A stretch of 54,473 bases of DNA from contig CAMJZA010000019.1 of NCBI GenBank assembly GCA_946410085.1, forward strand, positions 1-54,473. The letters are read 5' to 3'. The stretch is from an uncultured Treponema sp. (GTDB taxonomy: Bacteria; Spirochaetota; Spirochaetia; Treponematales; Treponemataceae). The position numbers and the translations under genes were made by a program. The notes under the pieces are model-generated. The model saw only the letters and a list, made by a program, of their open reading frames with translations, searched no databases and had not been told where the DNA came from. How positions within the stretch are numbered: position 1 is the first letter of the stretch; each line of letters begins with the position of its first letter. Below, one piece after another: positions 1 to 54,473 of the stretch.

Positions 1-899
1 CGGAAGCGTCGGTATAGGAGACGTCCACGGAGTAGGTCCGTGTTTCGGAGTCGTTGAGCGGGGTAAAGCCCGCGCCGAGCATCTGGCCTGCAGTGCGGGT
101 GAGGGTTGCCCCCGTGCCGACTTCGTTGCCGTCCGCATCCTTCCAGCTGTAGCTGAAAACTGCATCGTCGGGGGCGCCGTCAAGGTTCGTAATGCTGAAG
201 GTGACGGACGTGCTGTCCGGGGCGGTATCGTTGTATGCGATGGCGGAAGGGCTGACCAGTACGGTCAGGCTTTCGGGCAGGGTCCAGAACTGGCGGGCGA
301 TGCTGACGCTCAGGTTGCCCCCTTCCTTCACCTGCTGGGTGTCCCTGCCGTACCAGAAGATTGTCCCGTTGGAGTCCTGCACGGACAGTTCTATCGTAAC
401 GAAACTGTTTGTCTCGACCTTGGGGACTTCAAAGCGGACGAAGCCGTCCGCATCGGCAGCCCGGGTTTCCGAAAAGCTGACGCCCCTGCCCGTGACGGTC
501 AGCGTCACCGTGCCGCCCGTCGGGAGCCCCAGATCCTCTGCGGACATGCTGACGGTCTGGGTCTCGGGGCTGGCGGTGCCGCCGCTCTGACTGACAAGTT
601 CAATGATTTTGCCTGCATCGCCTGCAGTAATGGCGTCCGCCAGGTCCTGTGCGGTAAAGGTTCCCGATGAACCGCCGGAAGAGCCGGAAGCGGAGCTTCC
701 CGAACCGGAGCCACCGCCTGAGCCGCTGCTGACCGGAGTGCCGTTGGGGTTATAGACTTCGCCCCCAGAGTCCACCGACCCGCCGTTACCGGTACAGGAG
801 GCAAAGGCCAGCGAAAATATAATCAGAGAAGAGAAGAGAAGAGAAGAGAAGAGAAGAGAAGAGAAGAGAAGAGAAGGTTTTCTTAAAATTCCCTGTCAT
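1..899 (-). CDS. Partial phase-variable surface lipoprotein, out of frame as read
   Basis: The reading frame runs off the left edge. ATG at 899-897 has a GGGAG ribosome site 4 nt upstream and opens M-T-G-N-F-K-K-T, followed by ten TTCTC pentamers that encode a hydrophobic FSSLL stretch. With ten copies this frame stops at 788-786 after 37 residues. A different frame encodes LIIFSLAFASC with the lipobox Cys at 796-794, then a Gly/Ser-rich linker and about 220 residues rich in Thr, Val and Ser that look like beta-sandwich domains, open to base 1 without a stop. That frame has no start codon of its own; it joins the ATG only when the copy number is 2 modulo 3 (8 or 11). Seen: repeat, frames, lipobox. 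Inferred: surface lipoprotein switched by slipped-strand mispairing. I do not recognise the mature domain. Confidence 0.75.
826..875 (-). repeat. Pentanucleotide microsatellite, (TTCTC)x10 on the coding strand
   Basis: Ten perfect GAGAA units on the plus strand, TTCTC (a rotation of CTCTT) on the coding strand, inside the signal-peptide coding region. The unit length is not a multiple of three, so each gain or loss of a copy changes the frame. The same pentamer at the same place switches opa genes in Neisseria (known biology); here the arrangement is seen in sequence and the switching is inferred. Confidence 0.95.
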
Positions 900-996
900 T
901 CTACTCCCGCTCCCGGCCCTTCCCGTTCGGGCACAAATCCGTTTCCTGTCCATAGCGCGCTACTCCTCCGGCACGTACCTGCCAGTCTTTCAGCTC

Positions 997-1024
997 AGTA
1001 TAGCACAGATTGTGATTTGTGCAA
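997..1024 (-). promoter_or_regulatory. Sigma-70-type promoter of the lipoprotein gene with overlapping dyad
   Basis: Read on the minus strand: TTGCAC (1024-1019), 16-bp spacer, TATACT (1002-997). The start codon lies about 98 nt downstream. The interval 1003-1022 is an imperfect dyad (arms GCACAAAT / ATCTGTGC, one mismatch) filling the spacer, the usual place for a repressor or activator operator. Confidence 0.7.
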
Positions 1025-1057
1025 GCTGTCCGTACCTGTTTTCGCGGGAGGAATCTT

Positions 1058-1129
1058 CCATAAAAACGTATGGAGCGGGGAAATGCCACGCCCGTTGGGC
1101 CGAAGCGTCAAGGCTATACGTTTTTATGG
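1058..1129. repeat. 14-bp perfect inverted repeat around a 44-bp loop
   Basis: Arms CCATAAAAACGTAT (1058-1071) and ATACGTTTTTATGG (1116-1129) are exact reverse complements; in RNA the stem could extend by a GU and a GC pair. The loop contains a small GCCC-GTT-GGGC hairpin. It lies just upstream of the lipoprotein promoter. No target duplication or open frame was seen, so I cannot say whether it is a regulatory structure or a mobile-element remnant. Together with the neighbouring promoter and tandem array this accounts for the gene-free stretch 900-1277. Confidence 0.7.
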
Positions 1130-1149
1130 TATACGCATCCCGGTTCGAC

Positions 1150-1268
1150 CCGTACGCACGGAACTGTACGACCGTACGCACGGAGCTGTACGACCGTACG
1201 CACGGAGCTGTACGACCGTACACACGGAGCTGTACGACCGTACACGCGGAGCTGTACGACCGTACACA
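1150..1268. repeat. Five 22-bp tandem repeats, each with a GTACG-N2-CGTAC dyad
   Basis: Units start at 1150, 1172, 1194, 1216 and 1238, with a decaying sixth at 1260. The consensus is CCGTACGCACGGAGCTGTAC plus GA. Consecutive units create the dyad GTACGACCGTAC at 1166, 1188, 1210, 1232 and 1254, five sites on one helix face two turns apart. The array abuts the 3' end of the EAL gene and lies upstream of the lipoprotein promoter. Confidence 0.9.
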
Positions 1269-1277
1269 TGCGGAAAC

Positions 1278-3605
1278 TCAGGCCCGCACGTATGCCCGTT
1301 CAAATTCCGGCAGGGAAACCGGCTGGGAGAAATAGTAGCCCTGGAACAGGTCGCAGCCGATTTCCTGCAGGAATTTCAGCTGATCTTCGTTTTCCACCCC
1401 TTCGGTAATGACCGTAATGCCCAGTTCCCGGGCCATGCTGACGATCTGCTTGATGATGATGCGGCTGCGGTCCACGTCCTTTGCCCGGTACAAAAAGAGC
1501 ATGTCGATTTTGAGCACGTCAACCTTGATGTCCTTGAGCATGTTGAGCGATGAGTAGCCGGAACCGAAGTCGTCCATTTCCACCTGGAATCCCGCGGAGT
1601 GGAGGCGTTCTATGAGGACAAAGCGGCGGTCGGAATCCGTAATCATCGCGGACTCGGTTATTTCCAGCTTGAGCAGCTCGGGCGGAATATCGTATTTCTT
1701 TACTAAATCGATAAATGCCTGACACACATCGATATAGAAGAAATCCCGCGGGGAAATGTTGACGGAGATATAGAAGTCGCGGATGCCCTGGGTCTGCCAC
1801 ATCTGGAGGGTCCGGCAGGCTTCCTCCCAGATAAAGAGGTCTATCTTGACGATAAGCCCGTTCTTTTCAAAGGTGCTGACGAACCAGGACGGCGGTATGA
1901 TGCCTTCCGTCGGATGCTTCCAGCGGACCAGGGCTTCCGCCCCGCAGATTTTCAGATTCCGGTCCGCCTGGGGCTGCAGGTACATCTCAAACTGGTGCTT
2001 TGCCAGCGCCTCGTCAAGCTCGCCGATAATCTGGTTCTCCCAGACGTGCTTCTTGCGCATGGAATCGTCGTAGCGGGCAGAAAAGACTTCGTAGCTGTCC
2101 TTGATGCTTTCGATGGCAAGGCCTGCCCGGTCAAACATCTTTACGACGTCCATGTCCGGGTTTGTAACCTCGTAGATGCCCATGTGGATGACGACCGGGA
2201 AATTGCTGGTAGGCAGCTGGGCACTCAAATCCTTTTCATACGAGAGGAATTCCTTCCTGAAATGCTCGCAGTCCTTCGTCAGGATTGCAAAACGGTCGGT
2301 TCCGATCCGGCCGCAGATGACTTTTTCCGTCGGACCGGCAGCGTCTGCATTTTCGTCCCTCGTTTCGAGGGTATGCCGGATGAGTCCCGCACAGGAAACC
2401 AGTATCTGGTCCCCGACGGCCTTGCCGAAGAGGTCATTGATGAACTTGAAGCCCTTGATGTCGGTAACGATGATGAACCAGCCGCTGCCGTTCTGCTTGA
2501 GCTTTTTGCTGATGCACTCGGAAAGGTATTCCATGTTGTACATGCCGGTCAGGCTGTCGTGCGTCGCCTTGTAGTAGGCGTCATTAAAGGAGTTCACCTC
2601 CTTCGTGCAGTCCCTTATATGGAAGAAAGAGCCTTCCGAGACCGTCCGGTGAAAGAGGGTGTGGTAGGTAAACTCAAAGTGGAATTTCTCGCCGTCCCGT
2701 ATTTTTGAGCAGACCGCCGAAAAGTTGGGAGCGGACGGGTCAAAGCCCTTGTCGTCGAGCCAGTCGGCAGCCACCGTCCGGAACTCGTCCAGGCTCTTTA
2801 CCTTGAAGCCGAAGGCCCGGAGCGCACTCGTATTGGCATAGATGCACTTGCCGTCGACGTCAAAGAAGATCAGCATGTCCTCGCTCGAGTCCTCGATGCG
2901 GGCAAGGATGCGGTTTATGAGGCTGTTCGGCTTGTATATCGTAACAAAGTAGAGCAGGAGCACGCAGGCGACCGCATAGCCGATGATCGAAAAATCAACG
3001 GGGCTCTTGTTGAGCACGAAGAAGGCATCCCAGATGAGGGTCACGAGGAAGCACAGGATGACCGTCAGGTAGCGGCTCCAGTAGACGGGAGGGGTCCTGA
3101 CGATTTTCAGGAGCAGGGTGAGGAAAATGCCCGCCGAGATGATATATGAATAGACAATGTGGATGTGGAAGTAGAGCTTCTTTTCCGTGATGAAAAAGGG
3201 GCCTGCGCCGTTCCAGTACACTTCCGTACAGACAAAGGCAAGCCCCGACGTCGAGTTCATCAGGAACATGATGCTGTCCAGCGCCGTTACCAGCATGAGG
3301 GCGGACTGCAGGAGTACCCGGCGGTCCAGATCATTCTTCATGAACGAGGTGTATGCAAAGCAGAAGCGGAGCAGCAGTATCAGGATCCAGTTTATGCAGC
3401 CGTAAAAGACGGCGTAGGAAATGGATGCGATGCTCAGGCTGCCGGTAAAGGTTATGACGACATGGCTCAATACGGCAATGCCTGCAGCTGCCGTTACGTC
3501 AGCCAGACGCGATGAGGTCGTACCGCCGTTCTTCTTGGCGCGGAAAAATCCTATCAGGAGCAGCAAATCCACCAGCAGGAATACCGCCGCAAACAACACT
3601 TTCAT
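1278..3605 (-). CDS. Membrane PAS-degenerate GGDEF-EAL protein, predicted c-di-GMP phosphodiesterase
   Basis: 775 residues. Residues 1-225 hold about seven hydrophobic segments resembling the 7TM sensor of some histidine kinases; 235-335 look like a PAS domain (IFFDVDGKCIYAN); 345-505 are a GGDEF fold whose active-site loop reads GTDRF (435-439) instead of GG(D/E)EF; 520-770 are a complete EAL domain. The EAL catalytic signature is intact: EALVRW at 557, SVNISP, LEITES, DDFGSGYSS at 678-686, LKIDMLF, ITEGVE and QGYYFSQP at 755-762. It should therefore hydrolyse cyclic di-GMP at the inner membrane, with GGDEF and PAS as sensory or GTP-binding modules (inference). ATG at 3605 is preceded by a -10 TATACT only 11 nt away and no ribosome site. 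Confidence 0.9.
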   Translation of the reverse strand: MKVLFAAVFLLVDLLLLIGFFRAKKNGGTTSSRLADVTAAAGIAVLSHVVITFTGSLSIASISYAVFYGCINWILILLLRFCFAYTSFMKNDLDRRVLLQSALMLVTALDSIMFLMNSTSGLAFVCTEVYWNGAGPFFITEKKLYFHIHIVYSYIISAGIFLTLLLKIVRTPPVYWSRYLTVILCFLVTLIWDAFFVLNKSPVDFSIIGYAVACVLLLYFVTIYKPNSLINRILARIEDSSEDMLIFFDVDGKCIYANTSALRAFGFKVKSLDEFRTVAADWLDDKGFDPSAPNFSAVCSKIRDGEKFHFEFTYHTLFHRTVSEGSFFHIRDCTKEVNSFNDAYYKATHDSLTGMYNMEYLSECISKKLKQNGSGWFIIVTDIKGFKFINDLFGKAVGDQILVSCAGLIRHTLETRDENADAAGPTEKVICGRIGTDRFAILTKDCEHFRKEFLSYEKDLSAQLPTSNFPVVIHMGIYEVTNPDMDVVKMFDRAGLAIESIKDSYEVFSARYDDSMRKKHVWENQIIGELDEALAKHQFEMYLQPQADRNLKICGAEALVRWKHPTEGIIPPSWFVSTFEKNGLIVKIDLFIWEEACRTLQMWQTQGIRDFYISVNISPRDFFYIDVCQAFIDLVKKYDIPPELLKLEITESAMITDSDRRFVLIERLHSAGFQVEMDDFGSGYSSLNMLKDIKVDVLKIDMLFLYRAKDVDRSRIIIKQIVSMARELGITVITEGVENEDQLKFLQEIGCDLFQGYYFSQPVSLPEFERAYVRA

Positions 3606-3616
3606 AACTGCGTGTT

Positions 3617-3622
3617 AGTATA
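3617..3622 (-). promoter_or_regulatory. -10 box of the EAL gene
   Basis: TATACT on the minus strand ends 11 nt before the start codon at 3605, so the leader would be about 5 nt. The -35 region is weak (TAGCAT at 17-bp spacing). Confidence 0.5.
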
Positions 3623-3662
3623 GCAGATTTTTCCCGTTTATGCTATAGAAAAATGCCGGAAC

Positions 3663-3689
3663 AGCCGGGTCTTGCCCGGCAGCCCGGCT
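3663..3689 (-). terminator. GC-rich hairpin at the 3' end of the Hsp33 gene
   Basis: Arms AGCCGGG / CCCGGCT pair perfectly over 7 bp and begin at the stop codon of the upstream gene. The nearest T-run on the minus strand (3649-3653) is 9 nt beyond the stem, so it is a weak intrinsic terminator at best. Confidence 0.4.
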
Positions 3690-4704
3690 AGAGCTCGTCC
3701 AGCCCGATATGGTAAACCGACGAACAGTTGCGACAGATCAGCTCCAGCGGCTCGCCCTTCTGCCGTATGTCGGCAAGCTCCGCCTGCGGCAGGGCCCGGA
3801 CGTGGCGCAGGAACAGCTCTTTTGAACAGGGACAGTCGTACACGACGCTCCGGTGCAGTGCGGCGACCGGCGAAAAGTCCCCGAACACGAGGGACAGGTA
3901 GTCTTCTGTCCCCTTCCCCTCGCTGAACCAGCTGCCGATTGCAGGCTTGCTCGTACAGCGCTCTTCCAGCCGGGCCAGCAGCTCGGCGTCAAGCCGGTCG
4001 TCCGGGGACGAATTAAGCTGGCTGCCCTGCCTTGCAACGCCGGCATAGCTGCCTCCCGTCTCGGGCATCACCTGCAGGAAAATGCCGCCCGCCCCGACAA
4101 TCCGCCCCTGCCGGTCCATCTGAATCGACGTCGTCAGGGCTGTCTGTATCTGTTCGCTGCGGTCAAAGTAAAAGACCAGGTCGTCCGCGATGTTCCCCGT
4201 CGTGTTGACCGAGCTCGTCTGGGGATACTTGTCCCCGGGGCGGACGGTCTGTATGCTCATGATGCCCTCGCCGCCGAGGAAGGGCTTGAGGTCCCAGTTC
4301 TCCAGCGGCCGTTCAATCGGGATGCGGTCCGTCAGGAGCTGGCCGCGGACCCAGCCGGCGGAATCCGCCTCGACGCTAAAGCCCTTCGCCGGGGAACCTT
4401 CCACCTCATAGCGCCAGCTCACGTGTTCCCGGCCCTTCATGACGGCAGGTATGAGCAGGGCGGCGCACAGGCAGGCCTGCCCCAGGATGTAGCTTTCCAG
4501 GATGTCCGTATGCGGCAGCCCGTCCTGCCCGGCTCCCTGCCAGAGCTTCGTGTGCTGTGCCCGCATCCGGTTCACCAGATGGGTTCCGTGAAAGAGGGCG
4601 CCCCGGAAGCGTCCGTCCGCCATCGTAAAATGCACCATATCGTCTGCGGGAAGCACTGCCAGAAATTCGGCAAGCTCCCGGTCTTCTATTGCAGCCTGTA
4701 TCAT
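3688..4704 (-). CDS. hslO: Hsp33 family redox-regulated chaperone
   Basis: 338 residues, somewhat longer than the roughly 290 usual for the family. The N-terminal two thirds match the Hsp33 substrate-binding fold (EVEGSPAKGFSVEAD, TGNIADDLVFYFDRSEQIQT). The C-terminal zinc redox switch is complete: Cys291 and Cys293 in CPC, Cys324 and Cys327 in CRNC. Known role: a holdase activated when oxidation releases zinc and forms disulfides. A GAGG site lies upstream of the ATG. Only 14 bp separate it from the DUF4954 gene, so the two are probably co-transcribed. Confidence 0.93.
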   Translation of the reverse strand: MIQAAIEDRELAEFLAVLPADDMVHFTMADGRFRGALFHGTHLVNRMRAQHTKLWQGAGQDGLPHTDILESYILGQACLCAALLIPAVMKGREHVSWRYEVEGSPAKGFSVEADSAGWVRGQLLTDRIPIERPLENWDLKPFLGGEGIMSIQTVRPGDKYPQTSSVNTTGNIADDLVFYFDRSEQIQTALTTSIQMDRQGRIVGAGGIFLQVMPETGGSYAGVARQGSQLNSSPDDRLDAELLARLEERCTSKPAIGSWFSEGKGTEDYLSLVFGDFSPVAALHRSVVYDCPCSKELFLRHVRALPQAELADIRQKGEPLELICRNCSSVYHIGLDEL

Positions 4705-4718
4705 TGCCCAGCCTCACC

Positions 4719-6944
4719 CTACCGTAACTTTCGGAATATCTTTTCCAGCACGCCGTTGAACTCGTCCGTCGAGTGCCGCAGGTGCTTCAGGAAGGAATTG
4801 TCTTCAAAAGACCCCAGAACAGTATCGCGTTCCCGCTTGTTGCGGAAGGTAATGGAGCGGAAGAAGTCGGTATAGTCCTTTTCACGGGACGTAATCGACG
4901 ACTCCAGCATGTTCATGGAAACATAGGCGACGTCATTCGTAATGTCCGCGTACACTTCGCGGTCAAAGGACTCACATTCCCGGCTGTACAGCTGCTCGAG
5001 CAGGTACAGGGCATAGCGGGCCTTGTAGTCCGTGTAGGAGGCCTGACACTCGTCGTAGAAGGTGTGGACTTCGGCCCAGCGCCTGATGCGGCCTATCTTG
5101 ATGAGCGAGAAGAGCTCGAACACCTTTGACGACGGAATCACCTGCCCGCCGGCATTCATCCATTCCGTGTACAGCGGCAGTTCCTTAATCGTCCGTATGT
5201 CCCCCGCATCCAGCTGCTCAATGCCCCGTTCCAGCCCCCACTGCATCAGGCTTTCCACGGCAAAGTACTTCATGATGCGCCGGTACTCCCGGTAGGCCTG
5301 GGCAGGCTTTTCGATGATTGCGCCGTACTTGCGCTGGCAGCGGTCATCGAGCAGGAGGTACTTCGCTTCGGGATTCTGATGCAGGTAGTCCTTGGCAATC
5401 TGCCGGGCTTCCTCCCCGCTCTTCGCGGCCGCCAGCTTCTGGCGCATTTCAAACAGGTATTCCGGCCGGGGGTTGTCGACCGTCATTTCCGCGAGCGACT
5501 CCGCCGGGAGCTTGAGGTAGCGTTCGGTCAGCTCGATGATCCGCTTAACGGCTGCCTCGACTTCCTGAATGGAATCGGGGGCAAGGGGATTCGTTTCAAT
5601 GTGCTGGACCTTGACGACCCGCTTGTCGCGGGATGCGAACTTGAACTTGTTGCGGACAATCGCAAACATGTTGTAGATGAACCAGTAGGCGGGAATGATG
5701 TAGATTGCCTTGCCGTCGCCGCCCGTCGCAACGAGCGAAAAGGGATAGGTTATGTTCAGCTCGTTCTGGTAGCTGCCCTTGGAAACGAGGACGAACGAGG
5801 CGAAACGGGAATCGTACTTGAAGTCCGAGCAGAGTCCGGGCCAGAAGCCGCGGCCCGCAATCATTTCGCCGTCGGGAGAGCGGGAATTGTGGTTGGACCC
5901 GATCGTCGCGGCGGAAGCCACGTTGCTCTGCCCCATCACGGTCGACGCAATGAGGAACGAGGAGTTGTGGTGCTGCTCATGGAAGGGGAAGATCATGTTG
6001 TTCAGAAGCTCGCAGCAGGAAACCGTCGAGTTGTCGCCGAGGAAGGAGTTCAGCAGGCGTGCCCCGTACTTGAGCTGGCAGTTGCGGCCGATGACGAAGC
6101 GGACGGCGACGGCCTGATAGAACACGTGGCTGCCGTAGCCCATGATGCCGTTGACCATCTCGACCCCTTCGCCGATCTGACTGGGCTCCTGTTCGCTCGA
6201 CAGGACGGTGATGTTCTTGAGCTTGAAGGCCCCCTTTATGTAGGCACAGGGGCCGATTTTTGCGTCCTTGAGCAGGGTACAGTTCTTGATGACTACGTCG
6301 TCCTCAACAATGCCGAAGGTGTTGTTCTGCCGGTCGTTTCCCGCCTCGGTCAGCTCAACGAAGCGGTCCATCAAAAGCGTATCCTCCCGGAAGCGGGACC
6401 AGAGAAAGGCGTCCGCCGATATCATGTCGGTAAAGGCAAGGATGCCCCGGTTGCCGTTCTCGTTGCCGACCCCGATCCAGATCCGGTTTTCTTCGGCCTC
6501 TCCTTCCTTGAGGATGCCCTCCCCGAACTTGGAGTGCTTCGTGCAGCTCATCTCCTGCACGTTGAAGAGCATGACGCGGTCGCCGATCTTATAGTTTGAC
6601 AGGTAGCCCACGTTGTGAATCACGCAGTCATCCCCGGTGACAACATTGTAGAGGACCGAGCGGTAGATGCCCGTATTCAGCTCAAGATCGTGGAATTTCA
6701 GTGCCGCCGGCCGGATGATCCCCAGCACGATGATGCCGTTGAACTCCGACTGGGCGATCAGGCGGGGATCAAACTCCCCTTCCCCCTCGGGCACAAAGAC
6801 GTTCTGCCAGTCCGGGTCGGAAGAACTGTTCCGGTTCTGCAGCAGCACATATATCTCATTCGACGTAAGGTGCCGCTTCCCCGCGACCTTCTCAACCGGA
6901 CAGACAACGGCGGCCCGGTCCTTCAACAGCGTTACTTGTGGCAT
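4719..6944 (-). CDS. DUF4954 family protein with hexapeptide-repeat beta-helix region
   Basis: 741 residues from ATG 6944. The middle (about 110-400) has isoleucine/valine-spaced turns typical of left-handed beta-helix acyltransferase-like proteins (IGDRVMLFN, IGPCAYIKG, VIGRNCQLKYGARLLNS). The C-terminal third is alpha-helical and charged. It resembles the DUF4954 proteins of treponemes and Bacteroidetes; no function is established to my knowledge. Longer versions starting up to 7085 are unlikely because they run through the promoter; an ATG at 6953 overlaps the -10 box. ATG 6944 starts 7 nt after that box, giving a leaderless mRNA. Divergent from the M16-like gene and followed closely by hslO. 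Confidence 0.8.
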   Translation of the reverse strand: MPQVTLLKDRAAVVCPVEKVAGKRHLTSNEIYVLLQNRNSSSDPDWQNVFVPEGEGEFDPRLIAQSEFNGIIVLGIIRPAALKFHDLELNTGIYRSVLYNVVTGDDCVIHNVGYLSNYKIGDRVMLFNVQEMSCTKHSKFGEGILKEGEAEENRIWIGVGNENGNRGILAFTDMISADAFLWSRFREDTLLMDRFVELTEAGNDRQNNTFGIVEDDVVIKNCTLLKDAKIGPCAYIKGAFKLKNITVLSSEQEPSQIGEGVEMVNGIMGYGSHVFYQAVAVRFVIGRNCQLKYGARLLNSFLGDNSTVSCCELLNNMIFPFHEQHHNSSFLIASTVMGQSNVASAATIGSNHNSRSPDGEMIAGRGFWPGLCSDFKYDSRFASFVLVSKGSYQNELNITYPFSLVATGGDGKAIYIIPAYWFIYNMFAIVRNKFKFASRDKRVVKVQHIETNPLAPDSIQEVEAAVKRIIELTERYLKLPAESLAEMTVDNPRPEYLFEMRQKLAAAKSGEEARQIAKDYLHQNPEAKYLLLDDRCQRKYGAIIEKPAQAYREYRRIMKYFAVESLMQWGLERGIEQLDAGDIRTIKELPLYTEWMNAGGQVIPSSKVFELFSLIKIGRIRRWAEVHTFYDECQASYTDYKARYALYLLEQLYSRECESFDREVYADITNDVAYVSMNMLESSITSREKDYTDFFRSITFRNKRERDTVLGSFEDNSFLKHLRHSTDEFNGVLEKIFRKLR

Positions 6945-6951
6945 GGAGGGC

Positions 6952-6980
6952 ATTATAAAGCTTTTGCACGCCTTTTGCAA
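6952..6980 (-). promoter_or_regulatory. Promoter of the DUF4954 gene, leaderless type
   Basis: TTGCAA (6980-6975), 17-bp spacer, TATAAT (6957-6952), then 7 nt to ATG at 6944. Initiation at the usual distance from the -10 falls on or next to the start codon. Confidence 0.8.
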
Positions 6981-6982
6981 GT

Positions 6983-7012
6983 TTGCACAATAGGCCCGAG
7001 ATATGCTATAAT
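6983..7012 (+). promoter_or_regulatory. Promoter of the M16-like gene, near-leaderless
   Basis: TTGCAC (6983-6988), 18-bp spacer, TATAAT (7007-7012), then 9 nt to ATG at 7022. It is back to back with the DUF4954 promoter; the two -35 boxes are 2 bp apart. Three TTTTGCA-like words (6962, 6973, 6982) lie in the shared stretch. Confidence 0.8.
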
Positions 7013-7021
7013 GGATGCCGT

Positions 7022-9862
7022 ATGAAACGTTTTTTTCTGGCACTGACCGCGGCAGTCCTGTGCTGCTGTCCGGCAGCTTTCGCAAAGGAAGTATTCCTGC
7101 CCAACCTCCATATATATACGCTCGACAATAATTTCATGATATTCATAAACGAGGAGAAGAACTCGGCGATGCCGCACATCGAGTTTGCAAGCCGGGCCGG
7201 CTATTCCCATCAGGGGAGTGCTGATGCGGGCTTTTTTGAGCTCTACTACCGGCTTTTCCTGCGCTCGGCCGACCAGGAATTCCTCAAGAACTATCCCGTC
7301 ACCCCGGCGCTGACCGCCGATACGGTTTCCTACTCCTGCGACATTACGCCCGACATGCTCCGGCAGGCCATCGCCCAGCTGTATGCCTGTGCCGTGGAAC
7401 CGTCATTTTCCGATGCGGACATACAGAAGATCTACAGCCAGATGAAGGACGACATCGAAAGCTACCAGAAAAGCGCAACCGGCTTCCTGAACAGCGCAAT
7501 CGAGTCCAGGATGTTTCCCGGCGAGCCCTGGAAGCAGAACTTCGGCATAAACCTGGAAACCTTCAGTTCCTACAGCACGGCGCAGATAAAGAGCTTCCTT
7601 GAGTCGATACGGCAGGCCTACTATACGCCCGACAACTCAATCCTCATCATTACCGGGAACATCGACGCGCAGAAGACGGCACAGCTTGCCTCGGACTACT
7701 TTTCCCGCTGGCCGACCGCCTTCAGCGGTACCACGAAGAAAAACGGCAGCCTCTATTCCGCACGGCAGCGCAAGTTTGTCCTTTCCTCCCCGATTTTCTC
7801 AAAGGACATGACGCAGATTGCGCTCCAGTACACGGAATTTTCAAAGCCGGAAGCCCAGACGGCGGCACAGGCCTTCCGGCTCGGTGACTCCCCCTTCAAC
7901 GCCCTCCTGATGCAGGAAAAACTGCTCGGCATCAGGGCGGAAAGCTACCTGTCCGCCTCCTATTCGAGCGAGGCGGGAACGAGCCGGGTCATCCTGCAGG
8001 GCATCATGGAAGCCCCCTACTCCTTCCTCCCGGACGGGATGAGCGCAGATCCCGGGCAGGTTGCGGCGGCAAACCCGGCGGTTCAGGCAGATACCTTCAT
8101 CGAAAAGACGAAGGAAGCAATGAAGCTCACGAAACGGCAGTTCGACACGGCGCGGGACAAGGTTGCGGCAGCCCTCAACATAGGAAGCGGCGGCAGCAGG
8201 GGCCTGTCGGACGCAATCGTCGGATTCTGGGCCCAGCGGTCGGACGTCAAGGCAGAAAACTTCTATTCGACCTTCCTCGCCTACTACGACAGCATCAAGA
8301 AGCTGGAACGGCAGACCTTCGCAGAAAAGATCGACGGAACCCGCCCCTTCGTGTTCGCAATGGTGAACGATGAAGTATACCGGCAGCATAAAGACGCCTT
8401 TGAGGAACGGGGCTACGAGCTCATTACGGATGAAAATGCCGCCTGGTACAAGCTTGCCGTCTACCGGTTCAACAGCACGAAAACGGCAGGCACGGCGGAA
8501 GCAGCAGCAGAAAACGGCGACAGCTACGGCTTCAGCCCTGCCGTCTATTCCAATTACTACATCGACAACATCAAGAGCCTCAGTTCAACGAAGCTTTCAA
8601 ACGGGATTCCCCTCGTCGTCAAGTCGAACCCCGGCAGCAAGACCGTCCTGACTTCCATCTCGATTGCGGGCGGAGAAGGCGCAAGCCCCAGGGACAGGCA
8701 TTTCCTGCGGACCCTGCTGATAAACGCCTTTGCAACCTGCATACAGGATGAGATGATGAAAATGCGCGACAGCGGCCTGCTTTCGGGAGACGTGCAGATC
8801 AGCGCATGGACGACGGAAGTCACGTCCTACATCACGATGGAATGCATGGCATCGGAACTGGAGCGGGCACTGACGGCACTCGTAAACGCAATCATCTACG
8901 GCGACATACGGCCCCTTTCCGCCGACAAGCTCATCAGCGACCAGAACTACCAGATACGGCTCAAGACGGACTCGCTTTCCTGGCAGCTCAAAAGCAGCGC
9001 CATCCGCACCCTGTATAAGGACAGTCAGTACGAACGGATATTCAGTATCGCGGAAACGGAGGAACTGAGTTCGACCGACTTCCAGTCGATCATCCTCTCG
9101 TACACGGAACTGCTGGACGCCGCGCTCTATTCGCTCGTCATCGTGGGAGATACGGACAGTCAGGAAGCACGGGACCTTGCAGAAAAAACAATCGGCGTCC
9201 TGCGCATGCAGAAAGACCGGGAAGTCATCTTCATCCCCCACCCCGTGTATGAGGGAAAGACGATTGACGTCGCCCTCAAGCACACCTATACGTCCGACCT
9301 TGATCCGGCAACCGCCCCGAAGGAATCGCCCCTGCTCGTTCCGACAACGAAATACTATGACCCGATGCAGTTCTACTTTGCCGCACCGGAATACGGAACG
9401 CAGCGGGAGCTCTTTAATGCGCTGCTGCTCGAACTTGAAAAGCTGACGGAAGAGGATTTGGGAGAAGGCTACGAGTGCCGGACGGAAAAGGCGACGAGCA
9501 TCGTCAACGTGGGCATGATAGAAGCACAGCGCCTGCTGCACCGGAACAGCTTCATCAATTCATTTACGGCGGCACGGAAAAAACTGGCTGCACAGCTCAA
9601 AAGCGACAGCCCCGAAACGCAGGCAAAGATCCTCGAAGACATCAAGCGGCTCTGGAACCGGAACGTGATAATCCAGACGCAGACAAACGAAGGTACGGCG
9701 CGCCTGATTCAGGACGGGATTCTGGACGGGAACAAGAGCCTGTACCTGGACTCCTACATTGTCATGCAGAATGCGACGGCGGCGGACTTTGCAAACATCC
9801 TTGACCGCTGCATTCCCGAAAGCGGCTACCTGCGCCTGTTCTCCGAAGACTCGCAGCAATAA
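7022..9862 (+). CDS. Exported M16-like protein lacking the zinc-binding motif
   Basis: 946 residues with a signal peptide (KRFFLALTAAVLCCCPAAFA). The architecture is that of a two-half M16 (pitrilysin/insulinase) protein: a first half with the M16 core around 30-230 (YYTPDNSILIITGNID) and a second-half core near 510-750. The metal site HxxEH that should follow A-G near residue 70 reads E73-L-Y-Y76-R77, so all three key residues (His, Glu, His) are replaced. It is therefore probably a non-catalytic partner or scaffold in the periplasm (inference). Start at 7022 rather than 6983, because the earlier Met lies inside the -35 box. No homologous active partner is visible in the window. Confidence 0.85.
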   Translation: MKRFFLALTAAVLCCCPAAFAKEVFLPNLHIYTLDNNFMIFINEEKNSAMPHIEFASRAGYSHQGSADAGFFELYYRLFLRSADQEFLKNYPVTPALTADTVSYSCDITPDMLRQAIAQLYACAVEPSFSDADIQKIYSQMKDDIESYQKSATGFLNSAIESRMFPGEPWKQNFGINLETFSSYSTAQIKSFLESIRQAYYTPDNSILIITGNIDAQKTAQLASDYFSRWPTAFSGTTKKNGSLYSARQRKFVLSSPIFSKDMTQIALQYTEFSKPEAQTAAQAFRLGDSPFNALLMQEKLLGIRAESYLSASYSSEAGTSRVILQGIMEAPYSFLPDGMSADPGQVAAANPAVQADTFIEKTKEAMKLTKRQFDTARDKVAAALNIGSGGSRGLSDAIVGFWAQRSDVKAENFYSTFLAYYDSIKKLERQTFAEKIDGTRPFVFAMVNDEVYRQHKDAFEERGYELITDENAAWYKLAVYRFNSTKTAGTAEAAAENGDSYGFSPAVYSNYYIDNIKSLSSTKLSNGIPLVVKSNPGSKTVLTSISIAGGEGASPRDRHFLRTLLINAFATCIQDEMMKMRDSGLLSGDVQISAWTTEVTSYITMECMASELERALTALVNAIIYGDIRPLSADKLISDQNYQIRLKTDSLSWQLKSSAIRTLYKDSQYERIFSIAETEELSSTDFQSIILSYTELLDAALYSLVIVGDTDSQEARDLAEKTIGVLRMQKDREVIFIPHPVYEGKTIDVALKHTYTSDLDPATAPKESPLLVPTTKYYDPMQFYFAAPEYGTQRELFNALLLELEKLTEEDLGEGYECRTEKATSIVNVGMIEAQRLLHRNSFINSFTAARKKLAAQLKSDSPETQAKILEDIKRLWNRNVIIQTQTNEGTARLIQDGILDGNKSLYLDSYIVMQNATAADFANILDRCIPESGYLRLFSEDSQQ

Positions 9863-9866
9863 AAAA

Positions 9867-9895
9867 GCCGGAAACCGCAGCGTGCAGTTTCCGGC
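9867..9895 (+). terminator. Terminator hairpin after the M16-like gene
   Basis: Perfect 9-bp stem GCCGGAAAC / GTTTCCGGC starting 4 nt after the stop codon. It follows an A6 run but has only a short CTTC tail, so on the plus strand the poly-U is poor; on the minus strand it is followed by T6. Confidence 0.6.
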
Positions 9896-9903
9896 CTTCA
9901 TGA

Positions 9904-10028
9904 CCGTCAGGAGCCCCGTGAGCCGAAGGCTCATAGGACACCGTCAGGAGCCCCGTAAACCGAAGGTTTGTCTGGAGGCCGTCAGGCGTCCGTAAACCGA
10001 AGGTTTATCAGGAGGCCTTTAGGCCTCC
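9904..10028. repeat. Three 37-38-bp repeats, each with a CC-GAA-GG hairpin, plus an end hairpin
   Basis: Units begin CCGTCAGG at 9904, 9941 and 9979. Each contains a stem closed by a GAA loop: TGAGCC-GAA-GGCTCA in unit 1, TAAACC-GAA-GGTTTG in unit 2, TAAACC-GAA-GGTTTA in unit 3. The stem differs between unit 1 and units 2/3 but pairing is kept. The array ends in GGAGGCC-TTTA-GGCCTCC-like hairpin 10011-10028, which overlaps the stop codon of the FlgN-like gene from the other side. Confidence 0.85.
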
Positions 10029-10504
10029 AAATGTACCAGAGCGCCGCCGTCGTCCTGCCGTGCATAGACGGACCGGTGGGAACGGTAGGGATTCTTCATG
10101 CTGTCTATGTCGCGCCTGATGTCAAGCATGCGGACACGGAGCAGCTTCTGATTCCTGATATTCTGGGAAACGACCTGTGCCCGCAGGGCAACCAGATCGT
10201 CCTGTATCTTGGTTACTGGGACGATATCTTCAGGATTATAGGTCGAAGCATGCGATTTTTCGTAGAGCTTCTGCATCGGAACAATGATTTTCTGCAGGGA
10301 GCCGATGTTCTTCACAATCTGATTGCCAAGATCTGCATGGGCAATGATTGCATCAGCATTATCCGCATTGATTTCATGTTCCTGCATCTCCAGAATCCGC
10401 AGGTATTCCTGAAACTTATCCCGCTGCTGCTCGAGCAGGTAGCGGAAACGCCGGAGTATGGCGATGCGCTCTTCGATTTCCCGTTGGTCAAGGTTTTCTT
10501 TCAT
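10019..10504 (-). CDS. FlgN-like flagellar export chaperone
   Basis: 161 residues, almost entirely alpha-helical with long heptad-like stretches (residues 5-120), as in FlgN-type chaperones that hold flagellar hook-associated proteins before export. The assignment rests on helical pattern, size and position directly after fliS; sequence motifs are weak. ATG 10504 is preferred because AGGAGG lies 6 nt upstream; a start at 10525 would overlap the fliS stop codon. The last codons and the stop lie inside a perfect hairpin (10011-10028). Confidence 0.6.
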   Translation of the reverse strand: MKENLDQREIEERIAILRRFRYLLEQQRDKFQEYLRILEMQEHEINADNADAIIAHADLGNQIVKNIGSLQKIIVPMQKLYEKSHASTYNPEDIVPVTKIQDDLVALRAQVVSQNIRNQKLLRVRMLDIRRDIDSMKNPYRSHRSVYARQDDGGALVHLEA

Positions 10505-10524
10505 TCCTCCCCTCCTGTCAGGCA

Positions 10525-10977
10525 TTAGCCGGTGATACTGATGGCGGGGCGGTCAGTCGACATCTGCACCTGGGTATTGGCCAGGCTGTTTGCCGCCTGA
10601 ATCCATGAATTCAAAAGATCCGAGAGCATCTTGTGCACGCTCTCGAGCGTCTTTTTGTCATGGGTCAGCGAAACAGAAAGCAGCTGTTTATTGAAGAAAA
10701 TGTAGAGTGACATGAGGTTCTGTGCAATCTCTCCACCCTTCTCCATATCCAAGCTTGCTTCCAGTTCCGATATGATATCAGAAACCTTCTGCACCTTCTG
10801 TCCGAATTTTTCAATATTTCCGGGCTTGACCTTGTTTTCACCGTCAACAAGCGCAATGGCCTCTTCCAGCCTGGATACCGCACCTTCGTACAGCATGACC
10901 ACAAGAGAACCCTGGCTCGCTGTCTTTATTCCGGTTTCCTGATATGCCTTGAAACCATTGTTCACGCTATAACCCAT
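10525..10977 (-). CDS. fliS: FliS flagellin export chaperone
   Basis: 150 residues, normal for FliS. Family features are visible: N-terminal NNGFKAYQETGIKTASQGSL, then LVVMLYEGAVSRLEEAIALV, and the C-terminal helical bundle. FliS binds the C-terminal tail of flagellin in the cytoplasm and prevents premature polymerisation. GGAG lies 5 nt before the ATG. It overlaps or abuts the FlgN-like gene and follows the 73-residue gene by 53 bp, in which a second promoter can be seen. Confidence 0.92.
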   Translation of the reverse strand: MGYSVNNGFKAYQETGIKTASQGSLVVMLYEGAVSRLEEAIALVDGENKVKPGNIEKFGQKVQKVSDIISELEASLDMEKGGEIAQNLMSLYIFFNKQLLSVSLTHDKKTLESVHKMLSDLLNSWIQAANSLANTQVQMSTDRPAISITG

Positions 10978-10994
10978 TTTGCTCCACCATACAA

Positions 10995-11024
10995 ATGATA
11001 CATCCCCTTTTTCTGCATTGTCAA
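10995..11024 (-). promoter_or_regulatory. Possible sigma-70 promoter in front of fliS
   Basis: TTGACA (11024-11019), 18-bp spacer, TATCAT (11000-10995), in the gap between the 73-residue gene and fliS. It would give fliS a housekeeping promoter in addition to the sigma-28 promoter upstream. Confidence 0.5.
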
Positions 11025-11030
11025 TGCTGA

Positions 11031-11252
11031 TCAGGCGTTGACAGCCTCGCGGTCAGCAGGGGTCTCCATCTTGGTCAAGTAACCCGTCCGGATGCAGCTG
11101 TCAAAAAGCGTTTTTGAGATGTAATCAGTCGTGATGTCATTGTAGCCGTCCTTGTCACGGACAATGCGGACAACGTATCCGTCATCCAGCTCACGGACAA
11201 TCGTCATGTAATCAGTTGACTTACCTAAACTTTTTACTGTATAACTTGCCAT
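11031..11252 (-). CDS. Small unknown protein in the fliS operon
   Basis: 73 residues (MASYTVKSLGKSTDYMTIV...). Mixed alpha/beta composition, acidic, no signal peptide, no membrane segment and no cysteine pair; Cys53 is single. An AAAGGAG ribosome site precedes the ATG. It is the first gene after a sigma-28-type promoter and lies upstream of fliS and the FlgN-like gene, so a role in late flagellar assembly or its regulation is suggested by context alone. I do not recognise the family. Confidence 0.75.
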   Translation of the reverse strand: MASYTVKSLGKSTDYMTIVRELDDGYVVRIVRDKDGYNDITTDYISKTLFDSCIRTGYLTKMETPADREAVNA

Positions 11253-11295
11253 AATGATCTCCTTTACCCATTTGATGTATGTACATCTACCATTA

Positions 11296-11322
11296 TTTTC
11301 GGTACGGGAAAATCACCCTTTA
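11296..11322 (-). promoter_or_regulatory. Sigma-28 (FliA/WhiG-type) flagellar promoter
   Basis: On the minus strand TAAA (11322-11319), exactly 15 bp, then ACCGAAAA (11303-11296), matching the TAAA-N15-GCCGATAA consensus at 10 of 12 positions with correct spacing. It drives the small gene, fliS and the FlgN-like gene. Between it and the start codon lies a dyad GATGTA-CA-TACATC (about 11272-11286). Confidence 0.75.
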
Positions 11323-11353
11323 GACTTTTTTGACTTCCGGGAGGAGCCAGAGG

Positions 11354-12208
11354 ATGCTTTACTGCGATGCGCATTTTCACGCCTGCTGCTGTCCTGAACT
11401 GGCAGGCGCCGGCGGAAGCGCCCCGGCAGCAGCGGAAAACGGCCCTTTCCGGGACAGATTCCGGGATGAAAACGCCCTTTCCGACGGGACAGACCGCTTT
11501 TTTGCCGCTTCCTGCGCCCATGACCGGGAAGAATTCGAGCGGCAGGAGCAGCTCGTGCAGGCCTCCGGGGGACATATCCTGCCCCTGTTCGGCATGCATC
11601 CGCAGCTGCCCCTCCTCGAAAATGCAGGTTATATGGAAGAACTGCTCCGTGACAGGCGGATAGTCGGAATCGGAGAGACAGGGTTCGACCTCTTCACGCC
11701 GGAATTCAGGGCAAAGCTGCAGGCACAGGAGGAGGCCTGGCAGACAAGCCTTGCCCTCGCCGCACGCTACCAGGTCCCGGTCGTCGTCCACGACCGCAAG
11801 GCACTGGACTTCATCTTCCGCGATGCAGGCAGGCTCAGAAGCCTCCCCGCCGTCATCTTCCATTCATTCGCCTTCGGCCCCCGGGAAGCACGGTCCATCC
11901 TGCAGCACGGGATACACGCCTATTTTTCATTCGCCAAGCAGATTCTGAACGGAAACAAGAAGAGCCGCGCCTGCGTCAAGGACCTGCCCCTTGACTGCCT
12001 GCTGCTTGAAACCGATGCTCCCTACCAGACCCTGCGGGGGGAGGAGCAGACGAGCCCCTTCGAAATACGGCGGGTGTACGCAGAGGCAGCCCTCATACGG
12101 GACATGCCGCAGGACGGACTTGCCGCCTCCCTGCAGGACAACTTCACGGCCGCCTTCGGTATCCAGCAGCCTCAGCTTTTCCAGCCCGCCCCTTCCCGCA
12201 AGCTCTAG
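11354..12208 (+). CDS. TatD family metal-dependent hydrolase
   Basis: 284 residues from ATG 11354, which has GGAGGAG 7 nt upstream (an earlier TTG at 11330 has none). The TatD metal ligands are all visible: HFH (His7, His9), GETG (Glu108), VVHD (His146), FHSF (His170) and ETDAPY (Asp221). Family members are two-metal nucleases or deacylases acting on DNA 3' ends or D-aminoacyl groups; the substrate cannot be told here. Residues 15-45 carry an Ala/Arg-rich insertion not typical of the family. Transcribed away from the flagellar genes. Confidence 0.85.
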   Translation: MLYCDAHFHACCCPELAGAGGSAPAAAENGPFRDRFRDENALSDGTDRFFAASCAHDREEFERQEQLVQASGGHILPLFGMHPQLPLLENAGYMEELLRDRRIVGIGETGFDLFTPEFRAKLQAQEEAWQTSLALAARYQVPVVVHDRKALDFIFRDAGRLRSLPAVIFHSFAFGPREARSILQHGIHAYFSFAKQILNGNKKSRACVKDLPLDCLLLETDAPYQTLRGEEQTSPFEIRRVYAEAALIRDMPQDGLAASLQDNFTAAFGIQQPQLFQPAPSRKL

Positions 12209-12234
12209 CAATGTTCCGCCCTTTGTGCTATGCT
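12206..12234 (+). promoter_or_regulatory. Promoter of the XpaC gene, near-leaderless
   Basis: TAGCAA (12206-12211), 17 bp, TATGCT (12229-12234), then 9 nt to ATG 12244. No ribosome site precedes the ATG. Confidence 0.5.
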
Positions 12235-12243
12235 TGAACAGCT

Positions 12244-13452
12244 ATGGAAAGTAAGGACATTTTCAGGTACGGAGAAGAAATATTATCCAGCATAAACAAG
12301 GCGGCCGAGACAGGTAATTTTTCAAACCTCAGCAATGACATACGGCGTTCCATCAGCGGGGCAGCGACAAACCTGACTTCCAGCCTCAGCTCGGAAATAC
12401 GCAGCAGCGTGGAATCAGGCCTGAAAAACGCCTTTTCCCCCCGGAACGAGCAGCGGACGCCCTTCTTTGCCGTAAAGGTCAACAAATACTCCACCAACTT
12501 TTCCGGCATGATTAAAATCGTCATCGGATCCCTCATCGATTTCATCACGGGAATACTGATTCTGGGATGCATCGTCTCGATTTCCGACGGAACGTCGAGC
12601 CTCAAGACGGACCTAGGCCCGCTCATTTTCGTTATCCTGGCTTTTGCAGGAGGAATAAGCCTGATCCTGTCCGGAAAAAAGAAACGCGCGCTCGTGAAGG
12701 ACTTTTTTAACTTCGGCAGCATCATCGGAAACAGGGCATACAGCACGATTAAGGAGCTTGCAGACAGAACCGGCAGGGCCCCAGAATACATCGTGCGGCA
12801 GATAAAAAAGATGAAACAGCAGGGCTGGCTGCCCTACGCCTCTCTGGACAGGAGAGAGACGACCTTAATGCTGACCGACGAAGTGTACAAGGAATACCTG
12901 AAAAGCACGGCTTACATGCAGGACACAGCTGCAGCCGCAAAGCCGGAAGAAGAAGCCCCCCGGAAGCAGGACGCCGGCGCTGACGAAGGGACGGCAAAGG
13001 CTGACTATTACACCATCGACCCGAAGCTGCCGAAAGAAGTGCAGGATATACTGAAAGAAGGCATCGAATACCTGCACAAAATCCGCTATTTCAACGACCT
13101 GATCCCCGACACGGAGACCATGTCCGACAAGCTGTACACGCTGGAAGCGACCGCCCTTTCAATCTTCAAGAAGCTGAAGGAAACGCCGGACATTGCAGGA
13201 GACCTGCGCAAGTTCATGTCCTATTACCTTCCGACCACAGAAAAGCTTCTGCAGAGCTATGTGGATTTACGGAAGCAGTCGCAGACCGTTGAAAACATCG
13301 CGAATGCCCGGAAAGAAATAGAAGAAGCAACGGACGTCATAAACGACGCATTCGTCAAGCTCCTGAATCAGCTGTTTGAAAGCACGACGTGGGACATTGC
13401 ATCGGATATTTCCGTGATGAAAACGATGATGAAACAGGATGCACTTTTATAG
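12244..13452 (+). CDS. XpaC-like (5-bromo-4-chloroindolyl phosphate hydrolysis) family protein
   Basis: 402 residues. Residues 1-75 are Ser-rich and helical; 88-138 contain two membrane segments (IVIGSLIDFITGILILGCIV and LIFVILAFAGGISLIL); 150-215 resemble a winged-helix module (YSTIKELADRTGRAPEYIV); after a low-complexity Ala/Glu linker (224-255) the rest is an XpaC-type helical domain. XpaC was named from a Bacillus phenotype and its biochemistry is unknown. Its pairing with telA, 38 bp downstream, is a recurrent arrangement and supports the call. Confidence 0.75.
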   Translation: MESKDIFRYGEEILSSINKAAETGNFSNLSNDIRRSISGAATNLTSSLSSEIRSSVESGLKNAFSPRNEQRTPFFAVKVNKYSTNFSGMIKIVIGSLIDFITGILILGCIVSISDGTSSLKTDLGPLIFVILAFAGGISLILSGKKKRALVKDFFNFGSIIGNRAYSTIKELADRTGRAPEYIVRQIKKMKQQGWLPYASLDRRETTLMLTDEVYKEYLKSTAYMQDTAAAAKPEEEAPRKQDAGADEGTAKADYYTIDPKLPKEVQDILKEGIEYLHKIRYFNDLIPDTETMSDKLYTLEATALSIFKKLKETPDIAGDLRKFMSYYLPTTEKLLQSYVDLRKQSQTVENIANARKEIEEATDVINDAFVKLLNQLFESTTWDIASDISVMKTMMKQDALL

Positions 13453-13490
13453 CGCAGCCAGCAAACAAGCAATAGCAGAGGAGAAGCAGT

Positions 13491-14648
13491 ATGGAATTAG
13501 AGTTCAAGAGTGAAGCGCCGGAGTTGACGCTCACGCCCAACCTGACGTTTGATGCAGCGCCCGTGCCTGCCGTGGCCGCGCCTGCCGCACCTGCCGTACA
13601 GCAGGAAAAGCCGAAAGAGGAAATTCCCCTCACCCCGGAGGAGCAGGCTCAGGTCGACGCCTTTTCCAAGCAGATAGACCTGTCAAATTCCACCGCCATC
13701 CTGAATTACGGTGTCGGGGCACAGATGAAGCTTTCCCAGTTTACTGAAAAGGAGCTCTCTGCCATCCGCACAAAGGATACGGGCGAAGTCGGCGAGATGA
13801 TTACGAACCTCATCGGCGAGCTCAGAGGCTTTGAGATTGACGAAAAGGAAAAGGGGCTGAAGGCCCTCTTCAAGAAGAGCGGCAACAGGCTGACCGTACT
13901 GAAAGCAAAATATGCAAAGGTTGAGACGAACGTCAACGTCATCACTACGGAACTTGAGAAGCATGAGGCGACACTGCTCAAGGACGTAGCGATGCTCGAC
14001 CAGATGTATGCGGCGAACCTCGCCTATTTCAAAGAGCTGACCATGTACATCGCGGCGGGAAAGAAAAAGCTGGAGGAGACCCGGAACGGGGAGCTCGTCA
14101 GCCTGCAGAACAAGGCGGCGGAATCGGGCCTTGCCGAGGACGTGCAGGCGGCAAAAGACCTTGCGGCTATGTGCGACCGCTTTGAAAAGAAGATTTACGA
14201 CCTGCAGCTGACTAGGACGGTAGCCCTCCAAACCGCTCCGCAGATCAGGACGGTCCAGGCCTCCGACACGATTATGGCGGAAAAAATCCAGTCCACCATC
14301 GTGAACACGATTCCCCTCTGGAAAAATCAGATGATCATCGCCATCGGGGTGGAACATTCCAACCTGGCGGCAAAGGCACAGCGCGAGGTTTCAGACATGA
14401 CGAACGAACTCCTCAAGAAGAATGCCGATGCGCTCAAAATGGCGACCATCGAGACGGTCAAGGAATCCGAGCGCGGCATCGTCGATATGGAAACGATACG
14501 GCACACGAACGAGCAGCTGATCAGCACGATGGACGAGGTGCTCAGGATTCAGGCAGAAGGCAAGGAAAAGCGCCGCACCGCCGAGCAGGAGCTTTCCCAG
14601 ATAGAGCACGAGCTCAAGACAAAACTGCTGGAAGCTTCCCGCTCGTAA
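13491..14648 (+). CDS. telA: TelA/KlaA family toxic-anion-resistance protein
   Basis: 385 residues: a Pro/Ala-rich N terminus (20-45), then long coiled-coil helices to the end, as expected for TelA. The family was first linked to tellurite resistance and later to membrane-stress and antimicrobial tolerance; the mechanism is unclear. AGAGGAG lies before the ATG. It forms an operon with the XpaC-like gene and converges on the HPt gene. Confidence 0.85.
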   Translation: MELEFKSEAPELTLTPNLTFDAAPVPAVAAPAAPAVQQEKPKEEIPLTPEEQAQVDAFSKQIDLSNSTAILNYGVGAQMKLSQFTEKELSAIRTKDTGEVGEMITNLIGELRGFEIDEKEKGLKALFKKSGNRLTVLKAKYAKVETNVNVITTELEKHEATLLKDVAMLDQMYAANLAYFKELTMYIAAGKKKLEETRNGELVSLQNKAAESGLAEDVQAAKDLAAMCDRFEKKIYDLQLTRTVALQTAPQIRTVQASDTIMAEKIQSTIVNTIPLWKNQMIIAIGVEHSNLAAKAQREVSDMTNELLKKNADALKMATIETVKESERGIVDMETIRHTNEQLISTMDEVLRIQAEGKEKRRTAEQELSQIEHELKTKLLEASRS

Positions 14649-14713
14649 AAGGCGCATGGAGACGGGCACAGCGCATCCCTCCCCTCAGCGCAGGGCGGCC
14701 CCGAAAGCCCCGC

Positions 14714-15055
14714 CTACAGGACGGCGAGGCTGCCTTCTATGGCTTCAAAGGCCTCGGCGTAGTCGGCAAGAAATGCCTTGTTCAGGGCAGCGATGTCGCC
14801 CGCCTTCTTGCCCCGCAGCACGTCTTCAAGCACCTGTCCGCTCGCAGCAAGCTTCTGGGCAGCAAGCTGCCGGGCAGCCCCCTTGTAAAAGTGCACGTAC
14901 TTTGCGGCCTCGGTCCGGTCCGGCAGGGCTTCCAGCCGTTCCAGCTTTGCCCCGTCAAGCCGTTCGCAGGAGACAAACGCCTGCAGCAGTTCTATCAGCA
15001 GATCCTTTTCCCCGCCAAGCAGGTCCAGCGCCGATGAAAGGTCAAGTGTTTCCAT
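14714..15055 (-). CDS. Histidine phosphotransfer (HPt) domain protein
   Basis: 113 residues, a stand-alone HPt four-helix bundle. The phosphoacceptor is His55 in YVHFYKGAARQL, the usual H-x-(L/Y)-K-G-x-A pattern. It would relay phosphate between a hybrid histidine kinase and a response regulator; neither is in the window. A TTGACG-N17-TATAAT promoter ends 8 nt before the ATG and there is no ribosome site. Confidence 0.8.
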   Translation of the reverse strand: METLDLSSALDLLGGEKDLLIELLQAFVSCERLDGAKLERLEALPDRTEAAKYVHFYKGAARQLAAQKLAASGQVLEDVLRGKKAGDIAALNKAFLADYAEAFEAIEGSLAVL

Positions 15056-15063
15056 ATGCTTCT

Positions 15064-15092
15064 ATTATAAGGGCACTTTGAAAGCCCGTCAA
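15064..15092 (-). promoter_or_regulatory. Promoter of the HPt gene, leaderless type
   Basis: TTGACG (15092-15087), 17 bp, TATAAT (15069-15064), 8 nt to ATG 15055. This is close to consensus on all three counts. Confidence 0.8.
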
Positions 15093-15113
15093 CTCAGGAC
15101 CACACACCAAATC

Positions 15114-15233
15114 TGCACCGTATTGAACACAGAGCGTGCACCGTATTGAACACTCGGACTGCACCGTATTGAACATTCGGGCTGCACCGTATTAAACACT
15201 CGGACTGCACCGTATTGAACACAGAGCGTGCAC
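15114..15233. repeat. Five 23-bp tandem repeats between divergent promoters
   Basis: Units start at 15114, 15137, 15160, 15183 and 15206, each beginning TGCACCGTATT(G/A)AACA; a partial sixth follows. The last 8 bases come in two versions: CACAGAGCG in the first and last units, CACTCGGAC (or a variant) in the three middle ones, an A-B-B'-B-A order. The array fills the space between the HPt and DUF2974 promoters. Confidence 0.92.
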
Positions 15234-15273
15234 GGAAGGCCGCCCGCCCCTTCCCGCCGGTCCGCTTTCCTGC

Positions 15274-15279
15274 TATACT
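15274..15279 (+). promoter_or_regulatory. -10 box of the DUF2974 gene
   Basis: TATACT ends 6 nt before ATG 15286, so transcription should start at or beside the start codon. The -35 (TTCCCG at 17 bp) is poor, which would fit activation from the adjacent repeat array. Confidence 0.6.
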
Positions 15280-15285
15280 GGCAGC

Positions 15286-16422
15286 ATGCCGAACATACTG
15301 GACTATATTGTCTGGCGGGGAGACCTTGATTTTGCACGCGACCCGCTGAACGAGGTTGACGCCCTGATTCTCTGCCAGCTGAGCTATATGCACCTGGACG
15401 GGCTGGTTCCTTCCGCTTTTTCATCCAAACAGGGGAAGAGACAGACGCTGCGGGAGGCTGCCCGTGCATTTGCAGGTGCCCCGGACTATGCGGAGCGGAG
15501 CAATGTCGGCGCCCTCATAAATCCGCTCAGCGTCGACCTGCTTGCGGCGGCAGGTGAATCGCAGCGCTTCGGCGGACTGGAAGTTTCCGGTTTCGTAAAT
15601 ACAATTGATGAAGCAAGGGACGAACAGTTTGCCGCCGTCACCTTTTCCTGCGGAAAGGACTGGAACTTCATTGCCTACCGGGGAACGGACGATACGATTG
15701 TCGGCTGGAAGGAGGACTTTAAGCTCGCCTACATGGACAGCGTTCCCGCCCAGCTCGATGCACTCGGCTACTTCTGCAGGGCCGCCGCAGCCCTCAAGGG
15801 GCGCTTCTGCCTCGGAGGCCATTCCAAGGGAGGAAACCTCGCCCTCTATTCGGCAGCAAAGGCAGACGCAAAACTGCAGAAGCGGATTCTCGCGGTCTAC
15901 GACAACGACGGCCCCGGATTCCCGGAAGCATTTTTCAGTTCCGCAGGCTACCGTGCCGTAGCGGACAGGCTCAGGACCTTCGTGCCCCGCCAGTCCATCG
16001 TGGGAATGCTCTTTTCCAACGCGGGAAACTACGTCACGGTGGAAAACGAACTCAAGGACATGGTGATGCAGCACGACCCCTTCAGCTGGCAGGTGGGGCC
16101 GCATCACTTTGCCACGAGTGAGGGACTGGGAGAAGAAAGCCGTTTCGTCGGCAAAACGCTCAACGAATGGTTCAGGACGCTTTCTACCGAAGAAAAGCGG
16201 GTATTCGTGGAATCCCTCTTTCAGATTCTGGAAGGCAGCAAGGCGAAAACGAATTTTGAACTGACCAGGAACTGGTTTGACAGTCTGGTCGGCATGAAAA
16301 AAACGCTCGACAGCCTTCCCAAGGCTTCCCGGGAAACGATGCGGAAGAACATCCAGCTGCTCGTCAAGATTGTCGCCGACGAGTTTGCAAAACAGCTGCT
16401 GCCGGACATTGCCCCGCACTGA
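15286..16422 (+). CDS. DUF2974 (Mbeg1-like) alpha/beta hydrolase
   Basis: 378 residues. The family N terminus (MPNILDYIVWRGDLDF...NEVDALILCQLSYMHLDGLV) and the nucleophile elbow GHSKGG (178-183, Ser180) are present, followed by NDGPGF and a late His as in lipase-like folds. No signal peptide, so it is probably cytoplasmic. The substrate of the family is not known; a lipase or esterase activity is inferred from the fold. Confidence 0.85.
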   Translation: MPNILDYIVWRGDLDFARDPLNEVDALILCQLSYMHLDGLVPSAFSSKQGKRQTLREAARAFAGAPDYAERSNVGALINPLSVDLLAAAGESQRFGGLEVSGFVNTIDEARDEQFAAVTFSCGKDWNFIAYRGTDDTIVGWKEDFKLAYMDSVPAQLDALGYFCRAAAALKGRFCLGGHSKGGNLALYSAAKADAKLQKRILAVYDNDGPGFPEAFFSSAGYRAVADRLRTFVPRQSIVGMLFSNAGNYVTVENELKDMVMQHDPFSWQVGPHHFATSEGLGEESRFVGKTLNEWFRTLSTEEKRVFVESLFQILEGSKAKTNFELTRNWFDSLVGMKKTLDSLPKASRETMRKNIQLLVKIVADEFAKQLLPDIAPH

Positions 16423-16424
16423 CG

Positions 16425-16456
16425 GCAGCCGGAGTACCGGGCAATGCACCGGCTGC
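16425..16456 (+). terminator. 8-bp hairpin after the DUF2974 gene
   Basis: GCAGCCGG / CCGGCTGC with a 16-nt loop, starting 3 nt after the stop codon. There is no T-run behind it, so termination is uncertain. Confidence 0.4.
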
Positions 16457-16460
16457 AAGC

Positions 16461-16489
16461 TTGCCGTCCTGCGGTAAATGCGCTACAAT
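16461..16489 (+). promoter_or_regulatory. Promoter of the oppC-like gene
   Basis: TTGCCG (16461-16466), 17 bp, TACAAT (16484-16489), then 11 nt to ATG 16501 with no ribosome site. Confidence 0.75.
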
Positions 16490-16500
16490 AACAGAAGTCC

Positions 16501-17307
16501 ATGAAAAGAGGAAGCTTTGAGCTGTATTTCGGCTCGGTCCTGGTATCCCTGATTCTCCTCCTTGCCCTCGTCAGTCTGTTTTACACGCCCTATGCCATAA
16601 ACGAGATGGATATTGCATCGCGAAACAGTCCCCCCTCCCTCGCCCATCTTGCGGGGACGGACAACATGGGCAGGGACATCTTCAGCCGCCTCATGACGGG
16701 TACCCGCTTTACCATCCTCGTTGCCGTCAGCACGGTTGCCCTCAGTTCCCTTGCGGGCAGCATCCTCGGCATGCTGTCAGGCTACTTCGGCGGCATTCCC
16801 GATGAAATCATCATGCGGGTCATTGACGCCCTGACCTCCTTTCCCGGCATCCTGATTGCGCTCGTTGTCGTTACCGTGCTTGACTGGGGAAAGTTCACGA
16901 TCATCATCGCCCTCGTCCTCATGTTTACGCCGAGTTTTACCCGGATAGTGCGGGTGGGGACCCTCAAATACCGGGACGCCGACTTCATCCAGAACTGCAG
17001 GGTCTTCGGCTGTTCCGTTCCCCGCCTCCTCCTGCTCCACATATACCCGAATGTCTTTCCCCTGCTGTTTCCTTCCATAATCGTGGGGCTTTCAAATGCA
17101 ATCCTTGCAGAATCGAGCATGAGCTACCTGGGCCTGGGCATTCAGCCGCCGACGCCCAGCTGGGGCTGGATGCTCAGCGAAGCCCAGAGCATGATCTTCA
17201 AGTCGCCCTGGTATGCCGGCTGTACGGGAGCACTGATTGTCACTGCCGTCGTCGCGTTCAACTGTCTGGGTGAAGGCCTGCGGAAGCTCGGCAAGCAGGG
17301 AATCTGA
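16501..17307 (+). CDS. Peptide/nickel ABC transporter permease, DppC/OppC type
   Basis: 268 residues with an N-terminal anchor (14-33) and five further membrane segments. GTDNMGRDIFSRLMTGTR is the DppC/NikC N-terminal signature, and the EAA loop near 200-220 (AILAESSMSYLGLGIQPP) contacts the ATPase. It forms the inner-membrane channel of a peptide, nickel or similar importer. A B-type permease and a binding protein, normally next to it, are absent here. Confidence 0.9.
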   Translation: MKRGSFELYFGSVLVSLILLLALVSLFYTPYAINEMDIASRNSPPSLAHLAGTDNMGRDIFSRLMTGTRFTILVAVSTVALSSLAGSILGMLSGYFGGIPDEIIMRVIDALTSFPGILIALVVVTVLDWGKFTIIIALVLMFTPSFTRIVRVGTLKYRDADFIQNCRVFGCSVPRLLLLHIYPNVFPLLFPSIIVGLSNAILAESSMSYLGLGIQPPTPSWGWMLSEAQSMIFKSPWYAGCTGALIVTAVVAFNCLGEGLRKLGKQGI

Positions 17308-17327
17308 TCCGGAATGAGCGGCAGCCT

Positions 17328-18299
17328 ATGACGCAGCAGACACTCCTTTCCATTTCACAGCTCCGCATCTGCATCCGTTCTTCGGGCGGGCAGCTCTATC
17401 CGGCAGTCGACGGAATAGACCTCAGCATGGAAGCGGGAGAAATCCTCGGACTGGTCGGGGAAAGCGGCTGCGGCAAAAGCCTGACGGCCCTTGCAGTCGA
17501 CGGGCTGCTTGAAGAGCCGGCCGTCCAGTGCGGGGGGAGCATTGTCTTTAACGGCAGGGATCTGGCAGGCCTAAAGGAGAAGGAACGGCGGGAACTGTAC
17601 GGCAGGGATATCGGCATGGTATTCCAGGAGCCCATGACAAGCCTGAATCCCCTGATGCGGATCGGCGACCAGGTGGGCGAGAGCCTGAAGCTGCACAGCA
17701 TCCTCAGGAAAAAGGCACTTGAAAAACAGGTCGAAGAAGCCCTCGCCGCCGTCAGGCTGGAAAATCCGAAAGCGCTGATGCGGAAGTATCCCCATGAACT
17801 TTCAGGCGGCATGCGGCAGCGGGTCGTCATTGCCTCCGCCGCAATCTGCCAGCCCAAGCTCCTGATAGCAGACGAGCCGACGACGGCACTGGACCTCCTG
17901 ACGCAGGAGCAGGTCATCCTGCTCCTCCAGAAAATCCATGCAGACTACGGAACGGCAATCCTCTTCATCTCGCACGACCTCAAGCTGGTGTCCCGCATCT
18001 GCAACAGGATAGCGGTCATGTACGCAGGAAAGATTGTCGAGACGGGACGGACCGCTGACGTCATGGAGCATCCTGCCCATCCCTACACAAAGGCACTCAT
18101 CGCCTCGGTTCCGTCGCGGGAGATGAAAGGCAAGCAGCTCGAATGCATCGGCGGCAGGGTTCCCTCGGTAACGGATCCCAAGCCCCCCTGCCCCTTCGCA
18201 CCCCGCTGTCCTTCGGCCCGTGAGGAATGCTTTGCCCGGCAGCCCCCGCTCGTAAACCGGGCGGACGGCCATACGCTTTCCTGCAGCTTTCCCCTGTAA
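17328..18299 (+). CDS. Peptide/nickel ABC transporter ATPase, DppD/OppD type
   Basis: 323 residues. Walker A GESGCGKS (44-51), Q-loop FQEPMTSLNP, signature LSGGMRQR (158-165), Walker B LLIADEP (178-184) and H-loop ISHD are intact. The C-terminal oligopeptide-transport extension has the four-cysteine pattern CPFAPRCPSAREEC...C that in this family can bind an iron-sulfur cluster. It starts 20 bp after the oppC-like gene. No DppF partner follows, so it may work as a homodimer or with a distant subunit. Confidence 0.92.
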   Translation: MTQQTLLSISQLRICIRSSGGQLYPAVDGIDLSMEAGEILGLVGESGCGKSLTALAVDGLLEEPAVQCGGSIVFNGRDLAGLKEKERRELYGRDIGMVFQEPMTSLNPLMRIGDQVGESLKLHSILRKKALEKQVEEALAAVRLENPKALMRKYPHELSGGMRQRVVIASAAICQPKLLIADEPTTALDLLTQEQVILLLQKIHADYGTAILFISHDLKLVSRICNRIAVMYAGKIVETGRTADVMEHPAHPYTKALIASVPSREMKGKQLECIGGRVPSVTDPKPPCPFAPRCPSAREECFARQPPLVNRADGHTLSCSFPL

Positions 18300-18324
18300 G
18301 CCGCTGCGGCGGAACATGCAGCAC

Positions 18325-18345
18325 TGCCTGCCGGGCACGTTTTTT
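18325..18345 (+). terminator. Short-stem intrinsic terminator after the oppD-like gene
   Basis: TGCC-TGCCG-GGCA stem followed by CG and T6 (18340-18345), 25 nt after the stop codon. The stem is only 4-5 bp. Confidence 0.45.
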
Positions 18346-18366
18346 GATGCCGGGAGGCACTTCAGC

Positions 18367-18410
18367 GTACCGGGTGCGGCTGGACTTTGTGCCGGGTGCG
18401 GCTGGACTTT
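18367..18410. repeat. Two 22-bp tandem repeats upstream of rsuA
   Basis: GTACCGGGTGCGGCTGGACT plus TT (18367-18388) is followed directly by a copy with one change (18389-18410). The second copy ends 15 bp before the -10 box, covering the -35 position. A decayed copy may lie just upstream. Confidence 0.85.
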
Positions 18411-18425
18411 TGCGGCGGCCTCCGC

Positions 18426-18431
18426 TATACT
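18426..18431 (+). promoter_or_regulatory. -10 box of the rsuA-type gene
   Basis: TATACT ends 7 nt before ATG 18439. No ribosome site lies between, so a leaderless mRNA is expected. The -35 position falls within the end of the 22-bp repeats. Confidence 0.6.
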
Positions 18432-18438
18432 TTTTTTC

Positions 18439-19221
18439 ATGAAGGAAGAAAAGGACAAGGAACGGCTGGATAAGGTGCTTTCCAATAACGGATTCGGTTC
18501 CCGGAAATCAGTGCGGTCGCTCATCAGGAGCGGTGCGGTCAGCGTAAACGGACAGACCGTCCTCCTGCCCGACGCACACGTGAGCGTGACGCTTGACCGG
18601 ATCTGCGTGAACGGCGAGGAGCAGCGCGTCATCCGCCACGTCTACCTGATGATGAACAAGGCGGCAGGCTATGTCTGTTCGACGAAATGCGGGGAACACA
18701 AGACGGTATTCGATCTGCTTGACGAAACGTATCTGGGCAAGTACCTGGGCGGAACGATTGCCGCCGTCGGCCGCCTGGACGTTGACACCGAAGGGCTGCT
18801 CGTATTCACGACGGACGGCAGCCTGAACCATTTTCTGACGGCGCCGAAGAACAGGATTCCCAAGACCTACCTGGTCCGCCTGCGGGACGACGTTCCGCCG
18901 GAAACACAGGATCTGTATACCCGGAAGCTGGCAGACGGCATACACATTGAGGCGGACGGACAGGAAGCGGCGGCGGACTGTCTGGGCGCAGCGTGCAGCT
19001 GGCTTGCTCCGGCCGAATGTACACTGACGATATACGAAGGCAAGTACCACGAGGTCAAGCGGATGTTTCTTGCCCTCGGCAATGAGGTGGTCTATCTGAA
19101 GAGAGTGCGGATGAACGGTCTGGAGCTTGACCCCGCCCTTGCACCCGGCCAGTACCGTGAGCTGACCGGCGGGGAGCTGGAACTGCTTGCCCGGCGCTCA
19201 GATGAAACAGCCCCCGCGTAA
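18439..19221 (+). CDS. RsuA-family 16S/23S rRNA pseudouridine synthase
   Basis: 260 residues: an N-terminal S4 RNA-binding domain (8-60, RLDKVLSNNGFGSRKSVRSL) and a RsuA/RluB catalytic domain with the catalytic Asp114 in GRLDVDTEGLLVFTTDG and the late KYHEVKRM motif. It isomerises a uridine in rRNA. RsuA versus RluB/E/F cannot be settled by eye; size favours the RsuA type. A longer frame back to 18316 runs through the promoter and is not the start. Confidence 0.88.
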   Translation: MKEEKDKERLDKVLSNNGFGSRKSVRSLIRSGAVSVNGQTVLLPDAHVSVTLDRICVNGEEQRVIRHVYLMMNKAAGYVCSTKCGEHKTVFDLLDETYLGKYLGGTIAAVGRLDVDTEGLLVFTTDGSLNHFLTAPKNRIPKTYLVRLRDDVPPETQDLYTRKLADGIHIEADGQEAAADCLGAACSWLAPAECTLTIYEGKYHEVKRMFLALGNEVVYLKRVRMNGLELDPALAPGQYRELTGGELELLARRSDETAPA

Positions 19222-19233
19222 AGACACGGGGGC
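19210..19233 (+). terminator. Hairpin overlapping the rsuA-type stop codon
   Basis: GCCCCCG / CGGGGGC, 7-bp perfect stem with a 10-nt loop containing the TAA. The tail is GTTCC, only weakly U-rich. It separates two convergent genes. Confidence 0.5.
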
Positions 19234-19275
19234 GTTCCGGTTCATGAGGAAGTCAATGGGAATGCAGGGTGGTCC

Positions 19276-19920
19276 CTACACCCGGCGGATGTCTTCCAGC
19301 ACGGCTCCTGCATCCGCAATGATTTTCTGCATGTCGTCCAGTTCTATACCGGAGACACGGAGCGTTACCTTACGCTTGCCCGCGTCTTCAACATCGGCAG
19401 TCACCAGGGAAACGATGTTGCCGTTTTTGTCGGCCAGGGACCGGGAGATGCCGCTCAGCGCACCGGGTTTGTCCCCCATCACGAAGGTGGCGCGGACACC
19501 GGCATGCCTGGTTCCGAACATGCTGATGAAAGCCTTGAACAGGTCGCTTTCCGTCACAATGCCGACAACCAGTTCATCCTGTTTGACGACCAGCGAACCG
19601 ATGTCATAGTCAAGCATCAGGCGGGCGGCTTCTTCCACCGTCTCGTTCTGACCGACGGTTACGACTTTGCTGACCATGACCTTGCTGACCGTCATCTTGT
19701 TCAGCAGGTAGCTCAGTTCAAACATATCCAGCGTCGTTGCATCGCTCGGACCGGATTTCTTTATGTCATTGTTCGTGATGATGCCGATGAGCCTGCCACC
19801 CTTGTCAAGGACAGGCAGCTTCGTGATGTTGTGCTTCATCATCAGGTCCTTCGCTTCCGGCAGGCTCCGGTCGCCCGTTATGGTCACAGGATTCTTCGTC
19901 ATAACGTCTTTTACCAGCAT
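19276..19920 (-). CDS. CBS-pair and ACT domain protein (AcuB-like)
   Basis: 214 residues. Two CBS repeats (1-55 and 75-132; MTKNPVTITGDRSLPEAKDLM and DYDIGSLVVKQDELVVGIVTE) bind adenine nucleotides in this family; residues 140-210 are an ACT domain (FVMGDKPGALSGISRSLADK), a common amino-acid sensor. It lies 54 bp behind livF with its own TTTACA-N17-TATAAT promoter and AAGGAGG site. The neighbourhood suggests sensing of branched-chain amino acids, which is inference. Confidence 0.85.
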   Translation of the reverse strand: MLVKDVMTKNPVTITGDRSLPEAKDLMMKHNITKLPVLDKGGRLIGIITNNDIKKSGPSDATTLDMFELSYLLNKMTVSKVMVSKVVTVGQNETVEEAARLMLDYDIGSLVVKQDELVVGIVTESDLFKAFISMFGTRHAGVRATFVMGDKPGALSGISRSLADKNGNIVSLVTADVEDAGKRKVTLRVSGIELDDMQKIIADAGAVLEDIRRV

Positions 19921-19941
19921 AGCTGTTACCTCCTTGCTGTC

Positions 19942-19970
19942 ATTATAGCGCGAGTGCGGGCTGTTGTAAA
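19942..19970 (-). promoter_or_regulatory. Promoter of the CBS-ACT gene
   Basis: TTTACA (19970-19965), 17 bp, TATAAT (19947-19942), followed by an ordinary leader with AAGGAGG. It starts 4 bp after the livF stop codon. Confidence 0.75.
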
Positions 19971-19974
19971 CGTG

Positions 19975-20685
19975 TCAGCCGCCGAGATAGGCAGACTTCA
20001 CGGCATCATTTGCAATTAAATCCTGCGCAGGGCCTTCCATCGTCACCATGCCGGTTTCAAGGATATAGGCCCGGTTTGCAATGGAAAGCGCCTTATAGGC
20101 GTTCTGTTCGACCAGCAGGATCGTCGTTCCCTCCCGGTTTATCTGCTGGATGATCCTGAAAATCTCATCGACGAGAATCGGCGCAAGTCCCATGCTCGGC
20201 TCATCGAGCAGGAGGAGCGAGGGCCGGGACATGAGGCTCCGCCCCATCGCGAGCATCTGCTGCTCGCCGCCGGAAAGGGTTGCCGCTTCCTGCCGGGAAC
20301 GTTCCTTGAGGCGGGGAAAGAGGCTGAACACCCGGTCCATATCCTGGCGGATTGCGTCCCTGTCGTTCCGCGTAAAGGCTCCCAGCTCAAGATTCTCGCG
20401 CACGCTCATGTTCGCAAAAACCCGGCGGCCTTCGGGAACCTGCACGAGTCCTAGCCTGACAATCCGGTCTGCACTCATGGAGCTGATGTCATGGCCGTTG
20501 AACAGCACCGACCCGGCGGCCTTCCTGATGATGCCGCTCAGGCTGTGCAGGGTTGTCGTCTTACCGGCACCGTTGGAACCGATCAGGCTGATTATCTCTC
20601 CCTGCTCTACCGAAAAGGAAATGCCCTTGAGGGCCTTAATCGCACCGTAGGAAACTTCAAGTCCCTTTACTTCCAGCATGCTCAC
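19975..20685 (-). CDS. livF: Branched-chain amino-acid ABC transporter ATPase LivF
   Basis: 236 residues. Walker A GSNGAGKTT, signature LSGGEQQM, Walker B LLLLDEPSMGL and the LivF-type ending LIANDAVKSAYLGG. It powers import together with LivG. GTG 20685 overlaps the livG stop codon (GTGA); an ATG two codons later is possible. GAGGAGG lies upstream. Confidence 0.95.
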   Translation of the reverse strand: MSMLEVKGLEVSYGAIKALKGISFSVEQGEIISLIGSNGAGKTTTLHSLSGIIRKAAGSVLFNGHDISSMSADRIVRLGLVQVPEGRRVFANMSVRENLELGAFTRNDRDAIRQDMDRVFSLFPRLKERSRQEAATLSGGEQQMLAMGRSLMSRPSLLLLDEPSMGLAPILVDEIFRIIQQINREGTTILLVEQNAYKALSIANRAYILETGMVTMEGPAQDLIANDAVKSAYLGG

Positions 20686-21512
20686 TGTGCCTCCTCCTTG
20701 CCTTCCGTGCCGCTGCCGCTGCCGAAGCTCGAACCGAGGTAGGCCTTCACGACATCTTCGTTATTCTGAATTTCCTGCGGCAGTCCGCTTGCAATCACGC
20801 GTCCGTAGTTCAGAACCATCAGCCGTTCACAGATACCCATGACAAGCTTCATGTCATGTTCAATGAGGAGAATCGTCAGGTTAAACTCCTGTCGGATAAA
20901 CGAAATCATCTTCATCAGCTCGGCGGTTTCCTGCTCGTTCATGCCTGCTGCAGGTTCATCAAGAAGGAGCAGCTTTGGTTCACTCGCAAGTGCCCGGCAG
21001 ATTTCGAGCTTACGCTGTTCACCGTAGGGAAGATTCCGTGCAAGTTCCATCTTGAACTGGTCAATGTGAAAAAGGGAGAGCAGGCGTTCGGTCTTTTCCT
21101 GCATCAGCTGTTCGTCCCGCCGGAAGCGCGTACTCCTGAATTCAACGTCAAGGGGATTTACCATCCGCTTCTGGTGCAGGGCAATCTTGACGTTGTCTTC
21201 GACCGTCAGCGAACCGAAAAGCCGTATGTTCTGGAAGGTTCGCGCAATGCCGATGCGGTTAAGCTGGGCGGGGTTCTTCCGGTTTATGACGGAAAGCTTT
21301 CCGTCCCGGTCGACGAACGTGATGGTTCCCTCGGTCGGCTTGTAGACGCCCGAAAGCATGTTAAAGACCGTCGTCTTGCCGGCCCCGTTCGGCCCGATCA
21401 GGCCGATGAGTTCTCCCTGATAGAGATCCAGGTTAAACGAGGAAACTGCCCGCAGTCCGCCGAACTGAATCGAGATGTCCTTTGCCCTCAGAAGAAGTTC
21501 CTGTCCTGCCAT
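20682..21512 (-). CDS. livG: Branched-chain amino-acid ABC transporter ATPase LivG
   Basis: 276 residues. Walker A GPNGAGKTT, the LivG-specific GIARTFQNIRLF, signature region NLPYGEQRKLEI, Walker B LLLLDEPAAGMN and H-loop IEHD. A Ser/Gly-rich tail (SSFGSGSGTEG) extends past the usual end. AGGAGG site 8 nt before the ATG; 3 bp from livM. Confidence 0.95.
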   Translation of the reverse strand: MAGQELLLRAKDISIQFGGLRAVSSFNLDLYQGELIGLIGPNGAGKTTVFNMLSGVYKPTEGTITFVDRDGKLSVINRKNPAQLNRIGIARTFQNIRLFGSLTVEDNVKIALHQKRMVNPLDVEFRSTRFRRDEQLMQEKTERLLSLFHIDQFKMELARNLPYGEQRKLEICRALASEPKLLLLDEPAAGMNEQETAELMKMISFIRQEFNLTILLIEHDMKLVMGICERLMVLNYGRVIASGLPQEIQNNEDVVKAYLGSSFGSGSGTEGKEEAQ

Positions 21513-21515
21513 CGT

Positions 21516-22535
21516 CTATGCCTCCTTCTTAGAGCGTGAACGCAGCTGCCGGCACAGGCGCCTGCAGAATGCCGGTGCTTTCTCATACAGCGAGGTAAAG
21601 CTGATTTCCTTCGTCCCCAAAAGTCCCTGCGGCCTGAACAGCATCATCAGGATGAGGAGGACAGGATAAATCAAAAGCCGGTAGTCCTTGAGGATGCGGA
21701 GCGCTTCCTGCAGGATTGTCAGCGAGAAAGCCGCTATGACCGAACCGGTCACGCTGCCCATGCCGCCGAATACGACATAAATCAGATCGTTTATGGAAGC
21801 ATTGAAGTCAAACTGCTTGGGCTGTATGAAGCCGAGGAAAGGCGCATACAGGCCGCCTGCAATGCCCGCGATGAAGGACGCCATGACGAATCCGATCATC
21901 TTGTAGCGGAAGACCGAAATGCCGTTGCTCCGCGCCGCAATTTCATCCTCGCGGACGGCGAGGATGGCCCGCCCGTAGGTTGACCGGATGAAATTGTGCA
22001 GGAAGACGATTATCAGCAGCAGCGAACCGATGATGGCAAGGTAGGAGATCATTGCGCCATGCTCAAGCGAGGTCGTCAGGATCGTGCTGAACTGCTTGCC
22101 GTTCGGACCGCCCGTGAGGTCCTTCAGGTTCACGAGGAATACCCTGATTATTTCGCCGAATGCAAGCGTCACGATTGCCAGATAGTCGCCTTCCAGCTTC
22201 AGGGTCGGAAAACCGATCAAAAAGCCGGCAAAAGCCGCAGTAAGCGCTGCAAGGAGCATGCTCAGGGGGAGCGGGATGTGCAGGCTTTCGGTCAGGGCAA
22301 TGACCATATAGGCTCCGATGGCTTCAAAGCCCGCCTGACCGAGTGAAAGCTGGCCCGTAATGCCGGCAATGACGTTCACCGAAATTGCCATAATCGCATT
22401 GATGCCGCCAAGGGTAATGATCTGCGCCGAATAGGGATCAATGACTCCCAGTTCTATCAGCAAGGCAGGCAGCAGCAGCGCAAGGAGGGCGAGGACGGTC
22501 AGCAGCAGCATGTTCCGCAGGTTTTTGTCTTTCAT
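21516..22535 (-). CDS. livM: Branched-chain amino-acid ABC transporter permease LivM
   Basis: 339 residues with about nine membrane segments. GQLSLGQAGFEAIGAYM and AVREDEIAARSNGI (the coupling region to the ATPases) are typical LivM motifs. Start chosen at the second of two adjacent ATGs because AAGGAGG is 6 nt upstream of it. Confidence 0.95.
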   Translation of the reverse strand: MKDKNLRNMLLLTVLALLALLLPALLIELGVIDPYSAQIITLGGINAIMAISVNVIAGITGQLSLGQAGFEAIGAYMVIALTESLHIPLPLSMLLAALTAAFAGFLIGFPTLKLEGDYLAIVTLAFGEIIRVFLVNLKDLTGGPNGKQFSTILTTSLEHGAMISYLAIIGSLLLIIVFLHNFIRSTYGRAILAVREDEIAARSNGISVFRYKMIGFVMASFIAGIAGGLYAPFLGFIQPKQFDFNASINDLIYVVFGGMGSVTGSVIAAFSLTILQEALRILKDYRLLIYPVLLILMMLFRPQGLLGTKEISFTSLYEKAPAFCRRLCRQLRSRSKKEA

Positions 22536-22546
22536 CATCGGCCTCC

Positions 22547-23458
22547 TTACACCTTAACGACCTGTTTCTTGCCCAGAAGGCCTGTCGGCTTTACGAGCAG
22601 AATCGCAATGAGGATACAGTACGAAATCGCATCGGCATACTGGGAAGAGATGTATGCCTTTGCCATTGTCTCCGCAATGCCGAGGATGACGCCTCCGACC
22701 ATTGCACCCGGCACGGAACCGATGCCGCCGAGGACGGCGGCGACGAAGGCCTTGAGGCCGGGAATGTAGCCCATCGTCGGGTCAATCTGCGGATATGCAC
22801 TCGCATAGAGCACGCCGCCCGCCCCTGCGAGGATGGAACCGATGACGAAGGTTATCGCGATCGTGTTGTTGACGCTGATGCCCATTAAGCTTGCCGCCCC
22901 CATGTCGTAGCTGACGGCCCGCATCGCCTTACCCGTCCGCGTATAATTTATGAGGAGGTTCAGCAGGAGCATCAGCAGCACCGAAGCGATGATGACGAGT
23001 ATCTGGATGTCCGAAATGGAGACAAGGCCGTTCGGATAGGAAGCCGTTACCAGCGTGTGGTTGACGGATGGCATGACGGGATAGGGACGCGGATCCGGTC
23101 CCACGAAGGGAAGGACGCGCATGAGGTTCTGCAATATCAGCTCCACTGCGATTGCCGTAATCAGGGAGTTGAGCCGCGGCGAGTTACGGAGCGGCCGGTA
23201 GGCACAGCGTTCAATCACAATGCTCAGCAGGGCGCAGACGAGCATTGCCGCGGCAAAGGCACAGGAAAGGCCGAGCGGTGTCGTTCCCATACTGCGCAGG
23301 ACAAAATAGCCCGTGTAAGCCCCTATCATCATCACGTCGCCGTGAGCGAAGTTTATGAGCTTCACAATGCCGTAAACCATCGTATAGCCGAGGGCTATCA
23401 GGGCATAGATGCTGCCCAGCGACAGGCCGTTGACCAACTGCTTCAAAAAGATATCCAA
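22547..23458 (-). CDS. livH: Branched-chain amino-acid ABC transporter permease LivH
   Basis: 303 residues from TTG 23458, which has GGGAG 6 nt upstream and yields the usual LivH N terminus (DIFLKQLVNGLSLGSIYALIALGYTMVYG in two parts: QLVNGLSLGS, ALIALGYTMVYG). A longer frame begins at GTG 23512 but would be translated through a terminator-like hairpin. Other LivH marks: LINFAHGDVMMIGAYTG and PGLKAFVAAVLGGIGSVPG. First gene of livHMGF. Confidence 0.92.
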   Translation of the reverse strand: MDIFLKQLVNGLSLGSIYALIALGYTMVYGIVKLINFAHGDVMMIGAYTGYFVLRSMGTTPLGLSCAFAAAMLVCALLSIVIERCAYRPLRNSPRLNSLITAIAVELILQNLMRVLPFVGPDPRPYPVMPSVNHTLVTASYPNGLVSISDIQILVIIASVLLMLLLNLLINYTRTGKAMRAVSYDMGAASLMGISVNNTIAITFVIGSILAGAGGVLYASAYPQIDPTMGYIPGLKAFVAAVLGGIGSVPGAMVGGVILGIAETMAKAYISSQYADAISYCILIAILLVKPTGLLGKKQVVKV

Positions 23459-23474
23459 AATATTCTCCCGAATT

Positions 23475-23516
23475 AAAAAAGGGGGCATACCGTCGACAAA
23501 ACCGATATGCACCCCC
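23475..23516 (-). terminator. Intrinsic-terminator-like attenuator in the livH leader
   Basis: On the minus strand GGGGG(TG)CATA pairs with TATG-CCCCC around a 16-nt loop and is followed directly by T6 (23480-23475). It lies between the -10 box (23532-23527) and the livH start, so transcripts must pass it. That is the layout of an attenuator; the trigger is not visible. Confidence 0.65.
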
Positions 23517-23526
23517 TTGCGCTGTG

Positions 23527-23532
23527 ATTATA
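23527..23532 (-). promoter_or_regulatory. Putative -10 box of the liv operon
   Basis: TATAAT on the minus strand. A TTGACA lies too close (9 bp) to act as its -35; the 17-bp position is T-rich without a good match. The start of transcription would fall a few nt before the attenuator stem. Confidence 0.5.
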
Positions 23533-23562
23533 CTAGCGTATTGTCAAAAAAAAGTCCAGAGG

Positions 23563-23658
23563 GACGTTTTTACGGCACGGTTTTACGGCGCGAAACTTGG
23601 CATATCTGGCGCAGTTTTTACAGCGCGGTTTTACGGCGCGAAACCCGGCATGTCCGGC
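23563..23658. repeat. Two 48-bp tandem repeats between the CDF gene and livH
   Basis: Copies 23563-23610 and 23611-23658 share GTTTTTAC-GC-CGGTTTTACGGCGCGAAAC and CGGCAT-TC-GGC, with about eight differences. Each copy contains the motif (G/A)GTTTTACGGC twice. The array starts about 18 bp downstream of the CDF stop codon in the minus direction and ends close to the liv promoter. Confidence 0.85.
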
Positions 23659-23675
23659 CCGGGGCGCAGAAAGGC

Positions 23676-24605
23676 CTACGCATCCTGTTCTGGAGAAAGG
23701 CCGTATTCTTCCGGCCGCTGGTGGGAATCGCTGCCTTCCGGTTCAAGGTGAATCGTAACGGTATACACGTCATCGATGGCCCTGCGGATTGCATCTTCGA
23801 CATGCTCGGAAAGCTCGTGCGCTTCGTACAGGCTGATCGAAGGAGACGCTTCGATATGGAGGTCCATGTCCCAGCGGGATGCAATCTTGCGGATGCGGGC
23901 TCCGTGGGGATTCGACACGCCCGGCACGCTCGCAACGGCGTCGAAGAGTTTCGTATAGAGCGAAGAATCCGTATTGCCGTCCATCAGCTCCATGTTCATG
24001 TCTGAAAACAGCTGAACGGCATTCTTGATGATCCACAGGCCGACGAGCAGTGCGACGACGGGATCAAGGAGGGGGCAGGAAAACAGCCTTGACAGCGTCA
24101 GGCCGACAAGAATGCCCGCACTCATCACCATGTCATTCCGCATGTTCAGGGCATTTGCCTTCACGATATCGCTGTTCGCCCTTTTTCCGTAGTAAAACTG
24201 GCTGAGTGCGAGCAAGCCCTTGCCCGCTATGGAGATGACGGCGGCACTGATGGAAAGGAACGAATCGATGGATTCTTCCGTACCGCGGATGATTTTCTGG
24301 AGCGACTGCAGGACAAGCTGGGCACCTGCAAAGAAGATAATAAACGAAAGCAGCAGTGTTGCGGTTGTCTCTGCCCGGGCATGCCCCCAGGGGTGTTCCT
24401 TATCGCCCGGCCGGGAAATAATGGAGCTGACGACCAGTGTCAGCAGGGCAATGAGGACATCGGTAGAACTGTCTATTCCATCGCCCATGACGGCAAGACT
24501 GCCGGAAAAATGCGCAAACAGAATTTTAACGGCGGCAAGCAGGGCATTTCCTGCAAGGGCAGTAATGCCGGCTAGTTTCATGCAGCGGGACCTATAGTCA
24601 TCCAT
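23676..24605 (-). CDS. Cation diffusion facilitator (CDF) family metal exporter
   Basis: 309 residues, six membrane segments and a C-terminal cytoplasmic domain with HIEASPSISLYEAHELSEHVE. The transport-site residues are Asp45-x3-Asp49 in TM2 (DGIDSSTD) and Asn154-x3-Asp158 in TM5 (NALNMRND), where zinc exporters have His/Asp. The DD/ND set is closer to Mn, Fe or Co-type members, so I do not assign zinc. The interdomain HPWGHAR loop is intact. It sits between the liv binding protein and livH on the same strand. The ribosome site is a purine tract made of two 11-bp repeats. Confidence 0.88.
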   Translation of the reverse strand: MDDYRSRCMKLAGITALAGNALLAAVKILFAHFSGSLAVMGDGIDSSTDVLIALLTLVVSSIISRPGDKEHPWGHARAETTATLLLSFIIFFAGAQLVLQSLQKIIRGTEESIDSFLSISAAVISIAGKGLLALSQFYYGKRANSDIVKANALNMRNDMVMSAGILVGLTLSRLFSCPLLDPVVALLVGLWIIKNAVQLFSDMNMELMDGNTDSSLYTKLFDAVASVPGVSNPHGARIRKIASRWDMDLHIEASPSISLYEAHELSEHVEDAIRRAIDDVYTVTIHLEPEGSDSHQRPEEYGLSPEQDA

Positions 24606-24606
24606 C

Positions 24607-24628
24607 TTTCTTCTCTCTTTCTTCTCTC
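24607..24628 (-). repeat. 11-bp direct repeat forming the CDF ribosome site
   Basis: GAGAGAAGAAA occurs twice in tandem on the minus strand, ending 2 nt before the ATG at 24605. Copy-number change would alter spacing and strength of the ribosome site. Confidence 0.7.
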
Positions 24629-24646
24629 TAAAACCTGCTTCTCTTC

Positions 24647-24674
24647 AAAAAAAAGGCGGCCCCCAGAGGCCGCC
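24647..24674 (-). terminator. Terminator of the liv binding-protein gene
   Basis: GGCGGCC / GGCCGCC, 7-bp stem with a 6-nt loop, followed on the minus strand by T8 (24654-24647). It lies about 100 nt after the stop codon of the binding protein and before the CDF gene. Confidence 0.8.
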
Positions 24675-24676
24675 CT

Positions 24677-24765
24677 TGTGCATCCCTTGTGCATCGTGCA
24701 CGATTAGTACACTGCACACCCATCGTGAGCCGTACACTAATCGTGTACTGCACACAGGTGTACAA
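24677..24765. repeat. Nested short direct and inverted repeats after the liv binding-protein gene
   Basis: A perfect 10-bp inverted pair CACGATTAGT (24699-24708) / ACTAATCGTG (24736-24745) encloses 27 bp; ACACTGCACAC (24709) and GTACTGCACAC (24745) are near-identical direct repeats; GTGCATC occurs twice at 24678-24696. The words GTGCA/TGCAC and GTAC recur throughout. No open frame. Confidence 0.7.
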
Positions 24766-24770
24766 GCACT

Positions 24771-25916
24771 TTAGTTTATGTCGACCGTTGCCTCATAGGC
24801 TGTCTCAAGCTGCCCGTCAGCCCCCATGGAAAGCTTGAGCATGACAGCAGACTTGACAGGATTGTGCTTTTCGTCAAAGGTCAGATGCCCCGTCACGTAA
24901 TCACCGTCCGTCTGCTCAAGTGCGTCGCGGACCGCAGGAGCATCAGCCGTGCCCGCCTTCTGGATTGCATCGCGGAGCATATACATGCTGTCATAACCGA
25001 GGGCAGCAAATGCGTTCGGAGACTCATTGTAACGGGCCTTAAAGGAGGACACGAACGAGCGGACCTTCTTGCTGTCGCTGTCAGTTGCATAATGGTTGGA
25101 ATAGTAGCCGGGAATCATCTCCTCACCGGCATTGCCCGTCAAACCGTCCCATCCGTCAGCTCCGACAACAGGAACAGAAATGCCCTGGGCACGAAGCTGC
25201 TTGGCAATAAGGGCAACTGTTCCGTAATAATCAGGAAGATAGACGAGCTCGGGGTTTGCCTGCTTGATCTTGGTAATCTGGGCATTGAAGTCCTTGTCGC
25301 CTGTGTTGTAGGATTCCTTGGAGACTACCTTGCCGCCGCAGGCAGTGTATTCGTTGATGAAGTTTTCCATAAGGCCGACGGAATAGTCGTTGCCAACATC
25401 ATACAGGATAGCAGCCTTCAGGGCACCGAGATTTTCGGCGGCAAACTTACCGCCAACCCGGCCCTGGAAAGGATCCGTGTAGCAGGCGCGGAAAATGTAA
25501 TTTCCGGCATCGGTCACATCAACGGCAGTTGCAGCAGGAGCAATCTGCACGACCTTGTTTGCCTGAGACAGGGACGTAATGGATTTCGTCGCACCAGAGG
25601 TCAGGGACCCGATAATCAGGCGGACGTCGTCCTTCGTCGTCAATTTCTTATAGGCATTGACGGACTTTGCACCATCTCCCTCATCATCTTCACAAATATA
25701 CTCTATATGCTTACCGAGAATGCCCCCGGCCTTATTGATTTCCTCAACGGCAAGATCAACACCCTTCTTGCACTCAAGACCATAGGCCGTGTAAGGACCT
25801 GAAAGCGGTGCAATACCACCGACTTTAATCGCATCGGTTTTCTTGCTTCCGCATGAAGACAAAAGCACTAAAGCTGTTGCAAGCAATGCAGACACACGTA
25901 CAAGATTTTTTTTCAT
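24771..25916 (-). CDS. livK: Branched-chain amino-acid ABC transporter substrate-binding lipoprotein
   Basis: 381 residues from ATG 25916 (GGAGGA 7 nt upstream), with a lipoprotein signal peptide ending LVLLSSCGSK, then a LivJ/LivK type I periplasmic binding protein: IAPLSGPYTAYG, VDLAVEEINKAGGILG, IIGSLTSGATKSI and PAATAVDVTDAG. It captures Leu/Ile/Val or a similar ligand outside the inner membrane and delivers it to LivHM. It is separated from livHMGF by a terminator and the CDF gene. The upstream 90 bp are strikingly A+T-rich. Confidence 0.93.
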   Translation of the reverse strand: MKKNLVRVSALLATALVLLSSCGSKKTDAIKVGGIAPLSGPYTAYGLECKKGVDLAVEEINKAGGILGKHIEYICEDDEGDGAKSVNAYKKLTTKDDVRLIIGSLTSGATKSITSLSQANKVVQIAPAATAVDVTDAGNYIFRACYTDPFQGRVGGKFAAENLGALKAAILYDVGNDYSVGLMENFINEYTACGGKVVSKESYNTGDKDFNAQITKIKQANPELVYLPDYYGTVALIAKQLRAQGISVPVVGADGWDGLTGNAGEEMIPGYYSNHYATDSDSKKVRSFVSSFKARYNESPNAFAALGYDSMYMLRDAIQKAGTADAPAVRDALEQTDGDYVTGHLTFDEKHNPVKSAVMLKLSMGADGQLETAYEATVDIN

Positions 25917-26013
25917 AAAAAATTCCTCCATCTGCATATTAAAGAATTCTGCCAATGAAGTAAATATATTTTTAAATTTTTTTAGTATTTTTAAATGTAT
26001 GTAAATGGTTGAG

Positions 26014-26061
26014 AAAAAAACAGCCGCCCCTGTAGTAAGGAGCGGCTTACGCAGGCGGCTG
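26014..26061 (-). terminator. Terminator of the ribosomal protein super-operon
   Basis: CAGCCGCC / GGCGGCTG, an 8-bp stem enclosing a second small hairpin, followed on the minus strand by T7 (26020-26014). It lies 16 nt after the stop codon of the zinc-ribbon gene and closes the whole minus-strand block. Confidence 0.9.
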
Positions 26062-26076
26062 GAAGCAACCTGTTAC

Positions 26077-26331
26077 TTACTCGGCAGAAGCTTCAGCAGC
26101 AGGGGCCTCGGCGGCGGGAGCTGCGGCAGCGGCAGCCTTCTTTGCAACCTTAGCGGCCTTCTTTGCCTCGTTCTTCATATGGGCATTGCAAACCTTGCAG
26201 ACCTTCACTTTCTTTCCGTCAACTTCCTTCTCATACAGGACTTTGACCTGCGATGCTCCGCAAACCGGGCAAACACCCCTTCCGTGGTTAGGTTCCGAGC
26301 GGACACCAGTTCCGCGATGTGCTTTTGACAT
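26077..26331 (-). CDS. Small zinc-ribbon protein with Ala/Lys tail
   Basis: 84 residues. Two CxxC knuckles (Cys21-P-V-Cys24 and Cys45-K-V-Cys48) 20 residues apart form a zinc ribbon; the N terminus is basic (HRGTGVRSEPNHGRG) and the tail (52-84) is Lys/Ala then Ala/Pro/Glu-rich, like ribosomal protein tails. It follows rplQ by 3 bp in the same transcript, so a ribosome- or RNA-associated role is likely (inference). I do not recognise a named family. Confidence 0.8.
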   Translation of the reverse strand: MSKAHRGTGVRSEPNHGRGVCPVCGASQVKVLYEKEVDGKKVKVCKVCNAHMKNEAKKAAKVAKKAAAAAAPAAEAPAAEASAE

Positions 26332-26334
26332 ACC

Positions 26335-26772
26335 TTACTCCTTTCCTCCGGCAGCAACCTTCTTCTCGCTCTTTGACTCCTTCTCCTCAGGGAGCTTATA
26401 GTCAACAAGCTCAAGGATAACAACATCAGCAGCATCACCCTGGCGGAATCCCATCTTAAGGATGCGGGTATATCCGCCCTTGCGCTCCCTTCCGTCTTCC
26501 GTCGGCTTGGACATACGCGGGGCAATGTCATTGAAAAGCTTATAAAGAATCTTGTCGTCAGCGATAAACTTCGCAGCAATCCGCTGGTTGTGATAGTTAT
26601 TCACCTTCGCACGGGTAATCAGCTTTTCTGCTGCTTTACGTACCTCAAGGGCCTTTGCCTTGGTCGTCGTAATGCGCTCATACCTGAAAAGCGACGTCAC
26701 CATATTGCGCAGCATGGCACGCCTGTGAGCGGCGGTACGTGAAAGCGGATTAAATCCTTTCATGTGGTTCAT
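26335..26772 (-). CDS. rplQ: 50S ribosomal protein L17
   Basis: 145 residues. L17 signature [21 protein letters not shown] and [21 protein letters not shown]; a basic C-terminal extension ([12 protein letters not shown]). It lines the exit-tunnel region of the large subunit. The start overlaps the rpoA stop codon, implying translational coupling. Confidence 0.96.
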
Positions 26773-27815
26773 TCGTTCTCGTCCTTATTTGTATGGAAGT
26801 TAACATCCTTCAAGTGGCTGTAATCAGTCATTCCCAAAGTAAGACCGTGCTCTTCAAGCTTAGACTTAATTTCCTCAAGGCTCTTCTTTCCGAAATTACG
26901 GGTCTTCGTGATGTCGTCTTCCGTCTTTCTTGTTAATTCACCAATCGTGTGAATGTTCGCGTTCTTGAGGCAGTTTGAACTGCGGACAGAAAGCTCCAAT
27001 TCCTCGACGGGCGTATTCAAAAGGGATCTCAGCCTCTCGTCTCCCTCGTCAAGATCATCAGAACCGGCATACTCGCTTTCATTGAAGTTCACAAACACAG
27101 CGAAATACTCCTTCGCTATCTTTGCAGCCTCTCCCAGCGCATCCTCCGGCTTAATGCTTCCGTCAGTCCAAATCTCAAGAATCAGTTTGTCGTAGTCGTT
27201 CCGCTGCCCTACACGGCAAGGCTCAATAGAATATTTCACCTTCGGCACAGGCGTAAATATGCAGTCCATCGCTATTGAACCGACAACATCGATGTAATGC
27301 GAATTTACTTCGGCAGGAACATAGCCTCTACCAAGATCAACCTGAATTTCCACCTCAAGTTTGGCGCCTTCCATCATCGTGAAGACTACCAGATCCTTTG
27401 TGAAAACCTCCAGCTGTCCTTCCTTTTCAAAATCCTCGCTCTTTACAGTCCCGGGGCCTTTGAATTCATAGAAGATCGTATCCTGCTCGACATCCCGCGG
27501 CAAACGCAAACGAATCTGTTTCAAGCTATTTATGACTTCCAGAGTATCTTCGGAGATATTCGGGATAGTCTCAAATTCACTGGAAATAACATGAGGAACA
27601 TCATCAGCATCATAGGACGTTATCCGAATTGAAGAAATCGCATATCCCTGAATTGAGGATAAAAGGACCCGGCGGAGGGTATTACCGACCGTCGTTCCAA
27701 AACCCGGTTCAAAGGGATATGCCGTGAACTTTCCGTAATTCGGATTCGTTTCCAAATGCTCGAATGATAATCCTTTCGGTCTTTTGAAACCTTCGAGCAG
27801 ATTTTTGCGAGCCAT
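26769..27815 (-). CDS. rpoA: RNA polymerase alpha subunit
   Basis: 348 residues. N-terminal dimerisation domain with [26 protein letters not shown]-terminal domain with [22 protein letters not shown] that contacts promoter UP elements and activators. Alpha dimer nucleates polymerase assembly. The 120-bp gap to rpsK carries a GGCAAAG/CTTTGCC stem and a weak AGCTC/GAGCT hairpin with T6, possibly setting rpoA output relative to ribosomal proteins. Confidence 0.97.
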
Positions 27816-27935
27816 CAGAACTCCTTAGTATAAAAAATAGAGCTCAACCACGAGCTGTTCCTTTCGATTCATCCGCTTCTTCAGGCAAAGCCCTCGAAGC
27901 AGACCTGTACATCTTTGCCTATTCCGCAGCAAACC

Positions 27936-28316
27936 CTACATACGACGGGTCTTGCGGGGACGGCAGCCATTGTGGGGAATCGGGGTAACATCCGAAATGG
28001 ACTTGACCTTCAACCCGAGGTTACCGAGGCAACGGATAGCATTCTCGCGTCCGATTCCCGGTCCCTTCACAAAGACATGTACCTCGCGGATACCATATCC
28101 GGCAGCCTTCTGAACGGCAGACTCGCAGACAGTCTGAGCGGCGAAAGGAGTAGACTTCTTTGCTCCCCTGAAGCCCAGTCCACCCGAAGATGCCCAGGAA
28201 ATGGCATTCCCGCGCAAATCCGTGATGGTGACGATTGTATTGTTGAAGCTCGCCTGGATATAAACGTTTCCTTCGTAGACGCTCTTCTTTTCTTTTCTCT
28301 TCTTTACAGTTGCCAT
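27936..28316 (-). CDS. rpsK: 30S ribosomal protein S11
   Basis: 126 residues; conserved [29 protein letters not shown] and the C-terminal [13 protein letters not shown] (here [14 protein letters not shown]). It shapes the platform next to the mRNA exit (E site). Between rpsM (20 bp) and rpoA. Confidence 0.97.
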
Positions 28317-28336
28317 AGAATGTACTTTCCCCCGCC

Positions 28337-28705
28337 TTATGCTTTCTTCTTGTTCGCAACGGTCTTCTTCTTACCCTTGCGAGTGCGTGAGTTCGTGCGA
28401 GTGCGCTGTCCGCGTACAGGCAGGCCCTTCTTATGGCGAAGTCCACGGTAGCTGCCGATATCAATAAGCCGCTTGATGTTCAAGCCTATCTCAGAACGAA
28501 GACGTCCTTCAGTCTTATAGTTGTCATCAATGGCTTTGCGCAGTGAAGACAGCTCATCCTCTGACAAATCGTTAATCATCCTGTTGGGATCAATTTTCGT
28601 AATCTCACAGAGATGATTTGCTGCAGAACGTCCGATACCATAGATATACGTCAAAGCAATGTTGACGTGCTTGTTTGGGAGATCAACTCCCGAAATACGA
28701 GCCAT
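28337..28705 (-). CDS. rpsM: 30S ribosomal protein S13
   Basis: 122 residues; [39 protein letters not shown]-type motif ([20 protein letters not shown]) and the [16 protein letters not shown] tail reaching towards the P-site tRNA. Located in the small-subunit head and bridging to L5. Confidence 0.97.
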
Positions 28706-28715
28706 CAGTTACTCC

Positions 28716-28829
28716 TCAACCCTGTCTTTGCTTATGCTTGGGATTAGAACAGATGATACGGATTACTCCGTGCCGCCTGATCACCTTGCACTTGTCACAA
28801 ATGGGCTTTACGCTGGTTCTAACTTTCAT
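28716..28829 (-). CDS. rpmJ: 50S ribosomal protein L36, zinc-binding form
   Basis: 37 residues from ATG 28829 with GGGGGA 7 nt upstream; a longer frame to 28931 is leader sequence. Zinc ligands Cys11, Cys14, Cys27 and His32 are all kept, so this is the C+ paralogue. First gene of the rpmJ-rpsM-rpsK-rpoA-rplQ group. Confidence 0.96.
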
Positions 28830-28946
28830 AAAAGTCCCCCTGAATACTATATGATATAATGCATGCTGAATCATGGCAGTCCGAAGCGGGAGAAACCCGC
28901 CATGGACTACAACCCAACATGATATCTCCACCGTTAAAGGTGAAGA

Positions 28947-28957
28947 ATTATATCATA
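28947..28957 (-). promoter_or_regulatory. Extended -10 promoter in the secY-rpmJ gap
   Basis: TATGATATAAT on the minus strand, a TGn-TATAAT extended -10 motif. It would start an rpmJ transcript with a roughly 110-nt leader containing hairpins CACC-TTTAA-CGGTG-like and GCGGG-TTTCT-CCCGC. The same 11 bases occur on the plus strand at 28850-28860, facing it. Confidence 0.55.
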
Positions 28958-29004
28958 ATTAAAACAAAATAATCTAGACCTTTTGCCTTGAATTCCTATG
29001 AATT

Positions 29005-30339
29005 TTACAGACTTCTGGGTCTAATTCCCTTCTTCGTGAAGCCATCATGGTGATGCATCTTAAGAAGGGCCTCAACCTGGGACATCGTATCCAAATCTAC
29101 ACCCACCAGAATCAGGAGTGAGGTGCCTCCCATCAGCATGGCGATTGATGCCGGGAATTTGAAGATAATCTGGATCACCGTCGGAAGAACGGCAATCACA
29201 GCCAGATACAATGAACCTGGCAGAATCAGACGGTTCAAAACCCTCTGAAGATATTCTTCCGTCTTGTCAGTCCTGATTCCAGGAATGGAACCGCCGTTTT
29301 CACGGATATTCTTTGCGATTTCAGTGGGGTTCAGGGTTACCTGAGTGTAGAAGTATGCAAAGAATATAATCAACAAGACCTGAATGACATTGTACCACAA
29401 GCCGAGAGGATTCAAGGCTGCGGAAACCTTCATCAGCCATGTCGCCCGGTTCGAGAAGCTGTTCGCAATCTGAAGCGGGAAGGTCAGGAAGGCTGACGCG
29501 AAGATGATCGGGATAACGCCCGAAGGATTGATCTTAAAGGGTATGTAGGTGCTCTGCCCGCCATACATCTTGCGACCAACGACACGCTTCGCATAATGGA
29601 CCGCAATCTTCCGCTCACCGGACTGCTCGTATACGACAAGGCCGATGATGACGACATACATAAGCAGGGCAACAATGACGAACACAATATTTATGTCGCC
29701 GTTGGAAACTGACTTGCCAAGCTCATAGACTGCACTCGGAATGCGGGCAACGATACCGGCAAAAATCAGCATCGAAATGCCGTTGCCGATTCCATGAGCG
29801 GTAATCTGGTCACCAAGCCACACGGTAACCATGGAACCGGTTGTAACCGTCAAGACAGCCAGAATGTCAAAGTACACCTTGCTGTCAATAGCGATTGCAC
29901 CCGGAACCTGCTGGTTAATAGCATCGGCATAGACAGTCAGCGCATACGACTGGATAAGGCAGACAAAAATCGTTCCGATCCTCGTCCACCAGGCAACACG
30001 CTGCTGTCCGCCTTCTTCCTGGGCTATCCTTTTCAGCGACGGGAAAATGACCAGCGCAAGCTGCATGATAATCTGCGTTGAGATGTAGGGCATAACGCCC
30101 AGCATGAACACAGAGAAACGCTCGAATGCGCCGCCCGCGAAAAAGTCCATATAGCTGGCAAACGCGCTCTCCGCACCGCTTGCAAGGCTGCTGAAGTACT
30201 GCAAAAGCAGAGAAGCGTCAATTCCCGGTATGGTAAGAACACTTCCGAGACGGAATATTGCAAGAATGAACAAGGTAAAGAGCATGCGGTCACGCAGTTC
30301 CTTAACCTTGAACATATTCGCTACAGGATTGTTTGCCAT
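29005..30339 (-). CDS. secY: Protein translocase subunit SecY
   Basis: 444 residues, ten membrane segments. Typical SecY features: LTIPGID, FERFSVFMLGVMPYISTQIIMQL, the cytosolic loops KRVVGRKMYGGQSTYIPFKIN and the C-terminal motif GIRTDKTEEYL. It forms the export channel with SecE (at 54 kb). Preceded by rplO; a 175-bp gap with a promoter follows. Confidence 0.97.
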   Translation of the reverse strand: MANNPVANMFKVKELRDRMLFTLFILAIFRLGSVLTIPGIDASLLLQYFSSLASGAESAFASYMDFFAGGAFERFSVFMLGVMPYISTQIIMQLALVIFPSLKRIAQEEGGQQRVAWWTRIGTIFVCLIQSYALTVYADAINQQVPGAIAIDSKVYFDILAVLTVTTGSMVTVWLGDQITAHGIGNGISMLIFAGIVARIPSAVYELGKSVSNGDINIVFVIVALLMYVVIIGLVVYEQSGERKIAVHYAKRVVGRKMYGGQSTYIPFKINPSGVIPIIFASAFLTFPLQIANSFSNRATWLMKVSAALNPLGLWYNVIQVLLIIFFAYFYTQVTLNPTEIAKNIRENGGSIPGIRTDKTEEYLQRVLNRLILPGSLYLAVIAVLPTVIQIIFKFPASIAMLMGGTSLLILVGVDLDTMSQVEALLKMHHHDGFTKKGIRPRSL

Positions 30340-30354
30340 TTAAAACTCCAAACC

Positions 30355-30834
30355 CTATTTTTCGGTCTTCTCGGCCTTCTCTTCGACAGCCGCTACCGTT
30401 ACGCTGCCACCGGCCTTCTCAATCTTCTCTTTTGCAGAAGCAGAAACCTTGTCAACATTCACGGTAAGCTTTTTCGTCAAATCGCCGTCGCCGAGAATCT
30501 TAAGGAGGGATGAGGTCTTCTTGAGGAGCCCCTTCGTAACCAGGCTCTCGCGGTCAACCGTCTCTCCGTCGGAATACTTGGCCTCCAGCTCACGAAGGTT
30601 GAATACTTCATAGACCTTCTTAAAGGGATAGTTTGAGAAGCCCCGCTGAGCAATCCGCCGGTACAAGGGCATCTGACCACCCTCAAAACCGACATAGGTC
30701 TTTCCGCCAGAACGAGACTGCTGACCCTTGTTTCCCCTTCCTGCCGTTGTACCACGGCCTGATGAAGAACCGCGCCCAACAATGCGCTTCTTTTTGTTTG
30801 CGCCTACCGGAGCATGCAACTCAAAATCAGCCAT
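30355..30834 (-). CDS. rplO: 50S ribosomal protein L15
   Basis: 159 residues; glycine/arginine-rich N terminus (RIVGRGSSSGRGTTAGRGNKGQQ) and MPLYRRIAQRGFSN. The C terminus has an extra acidic/Ala-rich tail (AAVEEKAEKTEK). Start overlaps the rpmD stop codon. Confidence 0.96.
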   Translation of the reverse strand: MADFELHAPVGANKKKRIVGRGSSSGRGTTAGRGNKGQQSRSGGKTYVGFEGGQMPLYRRIAQRGFSNYPFKKVYEVFNLRELEAKYSDGETVDRESLVTKGLLKKTSSLLKILGDGDLTKKLTVNVDKVSASAKEKIEKAGGSVTVAAVEEKAEKTEK

Positions 30835-31019
30835 TAGTCTATCTCCTCAACCTTTACCAAATGAGAAACTGACTGCACCATGCCACGGATGGCAGGATTG
30901 TCGTCCAATTCGTTGGAAGAACTGATCTTCCTGAGCCCGAGGCTGCGGACTGTTGCCTTTTTCTCAGGCTTCTGCCCAATCACGCTCCTCACGAGCGTGA
31001 CACGTATTTTCTTCGCCAT
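30834..31019 (-). CDS. rpmD: 50S ribosomal protein L30
   Basis: 61 residues from the ATG at 31019 (MAKKIRVTLVRSVIG). Full-length short bacterial form, KKATVRSLGLRKISSS present. Lies between rpsE and rplO with overlaps or 2-bp gaps. Confidence 0.95.
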   Translation of the reverse strand: MAKKIRVTLVRSVIGQKPEKKATVRSLGLRKISSSNELDDNPAIRGMVQSVSHLVKVEEID

Positions 31020-31021
31020 AA

Positions 31022-31546
31022 TCAGCCCCACAAATCGTTAAGTGATCTTCCGCGGTTGTTAGAAACCTTTCCCGCATCCATCATCTTGGATACGGCATCA
31101 AAGGTCGCGCGGATAACGTTTACGGACGTCCTGGACCCCTGGGCCTTGGAAATAACATCCGTAATCCCTGCAGCATCCATAACTGCACGAACGGCACCAC
31201 CAGCCTTAACTCCCGTACCGGGGCAGGCCGGCTTCAACAGAACTTCAGAACTGTTGAACTTGCCGATAACCTCATGCGGAATCGTTCCATTCTTCATCGG
31301 TATCGTGACAAGGTTTGCCTTTGCCTTTTCAATGCTCTTGCGGATCGCCTCAGAAACGTCATTCGCCTTTCCGTAACCAAAGCCAATCTTACCCTTCTGA
31401 TCTCCGACGACCGTCAGAGCTGAAAAAGCCATCTTGCGTCCACCCTTCTTCGTGACGGAAGTGCGGTTCAGCTTAACCAGCTTCTCCACAAAATCGTCAG
31501 CGGGCTTCCTTTCTCTCTCTTTATCCCTGTTATTCTGGCGTTCCAT
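31022..31546 (-). CDS. rpsE: 30S ribosomal protein S5
   Basis: 174 residues; KGGRKMAFSALTVVGDQKGKIGFG-type double-stranded RNA-binding motif and GSRTSVNVIRATFDAV. It sits at the mRNA entry site and affects decoding fidelity. Confidence 0.97.
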   Translation of the reverse strand: MERQNNRDKERERKPADDFVEKLVKLNRTSVTKKGGRKMAFSALTVVGDQKGKIGFGYGKANDVSEAIRKSIEKAKANLVTIPMKNGTIPHEVIGKFNSSEVLLKPACPGTGVKAGGAVRAVMDAAGITDVISKAQGSRTSVNVIRATFDAVSKMMDAGKVSNNRGRSLNDLWG

Positions 31547-31554
31547 AGCCTCTC

Positions 31555-31917
31555 CTAGAATTCAATCCCGGCCTTGCGGGTACCATCAGCTAGAGCCTTT
31601 ACGACACCATGGTAAAGATATCCATTGCGGTCGAACACGATTTTAGTGATGTTCTTATCTTTCAGGCGTGCTCCAAAAGCCTCTCCCAATTTTGACGCAC
31701 TCGCAACATTCGCCTTGAGGTCTATGAAATCCTTCTCAAGAGTCGAGATAGCGGCAAGGGTCTTTCCCTCGTCATCATTTATGACCTGCGCATACAGATT
31801 GCGTCCGCTCCTGAAAACGGTCATGCGGGGACGCTCGGCAGTTCCATAAATAGACTTGCGGATATGAATCTTCCTGTGCAGCCTTCTGCGCTGTTTATCA
31901 CTCAGTTTCCTAAACAT
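31555..31917 (-). CDS. rplR: 50S ribosomal protein L18
   Basis: 120 residues; [20 protein letters not shown] and [18 protein letters not shown]. Binds 5S rRNA with L5 and L25. Confidence 0.96.
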
Positions 31918-31928
31918 ATCACTACCCC

Positions 31929-32468
31929 TTATTTCACGCCGGTCTTACCGACTTTGCGCCTAATGACTTCGTTATCATAGCGGATACCCTTGCCCTTATA
32001 GGGCTCAGGCATGCGCAGCTTGCGAATCTGGGCACAATACTCACCGACCTTCTGCTTGTCGATACCTGCAACGGTAATCTTTCCTTCCTTATCAACCGTA
32101 ACCGTCAAACCTTCGGGAATGACAGCAATGAACTCAGTTGAATAGCCGAGGTTCATGACAAGGTTTTTGCCCTGCACCTCAGAGCGATAACCGACGCCCG
32201 TCACAACGAGGGTCTTGCTGAAGCCCTGTGAAACGCCGACAACCATATTATGGATAAGGCTGCGGTACAGACCATGGGCTGCATTTGCATTCTGAGAGCC
32301 GTCGGAAGGAGTAAGGACGACATTTCCATCCTTTACTTCAACCTTCACGAGCTTGCCGAAGTCCTGCTTCAGCTCACCCTTCGGGCCCTTCACGCTTATG
32401 ACCTGTCCGGCGACATTTACCGTAACTCCCTGCGGAAGCGCAATAGGAAGTTTTCCAATCTTAGACAT
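31929..32468 (-). CDS. rplF: 50S ribosomal protein L6
   Basis: 179 residues, two homologous domains; [21 protein letters not shown] and the C-terminal [22 protein letters not shown] signature, contacting the sarcin-ricin loop region. Confidence 0.97.
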
Positions 32469-32489
32469 ACTGCAATCTCCTATTAAACA

Positions 32490-32891
32490 CTACCAGACTT
32501 TGCAGATCAACTCGCCACCGACCATCTTTTCAGAGGCCTTCTTGCCAGTCGTCACACCGCTAGAAGTTGAAACGATCAATGTACCGTAGCCGTTATAGAC
32601 ACGGGGCATGTCCCTGTATCCCGAGTACACGCGGCGTCCAGGGGTTGAAATCTTATTCATTCCGTGGATGACGGACTCATTGGAATCATCATATTTCAAG
32701 AAAATGCGGATGATATTGTGACCATCGTCATCCTGAACCTTCTTGAAGTTTTTGATATACCCTTCGTTCTTCAGGATTTTTACAATCTCAAGCTTCATCT
32801 TGGAAGTGGGGACATCCACCTTCTCATGACGAACTTTTGCCGCATTCTGGATTTTTGCAAGCATATCTGCTACTGGATCTGAAGCTGCCAT
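32490..32891 (-). CDS. rpsH: 30S ribosomal protein S8
   Basis: 133 residues; [23 protein letters not shown] and the C-terminal [17 protein letters not shown]. Primary 16S binder; in E. coli it represses the spc operon, which may or may not hold here. Confidence 0.97.
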
Positions 32892-32910
32892 CTCTTATAC
32901 TCCTGCCATA

Positions 32911-33096
32911 CTACCATGACGACTTTGTGACGCCGGGTAAAAGGCCTTCACTAGCCAATTTGCGGAAGCAAATACGACACATCTTATACTTGCGCAAATA
33001 TCCGTGGGGACGACCGCAAATCTTGCACCTGTTATATTTACGGGTACGATACTTCGGTGTTTTTTCTGACTTAAGTATCAATGATTTCTTTGCCAT
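32911..33096 (-). CDS. rpsN: 30S ribosomal protein S14, short zinc form
   Basis: 61 residues. Zinc ligands Cys24, Cys27, Cys40 and Cys43 are present (CKIC...CRIC), which makes it the short type Z S14. It lies between rplE and rpsH as in the standard spc order. Confidence 0.96.
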
Positions 33097-33106
33097 AACC
33101 TATTCC

Positions 33107-33658
33107 TTATTTCCTGAATGGCATACCGAACTTCGTAAGCAGGGCACGAGCTTCATTATCCGTAGGAGCGCTAGTAACGATACTTATATTCATACCAGAA
33201 ATCTTAACAATCTTATCGAAATCGATTTCCGGGAAGATAATCTGTTCAGTTATACCAAGAGAGAAGTTTCCGTGGCCATCAAAACCGGTGGACTTGATTC
33301 CGCGGAAATCCTTAACGCGGGGAAGGGCGACATTGATAAGGCGGTCGAGGAACTCATACATGATGTTTCCGCGAAGCGTGACCATCGCGCCAATCTCGTT
33401 TCCTTCACGAAGCTTGAAGTTTGCAATACTTTTCTTTGCTCTTGTCTTAACAGCTTTCTGTCCGGTAATCTGAGTAAGATCTGTTACTGCAGCATCAAGA
33501 AGTTTCTTATTCGTGAGAGCCTCGCCAACACCCATATTGACAACTACCTTTTTAATGGCAGGAATCTGCATAACGGATGTATATCCCTGCTCCTTGAAGA
33601 GCTCGGGGGCAATTTTTTCCTTATAGACTTTCTTAAGCCGTGGTACGTAATTTTCCAT
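33107..33658 (-). CDS. rplE: 50S ribosomal protein L5
   Basis: 183 residues from ATG 33658 ([20 protein letters not shown]), which overlaps the rplX stop codon (TAATG); the longer frame to 33676 lies inside rplX. Conserved [19 protein letters not shown] and the [19 protein letters not shown] block. Binds 5S rRNA and the P-site tRNA. Confidence 0.96.
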
Positions 33659-33981
33659 TACAGTGCTTCTCCACACTTGCGGCAGACACGAATTTTCTTG
33701 TCGCCGTCAATTTTATATCCAGCCTTAACGGGCCGTCCGCACTTCTTGCAGACCAACATCACATTAGAGATGTCAAGGGGTGCTTCAACTTCAGCGATTC
33801 CACCAGCATCCTGCTGGCTCCTGCGCTTAATTGCCTTCTTGACCAGGTTTGCACCGCTCACGATGACTTTTGCCGTGTTCTCTTTCCTGATCACACGGAC
33901 AACCGTACCGCGCTTGCCCTTGTCCTTTCCGGCAACAATCTCAACATTGTCGTCCTTATGAATCTTATACTTCACTGCCAT
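33658..33981 (-). CDS. rplX: 50S ribosomal protein L24
   Basis: 107 residues; KOW motif [20 protein letters not shown]. Early assembly initiator on 23S rRNA. The C-terminal half keeps a CxxC...CRKC pattern (CKKCGRP, CRKCGE), a zinc-ribbon addition seen in some bacteria. Confidence 0.96.
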
Positions 33982-33992
33982 GATGAATCTCC

Positions 33993-34361
33993 TTAAAGAA
34001 CCTCAGGAGCAAGCGATACGATCTTCATATAGTCCATATCACGGAGCTCACGGGCGACAGGTCCAAAAATGCGCTTTCCCTTCGGATTCTTGTCAGCATC
34101 CACAAGAACGCAGGCATTGTCATCAAAACGGATATAGGTTCCGTCTGCGCGGCGATACTCCTTCGACACGCGAACGATGACTGCCTTCTGGATTGTTCCA
34201 GCCTTAATCGTAGATGTCGGAATCGCTTCCTTAACAGCTACCACAACAATGTCACCGATACCGGCATAGCGGCGGTGCGTACCGCCGAGTACCTTAATAA
34301 CCTGTACCATCTTGGCTCCGGAGTTATCGGCAACGACCAGATTTGACTGCATCTGAAGCAT
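33993..34361 (-). CDS. rplN: 50S ribosomal protein L14
   Basis: 122 residues; [20 protein letters not shown] and [14 protein letters not shown]-like ending ([20 protein letters not shown]). It lies at the subunit interface and is the docking site of RsfS. Confidence 0.97.
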
Positions 34362-34376
34362 ATACTTTCCCTCGCC

Positions 34377-34652
34377 TTACTTGGCACGCTCGATAATCTT
34401 ATCGAGGTACCAGTGCTTATCCTTGCTTATCGGTGCGCACTCAACGATGCGGACCGTATCTCCCGTGTGAGCCTCATTCTTTTCATCATGAGCCTTGCAC
34501 TTCTTGGTGCGGGAAACATACTTCTTGTAAAGGCTGTCCATCTTCTTGGTTGCGATAGAAACAACGATGGTCTTGTCCATCTTGTCACTCGTCACGATAC
34601 CAACGAAAGACTTCTTGTTGCCCTTTTCCTTCTGAACATTCTGATTTTCCAC
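34377..34652 (-). CDS. rpsQ: 30S ribosomal protein S17
   Basis: 91 residues; SFVGIVTSDKMDKTIVVSIA and AHDEKNEAHTGDTVRIVECA. Primary 16S-binding protein of the small-subunit body. Confidence 0.96.
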   Translation of the reverse strand: MENQNVQKEKGNKKSFVGIVTSDKMDKTIVVSIATKKMDSLYKKYVSRTKKCKAHDEKNEAHTGDTVRIVECAPISKDKHWYLDKIIERAK

Positions 34653-34662
34653 AGTTCAGCTC

Positions 34663-34923
34663 CTACTTAGCGGCGGTCACTGACCGGACCGCCTCAACAG
34701 CCTTTGCCCGCATTTCCTCGAGCTCATGCTGATGAATAAACGTATTAAGACGGGCAATCTCATGCCGCATCTGCCTTTTCTGCATCGGATTGTCTACATG
34801 GCCGACGACCATCTGGAAGCGCAGATCCATGTATTCTTTCTTCAGCTCGTCCCTCTTCGTGATCATCTCAGAATAAGAGAGCTTCTTGTCTTCAGATTTC
34901 TTATACTTCTTTGAACCAGCCAT
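34663..34923 (-). CDS. rpmC: 50S ribosomal protein L29
   Basis: 86 residues; the L29 core (EYMDLRFQMVVGHVDNPMQKR...IARLNTFIHQ) is preceded by about 18 basic residues (MAGSKKYKKSEDKKLSYSE) and followed by a short tail, making it longer than the usual 65-70. It lies at the tunnel exit beside L23 and helps dock SRP. Confidence 0.93.
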   Translation of the reverse strand: MAGSKKYKKSEDKKLSYSEMITKRDELKKEYMDLRFQMVVGHVDNPMQKRQMRHEIARLNTFIHQHELEEMRAKAVEAVRSVTAAK

Positions 34924-34933
34924 CTCTTACCCC

Positions 34934-35350
34934 TTAGTCAACTGTCGGACGGAAAGCAATCTTCGTCTTAATCGGAAGCTTGCTCGCAGCAAGAACCATT
35001 GCCTTTTCTGCAAGCTTCAAATCAACACCGCCAATCTCGAACAGGACGTTACCCGGCCTGACGACGGCAGCCCAGAACTCCGGGGCACCCTTTCCCTTTC
35101 CCATGCGGGTATCAGCAGGCTTCTTGGAAACCGGCTTGTCAGGGAATACACGCGTCCACATCTGTCCCTGCCTGTTGATGCAGCGGTTGATGGCAACGCG
35201 GGCAGCCTCGATATGCCTCGCCTTGAGCCAAACCGGCTCGAGGGCAACAAGCGCTATCTCGCCAAAGTCAACATGATTGCCACGGCTGGCATTTCCATGC
35301 TCTCTGCCGCGCTGAACTTTGCGGTGCGCAACTCTCTTTGGACTAAGCAT
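34934..35350 (-). CDS. rplP: 50S ribosomal protein L16
   Basis: 138 residues; [26 protein letters not shown]-type region ([20 protein letters not shown]) and [20 protein letters not shown]. It contacts the A-site tRNA elbow. The start overlaps the 3' end of rpsC by 8 bp. Confidence 0.97.
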
Positions 35351-36110
35351 TTTCTACATTTCCTCCCTCGCTCCGATCAGACCGATCAGCCCTCGGTGCG
35401 CGAGTTCCCTTACGGTCGGAAGAGCGGTCACGACGCGGTCTCTTGGACGTATCATCGCTTTCTTCGATCCTCTCACGGCCATAGTTCATTCCATTATAAA
35501 CCCAAACCTTTACGCCAATCTTGCCGTAGGTAGTCAAGGCCTCATAAAAACCATAGTCAATATCCGCACGGAGCGTATGAAGGGGAACACGTCCCTCCTT
35601 GTGCTCTTCTGAGCGGGTCATATCTGCACCGCCGAGACGGCCGGAGATACGAACTTTGATTCCCTGGGCACCGCCCTTGATGGCGTTCGCCGTAGACTGC
35701 TTCAAAGCCTTGCGGAAAGAACCGCGGCCGGAAAGCTGGCGGGCGATATTCTGCGCGATAAGAGAAGCATTGATCTCGGCACGTTTTACTTCCTTGATCT
35801 TGATGTTGACCTTCTTGGACAACTGCTTCTGAATATCAGCGCTGATTTTTTCAATCGTCGCACCCTTCACACCGATAATCACACCCGGGCGAGCCGTGTG
35901 GATGACAATCGTAACGCGCTGCGGGTGACGGACAATCTCAACTTCCGCGATATCAGCATTCTTGCACTCGGGAAGAGAATCGACCAGCTTCCTGATCTTC
36001 AGGTCCTCCAGAACGAGATCCGCATACTCGCGCTTGTCAGCATACCAGCGTGACTGCCATGTCTTGTTAATACCAAGACGTAATCCGATAGGACTTACTT
36101 TCTGACCCAT
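35343..36110 (-). CDS. rpsC: 30S ribosomal protein S3
   Basis: 255 residues; [22 protein letters not shown] domain around 60-110 ([20 protein letters not shown]) and the C-terminal [10 protein letters not shown]-type motif ([20 protein letters not shown]). A charged Arg/Asp/Ser tail (225-255) is extra. Part of the mRNA entry helicase site. Confidence 0.97.
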
Positions 36111-36111
36111 T

Positions 36112-36522
36112 TTACTTTACCGCCTTCTCGTCAACTATAACCGTGATATGGCACATACGGCGAAGAAGCTGATCAGCACGACCGCGTCCGCGGAACCACA
36201 CCCTCTTGAGCCGAGGACCTTCATCAATGCGAATTTCCTTCACATACAGCATATCTTCATCAAGTTGCTTGTTCTTGTACAAAGCATTCGCCACAGCAGA
36301 CTTCAGCGTCTTGCCGATGAGCTTTGCTCCCTTCTGGGGCATAACCTCAAGCATAGCAGCCGCTTCAGTGCAGGAACGCCGCTTTATGACGTTAGCTACA
36401 GGACGAACCTTTGTAGGTGACGCGATAAGGAACTTTGACTTAGCAACATAGCCGGTCTTTGCCGGCAAATCTTCCCGTTTCGGCCTCTGATTCTTCGGAA
36501 AGGCCTTTGTAGATTCTGCCAT
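36112..36522 (-). CDS. rplV: 50S ribosomal protein L22
   Basis: 136 residues; [23 protein letters not shown], then [18 protein letters not shown] and the tip loop [20 protein letters not shown] reaching into the exit tunnel. The N terminus has about 25 additional basic residues. Confidence 0.96.
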
Positions 36523-36539
36523 CTTATTCCACCTTGCTA

Positions 36540-36824
36540 TTATTTAGAAGCAGTCTTATCACTGCCGCCATGTCCCTTGAACGTGCGCGTCGCAGCAAAC
36601 TCACCGAGCTTGTGCCCGACCAAGTTCTCCGTGATATACACAGGAATCCATGACTTTCCGTTGTGGACTGAAATGGTATTTCCGACCATCTCAGGAATTA
36701 TCGTAGAGCAGCGAGAATAGGTCTTGATGATCTTCTTTTCAGAAGAAGTAGACTTGTTCATCTCTGCGACTTTCTTAAAGAGCGACTTTTCTACAAAAGG
36801 CCCCTTCTTAACAGATCTTGACAC
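36540..36824 (-). CDS. rpsS: 30S ribosomal protein S19
   Basis: 94 residues; [38 protein letters not shown] and [17 protein letters not shown]. Located in the small-subunit head with S13. Confidence 0.97.
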
Positions 36825-36838
36825 TTTGAACTCCTATC

Positions 36839-37663
36839 CTACTTGGAACGGCGGCTGATGATAAAGCGGCTTGAAGTCTTCCGCTTATTGCGCGTCTTGT
36901 AACCACGGCAAGGCTGTCCCCACGGAGTAACGGGATGATGTCCCTTTCCTGCTCCTTCTCCACCACCAAGCGGGTGATCGACAGGGTTCATTGCCATACC
37001 ACGGACGGTAGGACGGATACCACGCCAACGGCTGCGGCCGGCTTTTCCAAGCTTGGTGTTCATGCGGTCTTCATTGCCGACAACACCAATCGTCGCATAG
37101 CACTTTGCATTAATCCTGCGAAGTTCACCGGAAGGAAGGCGAATCGTAACATACTCACCCTCTTTTGCAGAAATCAAGGCACTCGTACCGGCAGAACGGA
37201 CAAGCTGTCCACCGCGGCCCAGCGTCAACTCGATGTTGTGCACCGTAAATCCGACCGGAATGGCAGAAAGCGGCAGGGCATTTCCCACGGTGGGAGCTGC
37301 ATTTTCGCCAGCCATAATCTTCTGGCCGACAGTCAGTCCCTTCGGAGCAATGATATAGCGCTTATCACCGTCAGCATAGAAAATCAAGGCAATGTTAGCA
37401 CTCCTGAACGGATCGTACTCAATCGTCTTAACCGTTCCAGGAATACCATGCTTCGTGCGCCTGAAATCGATATCCCTATATTTCCTCTTGTGACCACCAC
37501 CCTTGTGGCGGACAGAAATCCTTCCACCTGCGCCGCGACCACCATGGCGGTTCATACCATGGGTCAGGCTTTTCTCGGGTTTATCGGCCGTCACTTCTTC
37601 ACGAACCAAGTCAACCCTTGTCCGTGTACCTTTTGAATAAGGCTTAAATACCTTAAGAGCCAT
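36839..37663 (-). CDS. rplB: 50S ribosomal protein L2
   Basis: 274 residues from ATG 37663 ([17 protein letters not shown]); the frame extends 7 codons further but the later Met fits the family. Contains [20 protein letters not shown] and the peptidyl-transferase-proximal [18 protein letters not shown] with the conserved His. Confidence 0.97.
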
Positions 37664-37692
37664 AACGTTCCCCTTATCTCTCATTCAAAGGC

Positions 37693-37977
37693 TCAAGCGC
37701 CTTCGAACACCTTGATTGTTTCACCAGGAGCAAGCTTGACGATTGCCTTCTTCCAGGCAGCAGTCTTGCCAAGCTTTCCACGAACACGCTTCTCCTTCCC
37801 GCGGACGTTCATAACGGTGCAGGAAAGAACCTTTACATTGAACAGACGGCGGACAGCCTCTTTAATCTGAATCTTGTCAGCCGACGGAAGCACCTTGAAA
37901 GTATACTTGTTCTGCTCGCGCAGCATGTTCGCTTTCTCAGTCAGCACTGGTTCGATAAGAATATCTTCGTAATTCAT
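37693..37977 (-). CDS. rplW: 50S ribosomal protein L23
   Basis: 94 residues; ILIEPVLTEKANMLREQNKYTF and VRGKEKRVRGKLGKTAAWKKA. Tunnel-exit docking site for trigger factor and SRP. Start overlaps the last base of rplD. Confidence 0.96.
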   Translation of the reverse strand: MNYEDILIEPVLTEKANMLREQNKYTFKVLPSADKIQIKEAVRRLFNVKVLSCTVMNVRGKEKRVRGKLGKTAAWKKAIVKLAPGETIKVFEGA

Positions 37978-38612
37978 TACTCAGCCTCCAGTCCTGCATA
38001 GAATTCAGACAAGTTCTTTGCAGCTCCCTCGAGCATAATGATCTTCCTCGCGTAGAAGAGGTCATGTGCACAAAGGCGGTTGTAGGTCAGAAAGTGGAGC
38101 GTCGGAATATTGCGTCCGGCACGCTTGATCATCTTGTCATCATCCTTCAGGAGAAGGACGGTGCGCGTATCCTTGGCAAAGTTATTCAGAATCTTAACCA
38201 AATCCTTTGTCTTTCCGCTTTCAACCGTGAAATCTTCAATAACCGTCAGCCTGTCATTCTGGGCCTGCAGGCTCAGGATGGACTTCATTGCAAGCCGCTT
38301 TTCCTTCTTGGGGATTGCGTAGCTGTAATCACGGGGCTTCGGTCCAAAGATTGTTCCTCCGCCAACCATAATCGGTGACTTCTTATCTCCGCGGCGGGCA
38401 TTTCCCGTTCCCTTCTGCTTGTAAGGCTTTGCATTGCTGCCGTGAACCTCAGCCCTTGTCTTTGTACAGGCGGTTCCAACCCTTCTGTTTGCTAATTCGT
38501 TCGTGATGGCATAGTAAATGACATCCTCATTTACCGGAAGATTAAAAATCTTGTCGTCAAGATTAATAGTCCTCAACTCCTTGCCATCGACTGAATAGAC
38601 TTTCTTTTCCAT
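37977..38612 (-). CDS. rplD: 50S ribosomal protein L4
   Basis: 211 residues; the extended loop VHGSNAKPYKQKGTGNARRG lines the exit tunnel. In E. coli L4 represses the S10 operon; whether it does so here is not visible in sequence. Confidence 0.96.
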   Translation of the reverse strand: MEKKVYSVDGKELRTINLDDKIFNLPVNEDVIYYAITNELANRRVGTACTKTRAEVHGSNAKPYKQKGTGNARRGDKKSPIMVGGGTIFGPKPRDYSYAIPKKEKRLAMKSILSLQAQNDRLTVIEDFTVESGKTKDLVKILNNFAKDTRTVLLLKDDDKMIKRAGRNIPTLHFLTYNRLCAHDLFYARKIIMLEGAAKNLSEFYAGLEAE

Positions 38613-38631
38613 AGTATCCTATTCCTCGACC

Positions 38632-39267
38632 TTACTTCTTAACAGCAGCCTTGACAATAAGGGTTCCGTTCTTGATACCAGGAACAGCACCACGGACCAT
38701 CAAAACTGAAAGCTCAGGGTCAACTTTGACGATCTTCAAATTCTGCACCGTCACGCGCTCATGTCCCATACGTCCGGCCATCTTGCAGTTCTTCAGCGTG
38801 TGTCCCGGCGTCGTACAGCATCCGGTTCCGCCAGCCTCGCGGTGGAATTTTGAACCATGAGACTTGCGTCCACCATGGAATCCCCACCTCTTCATGACGC
38901 CCTGAAAGCCCTTACCTTTTGAGGTCGCGGTAACATCGATGAATGAAACATCATTGAACAGCTCTACGCCCAGCGTATCGCCAACCTTGACTTCGCTGCC
39001 AAAATCACGGAACTCCTTGAGCTTGCTCTTCGGAGTCACCCCTTCGGGGAACTGGTTCGCAATGCGATGATGCTTTTCGTCTTTGGCGAGGACACCTTTC
39101 TTAAACTCACCAACACCAAGCAGCACGGCATCATATCCGAACTTTTCCTGTGTCTTCGTAGCAATGACCGTGTTAGGATCGACGTGGATCACGGTAACAG
39201 GCGTCAAGTTTCCGCTTTCGTCAAACACCTGTGTCATTCCTACTTTTTTTGCTATCAGACCTTTCAT
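38632..39267 (-). CDS. rplC: 50S ribosomal protein L3
   Basis: 211 residues from ATG 39267 with AGGAG 7 nt upstream (MKGLIAKKVGMTQVFDESG). The loop near the peptidyl transferase centre is TSKGKGFQGVMKRWGFHGG...CTTPGHTLKNCKMAGRMG. Confidence 0.97.
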   Translation of the reverse strand: MKGLIAKKVGMTQVFDESGNLTPVTVIHVDPNTVIATKTQEKFGYDAVLLGVGEFKKGVLAKDEKHHRIANQFPEGVTPKSKLKEFRDFGSEVKVGDTLGVELFNDVSFIDVTATSKGKGFQGVMKRWGFHGGRKSHGSKFHREAGGTGCCTTPGHTLKNCKMAGRMGHERVTVQNLKIVKVDPELSVLMVRGAVPGIKNGTLIVKAAVKK

Positions 39268-39338
39268 CTGAACACTCCTATCAGCCGCCATCCCAGATCC
39301 CAGGGACCGTACTGTTTTTATTTCAGCAGAAGCAAAGC

Positions 39339-39647
39339 TTACTGCTTGATTTCTACATCTACACCTGCAGGAAGCTCAAGCTTCATCAGTGAATCCATAA
39401 CATCCGCACTCGGGTTATAGATATCGATAAGACGCTTGTGCGTCCTCATCTCAAACTGCTCGCGCGACTTCTTGTTTACAAAGGGTGAACGAAGGACCGT
39501 CACCTTGTTGATACGGGTCGGAAGCGGGATCGGTCCAGAAACCGTTGCACCTGCATTCTTCACCTGCTGCACGATGTCTTTTGCACTCTGATCGATAAGC
39601 GCCACGTCAAAAGCACGAAGCCTTACGCGAATCTTGCCGTTTGCCAT
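39339..39647 (-). CDS. rpsJ: 30S ribosomal protein S10
   Basis: 102 residues; [22 protein letters not shown] and [20 protein letters not shown]. Also the NusE antitermination factor. The second of two adjacent ATGs is used because AGGAG is 6 nt upstream. Confidence 0.96.
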
Positions 39648-39663
39648 CATTTACTCCTGAAAC

Positions 39664-39702
39664 GGCAGCTGCCCGTCTGCATCTTGCAGAAGAACAGCTG
39701 CC
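39664..39702 (-). other. Hairpin in the tuf-rpsJ gap
   Basis: GGCAGCTG / CAGCTGCC, 8 bp, enclosing an inner CTGCA-TCT-TGCAG stem. No T-run follows on the minus strand, so it looks like an mRNA stabilising or processing structure rather than a terminator. Confidence 0.6.
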
Positions 39703-39735
39703 ATCAATATCAAATTACCAGCTCAAAAGCCCGGA

Positions 39736-40923
39736 CTACTCGATAATCTTCGTTACCTGTCCAGAAGCGATCGTGTGGCCACCCTCGCGGATAGCAAGCT
39801 TCAGTCCCTGATCCATAGCGATCGGGTGGATAAGCTCACCGATAATCTTAACGTTGTCACCCGGCTTTACCATGTCAACACCAGCCTCGAGCTCGACCGT
39901 ACCAGTGATGTCCGTCGTGCGGAAGTAGAACTGGGGGCGATAACCGGTGAAGAAGGGGCTATGGCGTCCGCCCTCTTCCTTTGAGAGAACGTAGATCTGA
40001 GCCTCGAACTTCGTGTGGGGCTTGATGCTTCCCGGAGCAGCGAGAACCTGTCCGCGGATAACATCCTTCTTCTCAACACCGCGGAGGAGGATACCGGCGT
40101 TATCTCCGGCCATACCCTCAGACAGGGTCTTGTTGAACATCTCGATACCGGTAACGGTAGAGCTCTGAGTCGGGCGGATTCCAACGATCTCAACGGGGTC
40201 GTTGAGCTTAACGACACCGCACTCGATACGGCCGGTAACAACCGTTCCGCGTCCAGTGATCGTGAAGATGTCCTCAATCGGCATCAGGAAGGGCTTCTGA
40301 TCATCGCGGACAGGATCATCGAACCAAGTGTCCATCGTTGAAAGCAGCTCTTCAATGCACTTCGTATTGTCAGGATTGTCAGACTCGTTCAAAGCCTTGA
40401 AAGCAGACCCCTTCACAATGGGGGTGTCCTCTGAGAAGCCGTACCCCTTAACAGTGTCGCGGACTTCCTCTTCAACGAGGTCAACCAGCTCAGGATCATC
40501 AACAAGGTCAACCTTGTTCAGAAAGACGATGATCTTCGGAACGCCGACCTGGCGGGCGAGCAGCAGGTGCTCCTTCGTCTGGGGCATAACTGAATCAGGG
40601 GCAGAAACGACCAGAATGGCGCCGTCCATCTGGGCAGCACCGGTAATCATGTTCTTAACATAGTCGGCATGTCCGGGGCAGTCGATGTGGGCATAGTGCC
40701 TCTTGTCTGACTGATACTCCAGGTGGCGGCTGTTGATGGTAATACCACGAGCCTTCTCCTCGGGAGCATTGTCAATCTCATCATACTTCAACACCTTGTC
40801 GCCGTACTTCTTTGCGCAGTATGCCGTGATAGCTGCGGACAGCGTGGTCTTACCATGGTCAACGTGACCGATGGTTCCAACGTTCATGTGAGGTTTAGTT
40901 CTTTTGAACTCTTCCTTTGCCAT
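39736..40923 (-). CDS. tuf: Elongation factor Tu
   Basis: 395 residues from ATG 40923 with AAGGAG 6 nt upstream; upstream in-frame codons are leader. G motifs [13 protein letters not shown] and NKVD are intact, as is the C-terminal domain ending VTKIIE. Delivers aminoacyl-tRNA to the ribosome. Adjacent upstream of rpsJ, so it may head the S10 transcript. Confidence 0.97.
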
Positions 40924-41411
40924 GATTTTCTCCTTGCCTACAGGTTTCTCCTGCGGCATGTATAGGTTGAATGTGTTGCACTTTAAGCCAGAAAACAACA
41001 CCGCAAAAACCAAGCGGCGACGTTTTCGCAGACACACTTTAACCAAAATAATGAAAACTGGCAGATAGCAGTGAGAACAACAGGGTGTGAAAAAACGGGC
41101 ACCATGTGCTGCCCCATACCGTTCGGAGCAGTCGGCCGACACCACCTATCATTATCATCTATCTGACAACCGGTTTGGCATCCAGAGCCTCTCATCGGGA
41201 ACCTCCGGACATCCTTCTCTTCAAACTGTCAACGGCAATTTGCGAATATCCGTGTGCAGGCATCCTGAAAGTTCCCGCAGCCGAAACAGAAGGAACTGAC
41301 TTTACGGATCCCGCCGGGCAACGCATGCGTCACCCGCCCGACATTACAAAGACCAATGCTGAAAGGCCTGACCGGCACATTCAGCCGTCGCAAAAACGCG
41401 ACATAGACAGT
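40924..41411 (-). ncRNA. Structured tuf leader, possibly with an independent small RNA (41411-41090)
   Basis: This 488-bp stretch between the promoter and tuf has no plausible coding frame. Read on the minus strand it folds into nested stems: GGCAC/GTGCC around GTCGC-GTTTTT-GCGAC near the 5' end; AAAG-(TCA)-GTTCC / GGAACTTT; a GTTTG/CAAAC stem enclosing TCCGGAG/CTCTGGA; and finally a terminator-like hairpin with T6 at 41090. It could be a long regulatory 5' leader or a separate RNA of about 320 nt followed by a second tuf promoter. I checked by eye for RNase P RNA, tmRNA, 4.5S RNA and T-box core motifs and did not find them. Confidence 0.45.
41090..41114 (-). terminator. Terminator-like hairpin within the tuf leader
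   Basis: GGGCA / TGCCC stem with partial inner GCAC/GTGC pairing, then CG and T6 on the minus strand (41095-41090). It lies about 170 nt before the tuf start codon. Confidence 0.55.
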
Positions 41412-41417
41412 GCCACA

Positions 41418-41446
41418 TTTATATACTTTTTATAAATTTATTGCAA
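41418..41446 (-). promoter_or_regulatory. Promoter upstream of the tuf leader
   Basis: TTGCAA (41446-41441), 17 bp, TATAAA (41423-41418), in a very A+T-rich stretch. Transcription should begin near 41411. Confidence 0.75.
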
Positions 41447-41487
41447 GGGTTTAACGGCATTTTCTTCTAAAAAAAGCAAAAAAACGC

Positions 41488-41519
41488 AAAAAAAAGGCAC
41501 CCGGAACAAATCCAGGTGC
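41488..41519 (-). terminator. Terminator of the rpsL-rpsG transcript
   Basis: GCACC(T)GGA / TTCC-GGGTGC hairpin about 20 nt after the rpsG stop codon, followed on the minus strand by T8 and further T-rich runs. Confidence 0.85.
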
Positions 41520-41539
41520 ATTTCTGCTGCACAGAAAAC

Positions 41540-42010
41540 CTACCAGCGGTAGTGGGCAAATGCCTTGTTGGCCTCTGCCATCTTGTGCATGTCTTCCTTC
41601 TTCTTGTATGCCGTACCGGTATTGTTGTAGGCATCAAGCAGCTCGGCAGAAAGCGTTTCTGCCATGCCGTGACCGGATCGGTTGCGGGCAGCGGCAATCA
41701 TCCACCGCATCGCAAGCGCCTCGCGGCGGGCATCGCGGATTTCGACCGGAACCTGATAGGTTGCACCACCGACGCGACGGCTCTTAACCTCCACGACCGG
41801 CTTTACGTTATCAAGCGCCTTCAGGAACACCTCAAGGGGCTCCTTGTCAGTCTTGCCCTTCAGCTTGTCAAGTGCATCATACACGACATTCAGACAGGTC
41901 TGCTTCTTGCCGTCAAGCATCATGCGGGTGACGAACTTCGTAATGACCGGGCTATTGTACTTTCCGTCGGGCATAACCGGGCGGTTAATTGATTTCTTAT
42001 GTCTTCCCAT
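41540..42010 (-). CDS. rpsG: 30S ribosomal protein S7
   Basis: 156 residues; [40 protein letters not shown] and [13 protein letters not shown]. Organises the small-subunit head and the E site. It lies 18 bp after rpsL; fusA does not follow, unlike the E. coli str operon. Confidence 0.97.
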
Positions 42011-42028
42011 AGTCTATCTCCCGTTTCC

Positions 42029-42403
42029 TTATGCCTTCGGCTTCTTGGCACCGTACTTAGAGCGGCCGCGCTTGCGTCCGTCAACACCAAGCGTATCCTT
42101 CGTTCCGCGGATGATATGATAGCGGACACCAGGAAGATCCTTGACACGTCCACCACGGACGAGAACGACAGAGTGCTCCTGCAGGTTATGCCCGATTCCC
42201 GGAATATATGCAGTCACTTCAATTCCATTGCTCAAGCGGACACGAGCAATCTTTCTCAAAGCCGAGTTCGGCTTTTTCGGGGTCTGCGTCATGACGCGCG
42301 TACAGACACCACGCTTCTGCGGACAGGACTCAAGTGCGGGAGCTTTCGTCCTGTTGGCAGCGGACTTGCGTCCCTTGCGTATCAACTGATTTATTGTAGG
42401 CAT
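42029..42403 (-). CDS. rpsL: 30S ribosomal protein S12
   Basis: 124 residues. The decoding-centre loops [11 protein letters not shown] (Lys43) and [15 protein letters not shown] (Lys88) have the ordinary residues, so no ribosomal streptomycin resistance is encoded here. AGGAG precedes the ATG. Confidence 0.97.
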
Positions 42404-42462
42404 TGGCCTTTTCTCCTATTCTTACCGCCGGCAGCACCCCGGCTAAAATAATAAGTTCTTCT

Positions 42463-42492
42463 ATTATACCGAATTCCCCCTCTTTCCGTCAA
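42463..42492 (-). promoter_or_regulatory. rpsL promoter with an 8-bp inverted repeat around the -35
   Basis: TTGACG (42492-42487), 18 bp, TATAAT (42468-42463). Perfect arms GAATTCCC (42500-42493) and GGGAATTC (42478-42471) flank the -35 box and spacer, resembling an operator. Confidence 0.8.
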
Positions 42493-42568
42493 GGGAATTC
42501 CAGGGGAATCGGGACAAATTGCAGGACAATCCTTCAGAAAAGACGCCCTGCTCCACAGGCAGCCGCTG

Positions 42569-45500
42569 CTAGTCCTCGTCGGAAACGGATGCCAGATTCA
42601 CGTCGAGACTCTCACGGCGGTCCTCTTCAGCCTGCCGCTCCCGCTCCTCTTCAATGCGGCGCAGGGCAAGAATCTCTTCCATCTTTGCGTCAAGGTCTTC
42701 GCTCGAGCTGTCGGACAGCTTCACGTGCGAATACTGCCGCATACCCGTACCGGCGGGAATCATGTGGCCGATAATCACGTTCTCCTTCAGGCCGCGCAGG
42801 TGGTCGACAGACCCCTTGATTGCCGCCGTCGTAAGGACGCGGGTCGTCTCCTGGAAAGAAGATGCGGAAATGAAGGAATCCGTTCCGAGTGCTGCCTTGG
42901 AAATACCGAGGAACATCGGCTTCGCAATTGCCGGCTCTCCTCCGTCCTTTGCAACACGCTCGTTTTCAGCCCTGAACTCCCACTTGTCAACCTGATCACC
43001 GAAGATGAACTTCGTGTCACCAACCTTGACAATCTCGACCTTCTTGAGCATCTGCCGGATGATGATACCGATATGCTTGTCGTTTATCTTAACGCCCTGA
43101 GCACGGTAGACGGACTGAATCTGATCCATCAGGAAGTTCTGCAGTTCGTTCTCACCGCGGATCTCAAGGACCTCGTGCGGATCGGCAACACCGTCGCAGA
43201 GCATTTCGCCCGCTTCAACCCAGTCGCCGTCGCGGACAAGAAGCCGCTTCGTCATCGGAATCAGGTGATCAATCTTCCGCTCGTACTCGCCTTCAATCCT
43301 GATGGTCCGCTTCCCCTTCACGATCTTGCCGAACTTGACGGTACCGGCAATCTTCGCAAGGACCGTCGGATCCTTGGGCTTACGTGCCTCAAACAGCTCG
43401 GAGACGCGCGGCAAACCGAGCGTAATGTCGTTCGCCTTTTTCGCCGCCTTCGCAATGGAAGCAAGGTTTTCACCCTGGGAAACACTCTGCAAATCATCCA
43501 CAAGCAGACGGGCACCGGTCGGCATGTAGTAGCTTCCGAGCTCATTACCGGCATCATCGGTAATGGTGAGGCGGGGCTGCTTCGTATCCAGGTGCAGGGC
43601 ACTGATGTATTTGTTGACGTGCTCGGTTTCTTCGTCTTTCTTGGACTCAAGGGTTTCACCCTCAATGATGTCATCGTAATGGACGATACCGGACTGCTCG
43701 GCAATAATCGGTTCGTTGTGAGCCTCAAACTTACCGACCGGGGTTCCGCCGGACACAACGCATTCTGCCTTTACAAAATCCTTGTAAATCGTCGAACCGT
43801 TCTCGATCGTGATGTTCTGGTCATTGCTGACCAGGTACAGGGTCTTGCCATCGTCCTTTATCATCACGAATCCAGAGTCGGAAGCAAGTATATCCTGTCC
43901 CTTCCGGCTGATGATGACATTATCCTTACGGACGTAAGCACCGTCCTTTACGACCACCTCGTCGCCGCTTTCAACCGTGTAGCGGTTGAACAGCTTCGTG
44001 ACGACCATAAGGCCGCGGCGGGTAAAGAGCCGGTCACCGTTTTCCTTCTCAACGTAGCCCGGATATTCGTCACTTTCAAGCTTATCCTTCGTCTTACGGC
44101 CGGTGACGCTCTTAATATAGACATCATACTTCATCTTGATGCTGTTGTCGTCAGACGTCGTTTCGGCAGCACCACCCGTATGGAAGGTACGGAGTGTCAG
44201 CTGGGTACCCGGCTGTCCGATGGACTGGGCCGCAATCGTTCCGACTGCTTCACCGACTTCGACGAGCTTGTTGCGGGCAAGATCCTTACCGTAGCACTTG
44301 ACGCAGATGCCGTAACGGCTCTCACAGGTCAATACCGTACGCAGGCGGACCTTCTCGACACCGGCTTTATCAATTTTCTTCGCAAGCTCCTCATCGATGT
44401 ACTGGTTCACATTGCACAAAAGCTCGCCGGAAACCGGATCAAGCACGCGTTCTATCGAATAGTGCCCCTCTATGCGGCTCGCCAGCGACTCAACTACCGT
44501 CTCTCCATCCTTGATGGCGGTATAGTCAATACCGTTAATCGTACCGCAGTCCTCCTCGTTGACGACGACATTCTGCGAAACGTCGACAAGGCGGCGGGTC
44601 ATGTATCCTGCATCTGCAGTCTTAAGGGCCGTATCGGACAGTCCCTTGCGGGCACCGTTCGTTGAAATGAAGAACTCAATGACGGAAAGTCCTTCCTTGA
44701 AGTTTGCGCGGATCGGCAGCTCAATGATGTCTCCGTTCGGCTTCTGCATCAGACCGCGCATTGCGGCAAGCTGAGAAATCTGCTTCTTGGAACCGCGGGC
44801 ACCGGACGTTGCCATCATGTAAATCGTGTTGAAGCCGTCCTTGTCCTTTGCAAGGTTGTCCATCATGATGTTGGTCAGCTTGTCATTCGCCTTGGTCCAG
44901 ACATCAATGACGCGGTCATAGCGGTCATTCTGGGTAATGACACCGTCAGAGTACTGCCTGACGATTTTTTCAACTTTCCTGTCCGCTTCGTCAACGATGG
45001 TTTTCTTTTCCTCAGGAACAAGAATATCATCCATTGAGAGCGTTGCGCCGAAGAAGGTCGCATTCTTGTAACCGACATCCTTGATCGCATCGAGCATCTT
45101 AATCGTCAGCCATGCACCCTTTGCATGGTACACATCCTCGATCATCGAACGGAGCTTCTTGTCGTTCATCTGCTCGTTATAGTAGTCAACCTCATCGGGC
45201 ATCGCCTCGTTAAAGCGGAGGCGGCCGGCAGACGTCAGCACGTACGCGGAATCGGGATTCGGATCGGCATGCACCTGCTTGTTCAGCACGTTCCGGTGCA
45301 GCTTGATTTCCGCCTGCCATTCAATGGCACCGGAAGCAGCCGCAAGGCGAACCTCATCGGCGGAACTGAACAGCTTGCCCGTTCCCTTTGCACCCGGCTT
45401 GATGCTGGTCATGTAGTAGATGCCCAGAACCATATCCTGTGACGGATAGACGATTGAGTTGCCGTTTGCCGGATCAAGCAGGTTGCGGGCAGACAGCATG

Positions 45501-46924
45501 AGGGTCCAGCATTCCATCTGGGCAGCCTGCGTCAGCGGAACATGGATAGCCATCTGGTCACCGTCAAAGTCCGCATTGAACGCCTTACAGGCGAGCGGGT
45601 GCAGCTTGAGCGCCTTGCCGGGAACAAGGACAGGCTCAAAGGCCTGAATTCCCAGACGGTGCAGGGTCGGAGCACGGTTGAGCATGACGGGATGCTCGCG
45701 GACAACCTCGTCAAGAATCGCATAAACCTCGGGAGCCTCGCTTTCCACGAGCGTCTTTGCCTTCTTGATGTTGAAGACAACCCCCTTGTCTACGAGCTTC
45801 TTCTGCAGGAATGGCTTGAACAGCTCCAGCGCCATCTTTTCGGGAAGACCACACTGCCAGAGCTTGAGCTCAGGACCGCAGACAATAACGGAACGGCCGG
45901 AATAGTCTACGCGCTTTCCGAGCAGGTTCTGCCTGAAGCGACCCTGCTTACCCTTGAGCATATCGCTGATGGACTTGAGCGGACGGTTCGAAGCACCCTT
46001 CACGACCTTCTGCCGCTTCGTGTTGTCAAAGAGGGCGTCCACCGCCTCCTGCAGCATGCGCTTCTCGTTCCGGACAATGACGTCCGGGGCAGAAAGCGAA
46101 AGCAGCCGCTTCAGGCGGTTATTGCGGTTAATGACGCGGCGGTACAGATCGTTCAGGTCTGACGTCGCAAAGCGGCCTCCGTCCAGCTGAACCATCGGGC
46201 GCAGTTCCGGCGGAATCACCGGAATCACGTCCAGAATCATCCAGCTCGCCTTGTTGCCGGAAGCCCGGAAATCCTCGACAATGCTGATCCGCTTGAGGAG
46301 GCTCTTGTCGCTCTTAGCCCCCTTCTCAATCATCTTGGCACGCAGCTCAGCTGCAAGGGCATCAAGATCCAGGTTATCAAGCAGGGTCTTGATTGCCTCG
46401 GCACCCTGACCGGCAGAGAAAGAGCCGTTATAGCGCTCAACGGCAGAATTGTATTCATCTTCCGTCAAAAGCTGGTTTTTCTTCAGGTCCGTATCACCCG
46501 GATCCGTTACGATATACTTCTCGTAATAGAGGACCGAGCGCAGGGCCGCCATCTGCAGGTCAAGCAGCTTACCCATGCGGCTCGGAGAAGCATGATAGTA
46601 CCAGATATGGCTGACCGGAGCCGCAAGCTCAATGTGGCCGGTGCGCTCACGGCGGACCTTGAAGTGCGTTACCTCAACGCCGCAGCGGTCGCAGACAATA
46701 CCCTTGTAGCGGACGCTCTTGAACTTACCGCAGTAGCACTCCCACTCCTTCGTCGTACCGAAAATACGTTCACAGAACAGACCTTCCCGCTCGGGGCGGA
46801 GGGTCCGGTAGTTTATCGTTTCCGGTTTCTTAACCTCTCCGTACGACCAGGCCCTGATCGTATCAGGAGAGGACAGCTTTATCTTTAAACTTGCAAAATC
46901 CTGAATATCACGCATTTCACGCAT
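42569..46924 (-). CDS. rpoC: RNA polymerase beta' subunit
   Basis: 1451 residues from the ATG at 46924, which is 7 nt after AAGGAG; ATGs at 46930 and 46915 are alternatives. N-terminal zinc-binding CYCGKF...CDRCGVEV, catalytic NADFDGDQM (magnesium aspartates), bridge-helix and trigger-loop region ([19 protein letters not shown]), and the second zinc site [13 protein letters not shown]. The start overlaps the rpoB stop by 8 bp. Confidence 0.98.
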
Positions 46925-49900
46925 TCTCATTCTCCTTGTCGAAACCGGATCCGACCTTGTTGATAATATCCTGCTCGCGTTCAGTCAAGGCAATCCGCTT
47001 ACCCTTATCATCATAAATCGTGAAATCCAGGGCAAGACCGCGAAGCTCCTGCACAAGGACATTGAATGACTCGGGCACGCCGATCATCATGCTCGGCTCG
47101 CCCTTAACCAGAGACTCGTAGGCCTTCGACCGTCCCGTCATGTCGTCAGACTTAATCGTCATCATCTCCTGCAGGGTATTCGCAGCACCGTATGCCTCCA
47201 GGGCCCAGACTTCCATTTCTCCGAGCCTCTGTCCTCCGAACTGCGCCTTTCCGCCGAGCGGCTGCTGGGTAACAAGCGAGTAAGGTCCGGTTGAACGGGC
47301 ATGCATCTTGTCGTCAACAAGGTGATGCAGCTTCATGAAGTAGATGACACCGACAAAAATCGGATTGACAAAGGGCTCTCCGGTCAGACCGTCGTGGACA
47401 ATCTGCTTGCAGTCGGGACTCAGGCCCGCCTCGCGCAGCTTGTCGGCAATCTGCTCCTGGCTCGGCGTCTGGAATGCCGGCGAGTCGTACCATTCGTTCA
47501 GAATCATACCGGCACGGCCAAGCTCGCTTTCCATTATCTGTCCGATGTTCATACGGGACGGAACGCCGAGCGGATTCAGGCACACGTCAAGCGGGGTACC
47601 GTCTTCCAGATAGGGCATATCCTCGATCGGGAGGATGCGGGCAACGACACCCTTGTTTCCGTGGCGTCCTGCCATCTTGTCACCGACGACGAGCTTACGC
47701 TTGTCGGCGATGATAACCTTAACGACCTCGTCAACACCGGGGTTAAGCTCATTGCCTTCCTTGCGGCTCAGGCGCTGAATGTCAATGACGACGCCTTCAA
47801 CTCCGTGCGGCAGGCGCAGGGAAGAATCGCGGACTTCCTTTGCCTTTTCACCGAAAATCGCATTGAGCAGCTTGAATTCCGGTGTCGTTTCGCTGTCATT
47901 CTTGGGCGTTACCTTACCGACGAGGATATCGCCAGAACGGACCTTTGCACCGACGCGGACGATTCCTTCGGCGTCAAGGTTGTCCAGGGTCTTTTCCGCC
48001 GTGTTCGGTACATCGCGGGTAATCTTTTCGGGTCCCAGCTTGGTCTCGCGGATTTCGGTCGAGAACTCGTGGATATGAACGGAGGTGTACATGTCCTCCT
48101 TGACGACCCGCTGGCTGATCAGGACGGCATCCTCATAGTTGTAGCCGTTCCAGGGAACAAAACCGACGAGGATATTGCGGCCGAGTGCAAGCTCGCCGTT
48201 AAAGGTTGCCGGTCCGTCAGCAATGACCTGACCTGCATCAACATGGTCGCCGACCTGCACGATGGGGCGCTGGTGGTTCACCGTATCGGAGTTCGTCTTC
48301 TGGTACTTCAGCAGGATGTACTCATCGTCGGCAACCGTCTTGTCTCTCTTGGCAGCATCGGGGCGGATTTTAATCTTGTCGCTTTCCACCCAGACGACCT
48401 CTCCGGCATGCTTCGCCTTGATGAGGACGCCGGAATCGTAGGCGGTCTTGCCTTCCATACCGGTTCCGACGTGCGGAGGCTCGGGGAACAGAAGGGGGAC
48501 TGCCTGCCGCTGCATGTTGCAGCCCATGAGGGCGCGGTTTGCATCGTCATGCTCCAGGAAGGGAACGAGGGATGCAGAAACGGAAATGACCTGGCGCGGG
48601 GACACGTCCATGTAGTTGATGTCCTTCGGCGCGCGGCTCGTATAGTCGCCCTGATGGCGGCAGGAAACCAGCTCCGTCGGGAAGGAACCGTCGCTCTTCA
48701 TGCCCTCGGTAACCTGACCGATGTAATAGTTGTCCTCATCCATTGCGGTCAGGTACTCGACGTCCTTCGTTGCCTTGCCGTCAACAACCTTGCGGTAGGG
48801 CTCTTCAAGGAAGCCGTACTCGTTGACCTTCGTAAAGATGGCGAGCGACACGATAAGGCCGATGTTCGGACCTTCCGGCGTCTCGATCGGGCACATGCGG
48901 CCGTAGTGCGTATAGTGAACGTCGCGGACCTCAAAGCCTGCCCGCTCACGGGAAAGGCCGCCCGGTCCGAGTGCGTTCAGGCGGCGCTTGTGCGTCAGCT
49001 CTGAAAGCGGGTTACACTGATCCATGAACTGGGACAGCTGTGAAGAACCGAAGAACTCCTTGATGCTCGAAACAATCGGCTTTATGGAAATGAGGTCCTG
49101 CGGCTTGATCGTGTCCACTTCCTTCATGTTCATGCGGTCCTTTGCAATCCGCTCCATGCGGGCAAAAGCCGTCTTGAACTGGTTGGTCAAAAGCTCACCG
49201 ACGGAACGGACACGGCGGTTCCCCAGGTGGTCAATGTCGTCAAGTCCCCGGTCACCGATGTAGACCTCAATCAGGTGCTTCATCGTGAGGATGATGTCGC
49301 GCGGAATCAGGACAGTCTCGTCCCCGTTGCCCATACCGACATCCGGCGCGATATCAGGACCGTAATACCCGAAAATCTTGCTGAGCTTATAGCGTCCGAC
49401 CTTGCCCAGATCATAGCGGCGGTTGGAGAAGAACATCGAATTGATTTCCTTCTCGGCATTCTCAAAGGTCGTCGGTTCACCGGGACGCAGCACCTCATAC
49501 ACCTTGGCAATGCAGTCCTCTTTAGACGGCTCATCAATGTCAGCAGGAACGCCTTCCTTGCTGAACAGAATCTCTTCTTTATCAAAGCAGTTTACGATGA
49601 TCTCGCTGTCGAGCGAAGGATTCGTTTCGTCCTTTTCCTTCTTGTCCTTGCGGGCATTGAACTCAATGAGCCTGATCTTCGTGATTTCATTGGCGACAAG
49701 TTCGTCCACATCGTGGGACTGGAGCTTGTGGCCGGCACGGAAGAGAACCTTTTCCTCGCCCTCTTCGTTCTTGAACGTAACCGGAGCAGCGAGGACACGG
49801 TCACGGAGCCCCTCACGGTCCTTCGCTTCAGCGGCAACCTCAACTTCTTCGGTCGTATAGAAACAGTTGATTATCTTTTCACGGGTCGAAAAATCAAAGC

Positions 49901-50537
49901 CGTCTTTCTCGGGATCACTGATGGCACGGAGGAACACTGTGCCGAGAATCTTCTTCTTGCGGTCAATCTTCGCGTAAATGAGTTCCTTCTTCTGGTCAAT
50001 CTCAAACTCAAGCCATGAACCGCGGTAGGGAATAATGCGGCTGGAATACACACCCTTGTCATGCTGAAAAATGACTCCCGGAGAACGGTGAATCTGGCTG
50101 ACAACAACGCGCTCCGCACCGTTCACGATGAAGGTGCCGCGGTCGGTCATGAGGGGCACGTCACCCATGTAGATTTCCTTCTGCATGATCGTGCCGGACT
50201 CGTTCAAAATCAGCGAAATGTTCGCCTTGAGCGGCACGTTATAGGTGATGCCCTTTTTCTTGCATTCAATTTCGGAATTCTTAATGTTGTCAAAGTCAAG
50301 GCTGTAAGACTCAAACTCGAGCGTCATGCTCTCATCCTGATTCGTAATCGGGAAGGTAGAAGTAAAGACTTCCTGAAGGCCCTGATTCAAAGGCTCCTCG
50401 CCCTTGGAAAGCCGTTCCCGCTGAATGAAACTCTCATAGGAAGAAAGCTGGATGTCTACCAGATTCGGAAGGGGCATGAAATCCTTTATATCCTTTCCGA
50501 TATACTGCCTTACAATCTTTTTGGTCTTTGCGTACAT
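46917..50537 (-). CDS. rpoB: RNA polymerase beta subunit, with rifampicin-site Asn
   Basis: 1206 residues from ATG 50537 (GAGG 6 nt upstream). All conserved blocks are present, including [11 protein letters not shown] and [10 protein letters not shown]. In the rifampicin pocket the sequence is [20 protein letters not shown] then [12 protein letters not shown]. coli Asn518 is Cys508 here and Ser531 is Asn521 (codon AAC, 48977-48975). Asn at 531 is the known basis of intrinsic rifampicin resistance in Borrelia and treponemes. Confidence 0.98.
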
Positions 50538-50540
50538 CAA

Positions 50541-50779
50541 ATACCTCGTGTGGTTGCTAGGACTGATACCTCAAGAACCGCAGCAAGCAAAAACTTTGCT
50601 CTACACGAGATCATAGGCTCTCACGGAAGTCCCTTCCGTATGGGTGCTGTCAAACCGGTCCCATAATCCGGTTCAAAATGCGTCTAAGACACTGCAAACC
50701 TTTGGAGGAAATGCCTCCAAAGGCCTGCAGCATGAGTCAATCAGTATCGTTGTTCTGGAATCGAACGAACGGAAGCAAT
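50541..50779 (-). other. rplL-rpoB intergenic leader with serial hairpins
   Basis: No gene. Three perfect hairpins lie in series on the minus strand: CCTTTGGAGG-CATTT-CCTCCAAAGG (50723-50699, 10 bp), AACCGG / CCGGTT (about 50673-50653) and ACGGAAG-GGA-CTTCCGT (50639-50623). None has a proper T-run. In E. coli this gap carries an attenuator and an RNase III site; the position matches. Confidence 0.65.
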
Positions 50780-51151
50780 TTACTTCTTGCTCGCCTTTCC
50801 ACCGGCAGCCTCGATGTCGGCAATCATCTTGTCGGCATCGGCCTTGGAAACGCCTTCCTTCAAGGGCTTCGGAGCTCCCTCAACGAGAGCCTTAGCCTCG
50901 CCGAGGCCCAGACCGGTGATCGTGCGGACGACCTTGATGACGGCAATCTTCTTTGCTGCATCGAAGGAATCGAGCGTAACGGTGAACTCAGTCTGCTCTT
51001 CAGCAGCGGGAGCAGCGGGACCGGCAGCAACAGCAACGGGAGCAGCAGCGGTAACGCCGAACTTCTCTTCCATCGCCTTCACCAGATCAGCAGCCTGCTG
51101 AACCGTCATGTTCGCAATCGCGTCCAGAATCTCATCATTTGAAAGTGCCAT
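50780..51151 (-). CDS. rplL: 50S ribosomal protein L7/L12
   Basis: 123 residues from ATG 51151 ([17 protein letters not shown]). N-terminal dimerisation domain, Ala/Pro hinge (38-55) and the C-terminal factor-binding domain with [19 protein letters not shown]. Forms the stalk with L10 and recruits translation factors. Confidence 0.97.
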
Positions 51152-51308
51152 AATTGTCTTCTCCATACAGCCACATCAGTGGCATTTATTGTGCCCCGCA
51201 GAGCGAAACCAACGGTAACGCTGCATCTGCTTCGGGCTTTGTTCCGCAGACAGTAATCAGCACATCGAAGCCTGACTGCGGTTTTTGTTACGTGCTTCCG
51301 GCCAGACC
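51152..51308 (-). other. rplJ-rplL gap with hairpins
   Basis: 157 bp without a gene, longer than usual between these two. CCGCAG / CTGCGG (51281-51276 and 51249-51244) encloses further partial pairing, and GCCAC-TGAT-GTGGC lies just before rplL. The structures may tune the L12 excess over L10 (inference). Confidence 0.5.
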
Positions 51309-51878
51309 TTATGCGGTCGGAGCCTCGGCCTTTGCCTCTTCGGCAGCGGGAGCTGCTTCAGCAGCATCTGCGCCTGCACCACCCTTCTTCTCGACGTAAG
51401 CCTGCAGGGTTGCGGCGAGCTGACGGGCAGGTCCGTTGATTGCGGACATGAGCATTGCAATGAGCTGCTTCTTCCCGGGCAACTTTGAGAAAGCCTCGAT
51501 CTTTGCCTGATCGTAGACTTCCTTCTCAACCCAGGCGCCCTTCACGTCAAGGGACGGTGCCTCTTTCTTGAAGTCAAAGAGAATCTTTGCGACTTCGTTG
51601 GCATCTTCCTTGACCATCGCAATGGCGGTCGGTCCCTTGAGGTATTCCGACACGGCATCAATCTTCATCTCGTCAAACGCAACGCGGGCAAAGTTATTCT
51701 TGAAAACCTTGAGCTGTGCATTCTTCTCGCGCAGGCTGTGGCGGAGCTTCGTAATCTGCTCAACCGTCAGTCCACGGTAATCGGCGAAAATGAAATCCTC
51801 ATAGCCAGAAAGGATCTTCCTGGTCTCTTCGATGGCAGCCGTCTTGGCCGGCTGAAGCTTCTTTGCAAGTACTGCCAT
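51309..51878 (-). CDS. rplJ: 50S ribosomal protein L10
   Basis: 189 residues; SGYEDFIFADYRGLTVEQIT, LRHSLREKNAQLKVFKNNF and an Ala-rich C-terminal tail binding L7/L12. Start overlaps the rplA stop codon. Confidence 0.97.
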   Translation of the reverse strand: MAVLAKKLQPAKTAAIEETRKILSGYEDFIFADYRGLTVEQITKLRHSLREKNAQLKVFKNNFARVAFDEMKIDAVSEYLKGPTAIAMVKEDANEVAKILFDFKKEAPSLDVKGAWVEKEVYDQAKIEAFSKLPGKKQLIAMLMSAINGPARQLAATLQAYVEKKGGAGADAAEAAPAAEEAKAEAPTA

Positions 51879-52558
51879 TAGGCTTCCTCCTTGTGGTCAA
51901 TCCATACTCCAGGTCCCATCGATGAACTCAGGGAAACAGAACGGATGAAATCTACCTTTGCGGTTGCCGGCTTCTTGCGGTCAAGCTCCGTCAGGAAGAC
52001 GGAAATGTTCTCGGCGGTATCCTTGGGATCCATGGAAACCTTTCCGACCGGGATATGCACGACTCCGCCCTTGTCAGCGCGGAACTCAGTGCGTCCCTTC
52101 TTGAGCTCGGCAACAGCCTTCGCAATGTCATTCGTAACGGTTCCGGTCTTGGGGTTCGGCATGAGGCCCTTGCGGCCCAGCACCATACCCAGACGACCGA
52201 CGTCCTTCATCATGTCGGGAGTAGCAACGGCGATATCAAAATCGGTCCAGCCACCCTTTACCTTCTCAATGAACTCCGTGGAACCGGCATAGAGGGCACC
52301 GGCATCCTTTGCTTCCTGAACCCGCTCATCCTTACAGAACACGAGGACGCGCTTCTCACCGGCAAACTGGTGGGGGAACACGAGCGTGTCGCGGACAGAC
52401 TGGTTCTTCTCCAGGTGCAGGCTTACGGAAAGCTCAACCGTCTCGTCGAACTTCACGTAATGAAGATCCTTCACCAGCTTTGCTGCCTCGGCGATGGAAT
52501 ACTTCTTAGCGGGGTCATATTTCTTCAATGAATCAACATACTTCTTTCCGTGCTTCAT
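51878..52558 (-). CDS. rplA: 50S ribosomal protein L1
   Basis: 226 residues; [40 protein letters not shown] and VDFIRSVSLSSSMGPGVWID. Forms the L1 stalk that moves the E-site tRNA. Overlaps rplK by one base. Confidence 0.97.
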   Translation of the reverse strand: MKHGKKYVDSLKKYDPAKKYSIAEAAKLVKDLHYVKFDETVELSVSLHLEKNQSVRDTLVFPHQFAGEKRVLVFCKDERVQEAKDAGALYAGSTEFIEKVKGGWTDFDIAVATPDMMKDVGRLGMVLGRKGLMPNPKTGTVTNDIAKAVAELKKGRTEFRADKGGVVHIPVGKVSMDPKDTAENISVFLTELDRKKPATAKVDFIRSVSLSSSMGPGVWIDHKEEA

Positions 52559-52992
52559 TACTTGGCCTCCACTTCAACACCCATGCTGCGGGCAGTTCCG
52601 GCGATAATCTTCTTCGCAGCCTCAAGGTCATTTGCATTGAGATCAGGGAGCTTTGTCTTTGCAATCTCCTCAAGATCCTTCTGCTTGAGCGTACCGACCT
52701 TGTCGCGGAGCGGGTTACCGGATCCTTTCTGGATGCCGACAGCCTTGCGGATAAGAACCGCCGCGGGGGGCGTCTTAAGGATGAATGTAAATGATTTGTC
52801 CTGATAGACCGTGATGACAACCGGGATAATCAATCCCTTTTCCATCTTCTTCGTACGGTCATTGAACTCCGTGACGAACTTGGGGGCAGGAACACCGTGC
52901 GGTCCCAAGGCAGGTCCAATCGGAGGAGCCGGCGTCGCAGCACCTGCAGGGCACTGCAGTTTAATGATAGCCGTCACCTTTTTCTGAGCCAT
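52558..52992 (-). CDS. rplK: 50S ribosomal protein L11
   Basis: 144 residues; [20 protein letters not shown] and the C-terminal [20 protein letters not shown]. Binds the GTPase centre of 23S rRNA; the thiostrepton site. Preceded by a leader hairpin. Confidence 0.97.
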
Positions 52993-53018
52993 AATGTATC
53001 TCCTGATGTGGTAGTAGC

Positions 53019-53051
53019 GAAGGGCCTTTGTCCAACGGACCGGATCCCTTC
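53019..53051 (-). promoter_or_regulatory. Hairpin in the rplK leader
   Basis: GAAGGG / CCCTTC enclosing a GGTCC-GTT-GGAC stem, about 30 nt before the rplK start. It resembles the position of the L1 feedback site in other bacteria; binding is not shown by sequence alone. A GCAGGCATGCCTGC palindrome lies just upstream. Confidence 0.5.
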
Positions 53052-53102
53052 TCCCATATTTTCAGGGCTGCAGGCATGCCTGCGCCCGTCAAATGACAAC
53101 AG

Positions 53103-53741
53103 TTAAATCTTTTCGACCTGGGTCACATCGACCTCGACGGGGGTCGCGCGGCCAAAAATCTGTACGTTGACACGGAGCTTGTTCTTGTCGGCAAGAATCT
53201 CTTCCACTGTACCGCTGAAGGTTGCGAAAGGTCCTTCCGTAATCTTTACCCTGTCGTTGATATCGAAATCCTGCTGGATGAAGGCAGCCTTGTCGCCCTT
53301 CACCTCGCCGGTCTGCAGGCGGATCTTGTTGTATTCGGCATCTGAAATGGGCTTCGGACGCTCCGTCGGCTTCGTACCGACAAAACCGTTTACACCCTGA
53401 ATTTTCCTGATTTTTGCGCAGGGATCCTTCCAGCCCTTCTGAGCACCCGTACCGTCAGCTTCCTGCGGCAGGCACATCTCTACCAGAATATAGCCGGGCA
53501 GTACTTTCTCATTGCGCTTAACCGGCTTACCGGACTTTGTCATTCCGATAATCTCCCGCATCGGAACCTTTACCGTCCGCAGCAGGGGATATAGATCTTC
53601 ACCGGGGGCAGCCTGCTTCGCTTCTTCAAGCCCGCGTTTTTCGGCTGCAATAAGCATATTGATTTCTTTTTCAACCTTCTGTTCGTAGCCTGTATAGGTC
53701 TGAACAACGTACCACTCGTAATTTCTTTTCTTTTCTGACAT
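53103..53741 (-). CDS. nusG: Transcription elongation/antitermination factor NusG
   Basis: 212 residues; NGN domain ([20 protein letters not shown]), a roughly 20-residue insertion ([20 protein letters not shown]) and the C-terminal KOW domain ([19 protein letters not shown]). Links polymerase to ribosome or Rho. Confidence 0.96.
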
Positions 53742-53855
53742 CTCTGCTACTCTGACAGTATTATTTTCCGTCTATACAAGCCGGCGCACTGCACACAGCC
53801 TCTCACAGACCCCAAAAACGAAGGCACCAGAAAGGATTTTCAAAGCTCCGGCAGG

Positions 53856-54035
53856 CTAGAATATAAGCCGGAGACCCTCCGTAAACAGCAAGTCAAGAAG
53901 TCCCAAAATCAGGGCAACAACAATCGTCGAGACAATGACAACCTTTACCGATGCAACGGCTTCCGCCCGTGAAGGCCACACAACCTTTCCAAGCTCTCCG
54001 ACGCACTCCCTGCAAAACTGGACAAACTTCTTCAT
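53856..54035 (-). CDS. secE: Protein translocase subunit SecE
   Basis: 59 residues: MKKFVQFCRECVGELGKVVW then PSRAEAVASVKVVIVSTIVV and a single membrane segment ending LLDLLFTEGLRLIF. The amphipathic helix with ELGKVVWPSR is the SecE signature. It is the short single-span form. Clamps SecY. Lies between tRNA-Trp and nusG. Confidence 0.95.
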   Translation of the reverse strand: MKKFVQFCRECVGELGKVVWPSRAEAVASVKVVIVSTIVVALILGLLDLLFTEGLRLIF

Positions 54036-54054
54036 CTATCAACCTCTTGCGTAC

Positions 54055-54126
54055 AGGCCAGGCAGGACTCGAACCCGCGACAACCGGTTTTGGAGACCGG
54101 GACTCTACCAACTGAGCTACTGACCT
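54055..54126 (-). tRNA. tRNA-Trp (CCA anticodon)
   Basis: 72 nt cloverleaf on the minus strand: acceptor AGGTCAG / CTGGCCT with one GU pair, anticodon loop CTCCAAA between CCGGT and ACCGG, T arm GCGGG-TTCGAGT-CCTGC. The 3' CCA is not encoded. Confidence 0.97.
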
Positions 54127-54129
54127 AAG

Positions 54130-54151
54130 CTTGACCGTACATACGGTCAAG
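54130..54151. other. 10-bp perfect inverted repeat between rpmG and tRNA-Trp
   Basis: CTTGACCGTA-CA-TACGGTCAAG, 3 bp upstream of the tRNA 5' end. No T-run. A likely processing hairpin separating the mRNA from the tRNA, or a dyad protein site. Confidence 0.7.
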
Positions 54152-54166
54152 TTGTATTTTCATCGA

Positions 54167-54343
54167 TTATTTTACCTTCGTTTCCTTATGTAGGGTCTCT
54201 TTCCTGCACCAGGGGCAGAACTTGTTCTTCTCAAGCTTACCGGTGATATTCTTACGGTTCTTATATGTCGTATAGTTCTTGCGCTTGCAGTCACTGCAGG
54301 CAAGGGCAATAATCTCCACAGCTGTCTTCTTCTTGCTAGACAT
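54167..54343 (-). CDS. rpmG: 50S ribosomal protein L33, zinc form
   Basis: 58 residues (MSSKKKTAVEIIALACSDCK then RKNYTTYKNRKNITGKLEKN). Zinc ligands Cys16, Cys19, Cys43 and Cys46 are kept (CSDC, CPWC). Lies between tRNA-Thr and tRNA-Trp. Confidence 0.95.
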   Translation of the reverse strand: MSSKKKTAVEIIALACSDCKRKNYTTYKNRKNITGKLEKNKFCPWCRKETLHKETKVK

Positions 54344-54375
54344 ACGTTTTCTCCTTAAACCTGTTAATTCCTGAA

Positions 54376-54448
54376 AGCTCCCGAGCGGAATCGGACCGCT
54401 GACCTCATCGTTACCAACGATGTGCTCTACCGACTGAGCTACAAGAGC
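54376..54448 (-). tRNA. tRNA-Thr (GGT anticodon)
   Basis: Cloverleaf on the minus strand: acceptor GCTCTTG / CGGGAGC (two GU pairs), D arm GCTCAGTCGGTAGAGC, anticodon loop TTGGTAA between CATCG and CGATG, T arm GCGG-TCCGATTC-CGC. CCA is not encoded. Confidence 0.96.
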
Positions 54449-54473
54449 AAGCTTTCATACACTTAATACGTGT

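Follow-up and report, generated by a model that had tools for sequence, protein, structure and literature searches.

The opa genes of Neisseria carry CTCTT repeats within the codons of the leader peptide, are turned ON and OFF by changes of reading frame and make up a family of several complete genes (PMC3960869, PMC4534519). In the spirochaete Treponema pallidum, the tpr genes and tp0126 are controlled by poly-G tracts; these variable simple repeats have been studied chiefly in promoters, where they act on transcription (PMC7864442). Mycoplasma Vlp and Vpma lipoproteins are displayed combinatorially within one clone, and the Vpma genes switch by site-specific DNA recombination (PMC11868660).

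The gene described here lies at one end of a 54,473-nt stretch of DNA (referred to as the window in this text), on the minus strand of contig 19 (C19) of a 3.64-Mb spirochaete draft genome. The host had been taken for a spirochaete in the original prediction, and in line with this we found FlaA in the genome (it is absent from 14 control genomes). With high probability, the window gene is a translational phase switch belonging to a repeat-switched family of lipoproteins. The predicted opa-like anatomy holds: the CTCTT unit, its position in the leader and the encoded LFSSL peptide are all as in Neisseria opa. The relevant features are the following.

997..1024, minus strand: promoter-like TTGCAC-N16-TATACT (consensus match only)
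963..969, minus strand: Shine-Dalgarno-like GGAGGAG, which also precedes the ATG in paralogues C12, C63, C73 and C115
951..953, minus strand: likely start codon ATG (MDRKRICARTGRAGSGSRMTGNFKKT...), with an equivalent ATG in paralogues
897..899, minus strand: alternative start ATG, in frame with ATG 953 and chosen in the original prediction
825..876, minus strand: CTCTT pentamer tract, (CTTCT)10.4, 52 nt, a 100% perfect array in the signal-peptide h-region
794..811, minus strand: lipobox LAFAS-C in another frame than the ATG, Cys codon 796-794
786..788, minus strand: TAA that closes the ATG frame with the copy number as assembled (OFF, from frame reading)
2..895, minus strand: lipoprotein reading frame, open over 298 codons from an upstream TGA and truncated by the contig end

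The ten pentamer units reported for the leader proved to be a perfect tract of 10.4 units. The ATG frame ends at the TAA (788-786), which gives the 37 residues predicted from ATG 899 and 55 aa from ATG 953. The lipobox frame, also as predicted, runs from the Cys (796) through 265 open codons to the contig edge. Upstream it is closed by a TGA (898-896), and between this TGA and the tract it contains no ATG, GTG or TTG. With nothing ahead of the tract to start the lipobox frame, the gene is OFF as assembled, as had been read. Frame arithmetic shows that changes of -8, -5, -2, +1 or +4 units would restore the frame, among them the 8 and 11 copies named at the outset. Only the start codon has to be reconsidered. 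ATG 899 is in frame, but ATG 953 is the likelier start because it is conserved in the paralogues and is preceded by GGAGGAG and the promoter-like site; the choice between the two leaves the frame logic unchanged. The gene thus has a pure non-triplet repeat inside the ORF near its 5' end, followed by an intact frame that whole-unit changes can reach, as in contingency loci based on simple sequence repeats. In dinucleotide shuffles of the window, a 20-nt stretch of the tract had 0.01 expected occurrences with 3 mismatches allowed. A reversed-pattern control is uninformative for CTCTT, which read backwards is the same repeat.

Two further repeats were noticed upstream of the lipoprotein gene. A 22-bp tandem repeat (CCGTACGCACGGAGCTGTACGA, 5.3 copies) occupies the intergenic positions 1150-1265 of the window, and an imperfect inverted repeat, with arms containing CCATAAAAACGTAT and ATACGTTTTTATGG, spans positions 1028-1159. 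The latter may be a dispersed element, since a 48-nt piece of it is found again ahead of the C73 gene.

In the window protein as well as in its paralogues, a signal peptide is followed by a lipobox ending in Cys, as expected for bacterial lipoproteins. The Phe at position -3 of the window lipobox (SLAFAS-C) breaks the strict L/V/I rule and fits the relaxed lipobox of spirochaetes; the paralogues display TAVIAC, GFTAC and FAAC. Behind the lipobox, the window protein continues with a Gly/Ser linker and a beta-rich region without a match among the Pfam and NCBIfam models. An AlphaFold model computed without alignment was beta-rich (pLDDT 56), and a Foldseek query with it gave FN3/Ig-like matches, none of them with an E-value below 0.001, to which we give no weight. 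In C29 and C63, which are full paralogues, the protein ends in BspA-type leucine-rich repeats (LRR_5, PF13306; 47.5 and 35.9 bits at a cut-off of 27.7). This cut-off was not reached in C12, C11 or the window copy, the last of which ends before the LRR part. Lipobox and LRR together suggest that the family is displayed on the cell surface.

The original prediction had treated the locus as a single gene. This picture did not hold, because the feature has many paralogues in its own genome, where the analysis covered the surroundings of the repeats and of the family members. A search with the N-terminal region of C29, which is 86% identical to the window protein over 267 aa, yielded 29 family members. 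CTCTT tracts of 24 to 59 nt are present on eight contigs (C11, C12, C19, C29, C63, C73, C115 and C130), and all those with enough flanking sequence are signal peptides of this one lipoprotein family. Other members carry other repeats: C64 has an in-frame TATTC repeat in its signal peptide, while poly-G tracts directly follow the lipobox in C40 (G13), C31 (G10), C7 (G8 and G9) and C28 (G9). Throughout the family, in this genome and in related species, the repeat units CTCTT, TATTC and poly-G are 5 or 1 nt long, none of them divisible by three.

More repeats were observed at contig ends and in other genes. TATTC tracts of at least 55 nt are found at the ends of C18 and C92 (L169 2118-2172 and L170 1-55), the C18 tract being preceded by a plausible ATG. 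An 8-nt repeat, CTTGCGGG/T, occurs at five places (L123 1-55, L124 3958-4012, L125 1-62, L126 3737-3791 and L127 3922-3976). It begins directly behind a promoter-like TTGACA-N16-TATAAT site (C90, C64 end) and extends into lipoprotein signal peptides (C34, C114, C104), where the sole start codons are TTGs within the repeat; perhaps it is a leader-length or start-site switch. A 7-nt repeat, GCGGACT, was seen at four contig ends (L172 1-55, L173 1-55, L128 3416-3494 and L171 1-55), two of them behind a promoter-like site of the TTGACA-N16-TATAAT type, and in C46 it leads into a family lipoprotein. Poly-G tracts also occur near the start of a glycosyltransferase-like gene (L078, C24:31953; G11, in frame) and in a GxGxG-like motif of a methyltransferase-like gene (L085, C38:5741; G13), both functions being judged by eye. 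The set of phase-variable genes may therefore be wider than the lipoproteins.

From this arrangement, a switch would work as follows. The window gene would be transcribed and translated from ATG 953, and slipped-strand mispairing during replication would add or remove CTCTT units. Since the unit is 5 nt long, roughly every third copy number (n = 8, 11, 14) joins the ATG to the lipobox frame. CTCTT encodes (LFSSL)n whichever of the three frames is read, so in every ON state the tract supplies the signal peptide with its hydrophobic core. Copy number would at the same time set the length of this core; 11 units correspond to an h-region of about 30 residues, which, being long for a signal peptide, counts against this model. 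All other states would yield no lipoprotein, just a dead-end peptide, at present of 55 residues. With many paralogues carrying an independent non-triplet repeat, either CTCTT/TATTC in the signal peptide or poly-G in the linker past the lipidated Cys, a clonal population would become a mix of cells that express, export and display different subsets of lipoproteins, presumably to their benefit.

How far does the tract itself support such a role? The search for the pentamer in other treponeme genomes that the original prediction had proposed showed that it is rare: it occurs in 4 of 196 genomes of the genus (own genome included) and in 8 of 393 across the phylum (at 25 nt). Outside the family, CTCTT lies in frame within lipoprotein signal peptides of three spirochaetes (L017, L019 and L207, in genomes G172, G093 and G266). 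The CTCTT tracts inspected in four low-GC genomes of the phylum (L203-L206) were not at a recognisable gene start; one of these, on the minus strand of L203 (1269-1529), is a 261-nt array. Because CTCTT is also found outside genes in other spirochaetes, the tract alone is no proof of a switch or of selection. The argument for the switch is its place, frame and family. The family is present in 6 of 199 other genomes of the genus (E-value 1e-10). Seven members from related species carry poly-G tracts of 8-12 nt at the post-lipobox position (1 ON, 6 OFF), and in one the signal peptide contains a degenerate 7-nt repeat.

It is conceivable that the tract does switch the gene but is a non-adaptive accident of a signal peptide rich in Leu, Ser and Phe in a slippage-prone genome. 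LFSSL makes a good hydrophobic core in which slippage would be tolerated, and the intergenic CTCTT tracts elsewhere in the phylum fit this explanation as well. However, we consider it unlikely, although it survives better than any other alternative, since the units are always non-triplet and are confined to two fixed places, with different sequences across paralogues and other species.

Eleven repeat-bearing genes of the genome have both flanks, and their states were read by hand from the frames: 4 of the 11 are ON and 7 are OFF. Among the CTCTT genes, C12 is ON while C19, C29, C63 and C130 are OFF; the TATTC gene C64 is ON; and the poly-G genes are ON in C7 (G9) and C28 and OFF in C40, C31 and C7 (G8). 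Of the 11 members that lack a repeat and have a clear 5' end, 10 were in frame (Fisher p 0.024 against the 4 of 11, with paralogues that are not fully independent and with C1:17619 excluded because its signal peptide was not recognised).

The predominance of out-of-frame copies could also mean that the family consists of decaying pseudogenes, each broken for good by one past slip. One repeat-free member (C31:24319-24753, minus strand; L055, 5' end of match) does have a lipobox that does not match the downstream frame, probably by a true frameshift. However, the fraction of ON genes is close to the one-third expected for a random frame, the repeats are pure and not degenerate, and the OFF paralogues have frames open for about 640-1158 codons, with dN/dS values of 0.28-0.54 between paralogue pairs (alignable stretches), well below 1. 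The pseudogene reading, which had been named, with an invariant copy number and an always-broken frame, as one outcome that would count against a switch, is thereby weakened, and we regard decay as quite improbable. Because the OFF frames stay open and dN/dS is about 0.3-0.5, the genes appear to be a maintained family of contingency loci, kept as coding sequence. The translational switch read from the window alone is thus strengthened by the family, with the tract on eight contigs, other non-triplet units at the tract position, a mix of ON and OFF states and intact OFF frames.

It seems still less probable that a short-read assembler miscounted a copy number which in reality is in frame. Many contigs stop exactly 55 nt into a repeat, which points to an assembly with k=55, and at this value a tract would collapse from 60 nt upwards. 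The state of C12, the only ON gene of the CTCTT type, is unsure for this reason: its 59 nt equal k+4, the longest non-looping value, and may be an under-count. C19 and C73 have the tract and its flanks in common. Of their 161 nt of likeness, 105 nt are identical; since the likeness ends there, C73 is a separate locus with the same 5' cassette as the window gene, and the pairing of upstream and downstream halves at these two loci rests on the assembler. Nevertheless, the tracts of the window (52 nt), C130 (48 nt), C29 and C63 (24 nt each) are shorter than k and are spanned by single k-mers, and the OFF states of the poly-G genes are independent of it. Joining C19 to C122 was considered and rejected, as the two are homologous (91%) but not identical.

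A last alternative is that there is no switch, the downstream frame being translated even when out of frame, either through internal initiation (a GTG at 775 could initiate the mature part) or through programmed frameshifting at the tract, slippery pyrimidine repeats being known. It can be set aside as hardly credible, because internal starts would leave the protein without a signal peptide, the tract offers no known shift signal, and the poly-G and TATTC genes would need the same explanation.

Taking the translational switch as the preferred reading, we can ask what it means for the lineage. A wider proposal, for which we see about as much reason to believe as to doubt, is that this treponeme lineage has a combinatorial coat of ~29 lipoprotein genes, of which ~14 loci have independent in-ORF switches. 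Interchangeable units (CTCTT, TATTC, in-gene poly-G, and the 7- and 8-nt leader repeats) would sit at two or three fixed points, 5' switch cassettes would move between loci, and the exact Opa repeat would have been re-invented. In the open-access literature searched, a scope outside which most subscription papers lie, we found no report of a pentamer switch in treponemes, nor of a large repertoire of phase-variable lipoproteins in treponemes other than T. pallidum. The family points to such a repertoire in treponemes besides T. pallidum, and repertoires of this kind would be under-counted because short-read assemblies break at these loci.

The comparison with the described systems can now be drawn. 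Like Vlp and Vpma, the proteins form a lipoprotein family with a predicted combinatorial display; unlike Vpma, each gene has a start region of its own and the repeats lie within the ORFs, so that recombination is neither seen nor needed. With the poly-G genes of T. pallidum they share the use of simple repeats in surface-protein genes of a spirochaete, but here the repeats (pentamer or poly-G) are inside the reading frame. The LRR_5 domains of C29 and C63 relate these two paralogues to BspA-type LRR proteins, whereas the N-terminal region in the window has no Pfam or NCBIfam match. The closest parallel is opa, with CTCTT in signal-peptide codons, a frame-based switch and a gene family. Opa proteins, however, are adhesins of another protein family. 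The mature window protein, with its lipobox, its Gly/Ser linker and no Pfam or NCBIfam match, displays no homology to them; two paralogues have BspA-type LRRs, and the repeats of sister genes are built from different units. The window gene works like opa but is no opa gene. The Opa switch has a near-perfect convergent counterpart here, in a different phylum and a different class of surface proteins. This suggests why (CTCTT)n recurs: it is prone to slippage, has a non-triplet unit and encodes a hydrophobic LFSSL core in every frame, properties that make it an ideal signal-peptide switch.

Follow-up and report, generated by a model that had tools for sequence, protein, structure and literature searches.

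In a 54,473-nt stretch of spirochaete DNA (hereafter the window), the region between a promoter and tuf, the gene encoding EF-Tu, is a real, uncharacterised structured RNA. Its existence, conservation, covarying structure and genomic placement were established by comparison with related loci, and the evidence strongly suggests that it is the cis-acting leader of the tuf-S10 operon. On balance, we favour the explanation that this RNA is the 5′ leader of that operon, a phylum-specific, cis-acting RNA of many Spirochaetota families under the control of a translation-machinery product. EF-Tu ranks among the most abundant proteins of bacteria; to our knowledge, no conserved structured leader of this kind is known on its gene. 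The leader is conserved across much of the phylum, including oral treponemes, yet absent from Rfam, and it provides a concrete, testable place where spirochaetes could match the synthesis of elongation factor and ribosomal proteins.

Organization of the tuf leader

The window lies on contig C19 of a Treponema-like assembly. Gene names were assigned from protein sequences, and the order on the minus strand, on which all features described below lie, was nusG, rplK, rplA, rplJ, rplL, rpoB, rpoC, rpsL, rpsG, a 616-nt intergenic region, tuf, rpsJ, rplC, and further ribosomal protein genes. The ORF list and related loci placed tuf at 39736–40923, followed by rpsJ (encoding S10), rplC, and more ribosomal protein genes. 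The region under study is the rpsG-tuf intergenic stretch, in which about 520 nt extend from the promoter to tuf. The related loci fetched within the genus lay upstream of tuf, and between rpsG and tuf wherever both genes were in view. In the window, fusA was absent between rpsG and tuf (40924–41539), with the str and S10 clusters directly adjoining each other at the leader.

The promoter named in a preliminary description of this DNA, TTGCAA-N17-TATAAA, was present at 41446–41418 and recurred at the same place in relatives; transcription is expected to start near 41411. A strong intrinsic terminator of rpsG, recognized from its sequence as a 9-bp stem followed by T8 (41497–41519), sets the str genes apart from this promoter, and similar terminators were present at the same place in close relatives and in other genera. 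The fold of the window sequence alone was only mildly unusual (z = −2.03), with 3 of 100 shuffles folding as well. The window sequence by itself is therefore insufficient as proof, which comes from the comparative evidence.

The preliminary description of nested stems without coding frames was roughly right, except for a mechanically called GTG frame that starts at 41145 and shares the phase of tuf. Relatives have indels and covarying stems where the window has this frame, and an AUG inside the hairpin at the Shine-Dalgarno sequence is soon followed by a stop in several of them. An upstream ORF or leader peptide was rejected because the reading frame is not kept in relatives.

The 5′ part of the leader forms a three-arm domain closed by a long-range helix (GUCAG/CUGAC), whose arms in the window are GUCGGG (41337–41342) and CCCGAU (41194–41199). 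When complementarity of the two arms within species was compared with that across species, none of 20000 permutations reached the within-species value. Hairpin Pa (41315–41336) and arm Pb (41256–41314) were obtained from the MFE fold; the former corresponds to a hairpin, GGCGGAC..GUCCGG, conserved in relatives, and the latter contains an internal loop, CGUAAAGU / UUUCAG, conserved in their alignment. Arm Pc (41206–41252), with an inner CCGUUGA hairpin, was proposed by eye from alignments of relatives.

Two blocks of the genus alignment were conserved far above the remainder, namely domain A and element B, the latter lying just before tuf. Domain A (41134–41190), with the form GGCUC..CCAAACC..stem..GAUAGGUGG..GGCC, is widely common within the phylum. 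Hairpin H (41109–41131) has a conserved GAA..AU loop, and seven of its eight pairs were changed on both sides. For domain A and hairpin H together, 96.8% of cells were paired, compared with 27–67% when the partner strand was slid, and 79 double-sided changes were counted; any of five covariation measures was reached by 0 of 500 shuffles. A covariance model of the domain A core, R1, was built from alignment A3 with a covariation score above every shuffle. Its match in the window extended over 41188–41134, and this copy belonged to the training set of the model.

Element B (40971–41037; GUGUGU-C-UGCGAA..stem..UUCUGGCUUAAAGUGCAACACAU), supported by alignment, pattern scan and covariation, comprises the 67 nt just before tuf that are conserved nearly letter for letter as GUGU-N-UGCGAA...UUCUGGCUUAAAGUGC..CACA. 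It was 96.8% paired; for four of the five measures, none of the 500 shuffles did as well, and the fifth was reached by 16. The pattern TTCTGGCTTAAAGTGCNNCACA, with at most two mismatches, occurred exactly once in 53 of 54 genus genomes and in 0 of about 336 other spirochaetes; a diverged element B (GUGUGUA..GAAUG..CAUUC..AUAAAUACAACACA) could be made out by eye in further genera within the family. Downstream, a hairpin (UGCCGCAGG..CCUGUAGGCA, 40935–40958) ends at the Shine-Dalgarno sequence AAGGAG (40935–40930). Complementarity of this stem within species was well above that of cross-species pairings (0 of 20000 permutations), a test that rests on relatives, the window's own hairpin being read from the sequence.

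A terminator-like hairpin followed by T6, reported earlier, does exist in the window sequence (41090–41114) and is not conserved: it was absent from the 37 other leaders (1 of 38 non-redundant leaders), and among all 38, the stretch from domain A to element B contained no other terminator-like structure. Its stem shares nucleotides with the 3′ strand of the covarying hairpin H (41131–41109), so the two are mutually exclusive. In the window species, the T6 hairpin could be a recently gained attenuator that competes with conserved hairpin H.

Element B (41037–40971), the Shine-Dalgarno hairpin (40958–40935) and a boxA-like site (41354–41344) are parts of the leader that had escaped the preliminary description. 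Most genus leaders carried GGGUUCUUUGAGA after the promoter, usually with a small stem-loop in between, and the rRNA leaders of complete genus genomes carried GGUUCUUUGACAGA or AGUUCUUUGAAAGA after a promoter and a stem-loop. The match of the boxA-like element to the boxA of these rRNA leaders was clear in relatives (GGGTTCTTTGAGA) and degenerate in the window species (GGTCTTTGTAA), in which the site has decayed to GGUCUUUGUAA; the window assembly has no 16S gene for comparison with its own rRNA leader. In the regions upstream of 16S rRNA (L064–L081 and L301–L303), the order was promoter, stem-loop and then boxA, which was degenerate in G007 and G011 (GCUGUUUGACAGG).

Distribution and relation to known RNAs

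A DNA search of 200 genus genomes recovered the region repeatedly. CCARACC..stem..RAUAGGUGG or a close variant was found in 28 of 30 regions upstream of tuf, taken from 23 family and 7 order genomes. In a search of 390 spirochaete genomes, R1 gave matches in most genomes of the genus, in every other sampled member of the family and in many genomes from further families. At family level, these matches covered Treponemataceae, one additional family of the order and numerous families of the class. Zero R1 matches were obtained in a Borreliaceae-like family (f6) with genomes of 0.9–1.9 Mb, suggesting loss or a strongly diverged element. Forty order- and class-level matches were fetched, and 31 had the true core, all 76–250 nt before tuf; the remaining nine were chance-like and not before tuf.

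A pattern scan of one genome per species (84,980 species) returned 110 stretches. Among the 80 of these 110 that were listed, 65 lay before tuf, 6 were spirochaete matches too near a contig end for the next gene to be in view, and 9 were in other phyla, all without tuf, in agreement with an estimate of about 16 chance matches. The oral treponemes T. vincentii and T. lecithinolyticum were among the named carriers.

Domain A stayed with tuf also in lineages in which rpsG is not nearby. In L170, L176, L196 and L208, the best predicted tuf promoter was downstream of domain A. There, transcription of domain A would depend entirely on read-through from rpsG, so that in these few deep lineages the element may act on read-through transcripts. 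Sphaerochaeta-type leaders (L151–L190) had domain A and no boxA. They showed a different set of conserved blocks after domain A; among these were GACCUCUGGA, GGUAAAGGC..GCCUUUAU and a GUGAC..GUCAC hairpin that runs up to the Shine-Dalgarno sequence.

The preliminary description had proposed an Rfam search and a covariance model search across Treponema; the former identified no known family, and the latter recovered domain A in most genomes of the genus. With Rfam release 15, only tRNAs were found in the whole window, and matches in the leader region were at chance level. When the window and 23 related loci were searched, both at the gathering threshold and more permissively, no consistent family emerged and the leader gave no match at gathering, in line with the earlier exclusion of RNase P RNA, tmRNA, 4.5S RNA and T-box. 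No spirochaete tuf motif was found in the mainly open-access literature covered, which included the main texts of structured-RNA discovery papers.

Several other identities were rejected. A missing housekeeping RNA was discounted, as this genome has its tmRNA and RNase P RNA genes at other sites and neither RNA had a match in the leader, and phage origin was discarded because there was no match. In domain A of some species, GGUGGUACCG resembles the T-box sequence AGGGUGGNACCGCG; the resemblance was in sequence only, with no T-box match in the Rfam searches, and unlike in a T-box, GGUGG pairs with the upstream CCARACC strand and the bases after it vary. The domain A core also resembles CAAACCG..AAGGUGG in treponemal 16S rRNA (302 of 200000 in a post-hoc, composition-matched permutation). 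Mimicry of 16S rRNA was not retained as an explanation, because the accepted 16S structure pairs differently at this site, where CCGG-UGACAAA-CCGG forms the hairpin. A model search of rRNA operons for domain A gave weak matches only, the two best on the opposite strand.

Possible functions of the leader

The leader probably sets how much translation machinery the cell makes, through protein-mediated control that would be autogenous, Nus-factor-dependent, or both. A translation-machinery product, either EF-Tu or one of the ribosomal proteins that the operon encodes, would bind the nascent leader RNA and, once bound, adjust transcription or translation of the tuf-S10 operon. In Treponemataceae, NusB-S10 would sit on the boxA-like element and modify the polymerase. 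Since NusB-S10 acts on boxA and S10 is encoded just after tuf, S10 would become part of the control loop.

The preliminary description had left a choice between a new small RNA and an unusually long tuf/S10 leader. The latter is supported: wherever a gene was in view, the genuine copies all lay before tuf, the T6 terminator is not conserved, and the conserved elements reach the tuf ribosome-binding site. Conserved structure was found upstream of one translation operon only, as expected for an autogenous translation-operon leader, and restriction to one target operon in so many families is easier to reconcile with autogenous control than with a metabolite switch. That the element accompanies tuf exclusively, even without rpsG nearby, argues for control by an operon product or the Nus machinery over a general metabolite. 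On the other side, neither a conserved terminator nor Shine-Dalgarno sequestration indicates how a switch would work. The degenerate boxA of the window, the boxA-less Sphaerochaeta-type leaders, the best predicted promoter downstream of domain A in some lineages and the Borreliaceae-like family without a copy also count against the explanation that we favour. A more elaborate scheme can be entertained tentatively, although we consider it rather unlikely: a phylum-specific RNA sensor in the nascent tuf mRNA would read translation capacity (free EF-Tu, aminoacyl-tRNA or ribosomal protein) and, with NusB-S10 on boxA in treponemes, couple EF-Tu supply to ribosome synthesis.

A binding pocket could be built from the positions that are invariant in domain A and in element B, and together with the complex multi-arm fold these would suit a metabolite- or ion-sensing riboswitch on tuf that responds, for example, to a growth-rate signal such as ppGpp, GTP, Mg2+ or polyamines. 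Known riboswitches usually sit before several different genes, whereas all genuine copies of this RNA with a gene in view precede tuf; no Rfam riboswitch matched, and we regard a riboswitch as unlikely. An element for stability, processing or enhanced initiation, in which a rigid leader that senses nothing protects the very abundant tuf mRNA and displays the Shine-Dalgarno sequence at the base of a hairpin, would account for the position of that sequence directly after a covarying hairpin and for the high expression that EF-Tu mRNA needs. However, sequences invariant across many families exceed the needs of a simple stabiliser, and this role too is improbable.

A promoter-proximal site, a boxA-like element and, in the window, a downstream terminator-like hairpin would also be compatible with an RNA whose target is RNA polymerase itself and which carries the enzyme through the long ribosomal-protein operon by put-RNA-like antitermination. 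Domain A, however, occurs without boxA and, in some lineages, upstream of the best predicted promoter, making such an activity quite doubtful. A discrete small RNA of about 320 nt ending at the T6 hairpin (41090), suggested by the strong promoter and the terminator-like hairpin of the window, was rejected as very improbable, because no terminator before tuf is conserved (1 of 38 leaders), the conserved elements go on past it to the tuf ribosome-binding site and start, and the element is always before tuf.

Besides the T-box riboswitch, the tuf-S10 leader can be compared with three known systems. The S10 operon of E. coli has a long structured 5′UTR regulated by uL4, which controls both transcription and translation (PMC10931766). 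The spirochaete leader is likewise a long structured 5′UTR heading an operon with S10 and L4; it differs in that the operon begins with tuf and the leader matches no Rfam family and has no conserved terminator. In the str operon of E. coli, uS7 acts between rpsL and rpsG (PMC10931766). Here also a structured region adjoins rpsG in a setting with rpsL, rpsG and tuf, but the spirochaete element keeps its association with tuf in lineages without rpsG close by.

The third comparison is with the boxA and Nus-factor elements of rRNA leaders, suhB and rpsJ. NusB-S10 binds boxA, and a putative boxA is reported upstream of rpsJ in gamma-proteobacteria (PMC5725501). In contrast to these elements, boxA is a small part of the tuf leader and is missing from the leaders of some lineages that keep domain A. 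As in related rRNA leaders, the boxA-like GGTTCTTTGA follows shortly after the promoter, and as in the gamma-proteobacterial cases (PMC5725501), rpsJ lies downstream. The tuf leader extends boxA-like elements to a translation-factor operon.
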